This document shows positions 1 to 64,000 of a stretch of DNA of 64,000 bases, one piece after another. The first letter of the stretch is position 1; the number at the start of each line of letters is the position of its first letter. This stretch comes from Phycisphaeraceae bacterium D3-23. Its GTDB lineage: Bacteria > Planctomycetota > Phycisphaerae > Phycisphaerales > Phycisphaeraceae. Both the position numbers and the translations under genes were made by a program. Below the pieces are notes generated by a model. The model was not told the DNA's origin and did no database searches. It saw only the letters and a program-made list of their open reading frames with translations. The stretch spans positions 2,542,001 to 2,606,000 of the forward strand of contig CP114179.1 of NCBI GenBank assembly GCA_039555135.1, read 5' to 3'.

Positions 1-179
1 TTGCGCTGATCCACTTCGCGGCGGGGCAGGACTTCGACGCCGCCCGCTTCCTGTTCTACTTCGTGACCGGGCTCTACTTCGGTGCGGTGTACCTGGGCCG
101 GGGCTTTGGGATGGTCGTCGCGACGCATACGTTCTACGACGTCCTGATCTTCAGCAAATACCTCTACCAGCAGGGCTGA
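1..179 (+). CDS. CPBP-family intramembrane protease, C-terminal fragment
   Basis: Only the last 58 residues lie in the window; the gene begins upstream. The frame starting at base 3 reads through hydrophobic segments and ends at a TGA at 177-179. Near the end it carries the signature ATHTFYDVLIF, matching the HxxxD/N third motif of CPBP (CAAX/Abi) glutamic intramembrane proteases, where the His contributes to the active site. The earlier EExxxR motif would be off the window. Substrate unknown; a membrane location is inferred from the family. Confidence 0.6.
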   Translation, partial: ALIHFAAGQDFDAARFLFYFVTGLYFGAVYLGRGFGMVVATHTFYDVLIFSKYLYQQG

Positions 180-320
180 AACGCACCCAGGCAGCCCGCC
201 GATTCTATCGGTGGGTGCCGACCCGCCAACCCAACCTGCTACACTACACGGTCTATCGCGGGCGATTGGTCGCGCCGCGCCAACCGTCCGCCAACGCACC
301 CCCACCGGGAAAGAAACCCC

Positions 321-947
321 ATGAAACACCTCCTCCGACACCCGCTCGTTGTCCTGCTCGCCGCGGCCCTCATGATCGGCGCGCTGGGCTCGTCGTGGAT
401 GAAGCTCAGCCGGCTCGAAGCCCAGGGCAACGCCCAGGCCGCGCCCACCGCCGTCGCCGTGCTCAACCTCCAGGACGTGCTGGGCCAGCTCAACGAGAAC
501 AACGCGTTCCAGGCCAGCCAAGCAGCGAAGAACGAGGGGCTCCAGGCCGAGCTCACCCGCCGGCAGAACGCGCTGCAGCAGATGCAGAACGACCTCGAGC
601 TGCTCGACCCGGATTCGCAGGCCTACGCCGACAAGGAAGACCAGATCTTCACGAACCTGATCGAGCTTCGCACCTGGCAGTCGATCCAGGAGCAGCGCAA
701 CGTCCTCGAGCAGCGCACCCACCTCGCGTCGCTCTACCGCAAGGTCGTGCAGGCCGGCCGGGCCATCGCCGAGCGGCGCGGCATCGACATCGTCCTGCTC
801 GACACGCAGGTGCCCGACCTGGACCGCCTCAACCCCGAGCAGCTGCTCAACGCGATCGCGACCCGCAAGGTCCTCTACCACAACGAAGAGACCGACATCA
901 CCGACGACGTCATCCAGCAGATGAACACCGCCTGGGAAAACCGCTAA
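321..947 (+). CDS. OmpH/Skp-family periplasmic chaperone-like protein
   Basis: 208 residues. Residues 8-25 form a hydrophobic signal segment, followed by a charged, Gln/Glu/Leu-rich middle (about 55-150) expected to be coiled coil, as in the prongs of Skp/OmpH, which hold unfolded outer-membrane proteins in the periplasm. The motif [13 protein letters not shown] after the signal resembles the conserved start of the OmpH domain. It lies just before lpxD and lpxC-fabZ, the usual neighbourhood of skp in Gram-negative genomes, which supports the call. It is somewhat longer than E. coli Skp. Start is the ATG at 321 behind a weak purine-rich stretch. Function is inferred from family and context. 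Confidence 0.75.
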
Positions 948-1053
948 GCGCATCGCCGCATCCGCCCTCCGCAAACTTCGTCGGGGCAGGCCCACCGCCT
1001 GCCCCGCCCTTCCCGCCCTTCCCGCTATCCCGCCTGCGCCCCGCGAGACCCCC

Positions 1054-2109
1054 GTGCCCCATACGACCCAGTCCATCGCCGACCTCACCCACGGGGACTT
1101 GGTCGGGCCCGGCGAGCTCCAGATCGACTCGCTCGCGGAGATCGGCCAAGCCCAGGCCGGCCAGCTCACCTTCATCGGCAGCGAGAAGTACGCCCAGCGC
1201 TGGCCCGACTCCAATGCCTCGGCCGCACTGGTCGCACGCGAGCTCGACCTCGACCCCGGCGACAACCGCACACTTATCCGTGTCGACAACGCCGACCTCG
1301 CCATGGCCATCGTCCTCGAAGCGTTCGCGCCGCCCACACCGCTCCCGCCCGAGGGGGTCCACTCTTCCGCTATCGTCGCGCCCGACGTAAAACTGGGCCA
1401 AAACGTCCGCGTCGGGCCCCACTGTGTCATCAAGCCCGGCGTCACGCTCGGCGACGACACCGTCCTCCACGCCGGCGTCACCCTCTTCAACGACGTCACC
1501 CTCGGCAGCGGGTGCGAACTCTGGACCGGCGTCGTCGTCCGTGAACGATGCACGATCGGCGACCGCTGCATCATCCACCCCAACGCCGTCATCGGCGCGG
1601 ACGGCTTCGGGTTCCGGCCCGACACCACCGGCCCCATCCCCAAGCTGGTCAAGATCCCCCAGATCGGAATCGTCCGAATCGGCCACGACGTCGAGATCGG
1701 CGCGGGCACCACCATCGACCGCGCCAAGTTCGACGCCACCGTCATCGGCGACGGCTGCAAGATCGACAACCAGGTCCAGATCGGGCACAACGTCGTCCTC
1801 GGACGCATGGTCGTCATCGCCGGCTGCGCAGGCATCGGCGGGTCGTCCACCCTCGGCGACGGCACCATGGTCGGCGGGCTCACCTGTGTCAGCGACCACA
1901 TCAACATCGGGGCCGGCTGCCGTGTCGCCGGATCGTCGGCCTGCATCAACGACATCCCCGCCGGCGAGACCTGGGGCGGCCTCCCCGCCAAGCCGCTCAA
2001 GGACACCTTCAAAGAACAGCTCGCCCTGCGCAAGCTCCCCGAACTCATGCGCGAGATGAGCCGCGCCAAACGCAAAGCCGCGAGGAAAGAAGATAGCAGT
2101 CAGGAGTGA
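1054..2109 (+). CDS. lpxD: UDP-3-O-(acyl)glucosamine N-acyltransferase LpxD
   Basis: 351 residues. Adds the N-linked acyl chain to UDP-3-O-acyl-glucosamine in lipid A synthesis in the cytoplasm. The N-terminal uridine-binding domain (about 1-100) is followed by a left-handed beta-helix of hexapeptide repeats (about 105-310). The catalytic-His segment [13 protein letters not shown] and the conserved GADGFGF stretch are both visible. Length matches the family. Translation starts at a GTG at 1054. The TGA stop (2107-2109) already lies inside the word-palindrome that fills the gap to lpxC. Probably cotranscribed with the upstream chaperone and downstream lpxC-fabZ. Confidence 0.93.
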
Positions 2110-2190
2110 GTAGCGAGAAGTCGATACAGCAACTCTCGAAGTCAACCCAGCTTCTATCTCCTAACTTCTGTCTCCTGACTCCTTACTCCC
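2088..2190 (+). repeat. Word palindrome (GTCAGGAG type) before lpxC-fabZ
   Basis: The left arm starts in the lpxD 3' end and is built from variants of AGTCAGGAG/GAGAAG. The right arm (about 2145-2190) is its imperfect reverse complement, with CTTCTATCTCCTAACTTCTG and further variants. The arms end 9 bases before the lpxC-fabZ ATG at 2199, so the element occupies the whole intergenic space. Confidence 0.7.
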
Positions 2191-2198
2191 GCCCACCC

Positions 2199-3509
2199 AT
2201 GCAGCCCCAGCAGACCATCGCGAAGACCGCCAAGCTCTCCGGGCCCGGCCTGTTCAATGGACAGGTCACCACACTCACCTTCAGGCCCGCGCCGGGCAAC
2301 CACGGCATCGTCTTTGTCCGCACCGACCTCGACAACACCCCCGTCCCCGCGCTCGTCTCGCGCGTCGTCAAACGCCCACGACGCTCGGCCATCAAGCAGG
2401 GCGACGCCAGCGTCGATACCGTCGAGCACGTCCTCTCCGCCGCCGCCGGGCTTCGGCTCGATAACCTCATCATCGAGATCGACGGGCCCGAGGTCCCCAT
2501 CCTCGACGGCAGCGCCAAGGACTTCCACGACGCGCTCGTCCAGGCCGGCACCGCCGACAACGACGAAGAACGCAAGCCGCTCATCGTCACCGACCCCGTC
2601 ATCGTCCGCCAGGGCGACGCCGTCGTCGCCGCCACCCCCAGCGACGAAGACGAGATGCAGCTGCTCTACGAACTCGACTACGGCGACGGGCCCATCGGCC
2701 GACAACTCGTCAGCTTCGACTTCAACCGCGACGACTACGCCCAGCAGATCGCGCCCAGCCGCACCTTCTCGACCCAGGACGAGGCCGAGCAGGCCCGCGC
2801 CGCCGGCATGTTCTCGCACCTCTCCGAAGACGACATGCTCGTCATCGGCAACGACGGCCGACCGCTCGGCGCGAACGCTTTCCACTTCGACGACGAGCCC
2901 GTGCGTCACAAGATGCTCGACCTCATCGGCGACCTCTACCTGCTGGGGGCACCCATCCGCGGCCGCATCGTCGCCTACAAGTCGGGCCACGCGCTCAACC
3001 AGATGCTGGTCCGCAAGCTCATCAAGCAGTACCGCAAGCAGTCGTTCAACCACCTGGCCAAGACCAGCGAGGTCATCGACATCCGCGCGCTCTTCCGCAT
3101 GATGCCCCACCGCTACCCGATGCTGCTGGTCGACCGCGTCATCGAGATGGACGGCGACCGCCGGGCCGTGGGCGTCAAGAACGTCACCATCAACGAGCCC
3201 TTCTTCCAGGGCCACTACCCCAACACCCCGATCATGCCCGGCGTCCTCGTCGTCGAAGCCATGGCGCAGCTCTCGGGCGTCCTCATCGGCCAGTCGCTCC
3301 AGCAGGTCGGCAAGCTGCCCGTGCTTTTATCGCTCGACCGCGTCAAACTCCGCAAGCCCGTGACGCCGGGCGACCAGTTGTTTCTCGAAGCCGAGGCCGT
3401 GCGCGTCAGGAGCCGGATCGCCCACATGCGCTGCCGTGCCTACGTCGGCGAAGAGCTCGCCGCCGAGGCGGAAGTCAAGTTTATGATGGTGGATGACGAT
3501 CAGGAGTAA
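2199..3509 (+). CDS. lpxC/fabZ: Bifunctional LpxC deacetylase / FabZ dehydratase fusion
   Basis: 436 residues. The N-terminal part (about 1-280) is UDP-3-O-acyl-GlcNAc deacetylase LpxC, the committed zinc-dependent step of lipid A synthesis. It shows DTVEHVLSAAAGL (Zn ligand His and neighbouring Glu), HKMLDLIGDLYLLG (second His plus Asp ligand) and the GHALNQMLVRKL histidine. The C-terminal part (about 295-436) is (3R)-hydroxyacyl-ACP dehydratase FabZ, with the hot-dog motif MPHRYPMLLVDR (catalytic His) and PGVLVVEAMAQ (catalytic Glu). The fusion is known from Bacteroidetes and Planctomycetes. I use the ATG at 2199; an in-frame start at 2106 would place 31 repeat-encoded residues ahead of the domain. 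Confidence 0.95.
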   Translation: MQPQQTIAKTAKLSGPGLFNGQVTTLTFRPAPGNHGIVFVRTDLDNTPVPALVSRVVKRPRRSAIKQGDASVDTVEHVLSAAAGLRLDNLIIEIDGPEVPILDGSAKDFHDALVQAGTADNDEERKPLIVTDPVIVRQGDAVVAATPSDEDEMQLLYELDYGDGPIGRQLVSFDFNRDDYAQQIAPSRTFSTQDEAEQARAAGMFSHLSEDDMLVIGNDGRPLGANAFHFDDEPVRHKMLDLIGDLYLLGAPIRGRIVAYKSGHALNQMLVRKLIKQYRKQSFNHLAKTSEVIDIRALFRMMPHRYPMLLVDRVIEMDGDRRAVGVKNVTINEPFFQGHYPNTPIMPGVLVVEAMAQLSGVLIGQSLQQVGKLPVLLSLDRVKLRKPVTPGDQLFLEAEAVRVRSRIAHMRCRAYVGEELAAEAEVKFMMVDDDQE

Positions 3510-3511
3510 AG

Positions 3512-3548
3512 GCATTTGGCGATTTAGCGATTGGGTGATTGGGTAAAG
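3512..3548 (+). repeat. Word-repeat arm (GATTTGGCG type)
   Basis: Single arm of loosely iterated words (TTTGGCGATTTAGCGATTGG, then GGTGATTGGG) immediately after the lpxC-fabZ stop. The same words make a two-armed palindrome at 55665-55828. No complementary arm follows here. Confidence 0.55.
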
Positions 3549-3615
3549 TCAGAAACAGACCCCCACGCCGAGGGCTGAGTCCGTGAAGCCCCGGATCGCC
3601 CCGGACCAAACGACA

Positions 3616-4608
3616 ATGACCCCAGACCCGAAACCCGAATCCCGAAACCCGATCTTAGTCACCGGCGTCGCCGGGCTCGTCGGGTCGCACCTCGCCGAGA
3701 CCCTCCTCGCGCGCGGCGACAGCGTCGTCGGCATCGACAACTTCAACGACTACTACAGCGTCGAACAAAAACGCGACAACGTCGCCGGCTTCAAAGACCA
3801 CGAACGCTTCACGCTCTACGAAACCGACATCCGCGACACCGAAGCCGTCAACACGATCTTCGACACCGAGCGCCCCGCCGCCGTCGCCCACCTCGCCGCG
3901 ATGGCGAACGTCCGCTACTCCATCGGCCGCGCCCCGCTCTACACCCAGGTCAACATCGTCGGCAGCGTCAACCTCCTCGAAGCCGCCAAACAATGTGGCA
4001 CCGGCAACTTCGTCTTCGCCTCCACCTCCAGCATCTACGGCAAAACCGACAACCTCCCGTTCACCGAAGACGACCCCTGCAACGCCCCGCTCTCCGCCTA
4101 CCCCGCGTCGAAAAAAGCCATCGAGCTGATGGGCTACACCTACCACAACCTCCACCAGCTCGACTTCACCGCCGTCCGATTCTTCAGCGTCTACGGCCCG
4201 CGGGCCCGGCCCGACATGATGCCCTTTATGGTCGCCGACCGCATCGCCCGCGGCGACACAATCACCCTCTTCGACGCCGGCCAGATGAAACGCGACTGGA
4301 CCTACGTCGACGACATCGTCGACGGCGTCGTCCTCGCGCTCGACAAGCCCTTGGGCTACGAGCAGATCAACCTCGGCCGCGGCGAGCCCGTGCTCATGGC
4401 CGACTTCGTCGAGCTGCTCGAAGACATCATCGGCAAGAAGGCCATCCTCGAAACCCCGCCCGCCCCGGCGAGCGAACCCGCGATCACCTTCGCCAACATC
4501 GACAAGGCCCGCCGGCTGCTGGGCTACGACCCGAAGATGCCCGTGCGTGAGGGGTTGGAGCAGTTGTGGGCGTGGTATAGCGCGCGGACGCGAGTGAACA
4601 GTGAATAG
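3616..4608 (+). CDS. NAD-dependent nucleotide-sugar epimerase/dehydratase
   Basis: 330 residues, extended SDR family, closest in outline to UDP-glucuronate/UDP-glucose 4-epimerases. It shows the Rossmann TGVAGLVGSH glycine motif, GIDNFNDYY after beta 2 (NAD-ribose Asp), STSSIYG, and the catalytic YPASKKA (YxxxK). RFFSVYGPRARPDM and RDWTYVDDIVDG are typical of the UDP-sugar subgroup. The product probably feeds surface polysaccharide; the substrate cannot be fixed from sequence. Start is uncertain: ATG 3616 is chosen, but a GTG at 3583 with GAGGG upstream is possible. The first residues of either form are encoded by CCCGAAA repeat words. The stop (4606-4608) lies in the next word palindrome. 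Confidence 0.85.
   Translation: MTPDPKPESRNPILVTGVAGLVGSHLAETLLARGDSVVGIDNFNDYYSVEQKRDNVAGFKDHERFTLYETDIRDTEAVNTIFDTERPAAVAHLAAMANVRYSIGRAPLYTQVNIVGSVNLLEAAKQCGTGNFVFASTSSIYGKTDNLPFTEDDPCNAPLSAYPASKKAIELMGYTYHNLHQLDFTAVRFFSVYGPRARPDMMPFMVADRIARGDTITLFDAGQMKRDWTYVDDIVDGVVLALDKPLGYEQINLGRGEPVLMADFVELLEDIIGKKAILETPPAPASEPAITFANIDKARRLLGYDPKMPVREGLEQLWAWYSARTRVNSE
3618..3652 (+). repeat. CCCGAAA word repeat inside the epimerase N-terminus
   Basis: CCAGACCCGAAACCCGAATC followed by CCGAAACCCGAT, the same words as at 35658, 44771 and 56505. It encodes a Pro/Lys/Glu/Arg-rich leader before the Rossmann strand, so either the true start lies after it or the repeat has been recruited into the protein. 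Confidence 0.6.
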
Positions 4609-4676
4609 TTCACGGTGAACAGGGGGACACGATCCCGGCTGTTCACGATTCACTGTGTACTGTTCACTTCGTTCCG
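4596..4676 (+). repeat. Word palindrome (GTGAACAGTGAA type)
   Basis: The left arm begins GAGTGAACAGTGAATAG and continues to GGTGAACAG; the right arm begins CTGTTCACGATTCACTG and ends CTGTTCACTTCG. The arms are about 33 bases and nearly reverse complementary. The left arm contains the epimerase stop codon, and the right arm ends 50 bases before the methyltransferase start. A sister copy is at 14877-14968. Confidence 0.75.
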
Positions 4677-4726
4677 TAACAACGTGCATCGACAAACCCG
4701 AAAAATCGCAGTCAACACAAACACCC

Positions 4727-5386
4727 ATGTCGCGCAAGACCCCCACCCTCACCGACGCCGTCTACGACTACCTCGTCGCGCACGGCACGCCGCCCGACGA
4801 CATCCAGCGCGGGCTCATCACCGCGACCGCCAAGCTCGGGGACGACGCCCAGATGCAGATCGCCCCCGACCAGGGCGCGTTCATGACCGTGCTCGCCCGG
4901 CTCATCGGCGCACGCAACGCCATCGAGATCGGCACGTTCACCGGCTACTCGGCGCTGTGTACCGCGCGCGGGCTGCCCGACGAGGGCCGGCTTGTCTGCT
5001 GCGACGTCAGCGACGAATGGACGAGCGTCGGCAAGCCCTTCTGGGAGCAGGCGGGCGTTGCGCACAAGATCGAGCTCAAGATCGGCCCCGCGCTCGACTC
5101 GCTCGCGGCGCTGCCCAGCGAGCGGATCTTCGACATGGCGTTTATCGATGCCGACAAAGAGAACAACGCGAACTACATCGAAGCGCTCGTCAAGCTCATC
5201 CGCCCGGGCGGGGTGATCCTGGTGGACAATACGCTGGCGGGCGGACGCGCCGCGGACCCGAGCGACGACTCCGAACGGGCCATCATTGCGCGGGAGTTCA
5301 ACGCGGCCATCGCCCAGGACCCGCGCTTCGACTGTGTCATGCTCCCCATCGCCGACGGGCTGACCATGCTGCGCCTGCGGGCGTAG
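4727..5386 (+). CDS. SAM-dependent O-methyltransferase, caffeoyl-CoA-OMT type
   Basis: 219 residues. Class I Rossmann methyltransferase of the cation-dependent Methyltransf_3 family. It shows AIEIGTFTGYSALCTARGLP (SAM motif I), GRLVCCDVSDEW, FDMAFIDADKENNANYIE (acidic metal/SAM segment) and RPGGVILVDNTL. Length is typical. The ATG at 4727 is preferred because the 24 upstream in-frame codons lie in the repeat-rich leader. The substrate is not predictable; bacterial members methylate diverse catechol-like acceptors. It is followed directly by repeat elements and is probably transcribed alone or with the epimerase. Confidence 0.85.
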   Translation: MSRKTPTLTDAVYDYLVAHGTPPDDIQRGLITATAKLGDDAQMQIAPDQGAFMTVLARLIGARNAIEIGTFTGYSALCTARGLPDEGRLVCCDVSDEWTSVGKPFWEQAGVAHKIELKIGPALDSLAALPSERIFDMAFIDADKENNANYIEALVKLIRPGGVILVDNTLAGGRAADPSDDSERAIIAREFNAAIAQDPRFDCVMLPIADGLTMLRLRA

Positions 5387-5394
5387 CGCGCCTT

Positions 5395-5502
5395 GGGGTG
5401 CCACACAGCTGCCCTGCTCGGAGGGCTGCTGTGTGCGGGACGCTAAAAATGGTCGCGTCCCTGCACACAGCAGCCCGGCGACCGGGCAGTTGTGTGGCAC
5501 CC
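5395..5502 (+). repeat. Twin-hairpin element, family C copy 1
   Basis: Outer arms GGGGTGCCACACAGCTGCCC and the near-complementary GGGCAGTTGTGTGGCACCC enclose about 70 bases. Each arm region also folds on itself (CTGTGTGC...GCACACAG inner pairs). Copies at 10243-10415 and 33265-33378; a right half at 36883-36923. Confidence 0.75.
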
Positions 5503-5520
5503 GAGGCAGTTGGCAGCTCG

Positions 5521-5560
5521 TGGTGGGTTGCGCTCGCGGACTCGCTCCACCCACCCTACA
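5521..5560 (+). repeat. Family D half element
   Basis: TGGTGGGTTGCGCTCGCGGA followed by CTCGCTCCACCCACCCTACA. It matches the right arm at 58985-59021, and its reverse complement opens the copies at 36799 and 58918. Lies 8 bases before the HExxH-protein start. Confidence 0.65.
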
Positions 5561-5568
5561 TTGAACCA

Positions 5569-6024
5569 ATGTTCTTCACGCTGCTCCGCTACCTCTGGGC
5601 GTCGCCGAACACGCTGCTCGGGCTCGCGCTCGCGCTGCTCGCGCGCACCACCGGCGGGGCGTGGCAGACCCACACCGGCGTCGTCGAGGCGCACGGCGGC
5701 GCGGTGTGCTGGCTGCTCCAACGCGCGCCCTTCGTCCGTGGCGGCGCGGCGGCGATCACGTTTGGCCATGTCGTCCTCGCGCAGGAACGATGCGAGCTCG
5801 ACCGCACCCGCGTCCACGAACGCGTCCACGTCGCGCAGTACGGCCGATGGGGCCCGCTGTTCCTGCCCGCGTACCTCGCCGCCGGGGCCTGGCAACGCCT
5901 GCGCGGCCGGGACCCCTACCGCGACAACCCCTTCGAGGTCCCCGCCTACGCCGCGGGCGACGCGGCCCAAGCCGCGGCCCGTCAAGCCGCGCAGGCCGAC
6001 GCCGACAACGCAGGGCACACCTAA
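5569..6024 (+). CDS. Conserved hypothetical protein with HExxH motif
   Basis: 151 residues. An N-terminal hydrophobic stretch (about 3-25) is followed by GGA-rich segments, then VHERVHVAQYGRWGPLFLPA around residues 82-103. HERVH fits the zinc-metallopeptidase HExxH consensus, and the block with GPLFLPAYL resembles a small conserved family I recall from several bacteria without a known function. The C-terminal half has RDPYRDNPFEVPAY, another well-conserved-looking block, then an Ala-rich tail. No obvious third metal ligand can be assigned. Peptidase activity is only a possibility. The ATG at 5569 follows the family D repeat. Confidence 0.6.
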   Translation: MFFTLLRYLWASPNTLLGLALALLARTTGGAWQTHTGVVEAHGGAVCWLLQRAPFVRGGAAAITFGHVVLAQERCELDRTRVHERVHVAQYGRWGPLFLPAYLAAGAWQRLRGRDPYRDNPFEVPAYAAGDAAQAAARQAAQADADNAGHT

Positions 6025-6099
6025 ACCAAACTTCATCTCCCGCAAAGCCATGCCGGCTAACCGGGGTACAATCCCCTGTCGATTCACAGGGAGCTTTTG

Positions 6100-6942
6100 A
6101 TGAAGCGTTTAGTTTTTCTGCTGCTGGGTCTGAGTTTCCTTGTGGGTTGTTCCGGGCGCGACAGCGCGTTTGTGAAGACCGTGTTGGCCGGGGAACGCAC
6201 GCACTCGTTTGTCGAGATGCCGACGGTGGAGCGCCCCGACCTCACGCTCGACGACGCGTACAAGGAGCAGTCCAACTACCTGCGGGCGCAGCGTCGGCTT
6301 GGCCGATCGGTCGTGGGGTACAAGGTCGCGTACTCGAGCGAGGCGTCGCGGCTGCGCGCGGGGATTGATGGGCCGGTCTACGGGGTTCTGCTCGACGATA
6401 TGGCGCTGCCCGACGGCGGTTCCGTCATCTCGGGCGGGTTCCGTCGTTTCATGATCGAGGCGGAGATCGCGGTGACGATCGGCAAGACGATCGATGAGCC
6501 GATCCAGACGGTCGACGACCTCTTGCCTTACATCGCGACGCTGCACCCGGCGGTCGAGATGCCGGACGTGCTTTACGGGTTTGATGCCGAGCCCGGCGCG
6601 GCGGACATGGTCGCGGCGAACACGGCCGCGTACCGCTACGCGCTAGGGCCGGGCCTGGCCCCGGTCGGGTTTGACCCGTCGGCGTTGGAGGTCGCGCTCT
6701 TCGCCGGGCGTTCGCGCTACGCCACGGGGCCGGCATCCGACTGCATGGGTGGCCCGTTGCACGTCGTGCTCTGGCTCGTCCAGCGCCTGCAGGAAGACGG
6801 CCAAACCCTCGAGCAGGGGCAGGTCGTCCTCACCGGCACACCGACGCGATCGATCATGCAGGCCAGCCCGGACGCCCAGATCGCCCAGCGCTACACCGCC
6901 GACTGCGGGGCGCTGGGCAAGGTCACCGTCGTCGTACGCTGA
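6100..6942 (+). CDS. Lipoprotein with 2-keto-4-pentenoate hydratase (FAH/MhpD) fold
   Basis: 280 residues. Starts at the ATG at 6100 behind CAGGGAG. A signal peptide with lipobox FLVGC puts the mature protein in the envelope. The rest resembles the fumarylacetoacetate hydrolase superfamily, hydratase branch: VGYKVAYSS, YGVLLDDM, MIEAEIAVTIGKTID (metal-ligand Glu region), LHPAVEMPD, and a C-terminal GQVVLTGTPT. Such enzymes are normally cytoplasmic, so an exported, lipidated member is unusual. Substrate unknown. No aromatic-catabolism genes adjoin it; the next gene is mqnD. Confidence 0.7.
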   Translation: MKRLVFLLLGLSFLVGCSGRDSAFVKTVLAGERTHSFVEMPTVERPDLTLDDAYKEQSNYLRAQRRLGRSVVGYKVAYSSEASRLRAGIDGPVYGVLLDDMALPDGGSVISGGFRRFMIEAEIAVTIGKTIDEPIQTVDDLLPYIATLHPAVEMPDVLYGFDAEPGAADMVAANTAAYRYALGPGLAPVGFDPSALEVALFAGRSRYATGPASDCMGGPLHVVLWLVQRLQEDGQTLEQGQVVLTGTPTRSIMQASPDAQIAQRYTADCGALGKVTVVVR

Positions 6943-6984
6943 GGTATCCCCGACCCAACACACCCAACCCGCTACACTCCCACC

Positions 6985-7929
6985 ATGCCCAACACCTCCC
7001 CCACCGCCGGCACGACGACGCTCCGCATCGGGCACAGCCCCGACCCCGACGACGCGTTCATGTGGTACCCGCTCGCCAACTTCGTCGGCCCGGATGGCAA
7101 ACGCTACACGCCCAAGATCGACACCCGTGGCTACGAGTTTGTCCACGTGCTTGAAGATATCCAGTCGCTCAATGTGCGAAGCGCGAAGGCCGAGCTCGAG
7201 ATCACCGCGATCTCCATCCACCAGTACCCCTACGTCGCCAAGGACTACGCCCTCACGAGCTGCGGCTCGTCCATGGGCGACGGCTACGGCCCGATGATCG
7301 TCGCCCCCCGGAAGATCGACATCGGTGAACTCAAAGGCAAACGCATCGCGATCCCCGGCGAGCGCACCACGGCCTGGCTGTCGTTCCAGCTGTTTTTGAA
7401 AGAGCACGGGCTGAGCAAGGACGACATTACCTTCGACAACGTGATGTTCGACGAGATCATCCCCAAGGTGGTGTCCGGCCAATACGACGCCGGGCTCATC
7501 ATCCACGAGGGCCAGATCACCTACGAAAATCAGGGGCTCGAGCTCGTCGTCGACCTGGGCCGGTGGTGGACCGACGCGCGCGGGCTGCCCCTGCCGCTGG
7601 GTGGCAACTGTATCCGTCGGGACGTGGGTGGCGGAGACCCCGAAGAGATCGCGAACGTCTGCCGGATCCTGCTCGACTCGATCGAGTTTGCGCTGAACCA
7701 CCGCGAGGACGCGGTGAAGTTTGCGCTCAACTGGGCGCGGGACATGGGCAGTGACTTGGCCGACGAGTTTGTCGGGATGTACGTCAACGACTGGACGCTC
7801 GACTACGGCCAGCGCGGCCGCGACGCGGTCAACCAACTCCTGACCGAGGGCGCGGCCGCGGGGCTGGTGCCCGCGCTGCCGACGGATGACGCGCGGGTGG
7901 ATTTTGTCGATCCCGCCCCCGGAGCGTAG
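6985..7929 (+). CDS. mqnD: 1,4-dihydroxy-6-naphthoate synthase MqnD
   Basis: 314 residues, periplasmic-binding-protein-like fold. Converts cyclic dehypoxanthinyl futalosine to 1,4-dihydroxy-6-naphthoate in the futalosine route to menaquinone. The signature IGHSPDPDDAFMWYPL is at residues 15-30, followed by the family blocks SIHQYPYVAKDYALTSCG, KRIAIPGERTTAW, YDAGLIIHEGQITY and GLPLPLGGNCIRRD. Its length is about 30 residues more than short MqnD forms. No other mqn gene is in the window. A 42-base gap separates it from the upstream lipoprotein, so cotranscription is possible. Confidence 0.9.
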   Translation: MPNTSPTAGTTTLRIGHSPDPDDAFMWYPLANFVGPDGKRYTPKIDTRGYEFVHVLEDIQSLNVRSAKAELEITAISIHQYPYVAKDYALTSCGSSMGDGYGPMIVAPRKIDIGELKGKRIAIPGERTTAWLSFQLFLKEHGLSKDDITFDNVMFDEIIPKVVSGQYDAGLIIHEGQITYENQGLELVVDLGRWWTDARGLPLPLGGNCIRRDVGGGDPEEIANVCRILLDSIEFALNHREDAVKFALNWARDMGSDLADEFVGMYVNDWTLDYGQRGRDAVNQLLTEGAAAGLVPALPTDDARVDFVDPAPGA

Positions 7930-7956
7930 CCCCGGAAACTGAGTCGCCCGAACCGT

Positions 7957-8032
7957 GTTTAGTCGTCCGCCCAACGGGCGGCGCGTTGGACCGGGTGTTG
8001 TAGAACGCGCCGCCCGTTGGCCGACGGCTAAT
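7957..8032 (+). repeat. Twin-hairpin element, family B copy 1
   Basis: Left arm GTTTAGTCGTCCGCCCAACG continuing GGCGGCGCG; right arm CGCGCCGCCCGTTGGCCGAC continuing GGCTAAT. Each arm contains its own GCCC/GGGC mini-hairpin and the two arms are mutually complementary. Confidence 0.75.
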
Positions 8033-8140
8033 CGGGTTGCGCTGACCACGACAAAATTGTCCTGTGTCGGTTGTGGCGCTTAACCCTTTCGAAACGATCG
8101 CCGATAACACCCCCGGCGGGCGGGCGCCGCGCGCCATGTG

Positions 8141-8650
8141 ATGCAGCATACGACCCACAACACGAAACGGATCGCGGTCGCGGCGGGTGTCATCGTTGTG
8201 CTTGTGCTGGTCTACGTCCTCAGCCAGCTGATGACCGCCAATGGCCAGACGGAGCGTGCCCAGTCGCTGAGCGACGTGCCCGGCGGGCGCAGCGTTGATC
8301 CCAACGGCCAAGTCGACCACGCCCGCAAGATCACGTTCCACGCCTGGACCGACCCCGACGACGGGCAGCGCTACATCCTCGCGCACGGCGAAGCCGAGCC
8401 CAAGACGCTCGAACAACTCGCCAGCGCCCCGCGCTACACCGCGCGCTACGGCAGCGCGTTCGACCCGGCCAAGACCCAGCAACGCGTCGCGCAGTGGTGC
8501 GAGGCGCATGGCGTCGGCCCCGGCGGCTGGCCGACACGCTTCGACGCCAACGGCTGCTACGTGTTTGGCCGCACGGCCGTGGGCGGGGGCTTCCGCATGG
8601 CGTTTGACCGCAGGACCGGGCGGTTTGTGATGCGGTACGAATTGCCATAA
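8141..8650 (+). CDS. Hypothetical membrane-anchored protein
   Basis: 169 residues. One N-terminal transmembrane segment (about residues 11-32, AVAAGVIVVLVLVYVLSQL) leaves a soluble domain outside. That domain has Trp, Tyr, Gly and Phe-rich blocks (TFHAWTDPDDGQRYILAHGE, FGRTAVGGGFRMAFDRRTG) but no recognised catalytic motif. The ATG at 8141 follows a GTG at 8138 that could also serve. No operon partner is evident; both flanks are repeat elements. I do not recognise the family. Confidence 0.55.
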   Translation: MQHTTHNTKRIAVAAGVIVVLVLVYVLSQLMTANGQTERAQSLSDVPGGRSVDPNGQVDHARKITFHAWTDPDDGQRYILAHGEAEPKTLEQLASAPRYTARYGSAFDPAKTQQRVAQWCEAHGVGPGGWPTRFDANGCYVFGRTAVGGGFRMAFDRRTGRFVMRYELP

Positions 8651-8678
8651 CCCGGATCGTGTGATTGCGCTGCATCCC

Positions 8679-8772
8679 GTGCCACGGTCGATCCGCTTCA
8701 GCGGTCGCCGTGTTCCAACTCGTCCACACGAAGCACGGCCGACCGCTCCGAGCAGCGGATCGACCGTGGCAC
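8679..8772 (+). repeat. Twin-hairpin element with 19-bp perfect terminal inverted repeats
   Basis: Ends are GTGCCACGGTCGATCCGCT and its exact reverse complement. Inside each arm is a small hairpin (CCGCT..AGCGG). The core also pairs (CGGTCGCCGTG with CACGGCCGACCG). It lies between two converging genes. Confidence 0.8.
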
Positions 8773-8804
8773 CCATCGGCGGCCGGCGTGGTGTATATCC
8801 CGAG

Positions 8805-9877
8805 CTACTCCGCGTCGCCCGATAGACTCCCGAGCGGCAGGCCTACCCGGAAATGCTCGACGGTTTCGGGCTCGCCCGCGAGGTTGCGGGCGGCCGAGAG
8901 GAACCGCGCAAGCAGCAACGGTTCGCCCTGCTCGGTCATGTCTGTTTCCAGCAGCAAAAAACTGTGCGGCACACCCGCATCGAACACCAGCCCGTCGTGG
9001 GGCTGGTTGGCGGTGTCGATGATGCGGTGGTGCATCGGGCTGGTGATGAACTCGCGGATGACATAGCCCGCGGCGTCGGCGGTGTCGTGTTCGATGCAGC
9101 GCGAGCGGTGGATGTCGCCGCCCACGAGGACGACGCCGGCGATCTGTTCGTCGCCGATGAACTGCATGAGCCCGTCGTATTCGTGCGGATAACTCGCCCA
9201 GTGGTCGGGCTTGCCGGGGCGGACCGCGCCGTTCCAGATCATGCCGCACGCGAGGACTTTGAAGTCGGCTTCGCTTGCGCTGAGCCCTGCGCGCAGCCAG
9301 TCCCACTGGCCTTCGCCCAAGAGCGTGGGCGTATCCGCATCAAACGGCGAGGGCTCGGTCGCGGCGAAGTAGCGGGTGTCGAGCAGGAAGACCTCGACGT
9401 TGCCCACGACGAAGCTCGTATAGACGCCTTCTTCACCGTTGCCGAAGGTCGCGTTGCCAAGCGGCTCGTAGTGGGCGATGAAGGCGGCCCGGCTGTTCTC
9501 TTTGCCGTCGAGGTTGCCGTCGGTATCGTTGCGGCCGAAGTCGTGGTCGTCCCACGTGCCGTAGATCGGGAACGACCCCCGGGCGTCGACAAAGCCGATC
9601 CCGGCCGCGAATTCTGCGTAGCGTTCGCGTTGGCGTTCGGGATCGGTCGAGTCGATGTAGGGCGTGTCGCCGAGCAGGACCAAGACGTCGGGGTCCTGCT
9701 CGATGATGCTGTAGAAGGTGGCCTGGGTAGCGAGGTCCATATCCGCGCAGGAGCCGAAGGTGATGCGCGTGCGCTCGGGTTCGGCCGCGTCTTCGATTGG
9801 TACGACGAGGTGCAGCCGGCCATCGCGGCGAGTGCGCCCAGCCAAAGGGCGAGTGCGGGCAGTGGAATGAATCGCAT
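8805..9877 (-). CDS. PhoD-like metallophosphodiesterase lipoprotein, apparent frameshift
   Basis: The body (about residues 35 onward) is a PhoD/alkaline-phosphatase-D-like metallophosphoesterase: RITFGSCADMD, VLLGDTPYID (metal-binding GD), YGTWDDHDFGRND (the family WDDHD motif), LLDTRYF and LVGGDIHRSR (C-terminal His ligand). The ATG at 9877 follows ACCGGAG and opens a clear lipoprotein signal (LAAMAGC lipobox), but in another frame. The signal frame must slip by one base between about 9790 and 9830 to join the enzyme. Either a base is missing in the assembly or the gene is broken. Predicted periplasmic phosphate scavenging. A second, intact relative is at 50952-52439. Confidence 0.75.
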
Positions 9878-9936
9878 GGTCGGCTCCGGTTGGCTGGGTA
9901 GAGCGGCATCGTATCGCATGTGCTAACACGCAATGG

Positions 9937-9965
9937 GAAGCCCACGCTCGGCGAGCGTGGGCTTC
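9937..9965. repeat. Family A hairpin, CTC/GAG subtype
   Basis: Perfect 13-bp stem GAAGCCCACGCTC, loop GGC, then the exact complement ending GTGGGCTTC. Lies 60 bases upstream of the phosphodiesterase start. Confidence 0.85.
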
Positions 9966-10047
9966 GGGGTCGCGACGTTGCGCTGCAATCCCGTTCATGC
10001 GGACGAAAAAACTCGCCCGCCCATGCTTCGAGCGCTATAGTTCAGGT

Positions 10048-10165
10048 GGTTTCGTTTCGATAGAAACCCTGCCGGCCGTGGTGACGCGGCCGGGCAAGTC
10101 ACACCCTGCTCCTTGGAAAGATGCAGGCGGCGGATCGCCCCCCGAGCCGCCCCTGCATCGTTTTT
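10048..10165 (+). ncRNA. Candidate small RNA with intrinsic terminator
   Basis: Three consecutive stem-loops: GGTTTC/GAAACC (10048-10068), TGCCGGCCG with CGGCCGGGCA (10070-10096, one bulge), and GATGCAGG/CCTGCATC with inner CGGC/GCCG (10120-10159). GTTTTT follows at 10160-10165. A TATAGT at 10036-10041 is a plausible -10 box; the -35 is weak. The open frame through it is Pro/Arg-rich and unconvincing. I could not match it to 4.5S, 6S, tmRNA, RNase P RNA or a familiar riboswitch. It may be a free sRNA or an orphan leader. Confidence 0.45.
10120..10165 (+). terminator. Rho-independent terminator
   Basis: An 8-bp stem GATGCAGG/CCTGCATC extended by CGGC/GCCG and followed by five T. No protein gene precedes it on the plus strand, which points to an RNA transcript. 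Confidence 0.65.
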
Positions 10166-10204
10166 CTGCGCGGGCTCGGCGCGTTTAGGCGATGCCAACG
10201 CTCC

Positions 10205-10453
10205 GTTTAGCCGTCGCCCCACGGGCGCTGCGTGCGCAACTCGGGGTGCCACACAACTGGCCTGTCCGCAGGCCTGCTGTGTGCTGTCTCGTCGGAGCAC
10301 GAAGCGTTAGCGCGTATCGGCTCGACAGGCGATCGGGTCACTCGCTAATGCTTTGTACTCTGCATGAAGTCGCAGATAAGCACACCGCAGCCCCACGGGC
10401 AGTTGTGTGGCACCCGAAGGTCGATGCGCCGCCCGTTGGGCGGGCGGCTAAAC
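10205..10453 (+). repeat. Family B element interrupted by a family C element
   Basis: Left arm GTTTAGCCGTCGCCCCACGG at 10205; right arm GCGCCGCCCGTTGGGCGG ending GGCTAAAC at 10453. The family C element at 10243-10415 sits between them, and its own loop holds AAGCGTTAGCG / CGCTAATGCTT, a third palindrome. Confidence 0.75.
10243..10415 (+). repeat. Family C element copy 2, long-loop form
   Basis: Begins GGGGTGCCACACAACTGGCC and ends GGGCAGTTGTGTGGCACCC. The central loop is extended to about 120 bases by a further palindromic insertion. Confidence 0.75.
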
Positions 10454-10471
10454 ATTACGATTGATTGATTG

Positions 10472-12067
10472 CTACGCCGGGCGGCCGCCGCGGCTGCGTT
10501 CGACGCGTCGGCGGATGCGGTGGATCCCGCGGAGGATGTCCTGCGCGGTTTTGTACTGCGCCATCTCCGGGTTCTTGGGCCGGAGCACCGCGGCGGTGAG
10601 CGCCGACAGCGCCTGCGCGATATCGCTCTCGGGGTCGAAGGCGATGAACTGCTTGAGTTCGGGGTTGACGTGCGGCTTGGTGATCTGCACCGAGAGGTAG
10701 AACGAGTCGACGGTCTTATCGACCTTGCCGTGGACGTTGGCCATGGTCTGGTTGGTGACGTGTCCGCGTTCGAGCATCTTGCCCAGCATTTTTTGGATCT
10801 GGCTGGTGCGCATCATCTCGCTGAAGAGGGTGTCGAGCATGGGCGACTGCCCGATCTGTTCGCCGATCCGGCAGGCCGAACCGAAGTCGACAAACCCGAC
10901 GCCGTGGGGCGTGATGACCATGTTGTCCATGCGGAGGTCGAGGTGCATGACGCGGGCCTGCTCGTGCAGCGCGGAGAGCAGCTCGGCCGCCTGCTCGGCG
11001 AAGTCGAGCTGGCTGAGGGTCGGGCCGCCGATGCGCATCCAGTTCATGTGCAGCGTTCGGACGAAGCCGCGATTGTCTTTCTCGATCCCCAGCGGCCGGG
11101 GGACGCGGTTGCGGTACTCGGGCGCGAGGTTTTTCTGCAGGATGCCGAGCATCGCGGCCTCACGTGTGAGGAAGGTCGGGAAGACGTGGTCGACGAGCTT
11201 GTGCGCCCGCTTTTCGAGGTCACGCACATCGACGTCCGGGAACTTTTGCCGAAGCCGCCAGACCATGTTCTGATAGGTCGGCACACGCTTGGTGACGAGG
11301 TAGCCGTCGGGCGTGTCGGCGGACTTCGCGCACCGGCTGAGCTCGACGTGGTAGGTGAACCGCTCGGTCGTGTCGCCGGGCTGGAGCAGTTTGTACTTGC
11401 GGGCCATGAAGCAGTAGCCGCTGGTGCGCATCCCCGGCAGGCGCATGCCCGCGTGGATGGGGGTCACGGGCTGATCGATGCAAAACCCCCGCTTGTTGTC
11501 GTAGGCCTCGGCCAGGTTGCGGACGCTTTTTTCGTGCGTCCCGACGTACGCGAACACCCCGCCCCAGTGCAGACGCGCGAACATCTCGTCGGGCAGCTTC
11601 GGCTCGCCGACGCCGGCGAGCACGAGGTCGGCAAACACGCCGGTCGTGGGCCGGCCCGCGCGGGCGACGATCCGGCCGGGCGTTTGGGTCTTGAGCGCCA
11701 GGTCGCGCAGCGCCTTGATGAGTTTCTCACGCTGTTTGAGGTCACGCTTGGTCAGCGCGGCCCCGGGGCGTCGGCCGTCGGTCGCGGCCGGGGGTGCGGC
11801 CCCGAGCAGGCGACGCCACCAGCTCGGCCGCTCGGCCGCGGCGGGCTCGGGGGTGACGACAGCCACGGCGGCCGGCGCGGCATTGGGCGGGGCCGATCGT
11901 CCCGGCTGCGCGGGGGTCGCGCCCGACGAGACGCGCGCAGCGTCCATCGGCGCGGGCGCAGGCACCGCCGACGGGCTCGACGCGCCAGGCATCGCGGGCG
12001 GCACGACGGATCGGCTGCGCCCATCCTGTTGGACATGCTTATAGATCGGGTGGTCTTGGCTGGCCAT
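10472..12067 (-). CDS. Protein-kinase-like protein with Pro/Ala-rich N-terminus
   Basis: 531 residues. The first about 110 are Pro/Ala/Ser-rich and probably disordered. The C-terminal region has a kinase-fold core: VMHLDLRMDNMVI (about 374-386, catalytic-loop HxDLxxxN) and VGFVDFGSACRIGE (DFG, about 394). The loop HLDLRMDN differs from eukaryote-like Ser/Thr kinases (HRDLKPSN) and is closer to lipopolysaccharide-core/ABC1-like kinases. The middle part (KRVPTYQNMVWRLRQKFPD and nearby) is not recognised. ATG 12067 is used; a GTG at 12079 adds four residues. Substrate unknown; phosphorylation of a surface glycolipid or protein are both possible. Confidence 0.6.
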   Translation of the reverse strand: MASQDHPIYKHVQQDGRSRSVVPPAMPGASSPSAVPAPAPMDAARVSSGATPAQPGRSAPPNAAPAAVAVVTPEPAAAERPSWWRRLLGAAPPAATDGRRPGAALTKRDLKQREKLIKALRDLALKTQTPGRIVARAGRPTTGVFADLVLAGVGEPKLPDEMFARLHWGGVFAYVGTHEKSVRNLAEAYDNKRGFCIDQPVTPIHAGMRLPGMRTSGYCFMARKYKLLQPGDTTERFTYHVELSRCAKSADTPDGYLVTKRVPTYQNMVWRLRQKFPDVDVRDLEKRAHKLVDHVFPTFLTREAAMLGILQKNLAPEYRNRVPRPLGIEKDNRGFVRTLHMNWMRIGGPTLSQLDFAEQAAELLSALHEQARVMHLDLRMDNMVITPHGVGFVDFGSACRIGEQIGQSPMLDTLFSEMMRTSQIQKMLGKMLERGHVTNQTMANVHGKVDKTVDSFYLSVQITKPHVNPELKQFIAFDPESDIAQALSALTAAVLRPKNPEMAQYKTAQDILRGIHRIRRRVERSRGGRPA

Positions 12068-12267
12068 AGGCGGTGACACGGTCGGCTAGCGGTTCGTTGC
12101 GGGCACGCACAGACCTGTAGTTTACGATACACCGCCGGGCGTGCCATCCGACGCCGTGAATTCTCACACGCATCGATGCCCGATCGTCCCGCGTGTAAAG
12201 CCCGGCCGAGGCCTCGGCAGGGCAAACATCCGTTTCAGCCAATGCACCCCTACCCAGGACATGCCAG

Positions 12268-12699
12268 ATGCCATACAAAAACGTCGTCATGGAATCGCTC
12301 GAGTACAACGATGACGACAGCGTCACGTCGCTCCTGTATTGCATCGGACCCGAAAACCACCAGGCCCCCTGGGACCAGCGCACACCGATCGAATGCGACA
12401 CCGCAGCGATCATGCGGACCGCCCTGGCGTTGGCAGATGCCAAGGCCGGGCAACCCGTACAGATCACCGGATTGAAGGTCCACTGTGCCGGCGGCGTCGC
12501 TCTGGTATCCGTCAGCTTCGAGAGCATCCACGACGAAAGCGTCGAGGGCGACGACGAAGATGACGACGACGACTTCATCCACTTCACGCTGATGTTTGAT
12601 GTACGCGGCCATCCGCTGGTGGTCGAGGAGCTTGGGTTCAAATCCGAGCGGCAGTACGAAAGCAAGATGCCGGAGTATGAGCCGTTTTCGTTGGAGTAG
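12268..12699 (+). CDS. Hypothetical acidic protein
   Basis: 143 residues, no signal peptide or membrane segment, so probably cytoplasmic. The middle is strongly acidic (ESVEGDDEDDDDDFIHF), flanked by ordered-looking beta-rich segments (VHCAGGVALVSVSFES; FTLMFDVRGHPLVVEELGF). It starts at the ATG at 12268. The 12080-12267 gap it shares with the divergent kinase gene shows no repeat and presumably contains both promoters. The family is not recognised. Confidence 0.6.
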   Translation: MPYKNVVMESLEYNDDDSVTSLLYCIGPENHQAPWDQRTPIECDTAAIMRTALALADAKAGQPVQITGLKVHCAGGVALVSVSFESIHDESVEGDDEDDDDDFIHFTLMFDVRGHPLVVEELGFKSERQYESKMPEYEPFSLE

Positions 12700-12710
12700 G
12701 CCGGGCCCCG

Positions 12711-13823
12711 CTAACCCACATCCCGCACACACCGGAAGCCCGCATTGGTCGTCGCCGAGTCGGGGGTGTTTGCGGTGCGCGCGCCCAGGCGGTAGCGGTG
12801 GCAGTAGCTCGCGTGGCAGAGGTACGAGCCGCCCTTCTGGACTTTGTGTGTGAGCTTGGGCACCGCTTGACCCGCATGGGCAGACGACGCCGCGCCCTCC
12901 GCTTGCGGGCCGCGCGGATTCACCATTGGTGTGGCGTCCGAGCGGTTGCACGTTACGGGGGTCGGGGTGAACCAGTCGCCGCACCACTCCCAGACATTGC
13001 CGAGCATGTTGTAGAGGCCGTAGCCGTTGGGCGGGTAGGCACCGACCGGGCATGTGCCGGCGTAGCCGTCGGCCGCGGTGTCGTGGTCGGGGAAGCTGCC
13101 CTGGAAGATGTTGCAGCGGTGCTCGCCGCGCGGCTCGAGCGTTTCGCCCCAGGGGTAGCGCGTCTGCACCGCGCCGCCCCGCGCGGCGTATTCCCACTCG
13201 GCCTCCGTCGGCAAGCGCTTGCCCGCCCAGGCGCAGTACGCCAGCGCATCGTTCCACGCGACCTGCACGACCGGGTGGTCCGGCCTGTCCTTGACCGTGC
13301 TCCGCTCGCCCCACGGCCGACGCCACATCGCGCCCGGCACCGCGAGCCACCACGACACGCCCGGCACCTCGCCGCCCCCCTTTACGCCACCCCGCCGGAG
13401 CCGATCAACATACTTCGCCGGCAGGTGCCCCTGAAACACAAACGACCACCCGAAACGCTCTGCAAGCGTCACGTACCGCGTCGCCTCCACAAACGCCGCA
13501 AACTCCGCATTCGTGACCGCATGGACATCGATCCAGAACGGCGAGAGCACGACCTCACGCACCGGGCCCTCGCCGTCGTTGGGGTCGGCCTCGGGGACCT
13601 CGCTGCCCATCAAGAACGCCCCGCCGTCGAGCAGCGCCATGCCCCGGGTCGAGCCGGCGTCGGCGTGCGCGATGTTGTCATCAACGCGAGCTAACGGCAC
13701 GACCGCGCCGCCCTCGGCGTATGCCCCGGCGACAAACCCGCCGGGCTGGGGCGGCGGCATGCTCTTTCCCGTATCACGCTCGGGTGTGCAGCAGGACTTT
13801 TTCGGGGGTGTGGGGTCGGACAT
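12711..13823 (-). CDS. Formylglycine-generating enzyme (SUMF1/FGE) family protein
   Basis: 370 residues. FGE-sulfatase fold covering about 60-365: MALLDGGAFLMGS, PFWIDVHAVTNAEFAAFV, HPVVQVAWNDALAYCAWAGK, RLPTEAEWEYAARGG, MLGNVWEWCGDWF and KGGSYLCHASYC. The C-terminal CHASYC contains the cysteine pair (Cys336, Cys341) that binds copper in true FGEs converting a sulfatase Cys/Ser to formylglycine. This supports an active enzyme rather than a merely structural family member. The N-terminus is Cys/Pro-rich without a signal peptide. Start taken at ATG 13823. No sulfatase gene lies in the window. Confidence 0.88.
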   Translation of the reverse strand: MSDPTPPKKSCCTPERDTGKSMPPPQPGGFVAGAYAEGGAVVPLARVDDNIAHADAGSTRGMALLDGGAFLMGSEVPEADPNDGEGPVREVVLSPFWIDVHAVTNAEFAAFVEATRYVTLAERFGWSFVFQGHLPAKYVDRLRRGGVKGGGEVPGVSWWLAVPGAMWRRPWGERSTVKDRPDHPVVQVAWNDALAYCAWAGKRLPTEAEWEYAARGGAVQTRYPWGETLEPRGEHRCNIFQGSFPDHDTAADGYAGTCPVGAYPPNGYGLYNMLGNVWEWCGDWFTPTPVTCNRSDATPMVNPRGPQAEGAASSAHAGQAVPKLTHKVQKGGSYLCHASYCHRYRLGARTANTPDSATTNAGFRCVRDVG

Positions 13824-13847
13824 GTTGAGTCCCGCACATCGACGCAA

Positions 13848-14858
13848 TCACCACACGAGCTCGGCCAGCTCGACGGCATACGTCTCGACCTTGTGCGAAT
13901 TAGGCGCGACGGTGCGGACGTTGACGGTGTCGCCCGGGGCGTGGGCGCGGATAGCGTCCATGAACGCGGGGACGTCGCGGGTGGGCTGGCCGTCCACATG
14001 GGTGATGAGCACATCGGTGGGTATGCCCGCGCGGGACGCGGGGCCGTCGTCGATGAGCCGATGCACGCCGACGCCGGGGACGCCGGGCGGGAATTGCTTC
14101 GTGTAGCCGTAGGATTGGGACCAGAGCGTGACGACCTGCGCGCCGAAGGTGGCGACGCGGTGGTCTTCGCGTTTCTCGACGAGGCGTTGGATATCGTCGA
14201 GCGGCGCGATAAAGCCCATGCCGGTCGTTGCGCTTTCGGAGCCGATGTGTGAGCACTGGACGCCGACGACCCGGCCCGTGACATCGACCCAGCACCCGCC
14301 GGAGATGCCCGGCGGGGTCGGGCCCGCGAGGTTGACGGAGTGGAGGTAGCAGTCGTTGACGCCCTGGTGGTTGTAGCGTGGCGTGTCGGCGGCGATCCGG
14401 CCGGGCAGCATGAGGTCGCGGTACATGGCGGGCGCGCCATAGACATAGACCGGCGCTCCGGCCGCGGGCGCGGTCGGCGACAACGCGAGCCAGGCATCAG
14501 GCGCAAACGCCGGCGTCGCGCTGCCCGCGCTCTCGCTGGGCGTGACCGGGCGGAGCAGCGCGATATCGGCCCCGAGGTCGCGCGCCAAGACTTCAACATC
14601 GATCACGCGCCCGCCGGTGAGCAGCAGTTCGAGCCGATGCTTCATGCCGTGAACAACGTGTGCCGCGGTGAGGAACGTGCCGTCGGCGTCGATGAACGCG
14701 CCCGACCCGGCGATCCGGCCGTCCTTCAGCACCGACGCCGAGGCGTCGCGCAGCGTGGCGTAGAGCGTGCCGTCATCGACGAGGTTGGGCGGCGGTGATG
14801 AAGCGCAGCCGACGAAGAGCGCGAGGCCGAGCAGCAGCGGGAGGAACTTCAGTCGCAT
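13848..14858 (-). CDS. HtrA-like trypsin-fold serine protease lipoprotein with PDZ domain
   Basis: 336 residues. The ATG at 14858 opens a lipoprotein signal (LGLALFVGC). The protease domain has a full triad: His67 in TAAHVVHG, Asp98 in LGADIALL, Ser186 in PPGISGGCW. After about residue 250, GVGVHRLIDDGPASRAG and DVLITHVDGQPTRDVPAF form a PDZ domain. The arrangement suggests envelope protein quality control or regulated cleavage, anchored to a membrane. It is 24 bases from the start of the FGE-like gene and likely cotranscribed with it. The word palindrome at 14877-14968 forms its whole upstream leader. Confidence 0.85.
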   Translation of the reverse strand: MRLKFLPLLLGLALFVGCASSPPPNLVDDGTLYATLRDASASVLKDGRIAGSGAFIDADGTFLTAAHVVHGMKHRLELLLTGGRVIDVEVLARDLGADIALLRPVTPSESAGSATPAFAPDAWLALSPTAPAAGAPVYVYGAPAMYRDLMLPGRIAADTPRYNHQGVNDCYLHSVNLAGPTPPGISGGCWVDVTGRVVGVQCSHIGSESATTGMGFIAPLDDIQRLVEKREDHRVATFGAQVVTLWSQSYGYTKQFPPGVPGVGVHRLIDDGPASRAGIPTDVLITHVDGQPTRDVPAFMDAIRAHAPGDTVNVRTVAPNSHKVETYAVELAELVW

Positions 14859-14876
14859 GAACGCCTCAAAACAAAC

Positions 14877-14968
14877 GGAAGTGAACAGTTTACAGTGAGC
14901 AGTGAACAGGCCCGAAAGTGTAGCAGGCGTAACCAGCACTGTTCACTGTGAACGATTCACGGTTCACT
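14877..14968 (-). repeat. Word palindrome (GTGAACAGTGAA type), second copy
   Basis: Plus-strand left arm GGAAGTGAACAGTTTACAG continuing GTGAGCAGTGAACAGG; right arm CACTGTTCACTGTGAACG continuing ATTCACGGTTCACTTCC. It spans from the nitroreductase stop (inside the arm) to 19 bases before the protease start. Confidence 0.75.
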
Positions 14969-15640
14969 TCCGCCCTCCCCGGCTTGGACCACCATGATCT
15001 CATCAAGCGGTTTGCGGTTGAGGGCTTCCGTGGGCACGACGCAGCCCCGGGCCGGGTAGCCGACGGGGATCAGGAGGTAGGGCCGTTCGTGCCTGGGTCG
15101 GCCCAGGATCGTGCCGAGAAAATCCATCGGGCTGGGCGTGTGCGTCAGCGTCGCGAGCCCCGCGTGCTGCGCGGCGCTCAGGAACAAGCCGCACGCGAGC
15201 CCGACGGACTCGCTGGAGTAGTAGACCCGCCCGCCGTCGTCCGTCTTGGTCAGTCGGAACACAGCGATAAGCCAGGGGGCGATTTCGAGGTACTTCTTGT
15301 TCTCATCCGTGCCGAGGGGGGCGAGGTCTTTGAGCCACTGCTCGTTGCCCCGGCCCTGATAGAACGCGCGTTCCTCTTCCTCTGCGCCTTCGCGGATTTG
15401 GCGTTTGAGGTCGGGGTTGGCGACGCAGACAAAACGCCAGGGCTGCTTGTTCGCGCCGCTGGGTGCGCTCCCTGCCGAACGCACGAGCGACTCGATGAGT
15501 TCGCGCGCGACGGGCTTGTCGCTGAACATCCGCACGGAGCGCCGGCGTCGCATCACGTTGTAGAAATGATCGGCCGCATCGAGCGGGTCGCCCGGCGGCG
15601 CGTACCAGTCGTCATACACCACGGTGTCGCAGTCTTTCAT
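14957..15640 (-). CDS. Nitroreductase-family flavoprotein, iodotyrosine-deiodinase-like
   Basis: 227 residues. FMN-dependent nitroreductase fold: RRRSVRMFSDKPV at the N-terminus (FMN phosphate contacts), SAPSGANKQPWRFVCV, and a central insertion rich in Glu/Tyr (EGAEEEERAFYQGRGNEQW) that resembles the lid of iodotyrosine deiodinases and BluB relatives. The C-terminal GLATLTHTPSPM and RPYLLIPVGYPA follow the same subfamily. The probable reaction is NAD(P)H- or flavin-driven reductive removal of a halogen or nitro reduction; the substrate is open. Its stop codon is supplied by the word palindrome. Confidence 0.8.
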   Translation of the reverse strand: MKDCDTVVYDDWYAPPGDPLDAADHFYNVMRRRRSVRMFSDKPVARELIESLVRSAGSAPSGANKQPWRFVCVANPDLKRQIREGAEEEERAFYQGRGNEQWLKDLAPLGTDENKKYLEIAPWLIAVFRLTKTDDGGRVYYSSESVGLACGLFLSAAQHAGLATLTHTPSPMDFLGTILGRPRHERPYLLIPVGYPARGCVVPTEALNRKPLDEIMVVQAGEGGSEP

Positions 15641-15677
15641 GCGGGTAGTTTAGCGGCGATCTGCAATCAACCGTCGG

Positions 15678-15983
15678 CTAGTTCGCGCTCGCTTCGAGGT
15701 AGACGACGTAGGTCAGCAGGGCCGACACGCCGACGTGCAGCACGACCGTCCCCCAGAACACAAGGCGGAAGGATCGCTTGACCGTCTTGTGGCGAAGCCA
15801 CCTCTGCCCGATCAGCGCGCCGGGCCAGCCGCCTAGGAGCGCGGCCAGGTGCAGGCGTTTCTCGGGGACACGCCAGCCCTGCTTGGCCGCGCGGCGTTTG
15901 TCCCAGGCGTAGAGCGACAGCGACACCGTGCTCATGATGAGCATCGTGCTGAACAAAACGCCGAGCCAGTACCACATGAGCAT
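15678..15983 (-). CDS. DUF1294 membrane protein
   Basis: 101 residues. Two or three hydrophobic segments flank the DUF1294 core: YAWDKRRAAKQGWRVPEKRL, then HLAALLGGWPGALIGQRW and RHKTVKRSFRLVFW. Length is typical when no cold-shock domain is fused. Function unknown. It lies 37 bases downstream of nothing obvious on its own strand and is followed by the nitroreductase gene, so these may be one transcript. Confidence 0.8.
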   Translation of the reverse strand: MLMWYWLGVLFSTMLIMSTVSLSLYAWDKRRAAKQGWRVPEKRLHLAALLGGWPGALIGQRWLRHKTVKRSFRLVFWGTVVLHVGVSALLTYVVYLEASAN

Positions 15984-16016
15984 GTTGCATGTTTCCTATC
16001 GACGCGGGCAGCGCCC

Positions 16017-16110
16017 GTTAGCCGTCGCCCGACGGGCGGCGCGCTGCCTTTTGATCACCGTCGCGCACACCGAACCCGTCGACGCGCCGCCCGTTGGGCG
16101 TCGGCTAAAC
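16017..16110 (+). repeat. Twin-hairpin element, family B copy 3
   Basis: GTTAGCCGTCGCCCGACGGG continuing CGGCGCG, and CGCGCCGCCCGTTGGGCGTC continuing GGCTAAAC. The right arm supplies the TAG stop (16105-16107) of the debranching enzyme on the minus strand. Confidence 0.8.
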
Positions 16111-18243
16111 ATCCTGATTCAACAGGCACCACACGCGCAGCACCTCGGCGACGGACCATGCCTGTGCCGGGCAGCCGCGTGGGGCGAAGGGGGGTTCGGG
16201 CTCGTGGATCTCGTGGAGTTGGCCGAGCATCCCCGGGTGTTGGGTGGTGGTGAGTCGCTCGAGCAGCGGCGCGATCGCGGCGCGGGCCTCGCGCTTGGCG
16301 TCATCCCCAAAGCCGCCGGCTTGGAGCACGGCCTGGGCGTAGGGGCCGATCAGCCAGGGCCAGACGATGCCGCGGTGGTACGCGCCGTCGCGCGTAAAGG
16401 CGTCGCCTTCGTAGCGCGGGTGATAGTCGGGGTCGTCCTGCGGCAGCGTGCGCAGGCCCACGGGGGTGAGCAGTTTCGCCTTGACGGCCGCGATCGATGC
16501 CTCACGATGCGCGGGATCGACCGGGCTGTGATTCAAGGCGCAGGCGATCATCATGTTCGGCCGCAGCGCCGCATCATCGGTCCACCTGCCTCTGCTATCG
16601 GGCACCACATGGTCGATCAGGTAGCCCCGCTTCGCGGCGGCCTTGTTCCAGAAAACGGCTGAAAACGAGGCCAAAACACGCGGCGCGAGGTCGGCGTAGC
16701 GCTTGCGTTCTTCCCTGAGGCCCTTCGGCAGGAGGCCACTTAGCCGGACCAACGCGCTGTACCACAGCGCGTTGATCTCGATGCACTTGCCCGGGCGCGG
16801 CGTAAACACATGGACCTTGCCATCGGGCCCCGGGGCGGCGGCGTCCATCCAGGTGAGCTGGCTGTTTTCGTTGCCTGCGGCGATGAGCCCATCGTCTTGC
16901 ATCGCAATGTCGAGGTGTGCCCGGCCGTCGTGCGCATCGGCGCGGGTGCCCCGGCGGTAGCCCTCGACGACGTCGACGCAGGCCTGCGCGAGCCACCGAT
17001 TCCATGCGTCCGAGTCGCCGGTTGTTTCCAGGTACTCGAGCGCGCTGTGGACGAACCAGAGCGACGCGTCGACGGTGTTGTAGTGCGCGATGGTCGGGTC
17101 GTCGTCATCGAAACGGTTGGGCACGAGCCCATCACGGATGGCGTTGGCGAACGCTTCGAGGGTGTCGCGTGCCTCGCCGTGCCGGCCGGTGCAGAGGAGC
17201 AAACCGGGCAGCGCGATGAAGGTATCGCGCCCCCAGTCGGCGAACCAGGGGTAGCCGGCGATGACGGTCGAGAGGTTCTTGTTGCCGACGCTGCGTTTGA
17301 CGATGAAGTCGTCGGCCGCGCCGGCGAGCGCGATGATCTCGCGGCCAAGCGAATCCAGTTTGTTTCCCTGCATGCCCGGCGTGATGGCATTGCTCAGCGT
17401 TTGGCCGATCTTCGAGACACGTGCCATGCGTACGCTCGGCGCGGCCACGGGCTGTGCCGGCGACGTGCCGAGCGTCGCGGTGAATGATGCGGCGGCGTCG
17501 TCTTGCGAGGGGAGTCTCAGCTTGAATACGGCCGGGGCGTAGAGGTCTTCGCCGACGCCCTGGCCCCGTCGCGCCTCGATGGGGTACTGCACGCCGGTCC
17601 ACCACTGCGGGTCGGCCGACGTTTCCCCGCCGGGCATGCGGTAGCTCGCGGATCGGTCGGCGTGCTGGACACGCAGTGTGTCGCCCGAGGCGTCGCATTG
17701 ATACGACTCGGCCGCGTCGTGCTGGTGCGTCAGGTCGTGGAACCCGCGCAGCGTGATGAACGGGCGCAGCGTCAGTGTCGCGCTTTCGCAGACGCTGTTG
17801 AGACCCGTGAGGTCGTAGTGGACGGTGCACGCGGGCTCGGCGTCGTGTACGACAAGCCGGCGTGTGAAGGCGAGGCCGGCGTGTTCGTAGGACCAGACCG
17901 CGGCGAGGTCGGCGTCGAACCGCCGGAGCATGTCGGTATCGTCGGGCGCGAGGACGCGCTTGCCCTGGTCGTCGGTAAAGAGGATTGGGCCGAACTCGAG
18001 GGTGGTGGTGCTGGCGTCGCCGTGGTGGAGGGTGAGTTGTTCGACCAGGTGGTGGAGGACGACGACGCGGTCGACGGGGGGCTTCGCGGCGGCGACGAGC
18101 AGGGCGTGGTATCGGCGGGTATTCGCGTTCAGCGCGGTGCCCATCGCGAAGCCGCCGGCGGCGTTGGTGAGTATCCACTCGCGCTGGAGGAAGCGGTCGG
18201 TGTCGCCGGCGAACGTGAGTCCCTGGGTGGTCTTGATGAGCAT
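16105..18243 (-). CDS. Amylo-alpha-1,6-glucosidase (glycogen debranching) family protein
   Basis: 712 residues. N-terminal beta-sandwich GDE_N domain (REWILTNAAGGFAMGTALNA, NTRRYHALLVA) and C-terminal (alpha/alpha)6 GDE_C domain: STVIAGYPWFADWGRDTFIA (catalytic Asp region), PNRFDDDDPTIAHYNTVDAS, RPNMMIACAL, RDGAYHRGIVWPWLIGPY. Hydrolyses alpha-1,6 branches during glycogen breakdown in the cytoplasm. The start is ATG 18243. An upstream in-frame extension would translate the family A hairpin (AHARRAWAS) and is rejected. Its stop codon belongs to a repeat element, so the extreme C-terminus may have been reset by that insertion. Confidence 0.9.
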   Translation of the reverse strand: MLIKTTQGLTFAGDTDRFLQREWILTNAAGGFAMGTALNANTRRYHALLVAAAKPPVDRVVVLHHLVEQLTLHHGDASTTTLEFGPILFTDDQGKRVLAPDDTDMLRRFDADLAAVWSYEHAGLAFTRRLVVHDAEPACTVHYDLTGLNSVCESATLTLRPFITLRGFHDLTHQHDAAESYQCDASGDTLRVQHADRSASYRMPGGETSADPQWWTGVQYPIEARRGQGVGEDLYAPAVFKLRLPSQDDAAASFTATLGTSPAQPVAAPSVRMARVSKIGQTLSNAITPGMQGNKLDSLGREIIALAGAADDFIVKRSVGNKNLSTVIAGYPWFADWGRDTFIALPGLLLCTGRHGEARDTLEAFANAIRDGLVPNRFDDDDPTIAHYNTVDASLWFVHSALEYLETTGDSDAWNRWLAQACVDVVEGYRRGTRADAHDGRAHLDIAMQDDGLIAAGNENSQLTWMDAAAPGPDGKVHVFTPRPGKCIEINALWYSALVRLSGLLPKGLREERKRYADLAPRVLASFSAVFWNKAAAKRGYLIDHVVPDSRGRWTDDAALRPNMMIACALNHSPVDPAHREASIAAVKAKLLTPVGLRTLPQDDPDYHPRYEGDAFTRDGAYHRGIVWPWLIGPYAQAVLQAGGFGDDAKREARAAIAPLLERLTTTQHPGMLGQLHEIHEPEPPFAPRGCPAQAWSVAEVLRVWCLLNQDV

Positions 18244-18271
18244 GGCGAAGATTGTATTGCAAGCGAAGGAC

Positions 18272-18294
18272 GCCCACGCTCGGCGAGCGTGGGC
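18272..18294. repeat. Family A hairpin in a divergent promoter region
   Basis: GCCCACGCTC, loop GGC, GAGCGTGGGC. It lies 28 bases from the debranching-enzyme start and 33 bases from the rhomboid start, so it cannot act simply as a 3' terminator. Confidence 0.8.
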
Positions 18295-18327
18295 TTGGGG
18301 CGAGCGGTCCGCATACACTATCGGGGC

Positions 18328-19620
18328 ATGTTGATCCCGATCCGCAGTGACCGGCCTTTACGTTCGACGCCGTATGTGAACTACGCGCTGATCGTGGTGA
18401 ACGTGGTGCTGTTCGTGCTGACGCTTGGGCCGATGGAGCAGGCGCATTCTTACTTCGAGCAGCAGTACTACCTCCACTATGCCCAGATTTTGATGGAGCG
18501 CGAGGGTGTGACGCCGCTCACGGTCGACGAGCACCTCTTAGAAGACGCGGCGATTTTCCAGGATACGGAGGTCGCGCGGGAGGCGCAGGCCCGTGCCGAG
18601 GCCGAGACCAGCGAGAAGTTCGTCGCGTACCGCCTGATGCTGCACAAGCACGGCACGATCGCCTGGCAGTTCCTCAGCTACCAGTTCATGCACGGCGGGA
18701 TCCTCCATCTCGCGGGCAACATGATCTTCCTCTGGGTCTTTGGCAACAACGTCGAGGACCGGCTGGGCAAGGTCGGGTACCTGTTCTTCTACCTGAGCGC
18801 CGGCGTGTTCGCGGGGCTGGGCCACTGGCTGACGAGCGATGCGCCGGTGCTGGGCGCGTCGGGCTCGGTGGCCGGGGTGACGGGGGTGTTCTTGGCGCTT
18901 TTCCCACGTACGCGCATCGGGTTTATCTACTTCTTCATGCTCATCGGATTTTTCGAGGTGCCCGCGATGATCGTCGTGGTCTTCTTCTTCGCCAAGGATC
19001 TTTTCCTGCACTCGGTGGGGTCGCAGGGAGTCGCGTACACCGCGCACCTCGCGGGGACAGTCGCGGGGTTTGGGCTGGGGATGGGGCTCCTGCTGACGCG
19101 GATGCTGCCGCGCGAGCCCTATGACTTGCTGACGCTGCTCGAGCACCGGCGTCGGCGCGAGAAGTTTCGGAAGATCACGCGGACGGGCTACCAGCCCTGG
19201 GAAGGCCGACACGGCGGTAAGGCGAAAGGGCTGCCAGAGGCGGACCCCGTGGTGGCGGCAGCGCGGCGTGAGATCGCGCGTCTGGCGGCGGAGCACGACC
19301 TGCCCGCCGCGGCGACGCAGTATGCGGCGCTGCTCAAGCCGCACCCGACACAGGTGCTGAGCGAGCGCCTGCAGACCGATATCGCCAACCAGCTCGCCAC
19401 CGCAGGCGATTTTTCCTCTGCGGCGCACGCCTACGAATTGCTCATCCAGACCTATCCGCATCACCCGCAGCGCGCGGATCTGCAGCTCATGCTCGGGCTG
19501 ATCTACGCGCGCTACCTCGACCGCCCGGAGCAGGCCCGCCTCCACCTCGAGCAGGCCGAGGCCCGTCTTATCGGCGAATCCAAAACACACGCGCAAGACG
19601 TGCTCCGCTCGCTGAGCTGA
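18328..19620 (+). CDS. Rhomboid-family intramembrane serine protease with C-terminal helical tail
   Basis: 430 residues. The rhomboid core (about 1-265) has the periplasmic-loop/TM2 block MHGGILHLAGNMIFLWVFG, catalytic Ser in VLGASGSVAGV (about residue 178) and catalytic His in YTAHLAGTVAGFGLG (about 239). The insertion after TM1 (residues 30-105) is unusually long and charged. The C-terminal about 165 residues are soluble, with TPR-like helical repeats (AARREIARLAAEHDLPAAAT; FSSAAHAYELLIQTYPHHPQ), probably an adaptor for a substrate or partner. Start ATG 18328. Substrate unknown. Confidence 0.88.
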   Translation: MLIPIRSDRPLRSTPYVNYALIVVNVVLFVLTLGPMEQAHSYFEQQYYLHYAQILMEREGVTPLTVDEHLLEDAAIFQDTEVAREAQARAEAETSEKFVAYRLMLHKHGTIAWQFLSYQFMHGGILHLAGNMIFLWVFGNNVEDRLGKVGYLFFYLSAGVFAGLGHWLTSDAPVLGASGSVAGVTGVFLALFPRTRIGFIYFFMLIGFFEVPAMIVVVFFFAKDLFLHSVGSQGVAYTAHLAGTVAGFGLGMGLLLTRMLPREPYDLLTLLEHRRRREKFRKITRTGYQPWEGRHGGKAKGLPEADPVVAAARREIARLAAEHDLPAAATQYAALLKPHPTQVLSERLQTDIANQLATAGDFSSAAHAYELLIQTYPHHPQRADLQLMLGLIYARYLDRPEQARLHLEQAEARLIGESKTHAQDVLRSLS

Positions 19621-19785
19621 CGCTGGGGCTTGCCCGCCCCTGAGAAGCGGCGATTAAGCCCCGCCCCTCCCTGACCGATACAAACGTTGCTAGACCCGCC
19701 CGCTCGCTTTCGTTGCGGGAGATGCCCTCGGGGAGCGTCGGCTCTCGTTTTGTGAAGGCTCGGCGATGAGGAGGGAGGGGACACG

Positions 19786-20853
19786 ATGAAACCACTGCCA
19801 GAGAATCTTCGGCACCTGTTGCACCACGGCACCGCGCCGCCGCAGCTGATGGTGGTCGATGCCGATACGCCCAACCGTGTCGCGGTCGCCGCGGTCCTCC
19901 AAGCCCACTTCGACGGTGCCACGATCCGGCAGGCCTTCTGCATCGACGAAGTGCTGCGCGAAGACCTCGACGCGGTGGACCTGATGGTCTGCGCGATGGA
20001 GCTGCCCGACGCGACCGGGTTTGATGTGATCGAAGAGGTCCTGCTGCTTCGACCCGACATGCCGATCGTGGTGCTCGTCGATGAAGACGGCCGCGACAAC
20101 GCCGCGCTCGCCGTGCACCAAGGCGCGTACGACTTTGTCGTCCAGGCCGACGGCTACGAACGCCTCATGCCCGTCGTCGTCGAGAAGAACCTCGCGGTCA
20201 GCCGGGTCAAGCGCGACAACGGCAGACTCCAGGTCCAGCTTACCTCGACACTCGCGCAGCTCAAGGTACGAAACCAACAACTCCAAGGCCTCGTCCTGGA
20301 GCTCGAAAAAATCGCGGCGACCGACGCCCTCACGGGCATCGCCAACCGGCGCGCGCTCAGCGAATCGCTCGAACGCCGACACGCTCAGTCCGTCCGCGAC
20401 GGCAACGATATGGCCGTCCTGATGATCGATATGGACGGCTTCAAGTCGCTCAACGACACGGTCGGCCACGCCGCGGGCGACCGGATCCTCCGCCTCTGTG
20501 CACGGGTGCTCAAGGCCAACTCACGTGCCTCGGACGTGCCGGGCCGGATCGGCGGCGACGAGTTTGTGGTCGTGCTCCCCGATACCGAGATGGAAGAGGC
20601 ACGCGCCGTCGCCGAACGCATCCGCGAAGACTTTGCCGCCGCCGGCGTCGAGCTGTGCGAGACGCTCGGCTACGACGGACGCGTCACGATGAGCATCGGC
20701 ATGGCGACGCGCTCGCTCGACCCCGGCTCGACCGCCGACCAACTGCTCGGCCTCGCCGACAAGGCCCTGTACTCCGCCAAGCAACTCGGCAAGCACCGCC
20801 TGGTCGTCCACGACCCCGACACCGTACAAGACAACGACGACGCGGGCATCTAA
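19786..20853 (+). CDS. Diguanylate cyclase with degenerate receiver domain
   Basis: 355 residues, started by ATG 19786 after a strong GGAGGGAGGGG site. Residues about 15-130 form a response-regulator-like domain, but the phosphoacceptor position is Ala70 (DLMVCAMELP instead of a DxxLLD pattern) and the conserved Lys is replaced by Gln (DFVVQAD), so phosphorylation is unlikely. A coiled-coil linker (about 140-175) leads to a GGDEF domain with an intact RIGGDEF active site (about 254-260) and an upstream RASD inhibitory I-site. It should make c-di-GMP, with product inhibition, under control of a non-phospho signal or partner. Confidence 0.88.
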   Translation: MKPLPENLRHLLHHGTAPPQLMVVDADTPNRVAVAAVLQAHFDGATIRQAFCIDEVLREDLDAVDLMVCAMELPDATGFDVIEEVLLLRPDMPIVVLVDEDGRDNAALAVHQGAYDFVVQADGYERLMPVVVEKNLAVSRVKRDNGRLQVQLTSTLAQLKVRNQQLQGLVLELEKIAATDALTGIANRRALSESLERRHAQSVRDGNDMAVLMIDMDGFKSLNDTVGHAAGDRILRLCARVLKANSRASDVPGRIGGDEFVVVLPDTEMEEARAVAERIREDFAAAGVELCETLGYDGRVTMSIGMATRSLDPGSTADQLLGLADKALYSAKQLGKHRLVVHDPDTVQDNDDAGI

Positions 20854-20892
20854 AGCGACACCGACGCACCCAAACACAACATCGCACGACGC

Positions 20893-21993
20893 CTACCCCG
20901 CCAAACCCGCGCGGCGCAATCGGTCATTGATCGCGCGACCCAGCCCCGCCTCCGGCAACAACACCGCAACGATCCCATCGAGCCCCGACGCATCAAGCTC
21001 GCGCATGACCGCGAACAAACACGCCGCCGCCTCGGGCAGATCGCCCGACCGCGCCAGCGACCGCGTCTCCGCAAACACTTCGCAGGATGCCGACACATCG
21101 CCCAGCGCGATCAGGCCCCATCGCCCAGCCCGCGCCACCGCCTCGGCCTGCGCTATCGTGTCCACCCAGCGCAGCGGCGTCCGCGGCGCGTAGTGACGGT
21201 CCGTCATGCCCGGCGAAGGCAGCGGACTGGCCCCGCCCTCCGCAGCTTGGCTCGCTACCGACGCCTGCTTCCGCGGGTCGCTTGAGGAGGCACGCACCCA
21301 AACCCTCACCCCCGGCAGCGCCGCCTCGATCGCCTCGACACCCGTCGCCCCCAGACGAAGCACCACCACCCGCGCTGCACCCCCTTCCCCCGCTGGCTCA
21401 ACCGACACCACCGTCGACTCCACGCCCGCCCGGCAGGGCCCGCCGTCAAGCACATACCGCACACGCCCCGACAATTCGTCGGCCACATGCTGCGCCGTCG
21501 TCGGGCTGATCGACCCAAACCGATTCGCGCTCGGCGCCGCCAGCGCCAACCCACTCGCCGCCAAGAGCGCCTGCGCCACCGCGTGGTCCGGCACCCGCAG
21601 GCCCACCCGGTCCAGACCCGCCGTCACCAGGTCCGGCACGATAAACGACGCCGCCCCCCCGCCCTGCTCATCACCATCAACGCGCTTCCGCGGCAGCACC
21701 AGCGTCAATGGCCCGGGCCAAAACCGCTCTGCCAGCGTCAGCGCCGTCGCATCAAACGCAGCCAGCGACTGCCCATGCGCGAGATCCCGCACGTGTACGA
21801 TCAACGGGTCAAAACTCGGCCGCCCCTTCGCCTCAAACACGCCCGCCACCGCCCGCGCATCGAGCGCATTGCACGCCAGCCCGTACACCGTCTCCGTCGG
21901 CATCCCCACACACTCACCCGACGCGAGCGCCGCCGCCGCCCGCGCCACCGACCCCGCCTCATCCCCCGGCAAAATCTGTGTCTCAAACCCCAT
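20893..21993 (-). CDS. L-threonylcarbamoyladenylate synthase, Sua5/YwlC type
   Basis: 366 residues. Forms threonylcarbamoyl-AMP for the universal t6A37 tRNA modification. The YrdC domain (about 10-210) shows GMPTETVYGLACNALD, VFEAKGRPSFDPLIVHV, FWPGPLTLVL, VGLRVPDH and PSANRFGSISPTTA. A linker and C-terminal Sua5 domain (about 255-366) with GMTDRHYAPRTPL follow, the arrangement of Sua5 rather than short TsaC. The ATG at 21993 is preferred over a TTG six bases upstream. A family A hairpin lies 24 bases upstream of the start. Confidence 0.9.
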   Translation of the reverse strand: MGFETQILPGDEAGSVARAAAALASGECVGMPTETVYGLACNALDARAVAGVFEAKGRPSFDPLIVHVRDLAHGQSLAAFDATALTLAERFWPGPLTLVLPRKRVDGDEQGGGAASFIVPDLVTAGLDRVGLRVPDHAVAQALLAASGLALAAPSANRFGSISPTTAQHVADELSGRVRYVLDGGPCRAGVESTVVSVEPAGEGGAARVVVLRLGATGVEAIEAALPGVRVWVRASSSDPRKQASVASQAAEGGASPLPSPGMTDRHYAPRTPLRWVDTIAQAEAVARAGRWGLIALGDVSASCEVFAETRSLARSGDLPEAAACLFAVMRELDASGLDGIVAVLLPEAGLGRAINDRLRRAGLAG

Positions 21994-22016
21994 CACCAAT
22001 GCACCTCAACCAAAAC

Positions 22017-22041
22017 GAAGCCCACAGATGCCATCTGTGGG
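22017..22041. repeat. Family A hairpin, AGAT/ATCT subtype
   Basis: GAAGCCCACAGAT, loop GCC, ATCTGTGGG. Just upstream of the sua5 start on the minus strand. Confidence 0.75.
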
Positions 22042-22096
22042 ACAACCGAACCGACCCAACCTAAACAAACGCGGAGCACAAGCCCCACCTCATCCC

Positions 22097-22186
22097 GAAC
22101 ACGTTTTGACCTCGCGCGGTTTGCCTTGGCTCCCCCGCCGAGGGCGAGGGAGCCGGAACCGGAATGCGCAAACTCAAAGCGTGTTC
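22097..22186. repeat. Long palindromic element with inner hairpin
   Basis: Outer arms GAACACGTTTTGA and TCAAAGCGTGTTC (one mismatch), with an inner hairpin GGCTCCC..GGGAGCC at 22128-22154. Fills the gap between the zinc-ribbon gene and sua5. Confidence 0.65.
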
Positions 22187-22197
22187 CGTATCAACCC

Positions 22198-23651
22198 TCA
22201 CTGCTGAATCACCTGCGCATGCCAGCTCACCGGACCGGCCGAGTCATCCAGCGGTACGAAGACCACGATGTCCAGCCAGCCCGAAGGGTCGACAAAAATG
22301 CCCTCCTGGGGCGCGCGGAAACGTGCGACCACTCGGCCCGCGACGTCCTCCGCCCACAACACCACCAGCGCATCACGCAGCCAGCGGTCGTGCGGGTTGC
22401 GCACCGTCACACGCACCGACGACCAGTCCCCCATCCCCGCCGGCTGCAACGCGACATCCGCCAGCACGTCCAGCGCTTCGGCCTCTTCAAACACCACCAC
22501 CCGCGTCCGAACGTCCCGCGCCCGCTTCCAGAACCGCACCGGAATCGACAGCCGAACCTCCTGCGCCTCGCCGGGCACCAGCGCGGCATACGGCAGATAC
22601 GTTTCCGCAAACACACGGCCCGACGAATCCAATAGCGCCACATGCGCCTCGCCCGACACGACCGCCTCCACGCCGCGGTTGAGCAGCTCGCCCGACAACA
22701 CGGCGTACGCCTCATCCTCCGTCACCGGCTCAAGCTTACTCAGCTCGACCAAACTCACCCCCGTCGCGTCCACGTTCAGCCGTGGCGGCGACAGGATGTA
22801 CCAGCCCTCATGCACCAGCGGCTGCGCCACCGTCAACACCGTCGGCACGTCAGTCGGTTTGGGGATCTCTGCGGGCGCAGCATCCGGGTCGTATGCATAG
22901 TCAGGATTGTCCTCCGGCCCGCCCTGGGACGTGATCCAGTCCGCATCGTCGGGGGGCGGATCGGCATCACCGATGTCGGGGTCTGGCGTCGTGCCCGGGG
23001 TGTCGGGGGGCACGTCAGGGAACAGGTCCGCCCGGTCCGTCGCGCCCGGGCCTGTGGCCGGGGTGCCCGGGCCGTCACCGTTCTGCACGATCGGGTCGGT
23101 CGTTGTTGGCCGGGTCAGGATGTACGCCACCCCGCCGATCGTCCCGGCAAACAGCAACAGCAAGGCCCCCACTAAAAGATACGCCGACGAGTTCTTTTTC
23201 TTCGGCTTCGCGCGACGCGGCCGCGGCGTCGACGCAGGCCGACCGGGCTCGGCGGGCCGGGTCACCCGGCCCGCGGGCGGGGGCGCGCTGTCCTCGGCGC
23301 GGGTCCGCGCGATCGCCGCCGCCTGCGCATGCGCGGCGTCCGACTGACGCATCAGTTCCGATAACCCCGACAGCCCCACCACATTCCCGTCCGAGTCGAT
23401 CGACACCGGCGCCGCGGCCGGCCCCTCCTCCGCCACCTCCACCTGGTCGAGGTCGACACTGTCACCGCGCAAGAGCGGGTCCAGCTCATCAAGCGTCTTC
23501 GGCCCCGTCGTCACCGTCCGCGTCACGTAGCTCGACTTGATCCGGTATCGGTGCTCGCAGTCATCGCAGGCACCACCGCCCCGTGCCGAACGAACGGCGA
23601 CCCCACCTGACCCGAACACGATGGACACGTCAGCTGATACACGCCGCCCAT
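22198..23651 (-). CDS. Zinc-ribbon single-pass membrane protein, apparent frameshift
   Basis: The ATG at 23651 begins MGGVYQLTCPSC and runs to HGAVV. A -1 slip near 23571-23582 then joins ACDDCEHRYRIK in the main frame, recreating a CPSC...CDDC zinc ribbon. The rest (to 22198) has a Glu/Asp-rich linker, a Pro/Arg-rich stretch, one transmembrane segment (AYLLVGALLLLFAGTIGG), a Pro/Asp-rich external linker, then a beta-rich domain with FxLYD-like features (DEAYAVLSGELLNRG; LVPGEAQEVRLSIPV; WSSVRVTVRNPHDRWL). Function unknown. The split zinc ribbon makes a missing base in the assembly the simplest explanation. Confidence 0.6.
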
Positions 23652-23708
23652 TGTAATCGCGCATCGCGCCACTGGCGCACAGCCAGCCAAACAACGTACC
23701 CCCCCCAA

Positions 23709-23731
23709 GCCCACGTTCACCGAACGTGGGC
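23709..23731. repeat. Family A hairpin, TTC/GAA subtype, divergent promoter
   Basis: GCCCACGTTC, loop ACC, GAACGTGGGC, between the divergent zinc-ribbon and permease genes. Confidence 0.8.
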
Positions 23732-23813
23732 GTCCCCACCCGCCACCGAGCCCCATCCCCACAACCCCCCGCCGCCTGCGTATCATGTACCCCCCCAACG
23801 CCCCAGCGACACC

Positions 23814-24914
23814 ATGCTCAAACAGTTCCTCGCCATCTCGCGCAACACCTTCCTCGAAGCGATCCGACAGCCCATCTTCGTGGTGCTCATCCTCGTCGGC
23901 ACGCTCGCGATGCTCCTCAACCCCTTCTTCGCCGCCTACACCATGGACCCGGGCGAAGGCGACAACCGGATGCTCGTCGACCTCGGCCTGGGCACACTCT
24001 TCCTCGCCGGCATGCTCCTCGCCGCCTTCACCGCCACCGGCGTCGTCGCGTCCGAGATGGAGTCACGCACCGCGCTCACCGTCGTCAGCAAGCCCGTCCC
24101 ACGCCCCATCTTCGTTCTGGGCAAGTTCCTCGGCGTCGCCGGCGCGATCGCCATCGCGCTCTACATCCTCATGCTCGTCCTGCTCTTCACCGTCCGGCAT
24201 AAGGTGATGCAGAACGCATCGGACCACCTCGACGGCCCCGTCATCGTCTTCTCCGTCCTGGCTGTGCTCGGCGCACTGATCATCGCGGCCGGGGCGAACT
24301 ACCTCTACCGCCGAGTCTTCACCTCGACCTTTACCGCCACGCTCGCCGGGCTGCTTACCCTTGCGTTTATCATCGTCCTCATGGTCGCGCCCGATTGGTC
24401 TTTCCAATCCCCAATGCACGACCTGACGGACCACGAGCATCAGATGGTGCAGATCATCATCGCCAGCTTCCTGATCTCGCAAGGCGTCATGGTCCTCACC
24501 GCGATCGCCGTGGCGCTCTCCACACGCCTCTCACAAGTCGCCACACTCCTCGCCTGCCTCGTCCTCCTCGTGCTCGGCCTCGTCACCGGCGCACTCTCGC
24601 AACACATCAACCAACGCCTCGGCCTCGATGCCCAAGCCGCAACCCTCCAAAGCATCCAGCCCATCCTCAATTCCGGCGAACCCTTCATCCAGAAGACACT
24701 CTACCTCGCCGGCAAGGCCCTCTACGTCGTCGTCCCCAACTTCCAATTCCACTGGCCAAGCGACGCCATCTCCCTCGAAAGCTCCTTGATCCACGACGAA
24801 AACGGCGACTTCTCGACGTCCTATATCCGCAACGTCACCCTCTACACCGCCGCCTACATCACCGCCCTCCTCGCCCTGGGCGTCGCGCTCTTCCAGAAAC
24901 GCGAAGTCAACTAA
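23814..24914 (+). CDS. ABC-2 type transporter permease
   Basis: 366 residues, six or so transmembrane segments. The start MLKQFLAISRNTFLEAIRQP and the TASEMESRTALTVVSKPVPR-like block after TM2 are typical of ABC-2 permeases that work with an ATPase of the CcmA/NatA type. No ATPase gene adjoins it. The only one in the window is at 40905, whose own partner permease at 42400 has the related KQKLVHMSLTKPINRAQYL block. It may share that ATPase. Substrate unknown. Start ATG 23814, 83 bases after the hairpin. Confidence 0.8.
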   Translation: MLKQFLAISRNTFLEAIRQPIFVVLILVGTLAMLLNPFFAAYTMDPGEGDNRMLVDLGLGTLFLAGMLLAAFTATGVVASEMESRTALTVVSKPVPRPIFVLGKFLGVAGAIAIALYILMLVLLFTVRHKVMQNASDHLDGPVIVFSVLAVLGALIIAAGANYLYRRVFTSTFTATLAGLLTLAFIIVLMVAPDWSFQSPMHDLTDHEHQMVQIIIASFLISQGVMVLTAIAVALSTRLSQVATLLACLVLLVLGLVTGALSQHINQRLGLDAQAATLQSIQPILNSGEPFIQKTLYLAGKALYVVVPNFQFHWPSDAISLESSLIHDENGDFSTSYIRNVTLYTAAYITALLALGVALFQKREVN

Positions 24915-24995
24915 GGCGACCGCGCATCAAGAAAAGCCACGCAACACCGCCGCTCACGGCTTGGCGTAACAATCCATCAGTACGCAAACAACAAC

Positions 24996-25020
24996 GAAGC
25001 CCACGGACGCCGTCCGTGGG
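24996..25020. repeat. Family A hairpin, GGAC/GTCC subtype, convergent ends
   Basis: GAAGCCCACGGAC, loop GCC, GTCCGTGGG between the converging permease and kinase genes; it could act as a bidirectional terminator. Confidence 0.75.
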
Positions 25021-25054
25021 TCCGCCTTGTGTCGCTCCAAGATGACCTGGCCCC

Positions 25055-26098
25055 CTACCCCGCCACCGGCAGCCGCACCCGAAACACCGCCCCACCCTCC
25101 GCCGAAGACTGTGGTGGATCAGCAACAATCTCCCCGCCCGCCCGCTCAACCAGCTCCCGACAAATCGAAAGCCCCAGCCCCGAGCCGTCAGGCAATGCTG
25201 CACCGTCGCCGCGCAGAACGCCTCCCTCGGCTGTGCCATCGCCCTGTGTCCCCGCGTTGACCGGGCACGTCGCAAACGGCTCAAACAACCGGTCGCGCAC
25301 CGCCAACGGCACGCCCGGACCATTGTCCATGACAACGATCTCAACCAGCGATGCTGCGGCATCGCCGTCGGTACGATTTTCGCCCCGAGCAACAATGTCT
25401 GACGAGACGGAAATCATACGCCGCCCCGCCTGCGCCATGACCGCGCGCTTCGCATTCAGCAGCACATTCACCAACACGCGATACAGCTCCGCGCCTGGCA
25501 TCGCAACAGGCACATCCGCGACGTCGGCGCAAACCTCGATCCCGTCCTCGCTTGCAGACGCCGTTAGGCACGATAGCGCAGACGCGACAGTATCCCTAAG
25601 CCCGCACGTCATCGCCCCGCCGCTGGCCTCCGCACCGATTGAATCCCCGGCCGAAGACAGTGACGCCGGCGTGTCCTCCCGGGTCATCCCCAGTACCGAT
25701 GCCGTGATCCGCTCCGCCCTTGCGACACCCTCGACCGCGGACTCGAGCGCCTTGCGTGTCAGCGTCAATTCGTCAGGTGCAGCGAGGGCAAGCTGCGCGT
25801 AGCTCGTTACCGGTGTCAGCACGTTGTTGAGCTCGTGCGCGACCACCGCCGCCAACGACCCCAGGGCCGCCAGGCGTTCCGACCGTGCCAGCCGCTCCCC
25901 GAGCTCAGCCAACTCGCGTTCAAGCCGGTCAACCTGCACGAACAGCGCCTCCGCCCCGGCGAGCGTTTCGCCGGAGTCTGATGCGTCATGTCCGTGCTGT
26001 GTCGGAGTCGTCAAGTCAGCCCTCGCCGTGTACGAACCACAGCGACGTTCATCGGCCCGACCAGTTTGTGTATCCGAGGGTTCGATAACCCAGGGCAA
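25055..26098 (-). CDS. Sensor histidine kinase without obvious sensor domain
   Basis: 347 residues. A short coiled coil (about 50-78, LERELAELGERLARSERLAA) leads to the H-box VVAHELNNVLTPV with phospho-acceptor His88. The ATPase domain has the N-box VLVNVLLNAKRAV, G1 VVMDNGPGVP, F-box LFEPFAT and G2 DGSGLGLSICRELVE. There is no transmembrane segment, so it is cytoplasmic and resembles NtrB-like or orphan kinases. No response regulator adjoins. The start is uncertain: the upstream limit is a TTG at 26098 and the first 40 residues are not family-like. It diverges from parB across a region holding two parS sites. Confidence 0.82.
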   Translation of the reverse strand: MPWVIEPSDTQTGRADERRCGSYTARADLTTPTQHGHDASDSGETLAGAEALFVQVDRLERELAELGERLARSERLAALGSLAAVVAHELNNVLTPVTSYAQLALAAPDELTLTRKALESAVEGVARAERITASVLGMTREDTPASLSSAGDSIGAEASGGAMTCGLRDTVASALSCLTASASEDGIEVCADVADVPVAMPGAELYRVLVNVLLNAKRAVMAQAGRRMISVSSDIVARGENRTDGDAAASLVEIVVMDNGPGVPLAVRDRLFEPFATCPVNAGTQGDGTAEGGVLRGDGAALPDGSGLGLSICRELVERAGGEIVADPPQSSAEGGAVFRVRLPVAG

Positions 26099-26163
26099 GA
26101 TATTAGAAATTGGTATACAGTTATCGGACTTGCGCGGCGAGCAACAACGCTGGAAGGGAAGGG

Positions 26164-26179
26164 TGTTCCACGTGGAACA
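26164..26179. promoter_or_regulatory. parS site 1
   Basis: TGTTCCACGTGGAACA, a perfect 16-bp palindrome matching the bacterial parS consensus. Lies 115 bases upstream of the parB start. Confidence 0.92.
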
Positions 26180-26218
26180 TGCCGTACGCGCCGATCCGTT
26201 TTGCGGTAGCCATGCACC

Positions 26219-26234
26219 CGTTCCACGTGGAACA
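26219..26234. promoter_or_regulatory. parS site 2
   Basis: CGTTCCACGTGGAACA, one base from the palindromic consensus, 40 bases downstream of site 1 and 60 bases before the parB start. ParB bound here probably autoregulates. Confidence 0.88.
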
Positions 26235-26293
26235 TTGCGGTCGGCGAAACTCTGGGTACACTGCCTATGTTGACACCCACCCCGGAGACAGAT

Positions 26294-27352
26294 ATGGCCA
26301 GCAAAAAAAAGCGCCCCTCCCGCCTCGGCCGCGGGCTCAGCAGCCTTATGGCAACCTCGGCCGAGATGCCCGCCGTGCCCACCCAGCCCGCTACCGGCCA
26401 GGCCGAGACGGCAGGCCCACGCCCCGCCACAACCCAGGGCAAGTTAAGCCCGGCCCAAGACATCCCTGCCCCCAGCAAGGCAGATGCGCCAACGGGAACT
26501 CGACCAGGCGGCCAGTCCCTTGAAGCCAATCCAGACGCCGCCGGTTTACGGTTCTTGGCGATCGCAGAGATCCAGCCCAACCGCCATCAGCCACGCCAGG
26601 CCTTCAGCGACAAGGCCCTCGAAGGACTCGCCGCGTCGCTCAAGCAAGACGGGATGATGCAGCCGATCGTGGTACGGCCATCTCAAGACAAAGACAAGCA
26701 GGGCGGCTACGAACTCATCGCCGGCGAACGCCGTTGGCGGGCAGCACAGATCGCCGGGCTCGAGACTGTCCCGGCCGTGGTCCACGAGCTGACCGATGAA
26801 CAGTCCGCACAGTGGGCGCTGGTCGAGAACCTTCAGCGTGAAGACCTGAATCCGATCGAGAAGGCGGAGGCCTTCAAACGGCTTTCGGATGAGTTCGGCC
26901 TCGCCCATGCCCAGATCGCCGAGCGAGTCGGTCTTGAGCGCTCGACGGTATCCAACCTGCTTCGGCTGCTCGCTTTATCGGACTTTTGCCGGGACCTAGT
27001 GCGCGAGGACCTGCTGTCGATGGGGCAGGCCCGCGCGATCGCCGGGGTCCCCGACCCGGCCGCGCAGAAGGCCCTGGCACAGCAGGCCGTGCGCGACGGG
27101 CTCTCGGTCCGGCAGGTTGAAGCCGCGGCACGCAAGATAATGCAATCTACTTCTGTCAACACCTCCTCCGCCAGCAAGGCCGCGAGCAAGCACTCACTGG
27201 CCGACATGGAGAAACAGATCAGCCAGCAGCTGGGCACGCGCGTCAAGCTCAAGCCCGGCCGCAAAAAGGGCAGCGGCACGATCGCGATCGACTTCTACTC
27301 CCTGGACGAATTCGACGCCCTGATGGCGCGGATGAATGTGAAGACGAGCTAG
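26294..27352 (+). CDS. parB: Chromosome-partitioning protein ParB
   Basis: 352 residues. ParB CTPase that loads at parS, spreads and recruits condensin for chromosome segregation. The N-terminal box KKKRPSRLGRGLSSLM is the typical ParA-interaction motif. The ParB/Srx domain has IQPNRHQPRQAF, YELIAGERRWRAAQIAGL (CTP-binding GERRxR) and NLQREDLNPIEKAEAF. The HTH follows (THAQIAERVG-like VGLERSTVSNLLRLL). The C-terminal dimer domain ends in the FYSLDEFDAL region. ATG 26294 is chosen for its GGAGA site five bases upstream; an ATG at 26267 is possible. parA is not adjacent, which is unusual. Confidence 0.95.
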   Translation: MASKKKRPSRLGRGLSSLMATSAEMPAVPTQPATGQAETAGPRPATTQGKLSPAQDIPAPSKADAPTGTRPGGQSLEANPDAAGLRFLAIAEIQPNRHQPRQAFSDKALEGLAASLKQDGMMQPIVVRPSQDKDKQGGYELIAGERRWRAAQIAGLETVPAVVHELTDEQSAQWALVENLQREDLNPIEKAEAFKRLSDEFGLAHAQIAERVGLERSTVSNLLRLLALSDFCRDLVREDLLSMGQARAIAGVPDPAAQKALAQQAVRDGLSVRQVEAAARKIMQSTSVNTSSASKAASKHSLADMEKQISQQLGTRVKLKPGRKKGSGTIAIDFYSLDEFDALMARMNVKTS

Positions 27353-27466
27353 AACCCGTGGGGCGGCGGTCCGGCCAATCGCGAACATCGATCACTGTTC
27401 GCTGAACACAGCTCACTTCACGACGCCTGTTGTGGACGTTGTTCATATTCCTTAGGGAAGCGACAC

Positions 27467-27931
27467 TTAGCACCGCTCTGGCGGCGTCTGCGGCTGGGGC
27501 GTCGCATAGGTCCCATCGCGAACCTGCTTCATACCGAGCCAGTAGTATCGGATAGCGAAGTAAGCGAAAAACCAGCCGACGCAAGGCAGCAGCAGCTTGA
27601 ACCAGGCGAGGAAGTAGAGCGCCTTGCTCGCACTGTGGCGGCCGAGCATGGCCGGAATCGACAGCAGCAGGCAGTTGACGCTGTAGACAAAAAGCGCCGC
27701 CACGATCCAGAACGCATCAAACAGCAAGAATGGACCACCGCGCGCCGCCACGAGGACGCCGGGCAAGAGCAGGGCGGCAAAAAACAAGCCGAAGACGCAC
27801 TCAAAATTCGCCTGCATGCGAAGGTAGGGGTTGGGCGTGATCTTGCTATCGAACCACCCCATGAGGAGTAACGCCAAAAAAGCCGGCGAAGGCAGGGCGG
27901 CAAGCAGTAAGATGAACAGCAGTTGGTTCAC
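27467..27931 (-). CDS. Hypothetical four-TM membrane protein
   Basis: 154 residues with about four hydrophobic segments (2-24, 45-66, 70-92, 108-130) and a short hydrophilic, Pro/Gln-rich tail. No conserved motif is recognised. The ATG at 27931 is clear. It is separated from parB by a 114-base convergent gap with no strong hairpin, and from the lipoprotein gene by 66 bases including a family I hairpin. Confidence 0.6.
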   Translation of the reverse strand: MNQLLFILLLAALPSPAFLALLLMGWFDSKITPNPYLRMQANFECVFGLFFAALLLPGVLVAARGGPFLLFDAFWIVAALFVYSVNCLLLSIPAMLGRHSASKALYFLAWFKLLLPCVGWFFAYFAIRYYWLGMKQVRDGTYATPQPQTPPERC

Positions 27932-27976
27932 AGCATCATCTCATCGCTCTGCGTCAGAATCAGAACATTCACTCTC

Positions 27977-27997
27977 CCGCCGCGTGTGACGCGGCGG
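27977..27997. repeat. Family I hairpin (CCGCCGCGT stem)
   Basis: CCGCCGCGT, loop GTG, ACGCGGCGG, followed by CTA. Related hairpins ending in GCGGCT occur at 28526, 47891 and 50900. Confidence 0.7.
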
Positions 27998-28438
27998 CTA
28001 CTCGGGTGTGGGCCCGGGGGTGGGGCGGGTGAGGGTGAAGGCGCCTTTGGAGGATGAGCCAGCGAATGTCGCGTGGTGCCATTCCCCTTGGAGCGTGGCC
28101 GATCCGCGTCGAGCAAACAAGATGACGTTGTGGTCATGGGCACCGTCGTTCAGGTCGACAAACCACTCCGAGCCGTATGCCTGGGCCTTGAATCTGCCTT
28201 GCGACATCGAGGCGTCTGGGAATACGCTGTTCGACCAGAGCAGGTCGTACGTGCCGGTGAATTCAAGTGACGAGTCGGCCGGCACATCGACGGGGTCGTC
28301 CGGGAACGCGATCTGCGCGGAGGCGATCTTGTTGCCGGCCTTATCGTAGAAGACCAGGTTCCCATCGACGTGCGGCGGGGGTTTTGCGCAGGCGGGGCAG
28401 AGTAACAGGCATAGCGCTAAAAGGTAGCCGTATCGCAT
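27998..28438 (-). CDS. Hypothetical lipoprotein
   Basis: 146 residues. Signal peptide with lipobox CLLLCPAC gives a lipidated Cys17. The mature part is about 125 residues, beta-rich, with NLVFYDKAGNKIASAQIAFP, TYDLLWSNSVFPD and GEWHHATFAGSSSKGAFTL. A Thr/Pro tail ends at the stop, which abuts the family I hairpin. Function unknown. Confidence 0.6.
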   Translation of the reverse strand: MRYGYLLALCLLLCPACAKPPPHVDGNLVFYDKAGNKIASAQIAFPDDPVDVPADSSLEFTGTYDLLWSNSVFPDASMSQGRFKAQAYGSEWFVDLNDGAHDHNVILFARRGSATLQGEWHHATFAGSSSKGAFTLTRPTPGPTPE

Positions 28439-28525
28439 GCCGGATCATAACGCACGGAATCGTAAAATCGTAGGGATGATTCGCCGCCATGTCATACACC
28501 GCAATTCGCAGTGGGCTTGAGGTGC

Positions 28526-28550
28526 AGCCGCTGTGTGTGACACGGCGGCT
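28526..28550. repeat. Family I hairpin copy
   Basis: AGCCGCTGTG pairs imperfectly with CACGGCGGCT around GTGTGA. Lies at the 3' end of the small membrane protein gene. Confidence 0.55.
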
Positions 28551-28580
28551 CTTGGCTTGGGGTGTGATTGACTTATGGCC

Positions 28581-28817
28581 TCAGTCAGCGTCGCGGGGCG
28601 GGTCTGGCTTGGCGTGCAGCTTGGACAGGATGACTAGTCCGACGACGGCGGGGAGGGCGCCGACGGCGATGCCCAGGACGCCGTTGCCTTCGGTGTCGCT
28701 GTTGCTGGGGCCGGCGGCGAGGAGGTTGATGCCGATCGAGTGGGTGAAGGCGTCGATGAGCAGGGCCGCGCCGACCAGGATCAGGATCACGCCGATGACG
28801 GTGCCGAAGATGCGCAT
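28581..28817 (-). CDS. Small two-TM membrane protein
   Basis: 78 residues with two hydrophobic helices (about 4-25 and 46-65) separated by a polar loop (GPSNSDTEGNG). It resembles short DUF3185-like proteins in outline (LILVGAALLIDAF...GVLGIAVGALPAVVGL), but that assignment is tentative. Function unknown. Confidence 0.55.
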   Translation of the reverse strand: MRIFGTVIGVILILVGAALLIDAFTHSIGINLLAAGPSNSDTEGNGVLGIAVGALPAVVGLVILSKLHAKPDPPRDAD

Positions 28818-28907
28818 GGGGGGATGATACCGGCCGCACGCGGGGGGTACCAGACGCTTCGCGGACTCAGCGTCGGCGTGAAGGTGTGGTGATGCTGTAC
28901 GGCTCGC

Positions 28908-29960
28908 CTACGGCCGAGGATGGAACCGCTGCACGACATCCTTCAGCCGGCTGCGGTCGACGTGGGTGTAGACCTGGGTGGTCTGGATGTTGCTGTGGCC
29001 CAGCAATTCCTGTACGACGCGGAGGTCCGCGCCGCCGGCGAGGAGGTGGGTCGCGAACGAGTGACGCAGCGTGTGCGGGTGCACATCGTTGAGCCCGGCC
29101 CGCTTGGCGTGGCGCTTGACGACCTGCCAGACCACGACGCGCGTGATGGGCTGGCCCGTGCGCGACAGATAGATCTTGTTGCCCGAGGCGGGTTTTTCGA
29201 GGTCGGGGCGCAGCTCGTCGATGTAGCGCTGCGCCGCGCGGAGCGCGGGTCGGCCGATCGGGACGAGGCGCTCTTTGTTGCCCTTGCCCAGGACGCGCAC
29301 GACGCCGAGGTCCAGGTGCAGGTGGTCGAGCTGCATGTCGGCCAGCTCGCTGGCGCGGAGCCCCCCGGCGTACAGCATCTCGAGCAGCGACACGTCGCGC
29401 AGGTACAGCCCGTCGGAGGGCTGGGGCGCGGCGAGCAGTTTGCGCACGTCTTCGTCCGCCATCACGCCCGGCGTCTTCTGCCAGGTGCTGGGCTGGGCGA
29501 GCAGCTCGGCGGCGTTATCTTCGACGATGCCGTTGGACTCCATGAACCGGCAGAAGACGCGCATGGTGGCGACGTGCCGTGCGATGGAGCTGGCTTCGAG
29601 CTTGCGGTCCTCGCAGAGGTACTGGAGGTGGTCGGTGATGAGGTTGTGGTCGAGGGCGTCCCACCCGGCGTGGCCGCGCTGGGCGAGGTAGACCCAGAGG
29701 TCGCGCAGGTCGCCGGCGTAGGCGGAGATGGTGGCGGGGGCGAAGCCGCACTCGACGCGGCAGTAGGTCAGGAACTGCTCAACCGGAGACGCGAACCTTG
29801 AGGGCTTTTTCTGGGGGTCGTTGGCCCGCCGGGATCGGTTGGCCGGCGAGGGTGAGGACGACCGCAGTCCGCCGGGGTTTGGGCGTGTCGCCTGGCCGAT
29901 GGGTCGGGGCCCCGGTGTGGCGTGGCGTGGTGCGGTGTTGAAGGTGGGTCGCAGTGTCAT
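28908..29960 (-). CDS. XerC/XerD-type tyrosine recombinase
   Basis: 350 residues. The N-terminal SAM-like domain (about 58-150, VEQFLTYCRVECGFAPATIS) and catalytic domain contain all six active residues: Arg in GGLRASELADM, Lys in VLGKGNKERLVP, His-x-x-Arg in HTLRHSFATHLL, His in ELLGHSNIQTT and nucleophile Tyr in QVYTHVD. It probably resolves chromosome dimers at dif; it could instead be a phage-type integrase, but no mobile cargo adjoins. The first about 55 residues are low-complexity Pro/Arg/Ser-rich and overlap the upstream gene by 182 bases, so the true start may be later and non-ATG. Confidence 0.9.
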   Translation of the reverse strand: MTLRPTFNTAPRHATPGPRPIGQATRPNPGGLRSSSPSPANRSRRANDPQKKPSRFASPVEQFLTYCRVECGFAPATISAYAGDLRDLWVYLAQRGHAGWDALDHNLITDHLQYLCEDRKLEASSIARHVATMRVFCRFMESNGIVEDNAAELLAQPSTWQKTPGVMADEDVRKLLAAPQPSDGLYLRDVSLLEMLYAGGLRASELADMQLDHLHLDLGVVRVLGKGNKERLVPIGRPALRAAQRYIDELRPDLEKPASGNKIYLSRTGQPITRVVVWQVVKRHAKRAGLNDVHPHTLRHSFATHLLAGGADLRVVQELLGHSNIQTTQVYTHVDRSRLKDVVQRFHPRP

Positions 29961-30141
29961 CGGCGTTGGCCCGCAGTTCCCAGGAGATCGTGTGATACAT
30001 GTGGCAGGCGAAGTGCCGCCCGCCGAGGCAGTAGTCGAAGGCCTCGGCCAGGGACTGCTTGGTCATCCGACAGCTACACCTCCCGTCGCCTTCATCGACG
30101 AACGGGCACGATCCGTTGGCGATCATGCTGGGAAGAGCCAT
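29779..30141 (-). CDS. Small cysteine/histidine-rich protein overlapping the recombinase gene
   Basis: 120 residues from ATG 30141, with GGAGG 12 bases upstream. Residues 10-52 carry CPFVDEGDGRCSCRM, then AFDYCLGGRHFACHMYHTI: five Cys and several His spaced like a metal site. The block resembles small planctomycete proteins I recall without a known function. The remainder is Pro/Thr/Arg-rich. Its 3' half overlaps the recombinase frame (stop at 29779 versus recombinase ATG at 29960). The conserved part is entirely outside the overlap. Either a genuine overlap, or one of the two starts/ends is wrong. Confidence 0.5.
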   Translation of the reverse strand: MALPSMIANGSCPFVDEGDGRCSCRMTKQSLAEAFDYCLGGRHFACHMYHTISWELRANADDTATHLQHRTTPRHTGAPTHRPGDTPKPRRTAVVLTLAGQPIPAGQRPPEKALKVRVSG

Positions 30142-30163
30142 GCTGCGGAGAACCTCCTTGTCC

Positions 30164-30189
30164 CTGCCCGGTAGTATCGGCCCGGGCAG
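30164..30189. repeat. Stem-loop upstream of the Cys-rich gene
   Basis: CTGCCCGG pairs with CCGGGCAG over a 10-base loop. It is flanked by GTCCC/GGGAC, so the palindrome extends. Within the leader of the Cys-rich gene; a regulatory role is possible. Confidence 0.5.
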
Positions 30190-30348
30190 TGTTGCCGGGA
30201 CAGAAAACAGCGGACCGCGTTGGCGCGGTAAAGAGGGGGGTTTGGCGTGCGCGTTGGCGTCCGATAAACGCGGTGGGGTGTGGGGAAATGTGGAAGGGGG
30301 GTGGGGAAGTGGGTGATGCAACGCGGGCTAAGCACCGACGAAGTTTGT

Positions 30349-31905
30349 TCAGCGCTGCGCGTCGGTTTCGTCGAGCAAATGCAAGATGGATTCGAGCTTG
30401 CTTCGCACCTCGGCGCATTGGTCTTGCTGTATCGCGGACTGAATCACTGGGCGTACCGCGTCACGGATTGAACGCTGTGATTCGCCATCGCTCAGTGAGC
30501 TATTGATCAATTGGTCGAGTCCATCCGCAGCGACGACGCGCTCTACGACACCGGGCTGGCTTAGTAAACCAGCCCACGCCGCGACATCAGCCGCCTCGGC
30601 AGGGCGGAGCGCGCCGGACGCGAGGGACAAAAAAGTAAAATGTTTGTCCTCGGCTTGATATCTGACGCTCTGGTCGGGGTGCGTTTCGAGTTTGACAAGC
30701 TGAAGATAGGTTTCATTGAAAAGGCGACAAAGCGAAGCGATATCGCCTTGCATGAGTGCCTTATGCATCGCGGCGCCCAACCAGACTATTCCGCTGCGAA
30801 GGTCCTCGGCATGAGGGCTGCTGTAGTAGGCCTCCCAAACCTGGAGGACGAAGGGTTCGAGCGGCTCGTTGCGTTCGTGCTTGTGCCAATAGATTTTGTA
30901 TGCCGCGGTTGAGATGCACTGGCGCATGGTTTCGTTGTCTTGGCCGATCCAGTCGAGTACATAGGGCAGGGCGGGGTCGCCACGTCGCCCGAGTTCTTGC
31001 GCGGCCAGCAGCCGAAGGTTCTTCGGGTTGTTCATGTCCTCGATCACCGGGATCAGGGCCGAGGCCACCATGTCTGGCGCAGCCGACACTTCATCCAGTT
31101 CAATCAATACCGCCTGGGTCAGCATGCGATCATTCGATTGCAACGGATGGAGCAGCGCAGCGATATCGCCGCGATCACGGAGGGGAGACACCCGCGCAAA
31201 AAAGAAAACTGCGTCGGTACGTTGACGTAAAGAACGATTCGTGTCGCTGATCTGGCTTTTGAACTGGTCTGCACTCCATCGTGATTGCCAATCCCACAGG
31301 TGCGCGTATCCGCCAGTGTTCCCACCCGGAGCTAAAGCGTACTGGCGACCGCTCCCAAGCAGTGTGCCGGTCCCGCCGGTCGCTCCCGGCATCTTCCCCC
31401 ACGGGTACGCGCGGTGGTACACGATCAAGTCTTCATCCCCGCTGCGGTAGGGCAGCACCGCGATCCACCACGTCGTCGGCGTCAGCGCGATCGCGGTGGG
31501 TTCGTTCAGGTGTAGCCGGCGGAACTGGACGTGGGTGGCGTACCAGGTTGAACACGACGCGGCGAGCAGCAGCAGCGACACGGCAAGCCATCTGCGCGAG
31601 CGGCGGGTGCGGTAGAAATCTTTGACACGCTTGGGGGACCAGCCGCACTCGGGGCAGGAGCCGTGGGGCTTTGGTGAATCTGTAGCGTCCGCTTGCTCGG
31701 GCTGGTTGCTTAAGCAACCAGCCCAACCGGGTTGTCCTGGCGTGTTGCTGGCGTCCGCCGGGTACCCGCACTTGCGGCAGCGGGGCTTACCTTTCGCGCG
31801 GTCGTAGAACCACGCGTGCCGAAACGCGGCGGCCGCGAGCAGCAGGAAAAGAACGATCCCGAGGATATAGAACACCTGCCCCGGGATATCCGCCGATGGC
31901 CACAT
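30349..31905 (-). CDS. Zinc-ribbon membrane protein with HEAT-like repeats and repeat-element insertions
   Basis: 518 residues. TM segment near residues 11-30, then a CRKCGYP...CPECGW zinc ribbon, a second TM around 110-128, and a large external or cytoplasmic helical region with HEAT-like units (RLLAAQELGRRGDPALPYVL). Planctomycete zinc ribbons normally have about 15 residues between the Cys pairs. Here a 22-residue insertion encoded by a hairpin element separates them, between two copies of ADA. A second hairpin of the same type encodes WAGLLSQP near residue 447. Function unknown. Confidence 0.65.
   Translation of the reverse strand: MWPSADIPGQVFYILGIVLFLLLAAAAFRHAWFYDRAKGKPRCRKCGYPADASNTPGQPGWAGCLSNQPEQADATDSPKPHGSCPECGWSPKRVKDFYRTRRSRRWLAVSLLLLAASCSTWYATHVQFRRLHLNEPTAIALTPTTWWIAVLPYRSGDEDLIVYHRAYPWGKMPGATGGTGTLLGSGRQYALAPGGNTGGYAHLWDWQSRWSADQFKSQISDTNRSLRQRTDAVFFFARVSPLRDRGDIAALLHPLQSNDRMLTQAVLIELDEVSAAPDMVASALIPVIEDMNNPKNLRLLAAQELGRRGDPALPYVLDWIGQDNETMRQCISTAAYKIYWHKHERNEPLEPFVLQVWEAYYSSPHAEDLRSGIVWLGAAMHKALMQGDIASLCRLFNETYLQLVKLETHPDQSVRYQAEDKHFTFLSLASGALRPAEAADVAAWAGLLSQPGVVERVVAADGLDQLINSSLSDGESQRSIRDAVRPVIQSAIQQDQCAEVRSKLESILHLLDETDAQR
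30553..30575. repeat. GGGCTGG hairpin inside a coding sequence, copy 2
   Basis: GGGCTGGCTTA, loop G, TAAACCAGCCC with one mismatch, translated as AGLLSQP in the zinc-ribbon HEAT-like protein. Confidence 0.65.
31685..31758. repeat. Hairpin insertion with 8-bp direct repeats inside a coding sequence
   Basis: GCGTCCGC occurs at 31685-31692 and 31751-31758, 66 bases apart. Between them is a perfect 12-bp stem GGGCTGGTTGCT / AGCAACCAGCCC (31699-31724). The added length is 22 codons and keeps the frame. Confidence 0.75.
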
Positions 31906-31985
31906 GGCCCAAGCATACCGCGAACGCGCGGAAAATCCGACAATCGCGCGTACCTCACGGCAGACTTCGCCGATACACTAGTTGG

Positions 31986-32852
31986 ATGCCGATGCGACTT
32001 ACATGCTGGATCGCCCGACCCCTGGCCTACGCGGCCACCTGCGCCGCGCTGGGTGCCGCGCTGCTGACAGCCGGGCAGTCGGCGGCGCAGGGCCAGCCCG
32101 TCGACCGCGGCACGGCCGACCTCGGGCCCAACAGCGTGAGCCACCGCGTCGTCGAGCCGGGCATCGCGCAGTTCAGCCCCGAAGGTGCGCTCACCGACCG
32201 CTACGCCAGCGACCCCGCGACGCGATTGGCGAACCTGTATCACCAGCCCGATGCGCACCGCCGGTACCTCTACCAGGCCCCGGGTGTTACGGCCCTGTAC
32301 AACCAGTCCGACTACATCACGCGCGACAACCAGGGCGTTGGCGGGGTCAACCGCAGCAACGCGGGCAACGGCCAGGTGTTTGCGATCGCGCCGGCGGACA
32401 TCGTGTATGTGCTGTCGCCCGACCTGCTCAACACGAGGCCTGTGCAAGAAGCATTGCCGCCTGCGCCCGGGCAGATTGATCGACGGATGTTGCCCACGGC
32501 GATCCAGCCCGGGCCGTACGCGAACACGGCCGGCGGGCAGCTCAACACGCGGATCGATGGGCACCTCAATACCGCGCAGCCGAGCATCGTGGATGTGCAA
32601 GCGATCCACGACCGACGTCGCGGCGCGCAGCGCGACCCGCGACTGGTCGAACGCGCACGGCGCTGGCGCGAAGAGCGCGAACGTGCGGAGCGCGACGCGC
32701 GCGAAGCCGAGGCGACTCAGGCCGACGAGGCGGACCCGGCGGGTGTAGCGGATGATGCGGCGGTCGACGAAACGAATGAAGACGATGCGGGGGTCGGTGT
32801 TGCAGCCGAGCCCGCGCCGCTGCCGCCCGTGCCCCCGACGCCGCAAGACTAG
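31986..32852 (+). CDS. Hypothetical exported protein
   Basis: 288 residues. The N-terminal hydrophobic signal (about 10-32, ending AQGQP) suggests export. The central part repeats Asn/Gln/Tyr/Arg-rich segments (YNQSDYITRDNQGVGGVNR; NTRIDGHLNTAQPS). From residue 215 there is a highly charged helical stretch (RRWREERERAERDAREAE), then an acidic, Pro-rich tail. No family recognised. It is expressed away from the zinc-ribbon gene. The next gene, 90 bases on, encodes the selenoprotein-like SelW homologue. Confidence 0.6.
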   Translation: MPMRLTCWIARPLAYAATCAALGAALLTAGQSAAQGQPVDRGTADLGPNSVSHRVVEPGIAQFSPEGALTDRYASDPATRLANLYHQPDAHRRYLYQAPGVTALYNQSDYITRDNQGVGGVNRSNAGNGQVFAIAPADIVYVLSPDLLNTRPVQEALPPAPGQIDRRMLPTAIQPGPYANTAGGQLNTRIDGHLNTAQPSIVDVQAIHDRRRGAQRDPRLVERARRWREERERAERDAREAEATQADEADPAGVADDAAVDETNEDDAGVGVAAEPAPLPPVPPTPQD

Positions 32853-32863
32853 ATGAGCCACTC

Positions 32864-32890
32864 AAGCCCACGCTCGGCGAGGGTGGGCTT
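32864..32890. repeat. Family A hairpin with one mismatch
   Basis: AAGCCCACGCTC, loop GGC, GAGGGTGGGCTT, between the exported-protein gene and the selW-like gene. Confidence 0.75.
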
Positions 32891-32942
32891 CCCATTACTC
32901 TGCAATTCAACGGGGCGCCTCGCGCTCCATGTCGAGGACCCC

Positions 32943-33176
32943 ATGCACCTCACGATCACCTACTGCGGGATGTGAAACTACAAGCCCGATGCCGTCAGTT
33001 TGGCGGCCGAGCTGAAGGATTCACTGAACATCGACGCCGAGCTCGTCCGCGGCGGCGGCGGCATCTTTGAAGTCGCGCTCAACGGGGAAGTGATTTACGC
33101 GAAAGCACAAACTGGACGATTCCCAGAGCCCGGCGAAGTGCCGCGTGCGATCCAGGCACGGCAAAACAACGCCTAG
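32943..33176 (+). CDS. SelW/Rdx-family selenoprotein with in-frame TGA (Sec11)
   Basis: 77 residues when the TGA at 32973-32975 is read as selenocysteine; stop TAG at 33174-33176. The thioredoxin-like Rdx signature is complete: an N-terminal beta strand, TYCGMU (CxxU, Cys8-Sec11), then NYKPDAVSLAAELKD, IDAELVRGGGGIFEVALNG and AQTGRFPEPGEVPRAI. The downstream half matches the family so well that TGA cannot be a random stop. GAGGA (32934-32938) lies four bases before the ATG. A SECIS-like stem-loop follows the TGA. Family members are small thiol or selenol oxidoreductases of unclear substrate. Sec machinery is not in the window. A Cys-to-stop mutation is the alternative. Confidence 0.85.
32984..33012 (+). 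promoter_or_regulatory. Bacterial SECIS-like stem-loop
   Basis: An upper 6-bp stem GCCGTC (32991-32996) pairs with GGCGGC (33002-33007), one G-T, around loop AGTTT. A lower stem GCCCG/CGAGC (one mismatch) is separated from it by an AT bulge. The loop lies 22-26 bases after the TGA, within the spacing used by bacterial SECIS elements recognised by SelB. Confidence 0.6.
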
Positions 33177-33184
33177 GCACACCC

Positions 33185-33433
33185 CTTGCTTAGCCGTGGC
33201 CCGGCGGGCGGCGCGTTTCCGGACAGAGGAACAACACTCATACGCATCCCCGAAAGAACACACGTTCCGGGGTGCCACACAACTGGCCTGTCCGCAGGCC
33301 TGCTGTGTGCCGGGACGATCAATGGCATCGGGTTGTCGCACACAGCAGCACTACGGGCAGTTGTGTGGCACCCCGGAAGAAACGCGCGCGAATCAACTGG
33401 GATGTGTATCACCCGTTCGGCGGTCGGCGAAAC
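33185..33433 (+). repeat. Degenerate family B element interrupted by family C
   Basis: Left end CTTAGCCGTGGCCCGGCGGG; right end ACCCGTTCGGCGGTCGGCGA. The same nesting of C inside B is seen at 10205-10453. Confidence 0.55.
33265..33378 (+). repeat. Twin-hairpin element, family C copy 3
   Basis: Starts TTCCGGGGTGCCACACAACT and ends AGTTGTGTGGCACCCCGGAA (mutually complementary). The loop carries CTGTGTGC and GCACACAG. Confidence 0.85.
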
Positions 33434-33464
33434 AAGACGACGGCCCTAGGGTGGGTCGTTGGTG

Positions 33465-34106
33465 TCACGTACGGAACCCCGCGATGCCCGCGAGCGCGAA
33501 GCGGTGGATGACTTCGGTCAGGCGCTCGGCCTGGTCCTGGTCGAACGACATCTCCGGGTGCATGTGCGCGATCGCCGGGCGGCAGTGGTGGTAGTGCAGC
33601 GCCATGGCCACGACGGCGCACGCCAGGTCGCGCGGCCGGGGGTCGCTCGGGTCGTCGGGGTCGGCGTCGAGCAGCTCGGCGACGATGCCTTCGAGCTTGC
33701 GTTGATGAGGCGCGATGTTGCCGTCCATCGCGTGCTGGAGCGCGACGGTCGGCTCGACCATCTCGCGCAGGATCATGTTGGCGTACCACGCGGCGGGGCC
33801 TGTTGCGAAGCAGCGACCGAGCATCCCGCGGATGTGTCGACGCAGGCGGTCTTCGGGTGGCAGCGGCCCGGTCGGCGGGGGGCCGGCGGGGTAGGGGTCT
33901 TCGTGGAGCGCGCGTTGGCGGGCGTGTTCGAGCGCTTCGAGGTGGAGCTTATCCTTGCCGGCGAAGTGGTAGTTCACGGCCGCGCCGTTGGTCCCGGCCT
34001 TGTCGCAGATGTCCCGGACCGTCGTGTTGCGGTAGCCACGCGTCGCAAACAGCTCGGCCGCGGCATCGAGCAGGCGCCGGCGTGTGTCGTCGGGGGGTGG
34101 GGTCAT
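33465..34106 (-). CDS. TetR/AcrR-family regulator, CecR (DUF1956) type
   Basis: 213 residues. N-terminal TetR HTH (about 8-55): RRRLLDAAAELFATRGYRNT, VRDICDKAGTNGAAVNYHFA, where NYHF ends the recognition helix. The C-terminal ligand domain has the CecR/DUF1956-like RRHIRGMLGRCFATGPAAWY and ILREMVEPTVALQHAM. Such regulators usually control efflux or ABC export genes. No efflux gene adjoins here, so the target is unknown. Upstream of the start (34148-34180) is a family B hairpin that could overlap the promoter. Confidence 0.85.
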   Translation of the reverse strand: MTPPPDDTRRRLLDAAAELFATRGYRNTTVRDICDKAGTNGAAVNYHFAGKDKLHLEALEHARQRALHEDPYPAGPPPTGPLPPEDRLRRHIRGMLGRCFATGPAAWYANMILREMVEPTVALQHAMDGNIAPHQRKLEGIVAELLDADPDDPSDPRPRDLACAVVAMALHYHHCRPAIAHMHPEMSFDQDQAERLTEVIHRFALAGIAGFRT

Positions 34107-34147
34107 GGGGTGGTCAAAATCAGATTGAAGAGTGGATGCGTGTTGCT

Positions 34148-34180
34148 GTTTAGCCGTCGCCCGCTGGGCGATGGCTAAAC
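34148..34180. repeat. Family B minimal single hairpin
   Basis: GTTTAGCCGTCGCCC, loop GCT, GGGCGATGGCTAAAC. A 33-base form made of one left and one right end. Confidence 0.8.
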
Positions 34181-34206
34181 GGCGCGCCTGAAAATCGCGC
34201 GGCGAA

Positions 34207-34692
34207 TCACGCAGCGGGCGGATGGATAAAACTGAAGTGCAGCTCCGCGTGCCGGCAGTGCATCAGCGTCCACTTCTCGTGGCCCAGGTCCCCGGCCACG
34301 GGGCTGGGGTGGGTCATCTTTTTCGTCTTGGCATCCGCGATGTTCTGCTCCAACCGACGCACCGCCTCGTCCCAGGCAACACCTTTCTCGGGCTCGAAAA
34401 ACTCCATCCCCTTGGGAAACTTGATGCCCGGGCTGAGCTTCATGGTGAGCATCTTTCGGCCAAACAGCTTGACCATCGTCGTGAACAGCACCTTCTGGAT
34501 CTTCGAGGGCTTGCAGTCCGGGAAGCCGTGGACCGTGTAACCGATCGCCTTGCTGACGTGCTCGACGTTCTCGGCCGGGGTCCACTTGCCGGCCGCAGTG
34601 AGGCCTTCGGCTGGCAGAGCCTTGATATCTGCCAGAACCTCGTCAAGGCTGTTGAACGTAAGATCCCGTCTTTCCATGTGTTTATGTCCCAT
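34207..34692 (-). CDS. DUF1569 family protein
   Basis: 161 residues. DinB-like four-helix fold: GKWTPAENVEHVSKAIGYTV (helix 1 with His), the middle LSPGIKFPKGMEFFEPEKGV, and the C-terminal HEKWTLMHCRHAELHFSF with the His pair typical of DUF1569. Function unknown; DinB relatives bind a metal and can act as thiol-dependent transferases. ATG 34692 is used; ATG 34677 (MERRDLTF) is equally possible. Neither has a clear ribosome site. Confidence 0.82.
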   Translation of the reverse strand: MGHKHMERRDLTFNSLDEVLADIKALPAEGLTAAGKWTPAENVEHVSKAIGYTVHGFPDCKPSKIQKVLFTTMVKLFGRKMLTMKLSPGIKFPKGMEFFEPEKGVAWDEAVRRLEQNIADAKTKKMTHPSPVAGDLGHEKWTLMHCRHAELHFSFIHPPAA

Positions 34693-34815
34693 TTAAGTGT
34701 TTGCAACGATCGTATGTCTTTATTGTATCAAACATCTGTTTGATTGCAAGAATGGCGACGCATCGAGTGTTGAGGAAGTAGCCGCATCCGGCTTTCCCGT
34801 GCCTGCACCCTTCAG

Positions 34816-35655
34816 TCAACCGCCGATCAAGGCGTTATCAAGCAGGCGGACCTTGCCCAGCCGACCCGCGACCAGCGCGACGACGGGGCGGTCGACCGTG
34901 TCGAGCGTGGCCAGGGTATCCGGGTGGCGGATCGCGGCGTAGTCGGGCTCGAGCTGGTGGGCCGCGATGGTCTCGGCCATGGCGGCCTCGATCGCGGCCG
35001 GGTCGGTCTCGCCCTCGTCCTCGATCAGGTGGCGCGCGAGCTTCAGGGCCTTGGACAACCCCAGCGCGTGGCGGCGCTGTTCGGCATCGAGGTAGCGGTT
35101 CCGGCTGCTCATGGCCAGCCCGTCGGGCTCGCGCACCGTCGGCACCCGCTGGATCGCCAGCCCGAGATTCAGGTCCGCAACCATCGACTCGATGATGCGA
35201 AGCTGCTGGTAGTCCTTCTGCCCGAAGCACGCGAAGGTCGGCTGGCAGATGTTGAACAGCTTGAGACACACCCGGCAGACGCCGTGGAAATGCCCGGGCC
35301 GATTCGCACCCTCGAACTCAGTGCTGATCGACGGGACATCGATCTGCGTCGGCAACGCGCCGGGCGGGTACATGTCTTCCGGGGGCGGGTTGAACACGAC
35401 GCGGGCCCCGGCCGCTTCGCACTTGGCGAGGTCGTCTTCGATCGGGCGTGGGTACTTGCTGAAGTCTTCGTGGGGGCCGAACTGTGCGGGATTGACGAAG
35501 ATGGAGACCCAGACCTCGTCGGTGAGTTTCCGCGCGGCTGCGATGAGTTCGATGTGCCCATCGTGCAGCGCGCCCATCGTCGGGACGAGCGCGACCGGGG
35601 CGTCGATCGTCCTGCGGTGGGCGCGGGTCTCGGGGATCGTGGTGAGGTGGAGCAC
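34816..35655 (-). CDS. panC: Pantothenate synthetase PanC
   Basis: 279 residues. Condenses pantoate and beta-alanine with ATP to make pantothenate for coenzyme A. Nucleotidyltransferase motifs: LVPTMGALHDGHIELI (HxGH), VSIFVNPAQFGPHEDF, FGQKDYQQLRII, REPDGLAMSSRNRYLD (KMSKS-like). Length is normal. Start is the GTG at 35655, which abuts the GGGTTTGGG-type word repeat. panB and panD are not in the window. Confidence 0.95.
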   Translation of the reverse strand: MLHLTTIPETRAHRRTIDAPVALVPTMGALHDGHIELIAAARKLTDEVWVSIFVNPAQFGPHEDFSKYPRPIEDDLAKCEAAGARVVFNPPPEDMYPPGALPTQIDVPSISTEFEGANRPGHFHGVCRVCLKLFNICQPTFACFGQKDYQQLRIIESMVADLNLGLAIQRVPTVREPDGLAMSSRNRYLDAEQRRHALGLSKALKLARHLIEDEGETDPAAIEAAMAETIAAHQLEPDYAAIRHPDTLATLDTVDRPVVALVAGRLGKVRLLDNALIGG

Positions 35656-35657
35656 GG

Positions 35658-35697
35658 GGGGATTGGGTTTGGGGTCTTGGGTACTGGGTTTGGGAAG
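35658..35697 (-). repeat. CCCGAAA-related word repeat before panC
   Basis: The plus strand reads GGGATTGGGTTTGGGGTC then TTGGGTACTGGGTTTGGG, the complement of the CCCAAACCC/CCCGAAACCC words. One arm only; it ends at the panC start codon. Confidence 0.6.
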
Positions 35698-35752
35698 GCG
35701 GAGTATACGGCGGCGGAAAACATGCGTGCGAACGTCCGTGGCGACGCCATCG

Positions 35753-35832
35753 GTTTAGACGTCGCCCGGCGGGCGGCGCGCGGGTGGGTGTGGGGCGGGG
35801 ACGCGAGGGCCCCGTTGGGGCACCGGCTAAAC
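35753..35832 (+). repeat. Twin-hairpin element, family B copy 5
   Basis: GTTTAGACGTCGCCCGGCGG continuing GCGGCGCG; right arm GGGCCCCGTTGGGGCACCGG continuing CTAAAC. The right arm is shared with the copy at 63789-63870. Confidence 0.75.
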
Positions 35833-35849
35833 GGGTGGTCGTCGCGGTA

Positions 35850-35874
35850 CCCATGGATGGAATCCGTGGGCTTC
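35850..35874. repeat. Family A hairpin, GGAT/ATCC subtype, divergent promoter
   Basis: CCCATGGAT, loop GGA, ATCCGTGGG, then CTTC; one mismatch. 28 bases upstream of the methyltransferase start. Confidence 0.7.
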
Positions 35875-35901
35875 GGGGTAGATCCATCTATACTCAGCCG
35901 C

Positions 35902-36792
35902 ATGTCGGAAGGGCCTTGGACAAGCAAGCGGCTGCTGGCGTGGACGACCCGCGCGTTCGAGCAGCGGGGGATCGATTCGCCGCGCGTCTCGGCCGAGATG
36001 CTGCTGGCGCATGTGTTCGGCGTCGGTCGGCTCAAGCTGTACATGGACCCGGACCGCCCGGCGAGCGATCTCGAACGCGCCGCGTACCGCGACCTGGTCG
36101 AGCGTGCGCTCGCGGATGAGCCGGTGGATTATCTGGTCGGGCAGGCCCCGTTTTTCTCGATGATGTTCAAGGTGTCGCCCGCGGTCCTGGTGCCCCGGCC
36201 GTCGACGGAGACGATGGTGGAGCACGTGCTGCAGCACGCGCGGCGGACGCCGGGGTTTGAGTCGCCGACGGTCGCGGATGTGTGTACGGGTAGCGGGGCG
36301 ATCGCGGTGTCGCTGGCGCGGCAGTTCAAGCGTGACAAGACGGCGACGGGGCCGGGCGCGGTCGTGGCGACGGACTTGTATGAAGATGCGCTGGCCGTGG
36401 CGCGCGAGAACGCCGAGACGCACGGCGTTGTGGAGCTCATCGACTTCCGCCACGGCGACCTGCTTGAGCCGTTGGGCAACGCCAAGTTCAGCTACCTCAT
36501 CAGCAACCCGCCGTACATCCCCGATAGCGAGTGGGCAGATGTTGCGCCGAATGTGAAGGACCACGAGCCGACGCACGCGCTGCGCGGCGGGGTGGACGGG
36601 CTGGATTTGATCCGGCCGTTGATCGCGGGGGCGCTTGCGCACCTGCGCGACCCCGGGCAGTTGGTGGTGGAGATCGCGTCGGTGCAGAAGGACGCGGTGA
36701 TTGCGTTGGCGGCCGAGGCGGGGCTGCGTCACGCGACGGTGCTGGTGGACCACGAGCACTTGCCGCGTGTGTTGGTGGCGGACACGCCGTAG
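35902..36792 (+). CDS. Protein-(glutamine-N5) methyltransferase, PrmB/PrmC (HemK) family
   Basis: 296 residues. An N-terminal helical domain (SAEMLLAHVFGVGRLKLYMD, PVDYLVGQAPFF) precedes a Rossmann methyltransferase with VCTGSGAIAVSLARQF (SAM motif I) and ISNPPYIPDSEW, the NPPY catalytic motif for methylating Gln. PrmC acts on the GGQ of release factors and PrmB on ribosomal protein L3; the sequence alone does not settle which. The usual RPETE reads RPSTE here, a small deviation. Start ATG 35902, directly after a family A hairpin. Confidence 0.88.
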   Translation: MSEGPWTSKRLLAWTTRAFEQRGIDSPRVSAEMLLAHVFGVGRLKLYMDPDRPASDLERAAYRDLVERALADEPVDYLVGQAPFFSMMFKVSPAVLVPRPSTETMVEHVLQHARRTPGFESPTVADVCTGSGAIAVSLARQFKRDKTATGPGAVVATDLYEDALAVARENAETHGVVELIDFRHGDLLEPLGNAKFSYLISNPPYIPDSEWADVAPNVKDHEPTHALRGGVDGLDLIRPLIAGALAHLRDPGQLVVEIASVQKDAVIALAAEAGLRHATVLVDHEHLPRVLVADTP

Positions 36793-36798
36793 TGTTTC

Positions 36799-36878
36799 GT
36801 AGGGTGGGTGGAGCGAGTCGGCGAGCGCAACCCACCGGGGGACTCAAGAAAGTTGGTAGCGCCCGGTGGGTTGCGCTG
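36799..36878 (+). repeat. Family D element copy 2
   Basis: GTAGGGTGGGTGGAGCGAGT then GCGAGCGCAACCCACC, and a right arm GGTGGGTTGCGCTGCA. It is immediately followed by a family C right half. Confidence 0.65.
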
Positions 36879-36882
36879 CATT

Positions 36883-36923
36883 GCACACAGCAGCCCGGCG
36901 GACCGGGCAGTTGTGTGGCACCC
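36883..36923 (+). repeat. Family C right half
   Basis: GCACACAGCAGCCCGGCGG then ACCGGGCAGTTGTGTGGCAC. The left half is absent; the hairpin CAGCCCGG/CCGGGC is retained. Confidence 0.7.
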
Positions 36924-36940
36924 GAACGCAGCGTGCGCGC

Positions 36941-37405
36941 TTATTCCGGGGGCGGCTGATGCGTGGGGGGTGGGCCGGTATAGGTGTTGCCGTAGGCGCG
37001 GGCGATGATGAAGGCGAGGTAGGCGGAGAAGGCGATGAAGATGACGGATGCCATATCGCCAAAGAGCCAGTTGATCGCGTGGTTGGCATCGGGTTTGAAG
37101 TTGGGGTCTTGCCACTTGATGACGAACATGTGGCGGTAGACGTAGGCGACGAGTCCGGTGACGGCGGAGAGGAGGACCGCGACGAGCCCGACGCGGGGGG
37201 CGGGGCGCTTGCCGGCGAGCCGCATCGCGCCGCCGATGATGACGCCGGTGAGGATCGGCGCGAGCCACTGGTTGCCGTTCATCTTGGTATAGGTGAGTCC
37301 CCACAGGAAGAACGCGAGGAACGCGCCGACGACGCCGGCGGCGTAGGGGAGCCAGATCGGCAGGCCCTGTTTCTTAGCTTGTTCGCCTTCGTCGACGTAG
37401 GGCAT
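36941..37405 (-). CDS. Hypothetical membrane protein
   Basis: 154 residues with four hydrophobic segments (about 18-37, 45-63, 72-90, 115-137). The tail is Pro-rich (TGPPPTHQPPPE). The start MPYVDEGEQAKKQG is hydrophilic. No motif recognised. It lies 33 bases downstream of trpD on the same strand and may be cotranscribed, although no functional link is evident. Confidence 0.6.
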   Translation of the reverse strand: MPYVDEGEQAKKQGLPIWLPYAAGVVGAFLAFFLWGLTYTKMNGNQWLAPILTGVIIGGAMRLAGKRPAPRVGLVAVLLSAVTGLVAYVYRHMFVIKWQDPNFKPDANHAINWLFGDMASVIFIAFSAYLAFIIARAYGNTYTGPPPTHQPPPE

Positions 37406-37438
37406 CTTCGGGTCTCCGGTGGGGCGGGGTGTTGCGGA

Positions 37439-38497
37439 TTACTTCGCGTCTTCGTTGGTGATCTGGATGAGGGTATCGAGCGCCTGCTTTGCGCTGCCGT
37501 CGTCGAGGGCGGCGAAGGCGAGTTGGAGCCCATCGGCCAGGTCGTCGGCGACACCGGCGACGACCAGCGCGGCGGCGGCGTTCAAGGCGACGATCTCGCG
37601 CGCGGCACTGCCGCCGCCGGCGAGGACATCCGCGATGATCTTCGCGCTCTGCTCGGGGCCCTCGGCACGCAGCGCGGAGGGGTGGCCCAGCGAGAGGTCG
37701 AGCTCGGTGGGGTCGAGCTCGTTGGTGATGATGCGGCCGCCCAGCAGGGTGGTGACGCGCGACGGGCCGCAGGTGGAGAGCTCGTCGAGGGCGTCGGCGT
37801 GGGTGCCGTCGGCGTCGGGGATGCTGCCGTGGACGACCATGGCGTGGATCGCGCCCAGCCGGTGCAGGACCTTGGCGATGAGGTCGGTGAGCTGGGGCCG
37901 GAAGACGCCCATGACCTGGCGCTGCGCCCCGGCCGGGTTGGTGAGCGGGCCCACGAGGTTGAAGAGGGTGCGGAAGCCGAGGTCGGCGCGGACGGGGCCG
38001 GCGTGTTTCATGGCGGGGTGGTGCTGGGGGGCGAAGCAGAAGCAGATGCCGGCCTCGCTCAGGCAGCGTGTGAGTGTGTCGCCGTCGGCGGTGAGGTGGA
38101 CGCCCAGTGCGCTTAGGACCTGCGACGAGCCGGACTTGCTGGTGACGGACTTGTTGCCGTGCTTGGCGACGCAGATGTTCATGGGCCGGCCCGCGCCGGC
38201 GGCGACGATGGCGGCGGCGGTGGAGATGTTGAACGTGCCGGCGTGGTCGCCGCCCGTGCCGCAGGTGTCGATGGCGGTGAGGCCCTTGGGCACGGCGACG
38301 TTCGCGGCCTTGCGGCGCATGACGGTCGCGGCGCCGACGAGCTCGTCGACCGTCGCGCCGCGCTGCGCGATGAGCGCGAGCAGGGCGGCGGTCTGTGTGG
38401 GCTGCGCCTTGCCGGACATGATCTGGTCGAAGGCGTCGATGGCCTGGGTCTCAGAGAGCGGCTGGCCGTCGACGAGCTGGGCGAGGAGGGGTTTCAT
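37439..38497 (-). CDS. trpD: Anthranilate phosphoribosyltransferase TrpD
   Basis: 352 residues. Transfers phosphoribose from PRPP to anthranilate in tryptophan synthesis. Motifs: the N-terminal helical domain with LALIAQRGATVDELVGA, then DTCGTGGDHAGTFNIST (PRPP/Mg loop), VAKHGNKSVTSKSGSSQVL, KHAGPVRADLGFRTLFNLVG, GPLTNPAGAQRQVMGVF. Full length and apparently intact. No other trp gene lies in the window, so the pathway genes are scattered. Confidence 0.95.
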   Translation of the reverse strand: MKPLLAQLVDGQPLSETQAIDAFDQIMSGKAQPTQTAALLALIAQRGATVDELVGAATVMRRKAANVAVPKGLTAIDTCGTGGDHAGTFNISTAAAIVAAGAGRPMNICVAKHGNKSVTSKSGSSQVLSALGVHLTADGDTLTRCLSEAGICFCFAPQHHPAMKHAGPVRADLGFRTLFNLVGPLTNPAGAQRQVMGVFRPQLTDLIAKVLHRLGAIHAMVVHGSIPDADGTHADALDELSTCGPSRVTTLLGGRIITNELDPTELDLSLGHPSALRAEGPEQSAKIIADVLAGGGSAAREIVALNAAAALVVAGVADDLADGLQLAFAALDDGSAKQALDTLIQITNEDAK

Positions 38498-38532
38498 GCT
38501 GGGGGCAGTGTAACTGCTGGGATGTGTCGAGA

Positions 38533-38553
38533 CCCACGGATGAAATCCGTGGG
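38533..38553. repeat. Family A hairpin, GGAT/ATCC subtype
   Basis: CCCACGGAT, loop GAA, ATCCGTGGG, between trpD and the small membrane-protein gene. Confidence 0.75.
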
Positions 38554-38586
38554 CATCGGGGGGTGCGGTCGCGACTTACAGCTACT

Positions 38587-38817
38587 CTAGAAAAACCGCA
38601 GGACGACCCAGAGCGCGAGGGCGGCGGCGACCATAAACACGGCGACCTGGAACGTGAGGTAGGCCGCGCGGCGGGGGACTTCGGACAGGTCGTCGCTCTT
38701 GATGGTGCGGTAGACGATCGCGACGCCGAGCACGAGCGGCGGCAGGAGCCAGAGCCAGTACCGGTCGATCGGTGCGGGCTCGAGGAACGGGCGGTAGGCG
38801 AGCAGCAGATCGAGCAT
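38587..38817 (-). CDS. Small two-TM membrane protein
   Basis: 76 residues, two transmembrane helices (about 22-40 and 52-74) with a polar loop KSDDLSEVPRRAAYL. Its ATG overlaps the stop of the upstream gene by one base (TGATG at 38815-38819 on the minus strand), indicating translational coupling. The two proteins probably work together in the membrane. Family not recognised. Confidence 0.65.
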   Translation of the reverse strand: MLDLLLAYRPFLEPAPIDRYWLWLLPPLVLGVAIVYRTIKSDDLSEVPRRAAYLTFQVAVFMVAAALALWVVLRFF

Positions 38818-39365
38818 CACGCGGCCTCCGCTTCGCTCTGCGCTGGGGCGGTGGCGGCCGGCTTCGCGCGCCGGGGTTCGCGGTAGGCGACGTCGATGAT
38901 GGCGAGGAGGTTGAGCAGGCCGGCGAGCGCGGTGTAGAGCGTGCCGATCTCGTAGGGTCGGCCGTAGCTGGGCTCGTAAAGCGTGGGCCCGTCGGGGTCG
39001 GGCGTGGGTTCGAGGCCTGGGTAGTGGGCGCGGTAGCGGTCGTGGGTGTACTCGACGACGAGTGAGGGGGCGATGAGCATCTGGCCCAGGAACCAGGGGC
39101 GGACCTGGTCTTTGTGGGTCTTGAATTGGACGACGCCGATGCCGCCGACGAGCAGCCCGCCGATCCAGAGCGTGCCGATGGCGGTGGCGAGGATGATGCC
39201 GCGTTTGACCTCGCCGATGAGGAGGTGGCCCAGCCCCGGGAGGAGCCAGGCTGCGATCGCGGCGGGCAGGTTCCACAGCGGCGGCCTTCGGGGCGCGGGG
39301 TCGGTCAACGTAGCGCTCCGATTGGGCTCAAAGGGGTTGACGGCCGGGCCATCAGCGGGCAACAA
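38817..39365 (-). CDS. Multi-pass membrane protein, planctomycete DUF6677-like
   Basis: 182 residues. The core block NLPAAIAAWLLPGLGHLLIG, then GEVKRGIILATAIGTLWIGG, matches membrane proteins often found in planctomycetes; the DUF6677 label is from memory and tentative. Later GTLYTALAGLLNLLAIIDVA forms another helix pair. The nominal start is a TTG at 39365; a TTG at 39308 has GGAG at good spacing and is an alternative. Coupled to the 76-residue gene downstream. Function unknown. Confidence 0.6.
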   Translation of the reverse strand: MLPADGPAVNPFEPNRSATLTDPAPRRPPLWNLPAAIAAWLLPGLGHLLIGEVKRGIILATAIGTLWIGGLLVGGIGVVQFKTHKDQVRPWFLGQMLIAPSLVVEYTHDRYRAHYPGLEPTPDPDGPTLYEPSYGRPYEIGTLYTALAGLLNLLAIIDVAYREPRRAKPAATAPAQSEAEAA

Positions 39366-39372
39366 TAAAGCG

Positions 39373-39400
39373 TTGACAACACCGCGTGGATCGGTAGTGT
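39373..39400 (+). promoter_or_regulatory. Sigma-70-like promoter for the acidic protein gene
   Basis: TTGACA at 39373-39378, 16-base spacer, TAGTGT at 39395-39400, about 70 bases before the ATG at 39467. Confidence 0.5.
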
Positions 39401-39466
39401 ATCCACCGTTTCATCACAGGCCAAGACGCCGCGACGAATCGCACCCAGCCCCTCGGAGGTCACTCC

Positions 39467-39769
39467 ATGTCTCCCGTTACCGACTACGACGACACGACGA
39501 CCGCGACCCTCGACCCGGCCGCCCTCACGGCTGGCGCCTTCGCCCCCGCCGCGCCGGGCTACTTCGCGATCGAAGACCCGGACAACGACTACCTCAGCGA
39601 CGATGACGACGACGACTACCTCGACGACGAAGACGAGGATGACGACGACGAGTACTACGACGACGATGAGGAATCGGAAGACGACGAGGACGACGAAGAC
39701 GACTTCTTCTCCGACGACGATGAGGAGGAGGAAGATGACGACGACTTCTTCGACGATGAGGAAGATTAG
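39467..39769 (+). CDS. Extremely acidic Asp/Glu-rich protein
   Basis: 100 residues. The first 40 are ordinary (TDYDDTTTATLDPAALTAGA; APGYFAIEDPDNDYL). From residue 43 nearly every residue is Asp or Glu, broken only by Tyr, Phe and Ser, for example DDDYLDDEDEDDDDEYYDDD. The GA(C/T/G)-rich codons make a low-complexity DNA tract, but the ATG with CGGAGG 8 bases upstream and a good promoter support expression. Nucleic-acid mimicry, metal or cation binding, or a ribosome-associated acidic tail are possible; none is shown. A twin-hairpin element begins 4 bases after the stop. Confidence 0.65.
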   Translation: MSPVTDYDDTTTATLDPAALTAGAFAPAAPGYFAIEDPDNDYLSDDDDDDYLDDEDEDDDDEYYDDDEESEDDEDDEDDFFSDDDEEEEDDDDFFDDEED

Positions 39770-39772
39770 GTC

Positions 39773-39893
39773 CTGTCTGAAAAGTGGGGCGGGCTTCCAG
39801 CCCGCCGTCAGGCCGTGGGCCTGAGTGTGTTGATTCACGGCTGCGCCGTGATGGCGGGCAAGATGCCCGCCGCACCGATTGGTTTTCAGACAG
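39773..39893 (+). repeat. Four-hairpin element, family E copy 1
   Basis: Outer arms CTGTCTGAAAA and TTTTCAGACAG. Inside are GGCGGGCTTCCAGCCCGCC, TCACGGCTGCGCCGTGA and GGCGGGCAAGATGCCCGCC hairpins. Sits between the converging acidic-protein and mutarotase genes. Confidence 0.8.
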
Positions 39894-39895
39894 AG

Positions 39896-40792
39896 CTAGC
39901 TCGACGCGATCGGCTCGACACGCATCGTCGCCGATGTGTTGTGTGTCTGCCCCGGCGCGACCGTGAGCGCGTTGGGCGCGATGTTCGCGGGCTCGACGCA
40001 GAGCATGCCGGGCCACTCGTCGTCGCCGAAGTCGCTCATCGCTTGGGCCTTGGCGTCCCATGGGTTCCAGACGACGGTCGAGCCGCTGCCGGTCTTGGTG
40101 ATGACGATCCTGCGCGCGAGGCCGGGGTCGTGGATTGTGCAGCCCGACTCGGTGGCGTAGATGAAGTCCGTCTCGGCGGCGAAGGTGAGCGCGGCGTCGG
40201 GCTGGGTGTGCGTCGTGCCCGCGCCGCCGACGGTGTTCTCGTACGCCGCCCCGGCCAGCCCGGTGACTGAGACGCGCTTGATCTGGCTCACGGCGAAGTA
40301 GCTGTGCAGCGCGAGCTCGAAGGTCGCGTTCGTGTCGCCCGTGTTGCTCGCTTCGAGCTCAAGCGAGAGGGTGGGGCCAAACGACGCGGTGTAGCGCAAG
40401 TCCCAGCACGGCGCGGCCGTGGTGGTGAAGGTGAGTGCGACGACGCCGTCTTCCATCGCCGTCGCCGCGAGGTCCCATCGCTTGGTGCGCACCAGCCCGT
40501 GCGACGGGGCGTTGGGCTGATCCGCGGGCTTGTGCCCGGCGAACCAGGGGAAGCAGATCGGCACGCCGCCGCGGATCGCCAGGTCGGGGAAGAAGTTCGC
40601 TCGGCCCGATAACCAGAGCACCTCGTCGTGCCTCGTCGGACGCCAGCGCGTGACGTGGGCGCCGTGCAGGTACGCCTCGCCGACACACGCGGGGGTCGAA
40701 ATCACCGCCCGCGTCAGCCCGCCCTCGCCGCGGTCGAAAAGCAGCGCACCGGGGATCGCAAAACGGTCATTAAGCTCAGCAAGCGTCGGCAT
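39896..40792 (-). CDS. D-hexose-6-phosphate mutarotase (YeaD/aldose-1-epimerase family)
   Basis: 298 residues, galactose-mutarotase-like beta-sandwich. Family blocks: YLHGAHVTRWRPTRHDEVLW, RGGVPICFPWFAGHK, PSHGLVRTKRWDL (catalytic His region), ELALHSYFAVSQIKRVSVTG, and VVWNPWDAKAQAMSDFGDD with EWPGMLCVEPAN (catalytic Glu). Interconverts anomers of glucose-6-phosphate-type sugars. Start ATG 40792, 24 bases from a family A hairpin in the divergent promoter shared with the ABC ATPase gene. Confidence 0.9.
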   Translation of the reverse strand: MPTLAELNDRFAIPGALLFDRGEGGLTRAVISTPACVGEAYLHGAHVTRWRPTRHDEVLWLSGRANFFPDLAIRGGVPICFPWFAGHKPADQPNAPSHGLVRTKRWDLAATAMEDGVVALTFTTTAAPCWDLRYTASFGPTLSLELEASNTGDTNATFELALHSYFAVSQIKRVSVTGLAGAAYENTVGGAGTTHTQPDAALTFAAETDFIYATESGCTIHDPGLARRIVITKTGSGSTVVWNPWDAKAQAMSDFGDDEWPGMLCVEPANIAPNALTVAPGQTHNTSATMRVEPIASS

Positions 40793-40815
40793 GCCTGGAT
40801 TGTAAGCGCCACCCC

Positions 40816-40844
40816 GAAGCCCACGCTCGCCGAGCGTGGGCTTC
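40816..40844. repeat. Family A hairpin, divergent promoter
   Basis: Perfect 13-bp stem GAAGCCCACGCTC, loop GCC, complement ending GTGGGCTTC, between the mutarotase and ABC ATPase starts. Confidence 0.85.
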
Positions 40845-40904
40845 ACGCGCAAAAACCACCACTGAACCGCGCCCGCCTCCCGCGTCGTATAGAATCCCCC
40901 GACG

Positions 40905-42233
40905 ATGACGCAAGCCCCGCCCCAACCCGACCCCCCGGAATCCAACCCCCCGGAAACCGAGCCCCCGGAATCCGCAGCCGCCGACGCGCCACACGTCACC
41001 GACGACATCGTCGTCAAGTGCATGTCGCTCACCAAGGTCTTCAAGGACTTCTGGCTGCGCGACAAGGTCCGCGCGGTCGATGGCATCGACCTCGAAATCC
41101 GACGCGGCGAGGTCTTCGGCCTCCTCGGGCCCAACGGCTCGGGCAAGTCCACCACCATCAAGATGATCCTCGGGCTCCTCCACCCGACCACCGGCCGCAT
41201 CGCCGTGTTCAACAAAGTCCCACGCGACGTCGGCACCAAAAAACGCATCGGCTACCTGCCCGAAGAGACCTACCTCTACAAGTTCCTCACGCCCATCGAG
41301 ACCCTCGACTACTACGGTAAACTCTTCCACCAGGACCGCGCCACACGACGCAAACGCATCGACATGCTCCTCGAAATGGTCGGCCTCGACCACGCCGCCC
41401 GCCGGCCCGTCGGCGAATTCTCCAAGGGCATGATGCGCAAGGTCGGCCTCGCGCAAGCACTCATCAACGACCCCGAGCTCCTCATCCTCGACGAGCCCAC
41501 CTCGGGCATGGACCCGATCGCCACCAACGACGTCAAGAACGTCATCACCCGCCTGGCCGACCGCGGCAAGACCGTGCTGCTGTGCTCGCACCTGCTCGCC
41601 GATGTGCAGGACGTGTGCGACCGTGTGTCGATGATGTACGGCGGCAAGGTCCGCCGATCGGGCACGATGGATACGCTGCTCACCGACCAGCACAAGACCA
41701 CCATCACCGCGCCCGCGCTCACGGACATCTCGGATGAGCAGATGGTCGCCGCGCTCGAGGCGCTGGGCGTGACGGACGTGTCGCTCGACCACCCCCGGCG
41801 GACGCTGGAGCAGGTGTTTTTGGAGATGGTGCACGAGGCGCAGAGCGCGGGGATCGAGAGCGCCGGAGCGCGTTCGGGCCGAGAGGTCGCCGAGTTCCTG
41901 CGGGACGGCGAATCGGTTGCACCTGCCCAGCCCGAGACGCGTGAGCAGCTGATCGAGTCGCTCGTCTCCGACGAGCCGGCCGCGCCGGTGCAAGCGCCCG
42001 CGCCGCAGCCGGACCCCGCGCCGAAGCCCGAGGCCAAGGACGACCTGATCGCGGACCTGACCGCCGCCGAGGACGCCGCGTTCCCGCAGCCAAAGCCGGC
42101 CCCGGTCGACAAGGCCCGAAACTCCGCCAAGCCCGCGAAAGAATCGCCGCCGCCCAAGCCCCCGGCCCCCGACAGACCCAAGGACCCAGACGAAGGCGAC
42201 GGCTCGGTCATCGACGACCTGCTCAACGGGTAA
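40905..42233 (+). CDS. ABC transporter ATP-binding protein with long C-terminal tail
   Basis: 442 residues. The ATPase (about 32-300) has Walker A LLGPNGSGKSTTIKM, Q-loop YLPEETYLYKFL, signature EFSKGMMRKVGLA, Walker B LLILDEPTSGMDP and the H-loop in LLCSHLLADVQD. It belongs to the CcmA/NatA-type ATPases that drive ABC-2 permeases. A Pro/Glu-rich N-terminal leader of 30 residues and a 130-residue Ala/Pro/Lys/Glu tail (about 315-442), probably disordered, are unusual. First gene of the three-gene set with 42400 and 44839. Confidence 0.9.
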   Translation: MTQAPPQPDPPESNPPETEPPESAAADAPHVTDDIVVKCMSLTKVFKDFWLRDKVRAVDGIDLEIRRGEVFGLLGPNGSGKSTTIKMILGLLHPTTGRIAVFNKVPRDVGTKKRIGYLPEETYLYKFLTPIETLDYYGKLFHQDRATRRKRIDMLLEMVGLDHAARRPVGEFSKGMMRKVGLAQALINDPELLILDEPTSGMDPIATNDVKNVITRLADRGKTVLLCSHLLADVQDVCDRVSMMYGGKVRRSGTMDTLLTDQHKTTITAPALTDISDEQMVAALEALGVTDVSLDHPRRTLEQVFLEMVHEAQSAGIESAGARSGREVAEFLRDGESVAPAQPETREQLIESLVSDEPAAPVQAPAPQPDPAPKPEAKDDLIADLTAAEDAAFPQPKPAPVDKARNSAKPAKESPPPKPPAPDRPKDPDEGDGSVIDDLLNG

Positions 42234-42248
42234 GTCCATCGCCTTCGA

Positions 42249-42327
42249 CCAGCCAGCGGCCTACGGACGCCGGACCTCTTGGTTTGTCGACACGCAGCAC
42301 GTCCGGCGTCCGCAGGCCGCCGGCTGG
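42249..42327 (+). repeat. Long hairpin between ABC ATPase and permease genes (family F)
   Basis: CCAGCCAGCGGCCTACGGAC continuing GCCGGAC pairs with GTCCGGCGTCCGCAGGCCGC continuing CGGCTGG. About 26 bp with two mismatches; 25-base loop. A strong RNA structure within the presumed operon. Confidence 0.8.
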
Positions 42328-42399
42328 CCAAACCCCTTACACCGTGTCGCGGTGCGGCTCAAACGAATCAATCCCTAACGCCCGATCCCCGCCCAACCC

Positions 42400-44661
42400 A
42401 TGCTCACACGCACCTGGAAAATCTGGCTCGGCGTCCTGCTCGGCATCGCGGCCGTCACCGGCGGGCTCTACGCGCTGCTGTGGTCGCAGGGCTTCACCGT
42501 CGGCGCCAACATCGTCTCGATCGTCGCCGTTGTCGCGTTGGGCGCGTGGTCGCTCCGCGGGCTCTACGTCTGGCGCGAAGTCACCTGGGTCCGCCGGGTC
42601 AACAGCTTCGTCATCGCGCTGTTCATCTTCGGCTTCCTCTACCTGTTCCTGCGCGCCGTCGGCGCGGAAGAACTCGCGCGGTACACGCTCTACACCGCCG
42701 GCACCGTCGGCGGGTTTATGCTCGGCATCAACCTGCTCCGACTGCTCACCGCCTATGCCATGCTGCTTTCGGTCTTCCTGCTGGTGTGCACCGTCGTGCT
42801 GTGGATGCTGTCGCATATCGCCATCTACGAAGCATCAACGACCCAGGCGGCGTGGGTCAATGCCATTTTCCACGCGGCTGTTTTCCTGTTTTTCGCCGCG
42901 ATGTTGGTCGCCCTGTACTTCGGCGTTCGCGCACCGATCGCCGGCGTCGCACGCACCATGATCGAAGAGGCCGTCCGCCTCCGCATCACCCTTATCTCCA
43001 TCATCATGCTGCTCGTCGGCCTGCCCGCGCTGGCGGCCGCGGCGTCGGGCGACGACCGGCTGACCTACATCGTCCAGCGTTTCCTGACCTACGCGCTGAT
43101 CTTCGTGTCGTTCAAGCTCAGCGTGATGACCGTCGTGCTCGCGTCCTACACCACCAGCCGCGACATCAAGCAGAAGCTCGTCCACATGTCGCTGACCAAG
43201 CCGATCAACCGGGCCCAGTACCTGGCGGGCAAGTGGCTGGGCATCATGCTGCTCAACGCGGTACTCCTGGCCGTGTCGGGCGTCGCGATCGCCGGGTTTA
43301 CGCGTGGCCTCGCGGGCGGCCAGGCCCTGAACGCCGAGGACAAAGAGCAGGTCCAGAAAGAAGTCCTCACCGCCCGCATCTCGCAGGTCCCCGCGCCGGT
43401 TGCGGGCACGGTCGAGGAGATGGTTCAGCGCGTCCTCGAAGGCAAGCAGGCCATGGACCCCGACCGTTTCGGCGATCCGCCCGATCCCGATGTGCCCGGG
43501 TCGGGCACGCCCGCGTCCGCGCTGCCCGAGCAGGTGTATCAAGAGGTCTTCAGCGAGGCGCTCGCGAACTGGTTCACCATCGGCCCCAACCAGTACACGA
43601 CCTACCGCTTCGCCGGGCTCGAACTCGCGCGCGAAAACGCCATCCTCGCCGGCCTTGAAGCCGAACGGATGCTCATCGGCCTGGGCCTCACCGCCGAGCA
43701 AGCGAGAAACTTCGTGATGCTCCAGAACTACGAGCCCGGCGCCAAGCCGCTGGACATCGACATCACCGCGCTGATGACCGAGGAACAGTACAACGAGATC
43801 GTCGCCGTCATCAACAGCGAGAAGGTGCAGTTCTCCTTCAACCCCTACACCAAACCCGAGCCCGAGGACGGCATGGTGGTGATGATGCTCGACGTCAACG
43901 GCCGCGCCTGGCCGATGCGCGAGCCGGTCCAGGACCAGACGGGGGTCGGCGACGCGATCCTGCCCTCGGGGATCATCAAGGTCGCCGTCGATGCGCCCCA
44001 CGACATGCCGCTGCCCGCCTGGCTGATCGACGATGAGGGTGTGCTGGAGATCTCCATCGCCGTGCCCGCGCAGCGCCCGCTGGGGCAGACCGGGCAGATG
44101 GTCGCGCAGACGCCGATCCAGTTCAACCGCAAAGACGCCGTGCCCGAGATCTTCTACCGCGTGGGCACGTTCGAGGGCAACCTCGCGCGGTCGATGGCGG
44201 TGCTCTGGGTCCGCCTCGCGTTCCTGGCGATGTTCTCGCTGCTGATGGGCGCGCTCTTCAGCTTCCCCGTCGCCTGCCTCGCGGGGCTGCTGATCTATGT
44301 CATCGCGGCCTTCAGCGGCTTCCTCGCCGAGGCCGTCACCAGCTTCTCGTCCGTGCAAGACGCGGATACGACCTGGGGCGTGGTGAGTGGGGCCGTCTCG
44401 AACTTCTTCGCCGCGCTGGGCAACGGCGCGATTGTCGATGCGCTCAAGCTGCTCATCGGGCTCTTCGCCAAGCTCGTCATGCTCCTGGTCCCCTCCTTTG
44501 GCGAGTTCAACCCGGGCCCCGAGTTGGCGGACGGCAAGATCGTCCCGACCAGCATGCTCCTGAGTGCCATGCTCCGCATCGGGCTGCTCTGGACCGGCGT
44601 CATCACCGTCATCGGCCTCATCTTCTTCCACCGACGCGAGCTCGCCCGCATCACGGCGTGA
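42400..44661 (+). CDS. ABC-2 type transporter permease, large
   Basis: 753 residues. N-terminal half with about seven TM segments, including a cytoplasmic block QKLVHMSLTKPINRAQYLAG before a TM helix, typical of ABC-2 permeases. A large extracytoplasmic region (about 300-590) with many acidic residues follows, then four or five TM segments to the end. The extracytoplasmic insertion distinguishes it from ordinary ABC-2 permeases. Its ATPase is encoded just upstream and a large envelope protein just downstream, so the three probably form one complex. Substrate unknown. Confidence 0.8.
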   Translation: MLTRTWKIWLGVLLGIAAVTGGLYALLWSQGFTVGANIVSIVAVVALGAWSLRGLYVWREVTWVRRVNSFVIALFIFGFLYLFLRAVGAEELARYTLYTAGTVGGFMLGINLLRLLTAYAMLLSVFLLVCTVVLWMLSHIAIYEASTTQAAWVNAIFHAAVFLFFAAMLVALYFGVRAPIAGVARTMIEEAVRLRITLISIIMLLVGLPALAAAASGDDRLTYIVQRFLTYALIFVSFKLSVMTVVLASYTTSRDIKQKLVHMSLTKPINRAQYLAGKWLGIMLLNAVLLAVSGVAIAGFTRGLAGGQALNAEDKEQVQKEVLTARISQVPAPVAGTVEEMVQRVLEGKQAMDPDRFGDPPDPDVPGSGTPASALPEQVYQEVFSEALANWFTIGPNQYTTYRFAGLELARENAILAGLEAERMLIGLGLTAEQARNFVMLQNYEPGAKPLDIDITALMTEEQYNEIVAVINSEKVQFSFNPYTKPEPEDGMVVMMLDVNGRAWPMREPVQDQTGVGDAILPSGIIKVAVDAPHDMPLPAWLIDDEGVLEISIAVPAQRPLGQTGQMVAQTPIQFNRKDAVPEIFYRVGTFEGNLARSMAVLWVRLAFLAMFSLLMGALFSFPVACLAGLLIYVIAAFSGFLAEAVTSFSSVQDADTTWGVVSGAVSNFFAALGNGAIVDALKLLIGLFAKLVMLLVPSFGEFNPGPELADGKIVPTSMLLSAMLRIGLLWTGVITVIGLIFFHRRELARITA

Positions 44662-44818
44662 GGTCGGGTTTCGGGTCTGGGGTCTTGGGTATCGGGTTTT
44701 GTTTCAAGGCCCCGCCCCGCAGGAGACCCGCGACACCCTTTGCTGCGTATAGTTCCAGGCGTCACACTTCGGCCCGAAACCCGAAACCCGAAACCCGAAA
44801 CCCGAACCCCGAAACCCG
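44662..44818 (+). repeat. Word palindrome (CCCGAAA type)
   Basis: Left arm GGTCGGGTTTCGGGTCTGGG continuing GTATCGGGTTTT (44662-44700); right arm from about 44771 with CCCGAAACCCGAAACCCG iterated to CCCCGAAACCC. Runs from the permease stop to 20 bases before the next start. Confidence 0.8.
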
Positions 44819-44838
44819 AACCCCCCAAGCCCTACGCC

Positions 44839-47127
44839 ATGACCGACCGCCTGATCCAACTCGTCGCCCTTGGGGTCCTGGTCGCGGCCGTCGCCGTGAC
44901 GATGCTGCTCACCCCGAGCATCAATACCCAGCGCATCGACCGCCAGCTCACCTACGACATGGGCTCGGGCGACAACGCGAACCCGCAGTACGTGCTGCTC
45001 GCCTCGACCGGCTCGTTCCGCGGGATCGCGGTCAACGTGCTGTGGTACCGGATCGAGAAGCTCAAGAACGAGGGCAAGTTCGCGGAGGCCAACGCGCTGG
45101 CGCGTTCGATCGTCTCGCTCCAGCCCCGCTTCCCCGGGGCGTGGGAGTTCATGGCATGGAACATGGCCTACAACATCTCCGTCCAGTGCAATACCGCCGA
45201 GGAACGCTGGTACTGGGTCAACAACGGGCTCAACCTCCTGCGCCAGGAAGGCATCCCCAACAACCCCCGCTCGATCCAGCTCTACCGCCAACTCAGCTGG
45301 ATCCTCTCGCACAAGATGGGCGGCCGTACCGACGACATGCACTGGTACTACAAGCGTGAGTTCGCGGAAGAGTGGGAAACCGTCCTCTTCGCGCCGGCCC
45401 GCGGCAAGACACCCATCCCCGTCGACAACGTCATCGCCAACCCCAACCGCTGGCCCGACATGACCCCGGACCAGTTCGACTGGACCACCACCAGCCAGTT
45501 CCGCGATGTCGACGACATGGCCCAGGCCTACCTCCGCAAGCCCGACGCACCCGAAACGCTCTACAGCCCCGACCACTACTTCGGCATCATCGCCCCCGAG
45601 GTCCGCCAACGCTTCTTCGACGACCACCCCGGCATCGAGGCGTTCATCGCCCGGCTCGAAGTGCTCGAAGGACCGACCGGCGAAGACCTCGGCCTCGGGC
45701 TCAACGCCAGGACCCTGCGCGCCTTTGGCTACTACAACATGCTCGTCCGCGCGGGCTACAACATCAACGACCCGGCGCTCCGTGGCATCGACGGGCTCGA
45801 GCCCCATGTCCAGGCCGTCATCGAGCTCATGGAGCTCAACGCCGCCAACGCCGAACCCACCGCCGAGAACCCTTTCCTCGTCCTGCCCTACGAGCCGCGT
45901 GACGGCCGCGATCAGCGAATGGACATCGCCCGGGCACTCGGCGAGATCACCCAGCAACAGATCAACGCCTTCAACGCGCGGAGCACGTCGCCCGAACTCC
46001 TGGACCTTGGGCCGATGCTCGACCTCCTGCGCGCCCAGACGCTCGTCGCCGAGTACCACATGGACCCGAGCTACATGATGTGGCTCATGGAGGAGTACGG
46101 CCCGCTCGACTGGCGCCACGTCAACACCCACGCGCTCTACTGGTCGTCGCTGGGCACCGTCATGGCCATGGACAAGAACAACCGCTCACGCATCGACTTC
46201 ATCAACAACGACCGGCAGACCCTCCACGCGATCCAGGGCCTCGCCTACGCCGGCACCCTCGTCTTCCGCCCACGCGTCCCCGAGATGGGCGACGAGATCG
46301 GTGAAGGCACCATCCAGACCATGGTCGACACACGCTTCTTCGAGGCCTACGACATGGCGCTCACCCGCACCCGCGAACTCATCGAAGCCGGCGAGTTCGG
46401 CAGCGTCAAAGAAAGCACCTACGACACCGGCTACGAAAACTTCCTCCACGCCGCCACCATGTACAGCTACTACGGCGGGCAGAACGGGCTCGCGCGGCGC
46501 TACTTCAACAAGCTCAAAGAAACCTACGGCGCCCCGGGCAGCACCTCCCCCTACGCCGCCGACTACGAGATCTACAAAGACAACCTCGCCGGCTTCGCCT
46601 ACGAACGCCTCATCTCCGACGACCTCTACGACTCCAAGGTCGGCTACCTCAGCCAGCTCCTCGACCGCGCCTGGCGCGAGGGGATGGTCCAGCGCGACCC
46701 CGCCATCACCCAGCGCTACCTCGCAGCGGCCGAGCAGTTCTACGACAAGATCAAGGAGGACTACCAAAACTCCTCATCCAACGCGGGCACCGACACGCAG
46801 GACCGCATGTCGCTGGTCGACCTCGAAGAACAAAAGATCCAGACCTTCCTCATCGTCATCACCGACCCGAGCTACTCCCTGCCCGAACGCGCCGCGATGT
46901 GGCGCGGGTCGCTGCGCATCATCGCCGATGCCCAGACCCAGTACCAGATCTACGAACAGATGGCCCAGCCCGTGGCGAATCAGATGCAGCAGCAGGGGTT
47001 CGAGGTGCAGTTCACCGACGTCTTCCCGATGCCCCAGGGCTTCCGCGAGTGGTACGAGGCCCTGCTCCAGCGCCGCGAGGCCGAGCAACGCAACAACAGC
47101 GCCGGCCCCGGGCTGAGCAATCAATGA
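44839..47127 (+). CDS. Large membrane-anchored component of the ABC system
   Basis: 762 residues. One N-terminal TM segment (about 4-24, LIQLVALGVLVAAVAVTMLL), then a long extracytoplasmic part rich in Tyr, Trp and Asp with TPR-like helical character (FAEANALARSIVSLQPRFPG; LARRYFNKLKETYG). No catalytic motif is recognised. It is conserved in context: the third gene after an ABC ATPase and an ABC-2 permease. I infer a scaffold or cargo-binding partner. The ATG at 44839 is chosen; an in-frame extension to 44740 would translate the CCCGAAA palindrome. Confidence 0.7.
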   Translation: MTDRLIQLVALGVLVAAVAVTMLLTPSINTQRIDRQLTYDMGSGDNANPQYVLLASTGSFRGIAVNVLWYRIEKLKNEGKFAEANALARSIVSLQPRFPGAWEFMAWNMAYNISVQCNTAEERWYWVNNGLNLLRQEGIPNNPRSIQLYRQLSWILSHKMGGRTDDMHWYYKREFAEEWETVLFAPARGKTPIPVDNVIANPNRWPDMTPDQFDWTTTSQFRDVDDMAQAYLRKPDAPETLYSPDHYFGIIAPEVRQRFFDDHPGIEAFIARLEVLEGPTGEDLGLGLNARTLRAFGYYNMLVRAGYNINDPALRGIDGLEPHVQAVIELMELNAANAEPTAENPFLVLPYEPRDGRDQRMDIARALGEITQQQINAFNARSTSPELLDLGPMLDLLRAQTLVAEYHMDPSYMMWLMEEYGPLDWRHVNTHALYWSSLGTVMAMDKNNRSRIDFINNDRQTLHAIQGLAYAGTLVFRPRVPEMGDEIGEGTIQTMVDTRFFEAYDMALTRTRELIEAGEFGSVKESTYDTGYENFLHAATMYSYYGGQNGLARRYFNKLKETYGAPGSTSPYAADYEIYKDNLAGFAYERLISDDLYDSKVGYLSQLLDRAWREGMVQRDPAITQRYLAAAEQFYDKIKEDYQNSSSNAGTDTQDRMSLVDLEEQKIQTFLIVITDPSYSLPERAAMWRGSLRIIADAQTQYQIYEQMAQPVANQMQQQGFEVQFTDVFPMPQGFREWYEALLQRREAEQRNNSAGPGLSNQ

Positions 47128-47179
47128 CGCGTCCCCACCGCCTCATCGCATCAGAAACACAAGCAGATTGAACACCCCC

Positions 47180-47208
47180 GAAGCCCACGGATGTGATCCG
47201 TGGGTTTT
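47180..47208. repeat. Family A hairpin, convergent ends
   Basis: GAAGCCCACGGAT, loop GTG, ATCCGTGGG then TTTTC: a plausible terminator for the ABC operon on the plus strand. Confidence 0.75.
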
Positions 47209-47231
47209 CTTCCCGACCGATGCGAAACACC

Positions 47232-47669
47232 CTACGCCGCGTCCACCGACTTCCCCTCCACCGTCACGTCCGTCGGCCGAATCAGCTTCCCGCCCACAGG
47301 CGTCGCGACCGCGACCGGGCCGCTGGCGAGCAGCCGACGCACCGCGTCCTTGATCTTGGGCCGCTGCACCGCGCCGTCGTGGACCTCCAGCAGCAGCGGC
47401 ACCATCCCAAGCTCCGGGTGGCCCGTCGTCGTGAATACCACGCCCAGCTTGTCGGGCCGATCGTCATGGGCCATGTGCCCCTGCAGCCAGAGACACGCAA
47501 AGTCCCGGCAGCAGTCGGGCCGATCCGCGTAGATCGCGCAGCCCCCGCCGCTGGATAGATCGCCGCAGGCATGAGCGCAGTCCGAGAAGGCGGGCTTGCT
47601 GAGCGGCTCGATCGCCAGCACAGTGCAGCAGGCGGTACAGCTTCCACATTCTCGTTCGGGCACGGACAC
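47232..47669 (-). CDS. YkgJ-family cysteine cluster protein
   Basis: 145 residues with about ten Cys: ECGSCTACCTVLAI at the start, FSDCAHACGD, GCAIYADRPDCCRDFACLWL. This is the UPF0153/YkgJ pattern (CxxCxxCC) thought to bind zinc or an iron-sulfur cluster. The C-terminal half is an ordinary beta/alpha region ending GGKLIRPTDVTVEG. Function not established for the family. No partner gene is evident; the upstream region 47670-47945 carries only a family I hairpin and no other gene. Confidence 0.8.
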   Translation of the reverse strand: MSVPERECGSCTACCTVLAIEPLSKPAFSDCAHACGDLSSGGGCAIYADRPDCCRDFACLWLQGHMAHDDRPDKLGVVFTTTGHPELGMVPLLLEVHDGAVQRPKIKDAVRRLLASGPVAVATPVGGKLIRPTDVTVEGKSVDAA

Positions 47670-47890
47670 ACTCCCACCGCCTGCAGCGCGTCAACGAAGG
47701 CGCAGCGGGCCGAAAAGTTTCGAGGATGCGTCCGTGCCGCAAGCCGCCAACCCCGCCGACCGGGTGCGTGTGTGCTTGCGGAATGTTCATCGGCGATCGC
47801 CGTGCCACCCAGCCCGCGAGCGCACGCCACGCCGCGCGTATGCGGACGCTGGTTTATGGGACAGGCCCATGCGAGCAACGCAACAAACAA

Positions 47891-47911
47891 CCGCGCCGTT
47901 GAACGGCGCGG
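47891..47911. repeat. Family I hairpin after transketolase
   Basis: CCGCGCCGT, loop TGA, ACGGCGCGG then CTG. On the minus strand it follows the transketolase stop and precedes GTTGTTTGTTG, so it could terminate that gene. Confidence 0.65.
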
Positions 47912-47945
47912 CTGTGTGTGTTGATGATTTTCGTTCGCGACTCGC

Positions 47946-49901
<1,956 letters not shown>

Positions 49902-50052
49902 GGTGGTGTGGGGGGAGTTAGGGATGGCGCGTTAGCGGTGATTCGTGAACAATGGCTTGGCGTTAGTATCGGTTTGATTGCGGCGGCGCTTTGCGCCTGT
50001 AACGATTGTTCGCATTAGGCAGGCGCTCGGGCATATCGGACGCCACCGCGGG

Positions 50053-50780
50053 TCATTCGCCGGGGTCGTCGTCGTATGAAAGGAACTCGCCACGGGTCTG
50101 CGGAATTGCGGCGAGGTTACCGATCCTGGTCAGCAATCGCTCTGCCAGGGAAGGGTCTTCCCCAGCGGCCTCCCAGTACTCGGCCGGGATCCCGCGCTGC
50201 GCGAGGTGGGCGGGGACGTCTCGATAACTTGCCGCGATCTGTCCACGCGCGCTATGGGTCAGGTAGCGGTCGGGGGCCTGCCGGCGTTCGAGGGTGACGG
50301 TTACCACCAAGGCATAGGAATCGGGCGCATCGGTTTCCGGTGGGGCCTGCCGGCGTGCACCCGATAGCGATTCATTGAGTTCAAAGTGCGGGACACGGAG
50401 TAGCTCGACCGTCACCGTCCGGCGGAGTTCGTTGAGCGTGGACCGTCGGGCGAGGTCGCTTGTGACGTTGCCTTCGACCCAGGGCTCGAACATCGTCGGA
50501 GATTCTTCGGGGTAGGTCGTGATGACGCCGAAGCGCCGGTCGTTGCGCGCGCGATGCGGAAGCCCTGGTCGCGGAGCATGACGATCGCCGTATCGAACAC
50601 GGCGTCGTAGTCGCCGCTTTCAAATTCGTAGGATGCGATCCGTCGGGTCGCCAGCGACGGCGAGTCGATCTCGGACGTCCCGGCCGACTCGGCTTCACCC
50701 GCCGGCCCGGCCGCGCAGCCGACGGTGGTGCTGGCCAACCACGCCAGCGCGAGCAGCGACAATAAGAAGCCCCTGTGCAT
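50053..50780 (-). CDS. Lipoprotein with apparent 2-base slippage in a GC run
   Basis: ATG 50780 opens a lipoprotein signal (LASTTVGC) and continues to DQGFRIARA. The downstream frame RRFGVITTYPEESPTMFEPW and onward to 50053 is joined if one GC is removed from the (GC)4 run at 50545-50552. ITT...PTMFEPW is the conserved-looking block of a planctomycete lipoprotein type with no known function. The C-terminal part has ESLSGARRQAPPE and SYALVVTVTLERR. Either a dinucleotide error in the assembly or a real slippage; without it the protein would stop early with an unrelated tail. Confidence 0.55.
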
Positions 50781-50899
50781 GGCGGCAGTGTACCGGATTG
50801 CGCCTGCGGGTTGTGGCGGCGTCACGCTTCCTGGCTAGCCGCAGCGCTACGCGGTGCCGGGGCCTGACGTGTTTTTTTTCGAGCTGCTACAAAACCCCG

Positions 50900-50916
50900 G
50901 CGTCGCGTAGCGACGC
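50900..50916. repeat. Family I hairpin
   Basis: GCGTCGC, loop GTA, GCGACGC then GGCTA, after the PhoD-like gene end. Confidence 0.6.
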
Positions 50917-50951
50917 GGCTATGGATGTGAGGTCTGCGCGTCGTGCGCGGG

Positions 50952-52439
50952 CTACTCCTGATTCGTGTAGCGGTACAACAGCTCGCCCCGCTCGTCGTAG
51001 AACTCATACCGGATCGACGCGGCCGCGCCTTCGCCGTCCGCGTCGTCGGCGGGGGTGACGACGAGGGACAAGAATCCGCCCGACGCCTGGGCCTGGCGGT
51101 AGGGCTGGGTCAGCTCGCCTGCGGGGTCGGTGCTGTTTTCGTCGCCGGGGTGTCGGCCCAGCCGGCTGTTGGCGTCACAGATCGCGCCGCAGGAAAACTC
51201 GTGGGCCCCCGACGGGTGGACGCTGTGGTACTGCCAGTGCCGGTCGCCGCAGACGATCGCCAGCCCCGCGTCCCAGAGCCCCTCGTCCTGGGCCCACGTG
51301 ATAAATGCCTCGCCCTCGTGACGAAACCCGTCGAGGTTCGCGTGGTTGTCGCGCTTGTACGCATCGTCGGGCCCGAGCAGCGGCGTGGGCGAGATGAGGA
51401 GCTTGAACGTCGCGTCCGACTCAAGCAGCGTCCGCATCAGCCAGTCCCGCTGCTCGGCCCCCCAAAGCGTCTTGCCCGGCCCATCCTCATCGCGGTTCGC
51501 ACTGCGGTAGTCGCGCCCCTCGACCAGCCAAATCTGCAAGTCCCGGCTGACCCGGTGCGTGCGGTACGTCGGTGTTTCGTGATCGTCTTGTGCGACGATC
51601 GGCGCTTGCTCGCGGAACGTCGCGATCCCCAACTCGGCGGACGGGAAGCGGTCGCGTGTGAGGTCGCTGTCGTTGTAGCGGAAGTCGTGGTCGTCCTTTT
51701 CCCAGTAGGTCGCGACGCTGGCGAGCAGCGCGGCCATGCGCGGCCGAGAGAACTGGCGATGCCACTTGGCGCGCATGTCTGCGAGCGTTTCGGCATCGGG
51801 CGGCTTGTCGTAGTAGACGTCGTCGCCGGTGAAGATGAGCAGGTCGGGATCGAGCGCGAGCATCGCGTCGCAGGCCGGGAAGCCCTCGGCCCGGTCGTCG
51901 CCGGTGTAGCCCTCGGGCGCGTAGAACCTGTCGTAGTTGAGCCCGGTGACGATGTGGATGCGGGTCGGCGCGGCGGCGTCTTCGCCGTGCAGGGTGGTGA
52001 ATGTGCCAACGTGGTCCTCTTGAGTCAGCACGACTTGTTCGACGTCGGTGGCGTAGTCCGCGCGGTAATAGTAGGTCGTACCGGGCGCAAGCCCAGTGAT
52101 TTGATGGCGAACCACATAGTCATGCTCAGGCAGCGCACGCAGCCACGGCCCGGTGTGGATCAGATCGTTAACCAGGAAAGTTGGATCGGTCGAGATCACC
52201 CAGCGGACGTACCCATCACACCCCGGCAGGTCGCCGTCGCGCAGCGCGTCGCCGTCGTCGAAGTGTTCGCCGTCGACCAGGGCCGAGCCGTCGGTGAGGC
52301 GTGTCTGGAGCAGGACGCTGTCGGCGGTGACTTCGCCGGCCATGATGCCCTGGCCCAGCGCGGGCTGGGCGTGGGCGTGCAAGGCACCCGCGCAGCAAAG
52401 GAACAGGGACAGCAGGGGCGGGAGGGGACATCTTGACAT
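50952..52439 (-). CDS. PhoD-like alkaline phosphatase/phosphodiesterase
   Basis: 495 residues. A Sec-type signal (LSLFLCCAGALHAHA) is followed by an N-terminal Ig-like domain (GIMAGEVTADSVLLQTRLT, TYYYRADY) and a metallophosphatase domain: IFTGDDVYYDKPPDAETLAD, WEKDDHDFRYNDSD, IWLVEGRDYRS, LAIVCGDRHWQYHS. The metal residues of PhoD-type enzymes (Asp/Asn/His) are present, although the usual CGSC Cys-metal motif near the start is not obvious. Predicted secreted phosphate-acquiring hydrolase. Same fold as the frameshifted gene at 8805-9877. Confidence 0.85.
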   Translation of the reverse strand: MSRCPLPPLLSLFLCCAGALHAHAQPALGQGIMAGEVTADSVLLQTRLTDGSALVDGEHFDDGDALRDGDLPGCDGYVRWVISTDPTFLVNDLIHTGPWLRALPEHDYVVRHQITGLAPGTTYYYRADYATDVEQVVLTQEDHVGTFTTLHGEDAAAPTRIHIVTGLNYDRFYAPEGYTGDDRAEGFPACDAMLALDPDLLIFTGDDVYYDKPPDAETLADMRAKWHRQFSRPRMAALLASVATYWEKDDHDFRYNDSDLTRDRFPSAELGIATFREQAPIVAQDDHETPTYRTHRVSRDLQIWLVEGRDYRSANRDEDGPGKTLWGAEQRDWLMRTLLESDATFKLLISPTPLLGPDDAYKRDNHANLDGFRHEGEAFITWAQDEGLWDAGLAIVCGDRHWQYHSVHPSGAHEFSCGAICDANSRLGRHPGDENSTDPAGELTQPYRQAQASGGFLSLVVTPADDADGEGAAASIRYEFYDERGELLYRYTNQE

Positions 52440-52546
52440 GTCTTCAGTGTAGTGGACCGCGTGGCTGGATCGCCGTACCGCGACGCGGCTATTCTTTAGG
52501 CGTTCTTACAGACTTCCCTGCTATTCCCTGCCGAGTGATCCTCCCC

Positions 52547-53014
52547 ATGACCTACACCCCCCGACCTGCCGTGCCCGCCGATGCCCCGACGATTGCGGCG
52601 TACAACGCGGCGATGGCGCTGGAAACCGAAGGCAAGACGCTCGACCTCGATGTGCTCACGGCCGGGGTGCGTGCGGTGTTTGATGACACCAGCCGGGGGC
52701 GGTACTTCGTGGTCGATCACCCGGAGGCCGGGGTCGTGGGCTGCCTGATGGTGACGTACGAGTGGAGCGACTGGCGCAACGGCGTGTTCTGGTGGGTGCA
52801 GAGCGTGTACGTCCACCCGGACCACCGCCGGCGGGGCGTGTTCGGTCTTTTGTACGACGCGGTGCGTGAGGCGGGCGATGCGCAGCCGAGTGTGATCGGG
52901 TACCGGCTTTATGTCGAGGACGCGAACGATACGGCCCAGCGGACGTACACCGCGCGGGGGATGGTGCCCGCTGGGTATCGTGTGTTTGAGGAGCTGCGGG
53001 TTGATGTCGGGTAA
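52547..53014 (+). CDS. GNAT-family N-acetyltransferase
   Basis: 155 residues. Acetyl-CoA-binding GNAT core: FVVDHPEAGVVGCLMVTYEW (beta 2-3), WVQSVYVHPDHRRRGVFGLL (motif A with RRRGVF pyrophosphate loop) and LYVEDANDTAQRTYTARGMV (motif B). Length is normal. ATG 52547 is used. Substrate is not predictable. Small-molecule acetylation, for example antibiotic or amine detoxification, is common in the family. A family A hairpin follows immediately and may end the transcript. Confidence 0.85.
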   Translation: MTYTPRPAVPADAPTIAAYNAAMALETEGKTLDLDVLTAGVRAVFDDTSRGRYFVVDHPEAGVVGCLMVTYEWSDWRNGVFWWVQSVYVHPDHRRRGVFGLLYDAVREAGDAQPSVIGYRLYVEDANDTAQRTYTARGMVPAGYRVFEELRVDVG

Positions 53015-53019
53015 AGCAA

Positions 53020-53044
53020 AACCCACGGATGGGATCCGTGGGCT
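53020..53044. repeat. Family A hairpin, convergent ends
   Basis: AACCCACGGAT, loop GGG, ATCCGTGGGCTT (one mismatch), directly between two converging gene ends. Confidence 0.7.
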
Positions 53045-53074
53045 TCGAGGGAGTCGGGTTGAGCGGAGCCGGTC

Positions 53075-53626
53075 TTACTCTTCGACGGCTTCTTCGGTGG
53101 CTTCTTCGACGGCGTCTTCGACATCCTCTGCCGCGTCGTCCACGGCGTCTTCCGGGCCGTCGGGCTCGGGGAGCAGGTCGCGTTCGATGTCTTCGATCGA
53201 GCGGGGTGCGGGGCCGAAGGCCTCGGGTCCGACGGGCCGGCCGACGGTCATTTCGAGTCGGACGGGTCGGCCCTCGAGGGCGTGGACGCCGCGTTCGATG
53301 CTGCTGCCGCGGAAGTGCTGCTTACGCAGGAGGGAGCGGCCGGCGGTTTCGTGGTACAGCGCCCATTCCATGCGGGTGGGCTCGCCGCGTTCCTGGCGGA
53401 TGGATTCGAGTCGGCCGGTGCCGACGTCGAACTCGACCATGAGGACATGGTTGGGGGGGACGTCGTAGGACCAGACGGTCTCTTCGGTCAGGACATCGAC
53501 GACCAGGACGGTCTTGGGCGACATGTAGGTCGAGTGGTAGGTGGCGCGGTCCTCGGAATAGCTTGCGCAGCCGGTGGTACCGACGAACAGGACGGCCAGG
53601 AGGAGGGTGCTCATCAAACGGGTCAT
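53075..53626 (-). CDS. Hypothetical lipoprotein with acidic tail
   Basis: 183 residues from ATG 53626. Signal MSTLLLAVLFVGTTGC gives lipidated Cys20. The mature part (about 20-140) has VLVVDVLTEETVWSYDVPPN and RMEWALYHETAGRSLLRKQH, and looks like a beta-sandwich. The last 45 residues are an Asp/Glu/Ala repeat (EDAVDDAAEDVEDAVEEATE) of low complexity, expected to be helical or disordered. No recognised family. Confidence 0.6.
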   Translation of the reverse strand: MTRLMSTLLLAVLFVGTTGCASYSEDRATYHSTYMSPKTVLVVDVLTEETVWSYDVPPNHVLMVEFDVGTGRLESIRQERGEPTRMEWALYHETAGRSLLRKQHFRGSSIERGVHALEGRPVRLEMTVGRPVGPEAFGPAPRSIEDIERDLLPEPDGPEDAVDDAAEDVEDAVEEATEEAVEE

Positions 53627-53814
53627 CGCGATTCCTTGTGTCATCGTGTGGGTGCGTCAGGGGCAGCGGCCCCGGGGTTTACATCGGCAGTCGGGCCGAG
53701 CATGTCAAGTGTACCCGCCCGGCGACCGTGAGGCCATGCCCGGCGGGGTAGATTTGCATGATAGAGTTATCGGTCCAACCCGGCTCTGTTTGTGCATCCC
53801 CTGCGATTTGAGGC

Positions 53815-54912
53815 CTATTCCAGGGGGACGCCGCCCAGGCGGTAGTCGACCGGGGTCAGGCCGACCATCCGGTGGAAGGTTGCCGAGAAGTGGCCGTGGC
53901 TGGAGAACCCGCATTCGTCGGCGACGTCGCGGATGGGCATGGTCGTGGTCCGCAGCATGTGCCGGGCGTGGAGCAGCTGGACGCGCAGCGCGAGGTGCTT
54001 GGGGCTGATCTCGGCCTGGGCGGAGAACAGGCGGTGGAAGTGGAACGGGCTGATGTCGAACTGCGCCGCGAGTTCATTGAGCGAGGGTGCCTGGGCGAAG
54101 TGGTCGGTGATGACCCCCATCGCCTGCCCGATCCGCTCGTCTTCGACCCGGCCCACGCCGGGCGGTGCGAGCCCCTCGATCGGGCGAATCGTCAGCGTCG
54201 TGGCGGGCGACAGGCCCTTGCCCCAGTCGGGCTGGCGCTCGACCCGGGCCCAGAGCGACGGGCCATTGCCGTGCGGCGGGAACACGTCGTGGGGACCGCC
54301 CGACGCGCTGCCCGGCCAGCGCTGGGCCTCGATCTCTAGCACGTCCTCGACTAAGGCCTGCAGCGGCGCCAGGTCCACGGGCAGCGACAGCCGGCTGTCC
54401 GTATCGACGTGCATCACCCGGCCATCCGCATCGATCAACACTCGCTGGAGCCCCGGGTCGTTCTCCGGGATGCAGTCGAATCGGCTGCGGATCGACAAGA
54501 GCGCATTCTGCAGGCGGTGCCGATGCTCGGCCGAGTACGCGCCGCCCTTTTTACGCCCGACCGCGAGCACCCAGAAACGCTTGCCCACCGCGTCGCACGG
54601 GACCGCGGCGACCGCGATGCGGAGCCCTTTGGGCATCGCGGCGGTGGGGGCGGGGGCCGCTTTGTCGGCCGCGGCGTGGCCGTCCCTGGCGGCGCGCTTG
54701 AGCAGCGCATCGCCCGAGGCGTTGGCGTCGAGCCAGGCCGCGAGGTGTTTGCCGGTGAGCCCGCGTCCGCCGAGCACGCCCGAGGCGTCGGGCTTGGCGG
54801 GGTCGATGAGGAGCAGCGCGGCCGCGTCGAACGGGATGCGTTTGCGCAGGGCGGACCAGGGCTTGGCGGCGCAGCCGTCCCATGGAGTCGGTAGTACGAA
54901 GGGTATGGCCAT
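53815..54912 (-). CDS. AraC-family transcriptional regulator
   Basis: 365 residues. The C-terminal DNA-binding domain (about 265-360) has two HTHs: SLNELAAQFDISPFHFHRLF, and PIRDVADECGFSSHGHFSAT followed by FHRMVGLTPVDYR (the classical AraC signature). The N-terminal about 190 residues have a GAF-like composition (LRIAVAAVPCDAVGKRFWVL; RLQNALLSIRSRFDCIPEND) but are not confidently assigned. Target genes and ligand are unknown. A perfect 16-bp palindrome 57 bases upstream of its start could be its own or another regulator's operator. Confidence 0.85.
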   Translation of the reverse strand: MAIPFVLPTPWDGCAAKPWSALRKRIPFDAAALLLIDPAKPDASGVLGGRGLTGKHLAAWLDANASGDALLKRAARDGHAAADKAAPAPTAAMPKGLRIAVAAVPCDAVGKRFWVLAVGRKKGGAYSAEHRHRLQNALLSIRSRFDCIPENDPGLQRVLIDADGRVMHVDTDSRLSLPVDLAPLQALVEDVLEIEAQRWPGSASGGPHDVFPPHGNGPSLWARVERQPDWGKGLSPATTLTIRPIEGLAPPGVGRVEDERIGQAMGVITDHFAQAPSLNELAAQFDISPFHFHRLFSAQAEISPKHLALRVQLLHARHMLRTTTMPIRDVADECGFSSHGHFSATFHRMVGLTPVDYRLGGVPLE

Positions 54913-54968
54913 AAGAATTTGGGGTAAAACGTTTCACCAGACACCCGCACCGCACCGCGCAGTACCGG

Positions 54969-54984
54969 TCAACAAACTTGTTGA
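54969..54984. promoter_or_regulatory. Candidate operator palindrome upstream of the AraC regulator
   Basis: TCAACAA, spacer AC, TTGTTGA: perfect 7-bp half-sites, in the upstream region of the minus-strand regulator gene. The surrounding 54913-55105 holds no gene. Confidence 0.4.
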
Positions 54985-55105
54985 GCCTTGATTCCCACGA
55001 ACTCAGGACCCACCCCAGGTCTGTACCAGTGGTTGGCACGCGATAACAGCACAATAGGTTAGCCCGCCTACGGGACGCCGCAACCTGCAATATAACTAAA
55101 ACTAA

Positions 55106-55654
55106 TTATGCGCCCGCCGGGAGACTCGACTGCTCCAGCGTCCACGCGATCCGGGACCCCGTGCAATCCAGGTGCGCGGCGAAAAAACCGCCCCGGTGTT
55201 GCCAAAACAGCGGCCAAATCACCTCGCGGTCCGATTCGGGAATCGCCAGCTCCGGGATCGCCCCTGGGTCGTGCCACTCCAGTCGGCCCTCGTCGAAGAC
55301 CATCCGCTCCGGCGCGAGATCGACAGGCCGGGTCACCTCGTACAGGAACATCAGCCAGTGCCCCTTGCCCTCGAACGCCTGCTCCGACACGATCCCCGTC
55401 AGGTGCAGGTCGGCGATCGCCACCTCGAGCCCGGCCTCCTCGTAGATCTCCCGCTGCGCACACCGCGTCGGGCTCTCGCCCTGGGCCTGCTCCAGCTTCC
55501 CGCCGATCGGCGAATACAAATCCAGGTTCGGCGGCTTGGCGCGGTGCAGCAGCAGCGTCCGACCCTGGGCATCAAACAAAAAACACAGCGCCGCGATCTT
55601 GTACGGCAGCGGAGGGAGGTCGAGGGGGTCGGGGTCTGGCGGTGGCTCGGGCAT
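55106..55654 (-). CDS. NUDIX hydrolase
   Basis: 182 residues from ATG 55654. Nudix box GGKLEQAQGESPTRCAQREI followed by YEEAGLEV; the Glu/Arg core is complete, with two extra residues in the first spacer. N-terminal YKIAALCFLFDAQGRTLLLH is the usual first strand. Resembles 8-oxo-dGTP diphosphatase/MutT-like enzymes (WHDPGAIPELAIPESDREV), but the nucleotide substrate cannot be named. A longer in-frame start at 55774 would encode repeat-derived residues and is rejected. Confidence 0.88.
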   Translation of the reverse strand: MPEPPPDPDPLDLPPLPYKIAALCFLFDAQGRTLLLHRAKPPNLDLYSPIGGKLEQAQGESPTRCAQREIYEEAGLEVAIADLHLTGIVSEQAFEGKGHWLMFLYEVTRPVDLAPERMVFDEGRLEWHDPGAIPELAIPESDREVIWPLFWQHRGGFFAAHLDCTGSRIAWTLEQSSLPAGA

Positions 55655-55664
55655 AACGGGGAAG

Positions 55665-55828
55665 GTAGTCGATTTGGCGATTTCGCGAAGTGGTGATTGG
55701 GCGAAACAAAACGCCGGGTACCCAGAGGCAAACGCGAAAAACACCGCGACGGTCAGCCCGCCGCAGCGTATCAATGCTATGTGCGTTATTCACCCAATCA
55801 CAAAATCGCCAAATCACCCAATCGATCA
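55665..55828 (-). repeat. Word palindrome (GATTTGGCG type)
   Basis: Left arm GTCGATTTGGCGATTTCGCG continuing GGTGATTGGGCGAAAC (about 55668-55706); right arm CACCCAATCACAAAATCGCC continuing AAATCACCCAATCGATC (55793-55828). It runs from the stop codon of the 122-residue gene to 11 bases before the Nudix start. Confidence 0.75.
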
Positions 55829-56194
55829 AGCCGCTTCCGCATCGAACGGCTCTTCGTCCGCCGGGAACTCGGGCGCGTCCGCGGGCTCGGTCCAGTCCTC
55901 GCACTGGGGCAGCTCGAGCGACATGTCGCACGTCTTGCGGTAGCCCAGCTTGCGGATCACTTCGAGCACCTCGGTCCACGTCGGGAACGGCCGATTGTTC
56001 ACACGTTTGAACGTGTCCACCGCCTGGATGAACAGGAACTGCTCGGGCGTCATCTCGCCCTCCTCCGCACGCTTGGCGAAGTCGCTCAGCCGACGCCCCG
56101 GGCCACGCCGACGCTCCAGGCCGCTGCCCGGCGTCCGCGTATCGACCACGTTCTCCCGTCGGTCCGGCCCACGCTGCTTTTCATTGTCAGACAT
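55826..56194 (-). CDS. Conserved-looking hypothetical protein
   Basis: 122 residues from ATG 56194. The N-terminus is Arg/Asp-rich and disordered (RGPDRRENVVDTR; ERRRGPGRRLSDFAKRAEEG). A compact helical block follows: MTPEQFLFIQAVDTFKRVNN, then RPFPTWTEVLEVIRKLGYRK, where the PTWTEVLEVIRKLGYRK segment is typical of a small planctomycete family with no assigned function. The acidic tail ends at the word palindrome. Likely a small regulatory or adaptor protein; no evidence beyond composition. Confidence 0.6.
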   Translation of the reverse strand: MSDNEKQRGPDRRENVVDTRTPGSGLERRRGPGRRLSDFAKRAEEGEMTPEQFLFIQAVDTFKRVNNRPFPTWTEVLEVIRKLGYRKTCDMSLELPQCEDWTEPADAPEFPADEEPFDAEAA

Positions 56195-56354
56195 CGTCAA
56201 ACTCCACTCTCAGGGTGCCCCATACCCCACCTATCGGCCGTCGCATCGGGCTACTGAACCCCGACCCGCGCCGAAAACCGATCGATCCCCGTCAAATTAA
56301 AAAACAAAACCCTGACGAAGATCGCCATACTCCCAAAACAACCCCCTCGCCCCC

Positions 56355-56434
56355 ATGCCCGCAGTGTTGCCCCAGCAATACTGCGGGCTCTCCCCCCACA
56401 TCCCGCGGTATTGATGACGCAACACCGCGGGCAT
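56355..56434. repeat. Twin-hairpin element
   Basis: Outer arms ATGCCCGCAGTGTTGC and GCAACACCGCGGGCAT (one mismatch). Each arm also folds with its neighbour: CCCGCAGT/ACTGCGGG and CCCGCGGT/ACCGCGGG. Same architecture as families B, C and E but a different sequence. Confidence 0.75.
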
Positions 56435-56504
56435 AGGGCAATACAACCTCCCGGCCCACTCGCGCTTGCCAAACCCCATCCCATCCAAGACCCTACCCGC
56501 TGCA

Positions 56505-56537
56505 ACCCGAGCCCCGGCACCCCGAACCCGAAACCCG
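56505..56537 (+). repeat. CCCGAAA word arm before the amidotransferase
   Basis: CCCGAGCCCCGGCACCCCGA then ACCCGAAACCCGC, one arm only, ending 5 bases before the start codon. Confidence 0.6.
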
Positions 56538-56541
56538 CTCT

Positions 56542-57309
56542 ATGGCCATCCTCCTCACCGAACACGCCGAGCACGACTTCAACAACCGGCTCAGCGCCAC
56601 CCTCCGCGACCACGGGCACAAGCTGCAGGTCGTCCGCCCCCAGCGCGATGAGCCGCTCCCGCCCGACCTCGATAACATCGACGGCCTGGTCGTCATGGGC
56701 GGCGGGCAGAACACCGACGAGATGGACCGCCACCCGTGGATGGCCCGCGAGCTCGAGCTGATCCGCGAGGCCCACGACGCCGGGCTGCCGATCGTCGGCG
56801 TGTGCCTGGGGGCGCAGCTCATCGCCGTCGCGCTGGGCGGCGAAGTCGCACAGGCCGCGCGGCCCGAGCTCGGCATCGCCAAGGTCACGCAGTCGTTCTT
56901 CGGCACGACCGACCCGCTCCTGGCCGGGCTCCCCTGGGACACGCTCCAGATGCACGCCCACGCCTACGAAGTCACGACCCTCCCGCCCGGCGGCACGCCC
57001 ATGCCCCTGATGTCCTCCGAACACTGCAACGCCCAGTGCTTCCGCGTCGGGCTCACGACCTACGGCTACCAGTACCACTTCGAGTGGGATAAACAAAAGT
57101 GCAGCGAAGTCATCGAAGAATACGCCGGGCTCTGGGCCCCGGACCTGGGCGTCTCGGGCGACGAGCTCAAACGCGAGCTCGAACAGCACTACGACACCTA
57201 CCGCCACCTCGGCGACCGCCAGTGCAAACTCATCGCGGACCGCCTGTTCCCGCTGGATAAACGCCTGCCCGACAGCGGCGTCGAAGTCGCGAATTTCCGG
57301 CGGTCTTGA
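56542..57309 (+). CDS. Class I glutamine amidotransferase domain protein
   Basis: 255 residues. GATase1 fold: MGGGQNTDEMDRHPWM, nucleophile elbow GVCLGAQLIAVALGG (Cys about 94), and the C-terminal GLTTYGYQYHFEWDKQ, where the catalytic His sits in QYHFE in place of the usual HPE. It resembles GMP synthase-like amidotransferases that release ammonia or cleave gamma-glutamyl bonds of small molecules, but no synthetase partner adjoins. Substrate unknown. Confidence 0.85.
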   Translation: MAILLTEHAEHDFNNRLSATLRDHGHKLQVVRPQRDEPLPPDLDNIDGLVVMGGGQNTDEMDRHPWMARELELIREAHDAGLPIVGVCLGAQLIAVALGGEVAQAARPELGIAKVTQSFFGTTDPLLAGLPWDTLQMHAHAYEVTTLPPGGTPMPLMSSEHCNAQCFRVGLTTYGYQYHFEWDKQKCSEVIEEYAGLWAPDLGVSGDELKRELEQHYDTYRHLGDRQCKLIADRLFPLDKRLPDSGVEVANFRRS

Positions 57310-57311
57310 AT

Positions 57312-57355
57312 CAAGGCGGTAACGCCAAGTCGCCAAGATGCAAAGACGCCAAGGA
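57312..57355 (+). repeat. CGCCAAG word-repeat arm
   Basis: ACGCCAAGTCGCCAAGATGC followed by AAAGACGCCAAGGAAGGCG, loosely iterated. One arm only, 24 bases before the lipoprotein start. Confidence 0.6.
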
Positions 57356-57379
57356 AGGCGAATCGAGCGGAGTTGAACG

Positions 57380-57934
57380 ATGCGATACGTAGGAAGCAAC
57401 ATAGCAGTCGTGAGCTTGTTGATTGCTTTATCTTTCATTGTGCTTGCAGGGTGTAGCAAACCGCCGACGCAGTACCTCGGTCAGTGGGAAGTCGATCAGG
57501 CCGACCTGGTACGGATGCTGGAGGAAAGTCACCCCGGCGATTCCGAGGACAACATCGCGCTGCGCGAGCGATTCATCGAGGCGCACCAAGGTGCGGCATG
57601 GACCTTCCTCGACGACGGCACCTTCACGCATGATGGCGCGTTTCCTGCACGCGGACGCTACCGGGTCTATGACTACGGCAAAGACTGGGTCGTCGTGCGT
57701 CTGCTGCCTGAGAGCATGGGGGATGGGGATCAGCAGACGGATTTTGACGAGGTCAATGCGATGACCGCGCAGGAGTGGGTCGACCACGAGCAGCAACGCG
57801 ACGGGGTGGCCTCTCTTCTGATCGGCTTCGCGTTTCTGGGTGACGACCAGATGCGAGAGTTCACCCTCGTTGTCCGCGATGGCAAAATCACGGATGACCG
57901 CAAAGAAAACGTCATCTTCAACCGCGTGCCCTGA
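57380..57934 (+). CDS. Hypothetical lipoprotein
   Basis: 184 residues. Signal with lipobox IVLAGC at residues 20-25. The mature part begins SKPPTQYLGQWEVDQADLVR, then a helical region with Glu/Asp and a beta-rich segment (WTFLDDGTFTHDGAFPARGR; DDQMREFTLVVRDGKITD), lipocalin-like in outline but not assigned. Two bases separate its stop from the glycosylase ATG, so they are translationally linked. Confidence 0.6.
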   Translation: MRYVGSNIAVVSLLIALSFIVLAGCSKPPTQYLGQWEVDQADLVRMLEESHPGDSEDNIALRERFIEAHQGAAWTFLDDGTFTHDGAFPARGRYRVYDYGKDWVVVRLLPESMGDGDQQTDFDEVNAMTAQEWVDHEQQRDGVASLLIGFAFLGDDQMREFTLVVRDGKITDDRKENVIFNRVP

Positions 57935-57936
57935 CC

Positions 57937-58914
57937 ATGCCCACCAAGCTCACCCTCCCCGTGCCGCGTGATTTTGAGCTGTATACGGCTGTGTGTTCGT
58001 ACGGGCATTTCCTGCTCGCGCCGACACGCTGGGACAAAGACAAGCAGCAGCTCCACCGCGTGCTGCGGGATGGCAGCGGGCGCATCGTGCGGTGTCGGGT
58101 CGTGCAACAAAAGGTGGGACAGGCTTCCAGCCTGTCTAACACAGGCAGGATGCCTGTGCCACCACAAGCACTCACGATCCACTGCGACCGCACGCTGCAC
58201 CGCAAGCACCACGGCCTCATCAAGCAAAAAATCGTCCGCATGCTGCGCATCGATACCGACCTGCGTGATTGGTACAAGCTCTGCCCGGCCGCGAAGAAGC
58301 GCAGCTTTGGCCGACTGTTTCGCGGCGAAAACCTGTTCGAGGATATCGTCAAGACCATCACCTCCTGCAACGTCACCTGGCCCAACACCGTCAACATGAA
58401 CGCCCAGCTCGTCGAGCATGTCGGCCACGGCGGGTTCCCCACGCCCGAGCAGGTCGCCGACTTCGGCGAGGCGCGATTGAAAAGCGCCGGCCGGGTCGGC
58501 TACCGCGCGGGGCGTATCGTCCAGCTTGCACGCGGCATCCTCGACGGCTCGGTCGATCTGGATTGGTTCGAGCAGCCCGAACGCACCAGCGACGAATGTT
58601 TCGCGGCCGCGCTCAAGCTCTACGGCATCGGGCCCTACGCCGCGGCGAACATCCTGATGCTGCTGGGCCACTACGACCGGCTCGCGATCGACACCGAGAC
58701 CTACCGGCACTACTGCAAGACGCACAACGTCCGCCGACCCAAAGACCCACTCAGACTCCACAAGCGCATCGACAAGCACTACGGCCAGTTCGCGCCCTAC
58801 CCCTTCCTCGCGTACTGGTTCGAGCTGTGGCAGGCCTACGAGGACCGCTTTGGCCCCAGCCACCACTGGGACGCCGAGGCGGATGCGAAGCAGTTCACGG
58901 CAAGTAATCTGTGA
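57937..58914 (+). CDS. HhH-GPD superfamily DNA glycosylase carrying a repeat insertion
   Basis: 325 residues. The N-terminal beta domain (about 1-85) is followed by a helical HhH-GPD region: FEDIVKTITSCNVTWPNTVN, the hairpin LYGIGPYAAANILMLLGHYD and catalytic Asp in RLAIDTETYR. This is the layout of AlkA/OGG1-like or 3-methyladenine glycosylases that excise damaged bases. Residues about 60-76 (GQASSLSNTGRMPVPP) are encoded by a 51-base twin hairpin that keeps the frame and interrupts a beta strand. Its activity may tolerate this surface loop. Coupled to the lipoprotein gene upstream. Confidence 0.85.
   Translation: MPTKLTLPVPRDFELYTAVCSYGHFLLAPTRWDKDKQQLHRVLRDGSGRIVRCRVVQQKVGQASSLSNTGRMPVPPQALTIHCDRTLHRKHHGLIKQKIVRMLRIDTDLRDWYKLCPAAKKRSFGRLFRGENLFEDIVKTITSCNVTWPNTVNMNAQLVEHVGHGGFPTPEQVADFGEARLKSAGRVGYRAGRIVQLARGILDGSVDLDWFEQPERTSDECFAAALKLYGIGPYAAANILMLLGHYDRLAIDTETYRHYCKTHNVRRPKDPLRLHKRIDKHYGQFAPYPFLAYWFELWQAYEDRFGPSHHWDAEADAKQFTASNL
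58113..58163 (+). repeat. Twin-hairpin element inside the glycosylase coding region (family E type)
   Basis: GGTGGGACAGGC...GCCTGTGCCACC outer arms; inner hairpins GACAGGCTTCCAGCCTGTC and CACAGGCAGGATGCCTGTG. Exactly 51 bases (17 codons). Confidence 0.8.
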
Positions 58915-58917
58915 GGG

Positions 58918-59021
58918 GTAGGGTGGGTGGAGGAGTCCGCGACGATATCCACCGGGCGCCACTAGCATTCTTTGAGTCTCGACGGTGGGTATCGCTCGCG
59001 GACTCGCTCCACCCACCCTAC
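58918..59021 (+). repeat. Family D element copy 3
   Basis: GTAGGGTGGGTGGA at the left and TCCACCCACCCTAC at the right (perfect 14-bp arms). The inner parts also pair (TATCCACCG with CGGTGGGTA). Lies between the glycosylase stop and the DUF1800 gene. Confidence 0.8.
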
Positions 59022-59157
59022 GCCCAAAACAGGCGTTACGCCCCGCCCACTAAACCCCCTGCTCCCGAAAAACACTGGTTTTATAGCGATCGTCCGCGTA
59101 ACATGACCGATAGCGCTACCGTCGCTGTTTGATGGAACGCCTCCCCCGAAACGAGAG

Positions 59158-60906
59158 ATGACCATGACGCCGAGCCGGACCCGCCGCTTTGCCCTGCCGC
59201 TTGCGTGGCTGTCGGTGCTGCTTTTGCTGGCCGGGCCGGTGATGGCCCAGGCGACCCGCGACACCGAGTCCGACGCCGAACGTCGGGCGCGTGAGCTGGG
59301 CGTGGGTGGGGGCTCGGACCGCGATAGCGACCGGCCGGGCCGGGCCGGTGACGCCGCGGCCGAGACGAACCAGGGTGCCCCGCTGACCGAGCGTGAGATC
59401 GCGGTACACGTGATCAACCGCCTGTCCTTCGGCGCGACGCCGGGCCAGATCGACCGCATCATGGAGATGGGCTGGGAGTCGTGGGTCCACGAGCAGCTCA
59501 ACCCCTCGACGATCGCCAACGAACGCGTCGATTCCTACCTCGCCTCCGAACACCAATGGACGACCATGTCCATGGGCGACATCTTCCGCACCTACCGCCC
59601 GGCCTACACGAGCAACCCGCCCTCCGACGAGGAGCAGGCGATGCGCAACCGCAACCAGCAACGCATCCGCCGCGAGCTCCAGGAAGCCACCCTCTACCGC
59701 GCGGTCTACTCCGAGCGCCAGTTCGAAGAGGTCATCGTCGAGTTCTGGCGCAACCACTTCAACATCGACCAACAAAAAGACGACGTCGGCTACCTCGCCA
59801 ACCACTTCGAAGAACAGGTCATCCGCCGATTCGCCTTCGGCAAGTTCGAGCACATGCTGCTGTCGTCGGCTAGGCACCCGGGGATGCTCATCTACCTCGA
59901 CAACATCGTCAGCCAGAAACCGCTGACCGAGCGCGAGCAGCGGCTGCTCGAACGCTTCGAGGCGCGTGACAACGTCCCGCGTTCGATCCGCGCGCTGGGC
60001 CGGCAACGCGGGCTCAACGAAAACTACGCGCGTGAGCTGATGGAACTGCACACGCTGGGCGTCGACCGCGAGTACACCCAGCGCGATGTCACCGAGCTCG
60101 CGCGTGTCCTCACCGGCTGGACCGCGCGGTGGGAGGACGGCTCGAACTACGGCCAGGCACGCGACGGCCGCGGCAACCTCCCCGACTACGGCTTCTACTT
60201 CCGCGACGAGGTCCACGACCCCAACAACAAGCGCGTGCTGGGCACGCTGCTCCGCGGTGGCGGGGAAGACCAGGGCATCCGCGTCGTCCGGGCGCTGGCC
60301 AACCACCGCTACACCGCCGACCACATCAGCCGAAAGCTCTGCCGCTACCTGATTAACGATGAGCCCAGCGAGGCGCTCGTCGCCGAGATCGCCCGCGTGT
60401 TCGAGCGGACCGACGGCGACCTGCCCCAGGTCTACGAGGCGATCATCATGTCGGACGACTTCCTGTTCCGGCAGAACCACCAGGTCAAGTTTAAGACGCC
60501 CTTCGAGTACGTCGTGTCCGCGCTGCGTGCGTCGGGCGCGCGGGTCGATAACTGGGGCGAGACCCGCCAGGCCATCGCGCTGATGGGGCAGCCGATCTAC
60601 CAGTGCGAAGACCCGACGGGCTACGAAGATACGGCCGAGGCCTGGCTCGACCCGGGCGTGCTGGTGTACCGCTGGTCGTACGCGCTCAAGCTCGCGAACA
60701 ACGAGGTCGAAGGCGTCCGCGTCGGCGAAAGCGTGCTGGCGAACCTCCCGCGCCGCGAGATGAAAGAAAAACTGATGGACCGCGTCCTGCCCGGCGGCGT
60801 GAGCGACCACACCAACGGCGTCCTGGACCGCTACCTCGAACAACGGCGCAGCGCCTCGGACTTGCTGGGGCTGCTGCTGGGGTCGCCGGATTTCCAGCAG
60901 CAGTAG
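59158..60906 (+). CDS. DUF1800 domain protein, exported
   Basis: 582 residues. N-terminal signal (LPLAWLSVLLLLAGPVMAQA). DUF1800 core: AVHVINRLSFGATPGQIDRI, SWVHEQLNPSTI, VEFWRNHFNIDQQKDDVGYL, ARELMELHTLGVDREYTQRD, LARVLTGWTARW, HRYTADHISRKLCRYLI. DUF1800 genes in planctomycetes and relatives are habitually followed by DUF1501 genes, as here; the pair is exported and thought to act together, but its biochemical role is not established. ATG 59158 (or 59164). Confidence 0.9.
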   Translation: MTMTPSRTRRFALPLAWLSVLLLLAGPVMAQATRDTESDAERRARELGVGGGSDRDSDRPGRAGDAAAETNQGAPLTEREIAVHVINRLSFGATPGQIDRIMEMGWESWVHEQLNPSTIANERVDSYLASEHQWTTMSMGDIFRTYRPAYTSNPPSDEEQAMRNRNQQRIRRELQEATLYRAVYSERQFEEVIVEFWRNHFNIDQQKDDVGYLANHFEEQVIRRFAFGKFEHMLLSSARHPGMLIYLDNIVSQKPLTEREQRLLERFEARDNVPRSIRALGRQRGLNENYARELMELHTLGVDREYTQRDVTELARVLTGWTARWEDGSNYGQARDGRGNLPDYGFYFRDEVHDPNNKRVLGTLLRGGGEDQGIRVVRALANHRYTADHISRKLCRYLINDEPSEALVAEIARVFERTDGDLPQVYEAIIMSDDFLFRQNHQVKFKTPFEYVVSALRASGARVDNWGETRQAIALMGQPIYQCEDPTGYEDTAEAWLDPGVLVYRWSYALKLANNEVEGVRVGESVLANLPRREMKEKLMDRVLPGGVSDHTNGVLDRYLEQRRSASDLLGLLLGSPDFQQQ

Positions 60907-61066
60907 TGATGAATGACGAATACACGAATGGCGAATGTCGAAAGAATGCCCAATGACGAATGACCCAATGACGTAAACGCGCGAATTGAGAGGGTGCCCG
61001 CCCAGCTTTGGCGTTGGACATTTGGCATTCCTTCGACATTCGTGCATTCGTCATTCGTCATTCCGA
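60907..61066 (+). repeat. Word palindrome (AATGACG type)
   Basis: Left arm GATGAATGACGAATACACG then AATGGCGAATGTCG and AATGACGAATGACCC; right arm TTGGCATTCCTTCGACATTC then GTGCATTCGTCATTCGTCAT. It fills the gap between the DUF1800 stop and the DUF1501 start. Confidence 0.8.
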
Positions 61067-61101
61067 CCACAAACACCCAGGCCGCCCCCGGAGTATCCAC
61101 T

Positions 61102-62433
61102 ATGTCCCCAACCCGCCGTGAGTTCCTTGCCTCTTCCAGCGCCCTGATGGGCGCGGCCGCGCTCGGGCTGTCGCCCGCCGCGCTCGCGCAGTCGCTGCGG
61201 GAGGACGGCAACCCGCCCACGCTCGTCGTCGTCTACCTCCGTGGCGGGGCCGACGCGCTCAACGCGGTTATCCCCGCGGGCGACCAGGACTACTACACCG
61301 TCCGCCCGACGATCGCCGTGCCGACCCCGGGCAACGCGACCGAGAACAACCCCGGCGTCATCCCGGTCACCAACATGTTCGGCTTCCACCCGTCGCTCGC
61401 GCCGCTGCACGAGCTCTACGAGGCCGAGCGCATGACCGCCATCGTCAACGCCGGCTCGACCCACCCGACCCGGAGCCACTTCGACGCGCAGGACTTCATG
61501 GAACGCGCCGCGCCCGGCGTCAAGTCCATCACCGAGGGCTGGCTCAACCGATTCCTCAGCGCCACCCGCACCAACGAAGACCGCGACCTCCGCGCGGTCT
61601 CGCTCCAGAGCACGCTGCCCCGCTCGCTGCGTGGCGAGTACCCGGTCCTGGCCGTGCCCGGCTACGGCGCGGACGACGCGATGCGCGCGTTTGAAGACAT
61701 GTACGCCTGCGACGGCAACGCCGAGGCCCGCGACGGCGAGGCCGAGATGACCGACGAGGGCCCGCGTGTCGGCGGCGGCCCCGCGACGATCGAGGAACGC
61801 GACCACGCCAACGAACGCCAGCTCGAGATCATCACCGCCGGCGCCGAGACCATCGAGAAGCTCCGCCGGCTGCAGCGCATCGTCCGCGGCGGTCGGCCGG
61901 ACATCTACCCCAACGGCGGGCTGGGCAACCAGCTCGCGGATGTCGCCAAAGTCATCAAGGCCGGCGTCGGCCTCGAAGTCGCCGCGCTCGACTACGGCGG
62001 GTGGGACCACCACGCCTACCAGGGCGGATCGACCGGCACGTTCGCCAACATGCTCAGCCACGTCTCGCAGTCCGTCCGCGCTTTCCACGACGACCTTGGG
62101 CCGCTCATGGACAAGACCGTCGTGCTGGTCATGTCCGAGTTTGGCCGAACCGTCCGCGAGAACGGCAACAACGGCACGGACCACGGCCACGGCGGGTTCA
62201 TGATGGCCGTCGGCGGACCCGTCAAGGGGAACCGGCTCTACGGCAGCTACAACGGGCTCAACCGCCGCGACCTCTACCAGGGCCGAGACCTCCCCGTCAG
62301 CGTCGACTTTAGAAGCGTCTTCGCCGAGTCGCTCTTCGCGCTCTACGGCTTCAACAGCGACCAGCACCAGTTCTTCCCCGACTACGAGGCCAACGAACAC
62401 CGCGTCGGCTTCCTCAACCCCGTCGCGGGCTGA
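61102..62433 (+). CDS. DUF1501 family Tat-exported protein
   Basis: 443 residues. Twin-arginine signal SPTRREFLASSSALMGAAAL. DUF1501 core of the sulfatase/alkaline-phosphatase-like fold: LVVVYLRGGADALNAVIP, FGFHPSLAPLHELYEAERM, STHPTRSHFDAQDFMERAAP, DYGGWDHHAYQGG (metal-like Asp/His), VVLVMSEFGRTVRENGNNGT, DHGHGGFMMAVGG. Complete and co-oriented with the upstream DUF1800 gene. The enzyme chemistry is unproven. Confidence 0.9.
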   Translation: MSPTRREFLASSSALMGAAALGLSPAALAQSLREDGNPPTLVVVYLRGGADALNAVIPAGDQDYYTVRPTIAVPTPGNATENNPGVIPVTNMFGFHPSLAPLHELYEAERMTAIVNAGSTHPTRSHFDAQDFMERAAPGVKSITEGWLNRFLSATRTNEDRDLRAVSLQSTLPRSLRGEYPVLAVPGYGADDAMRAFEDMYACDGNAEARDGEAEMTDEGPRVGGGPATIEERDHANERQLEIITAGAETIEKLRRLQRIVRGGRPDIYPNGGLGNQLADVAKVIKAGVGLEVAALDYGGWDHHAYQGGSTGTFANMLSHVSQSVRAFHDDLGPLMDKTVVLVMSEFGRTVRENGNNGTDHGHGGFMMAVGGPVKGNRLYGSYNGLNRRDLYQGRDLPVSVDFRSVFAESLFALYGFNSDQHQFFPDYEANEHRVGFLNPVAG

Positions 62434-62460
62434 CGCATCGCCACAACAACCCGCCCCCCC

Positions 62461-62489
62461 GAAGCCCACGTTCATTGAACGTGGGCTTC
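62461..62489. repeat. Family A hairpin, TTC/GAA subtype
   Basis: Perfect 13-bp stem GAAGCCCACGTTC, loop ATT, complement ending GTGGGCTTC, after the DUF1501 stop; followed by TTCATTC, weakly terminator-like. Confidence 0.85.
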
Positions 62490-62560
62490 TTCATTCACAC
62501 CAACCTGCTAGAATGCCGCGTTCCCCGTATTCCACCGGAATCCCCCCGGAGCTCCCCGCT

Positions 62561-62959
62561 ATGCACATGAAGGCGTCCGACACGCCGCTGGGCCCCCGCA
62601 CCGTGCCCGTCACGATCGAGATGGAAGACCCCGAGTCCCTCGGCCAGGCCGAGAAGGAAGTCCAGCTCAACGGCGCGGTCGGCGAGTCCATCCTCGAGCT
62701 CGCCCTGGCCAACGACATCGCCATCGAGCACGCCTGCGGCGGGGTGACGGCCTGCTCGACATGCCACGTCCATGTTGAAGATGGGGAAGATGCGTTCGAC
62801 GAGCCCGAGGACGAGGAGCTCGACCGCGTCGAGGAGGCCCCGGGCAACGACATGACCAGCCGGCTGTCGTGCCAGTGCCGGATCATCAAGGAGGGCGTCC
62901 CGATCACGATCCGCGTGCCCGCCTGGAACAGAAACGCCGTAAAAGAAGTGCCCCACTAG
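62561..62959 (+). CDS. 2Fe-2S ferredoxin, adrenodoxin type
   Basis: 132 residues from ATG 62561 (GGAG 9 bases upstream; an ATG at 62513 is possible). Cluster ligands Cys59, Cys65 and Cys68 in HACGGVTACSTCHVHV and Cys104 in RLSCQCRI fit the CX5CX2C...C pattern of vertebrate-type ferredoxins. An acidic helix DAFDEPEDEELDRVEE is the usual partner-docking site. Electron carrier, possibly for a P450 or for iron-sulfur assembly (Fdx of ISC); no isc gene adjoins. Confidence 0.9.
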   Translation: MHMKASDTPLGPRTVPVTIEMEDPESLGQAEKEVQLNGAVGESILELALANDIAIEHACGGVTACSTCHVHVEDGEDAFDEPEDEELDRVEEAPGNDMTSRLSCQCRIIKEGVPITIRVPAWNRNAVKEVPH

Positions 62960-63186
62960 GTTTTTTGGGGTAGGGTAGTAGGGTCTTGGGGGTGCGGGGG
63001 GAGTGCGCCGTCTGTGCCTGTAGCAACGGTACGGCACGACGCCGAGGGTTGAGTCCGCAACGACCCAGATGGCCGTAGGCGGATACCAGAGAAGTCGGGG
63101 GATTTTGTGCGTGCCGCCGCGAGGGAGCGGGGCATGGGGTTCGGTTCGCGTTTCGTTGGAGAAGAGCGTTGCCACATCCATCGGAG

Positions 63187-63771
63187 ATGCACAACCACAA
63201 GGTCGCGGCCGCGATGCCGAAGATCGTGTTCTGGCTCATGGTCATCGCGCTCGTCGGGTTCGTCGGCTACATCGTCATGAAGCCCACGATCGAGCGCATC
63301 CAGGGCGCCAAGGCCGCGCAGGAACTCGCCAACCTCCGCGCGATCCACGCCGCCTGCCTCGCCTACGCCATCGACCACGACCGTGCGCTCCCCGACCACG
63401 CCGCGCAGCTCATGGGCCCGGGCGTGGACTACCTCGACCCCGCCAACGACCAGCACATCTTCCGCTCCCCCTTCGACACCGACGCCAACAACGCCATCGC
63501 GCTCGCGCAAAACGAGCCCACGCCGGCCGACTGGTACACCTACGGCAGCTACCGCTTTTACCCCACCGCCGGCGTCGACGACAAAACCATCACCGCCCCC
63601 CACGACTTCATCCTCGCCCACGGCCCAACCCACGGCAGCCCCCCCAAGATCACCGCCATCTTCCTCGACGGCCACATTGAAGTCCTCAGCCAAGATGAAC
63701 TCGAAGCGTTCATCGCCGAGCAGCCGGAACTGATCGCGGTAGTTGAGGTAGACGACGAGCCGGATTGGTAG
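63187..63771 (+). CDS. Pseudopilin-like hypothetical protein
   Basis: 194 residues from ATG 63187. One hydrophobic helix (about 12-33, KIVFWLMVIALVGFVGYIV) then AAQELANLRAIHAACLAYAI and a C-terminal beta region with AIFLDGHIEVLSQDELEAFI, resembling the type II secretion G-like pseudopilins and DUF1559-like surface proteins of planctomycetes. A prepilin cleavage site is not evident, so the resemblance is structural. Function unknown. The 62960-63186 leader has G-rich low-complexity DNA and no gene. Confidence 0.55.
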   Translation: MHNHKVAAAMPKIVFWLMVIALVGFVGYIVMKPTIERIQGAKAAQELANLRAIHAACLAYAIDHDRALPDHAAQLMGPGVDYLDPANDQHIFRSPFDTDANNAIALAQNEPTPADWYTYGSYRFYPTAGVDDKTITAPHDFILAHGPTHGSPPKITAIFLDGHIEVLSQDELEAFIAEQPELIAVVEVDDEPDW

Positions 63772-63788
63772 GCGGGAGGACTTCCAAC

Positions 63789-63870
63789 GTTTAGCCGCCC
63801 GCCCAACGGGCGGCGCGTGTCTTCCCCCCCAGTTGCGAAAACGCGGGCCCCGTTGGGGCACCGGCTAAAC
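63789..63870 (+). repeat. Twin-hairpin element, family B copy 6
   Basis: GTTTAGCCGCCCGCCCAACG continuing GGCGGCGCG; right arm GGGCCCCGTTGGGGCACCGG continuing CTAAAC. Confidence 0.8.
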
Positions 63871-63884
63871 GTGTTGACGCATGC

Positions 63885-64000
63885 CTAACTCAACAACCGC
63901 TCCAAATCATCCCGCGTCAGGTTCGCGATGATGTTTTCTTCGCCGCCGACGATGGCCTCGGCCAGGTCGCGCTTGCGGCCCTGGAGCTCGAGGATCCGCT
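63885..64000 (-). CDS. C-terminus of SNF2-family DNA/RNA helicase-like protein (partial)
   Basis: Only the last 38 residues are in the window: RILELQGRKRDLAEAIVGGE, then NIIANLTRDDLERLLS, stop TAG at 63885-63887. The block LELQxRKRxLAxAI...LTRDDLxxLL is the typical end of bacterial SNF2/SWI2 helicases after the helicase C domain. The rest lies beyond base 64000, so the identity rests on this short tail. Confidence 0.6.
   Translation of the reverse strand, partial: RILELQGRKRDLAEAIVGGEENIIANLTRDDLERLLS

Follow-up and report, generated by a model that had tools for sequence, protein, structure and literature searches.

The stretch of DNA analysed here (the window, 64,000 nucleotides from Phycisphaeraceae bacterium D3-23) almost certainly carries a real, functional gene for a SelW-like selenoprotein, in which an in-frame TGA would direct the insertion of selenocysteine (Sec) at residue 11. 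The features of this gene in the window are as follows.

32943..33176, + strand: selW-like selenoprotein gene, 77 aa, ATG start, TAG stop
32973..32975, + strand: in-frame TGA, codon 11, in the CxxU motif (YCGMU), translated with TGA as U
32934..32938, + strand: candidate Shine-Dalgarno sequence GAGGA, 4 nt before the ATG, proposed from the sequence
32991..33007, + strand: bacterial SECIS-type hairpin, 7-bp stem, 3-nt loop GUU at 32998-33000, UGA-to-loop distance 22 nt

With TGA read as U, positions 32943-33176 (+) translate as MHLTITYCGMUNYKPDAVSLAAELKDSLNIDAELVRGGGGIFEVALNGEVIYAKAQTGRFPEPGEVPRAIQARQNNA*. The frame contains a single in-frame TGA, followed by 66 codons, and ends with the TAG at 33174-33176, so the 77-codon frame with TGA at codon 11 described in the initial annotation was borne out by translation. 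The same annotation held that standard gene calling would miss or truncate the gene, and indeed, among the table 11 ORFs of at least 60 aa overlapping 28000-38000, none was found in the selW frame at the selW position; plain ORF calling therefore splits the gene. The Sec reading corrects a gene that such calling would shorten and makes a clear addition to the bacterial selenoproteome. In 28 of 33 selW-like loci, a GGAG or AGGA sequence was present in the 22 nt preceding the start codon. A mechanical pattern scan of the window returned 34 CxxU- or UxxC-like TGA frames, with the selW-like frame among them; this frame is not due to chance, because its Pfam Rdx match spans the TGA.

We searched the product against profile libraries and aligned it with its homologues, with the TGA entered as Cys in the profile and alignment programs. 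Pfam Rdx (PF10262) matched residues 3-71 across the TGA with an E-value of 8.8e-17 (61.5 bits, cut-off 22.6), in agreement with the full Rdx-family continuation that had been claimed for the part after the TGA. TIGR02174 (CXXU_selWTH) matched with an E-value of 2.9e-15 (56.3 bits, cut-off 34.2). The redox motif near the N terminus is YCGMU (residues 7-11), and Y7, C8 and U11 were invariant in 32 aligned selW sequences, in which U is shown as C; position 11 of the Rdx/SelW alignment is thus the U of CxxU. An AlphaFold2 model, predicted from an alignment of 32 sequences (the window and the loci), had a pLDDT of 90.4. The top PDB matches of this model in Foldseek were SelW-related, among them 2fa8 and 2obk (TM about 0.87), and thioredoxins ranked lower. 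The predicted model has the small thioredoxin-like fold expected of such a product.

The part of the gene after the TGA looks to be under purifying selection. Compared with the copy in a same-genus relative, dN was 0.21 and dS 0.79 over the 61 codons after the TGA, and the differences at codon positions 1, 2 and 3 numbered 15, 6 and 27, respectively. In this relative, selW lies near the same two neighbours, a gene for a 318-aa protein (52% identity over 185 aa) and a TetR-like gene (83% identity over 205 aa).

The TGA was conserved throughout the class. A protein search of 298 class genomes gave matches at 65 places in 60 genomes, each with an in-frame TGA, and three of these rows also counted TAG or TAA. 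A Pfam profile search of the same genomes, which is less bound to the single window sequence, likewise gave 65 Rdx matches in 60 genomes, the window's own included, with one TGA each; the Cys form, that is, an Rdx match with no stop, was found in 0 of 65. At the codon level, all 65 class places had the TGA three codons after a Cys. Decayed sequence downstream of the same stop in relatives, which the initial annotation had named as evidence against the Sec reading, was not what we found, as the frame was conserved after the TGA in all 65 Rdx matches. Two selW-like loci, both with TGA, were present in each of five class genomes (G136, G196, G204, G290 and G296; loci L023-L025, L030, L046, L061, L085, L091, L103 and L107).

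Beyond the class, TGA forms and Cys forms were both found. In a phylum draw of 392 genomes, which had the class genomes G000, G131, G107 and G172 among its matching genomes, 143 had an Rdx match; among the matches listed (150 rows), 139 contained a TGA and 11 had no stop. Four of these 11 were examined, and all were Cys forms with TGC or TGT at the codon; three belonged to a Trp-containing subgroup, and one was nearer to the Sec forms (YCGGCPYLPQ). Since no-stop forms were returned for the phylum, a search of this kind was not blind to Cys forms in the class. Furthermore, 80 candidate stretches from a named collection yielded three confirmed relatives, all TGA forms, whose record titles name Gammaproteobacteria, Pseudomonadales and Zixiibacteriota (two other phyla).

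These data bear on a pseudogene, in which a stop has arisen from a Cys codon by mutation and the remainder is decaying. The in-frame stop is what such a gene would show, but all 65 class places, as well as three loci that their record titles assign to two other phyla, have the TGA at the same codon, the sequence downstream of it seems to be under purifying selection, and the genome encodes the Sec machinery; we consider a pseudogene extremely improbable. That the TGA is a mistake of sequencing or assembly, against which a single assembly alone offers no safeguard, is scarcely conceivable given the identical TGA in 59 other class genomes.

The genome is a single contig of 4.62 Mb, in which 8.4 kb of the + strand hold selD, selB, selA and tRNA-Sec. 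The presence of this machinery was one of the checks that the initial annotation had put forward, and all four components were found. Together with the conservation of the TGA in the class, they support its reading as Sec, and insertion at this codon would follow. The components, and a further gene with an in-frame TGA, are listed below by genome position.

3621249, + strand: selD match, E 8.7e-108
3626090, + strand: selB, E 1.2e-107
3628078, + strand: selA, E 1.1e-156
3629527-3629622, + strand: tRNA-Sec, 65.3 bits against an Rfam cut-off of 47, with ARAGORN in agreement (anticodon tca)
3495465-3497504, - strand: fdhA with in-frame TGA (locus L074), Fdh-alpha match over cut-off

This genome probably gives rise to three or more selenoproteins (SelW-like, SelD and one FdhA), because selD and one fdhA also hold an in-frame TGA. 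The selD gene (L020 1626-2681, genome 3621225-3622280) contains it at L020 1680 in the context ADCGG-U-AGKLP. Two Fdh-alpha matches were over the cut-off, one with an in-frame TGA (CAAT-U-HAPTVAGL) and the other without. In selD and fdhA, we take the TGA to mark the position at which SelD and FdhA proteins usually carry Sec or Cys. In the region of the selD UGA, no hairpin beyond that of shuffled sequences was found (z -0.56).

A genome-wide reassignment of UGA to another residue, or read-through without Sec, would also produce a protein whose frame is preserved. Nevertheless, the gene's own stop codon is TGA in 9 of 33 homologues (called by script), e.g., in the same-genus locus L022, and UGA is therefore not reassigned throughout. 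The presence of selA, selB, selD and tRNA-Sec, the location of the TGA at the redox position of CxxU and the SECIS-type hairpin downstream of it also argue against both variants, to which we give very little credence. Class-wide TGA conservation, the Sec machinery and the TGA terminal stops led us to reject all three alternatives, namely a pseudogene, a sequencing error and a general reassignment of UGA.

The published bacterial SECIS model sets the stem at 4-16 bp and the loop at 3-9 nt with a G among its first two nucleotides, and it requires a UGA-to-loop distance of 16-37 nt and an MFE of -7.5 kcal/mol or lower (PMC13188914). The selW hairpin falls within all of these bounds, with its loop GUU, 7 bp, 22 nt and -10.1 kcal/mol. 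The 50 nt from the UGA folded at -15.9 kcal/mol (z -2.05), and the 19-nt hairpin core, which was picked after seeing the 50-nt fold, had a z of -3.87. In a column comparison of 33 loci, one of them from the window itself, the G of the loop (column 26) was invariant. Pairs 20-34, 23-31, 24-30 and 25-29 were kept in all 33 loci and pair 21-33 in 32, while pairs 18-36, 19-35 and 22-32 were broken in 16, 11 and 8 loci, respectively; four of the eight pairs showed change on both sides.

Comparison of the hairpin with slid registers gave mixed results. The hairpin exceeded every slid register in the share of cells paired (86.4% vs. at most 51.1%) and in the covariation score (0.167 vs. at most 0.117). 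For cells changed on both sides, its value of 7 was surpassed by one slid register (8) and reached by 55 of 500 shuffles, and in pair types one slid register equalled it across the 33 loci. Folding against synonymous shuffles gave mean z values of -0.78 for the SECIS segment, -0.88 for the next 17 codons and -0.11 for a third segment (32 sequences each), with -1.97, -2.20 and +1.61 for the window's own gene; in this test, the excess of structure over shuffles was no greater in the SECIS segment than in the next 17 codons. When a covariance model built on the hairpin region was searched against the window's own genome, only the selW gene was found convincingly (E 1.3e-10), and the three other matches (E 1.85 to 3.6) were at the level of chance.

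Codon choice under the hairpin loop is a better sign of the SECIS than these folding and pair measures. Codon +8, which lies at the loop, encodes Ser at 41 of the 65 class places and Gly at 23; every Ser is AGT (41/41) and every Gly is GGT (23/23). The one remaining place, in the same-genus relative, has Arg AGG. Elsewhere in 32 selW genes (29 from the class and three from other phyla), AGT accounted for only 4 of 109 Ser codons and GGT for 33 of 223 Gly codons, and seven ORFs taken from the window's genome had AGT at 4 of 138 Ser codons. The adjacent Leu at +9 was TTG or CTG in 32 of 32 genes, compared with 82 of 140 Leu codons elsewhere in those genes; the codon statistics ignore kinship. 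The codon at the hairpin tip is frozen beyond what the protein requires. Four Cys-form loci had neither AGT nor GGT at +8, a weak control, as their protein sequence also differs there. Four Sec-type loci from the phylum draw had AGT, GGT, AGG and AGC at the loop codon, one each, and judged by these sequences the codon rule is looser outside the class.

Within the class, selW co-occurred with Sec decoding. Of the 298 class genomes, 109 gave a selA match, which in 104 of them was over the cut-off. With three weak partial matches left out, selA was present in 58 of 60 genomes with selW and in 48 of 238 without it, a count that ignores kinship. The two selW genomes without a selA match (G239 and G272) are split assemblies of about 210 and 530 contigs, and tRNA-Sec and SelB were over their cut-offs in both. 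Ten same-family genomes were listed without selW, and no selA match was found in any of them. The converse fails, as 48 class genomes have selA but no selW match.

There is perhaps an even chance that SelW in this class is locked to Sec: only the Sec form was found, the gene would have been lost rather than converted to Cys upon loss of Sec decoding, and the SECIS tip would freeze a codon (AGT or GGT in 64 of 65 places). If this is true, SelW serves a function for which Cys cannot acceptably replace Sec in these bacteria. A 2006 table of bacterial selenoproteins includes SelW-like and remarks that its Cys homologues are very few or absent in organisms that use Sec (PMC1794560), and the Sec-only pattern across the 298 genomes sampled extends that remark.

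We propose that the ribosome would reach the UGA at codon 11 of the selW-like mRNA, where Sec-tRNA-Sec would be brought by SelB, attached to the bacterial SECIS (the hairpin located 22 nt downstream). Translation would then run on to the TAG at 33174 and yield a 77-residue Rdx protein of thioredoxin fold with the active site C8-G-M-U11. The product would most likely be a small thiol/selenol redox protein, in which attack of the selenolate on an oxidised substrate would form a selenenylsulfide that C8 then resolves.

A long imperfect inverted repeat lies directly after the selW-like gene (window 33265-33378), with 24-nt arms that are 96% complementary and a nested 23-nt pair. Its end sequence, GGTGCCACACAACTG, occurred seven times in the window at up to three mismatches, compared with 1.74 expected by chance, and was present as an inverted pair three times (5397/5487, 10245/10400 and 33271/33358). 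The repeat at 33265-33378 is probably a small palindromic repeat element.

Publications on SelW-like selenoproteins of bacteria go back at least to 2005. In the Sargasso Sea set, no other selenoprotein family was as abundant (PMC1088965), and SelW-like and SelD proteins were the most widespread selenoproteins in the Global Ocean Sampling set (PMC2398784). A 2026 catalogue lists SELENOW-like as PF10262 with CxxU, a high-confidence prediction, and the same review describes the functions of such proteins, SELENOW-like included, as largely uncharacterised (PMC13188914). A 2016 paper described the Sec machinery and selenoproteins of planctomycetes, and its main text does not mention SelW (PMC4807772).

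Structural comparison with the Rdx structures 2fa8, 2obk, 3dex and 2p0g showed that the predicted model shares their fold, with TM-scores of 0.86-0.88, and all four were also matched by sequence. 3dex, the sole alignment compared at the Sec position, has Cys there, unlike the window protein. The best NCBIfam profile was NF041051, SelTWH_Campy (seleno)protein (E 5.8e-24, residues 4-70). The score of 84.1 bits is below the cut-off of 88 for this equivalog, and the window protein was therefore not assigned to it. Compared with the SelW-like (SELENOW-like) bacterial selenoproteins, as far as the cited texts describe them, no departing feature was found: PF10262, CxxU, UGA-coded Sec and a downstream bacterial SECIS are all common to them and the window gene (PMC1088965, PMC1794560, PMC2398784, PMC13188914). 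Organism and lineage alone differ, and it is an organism and a lineage that the window gene adds to this long-known family.
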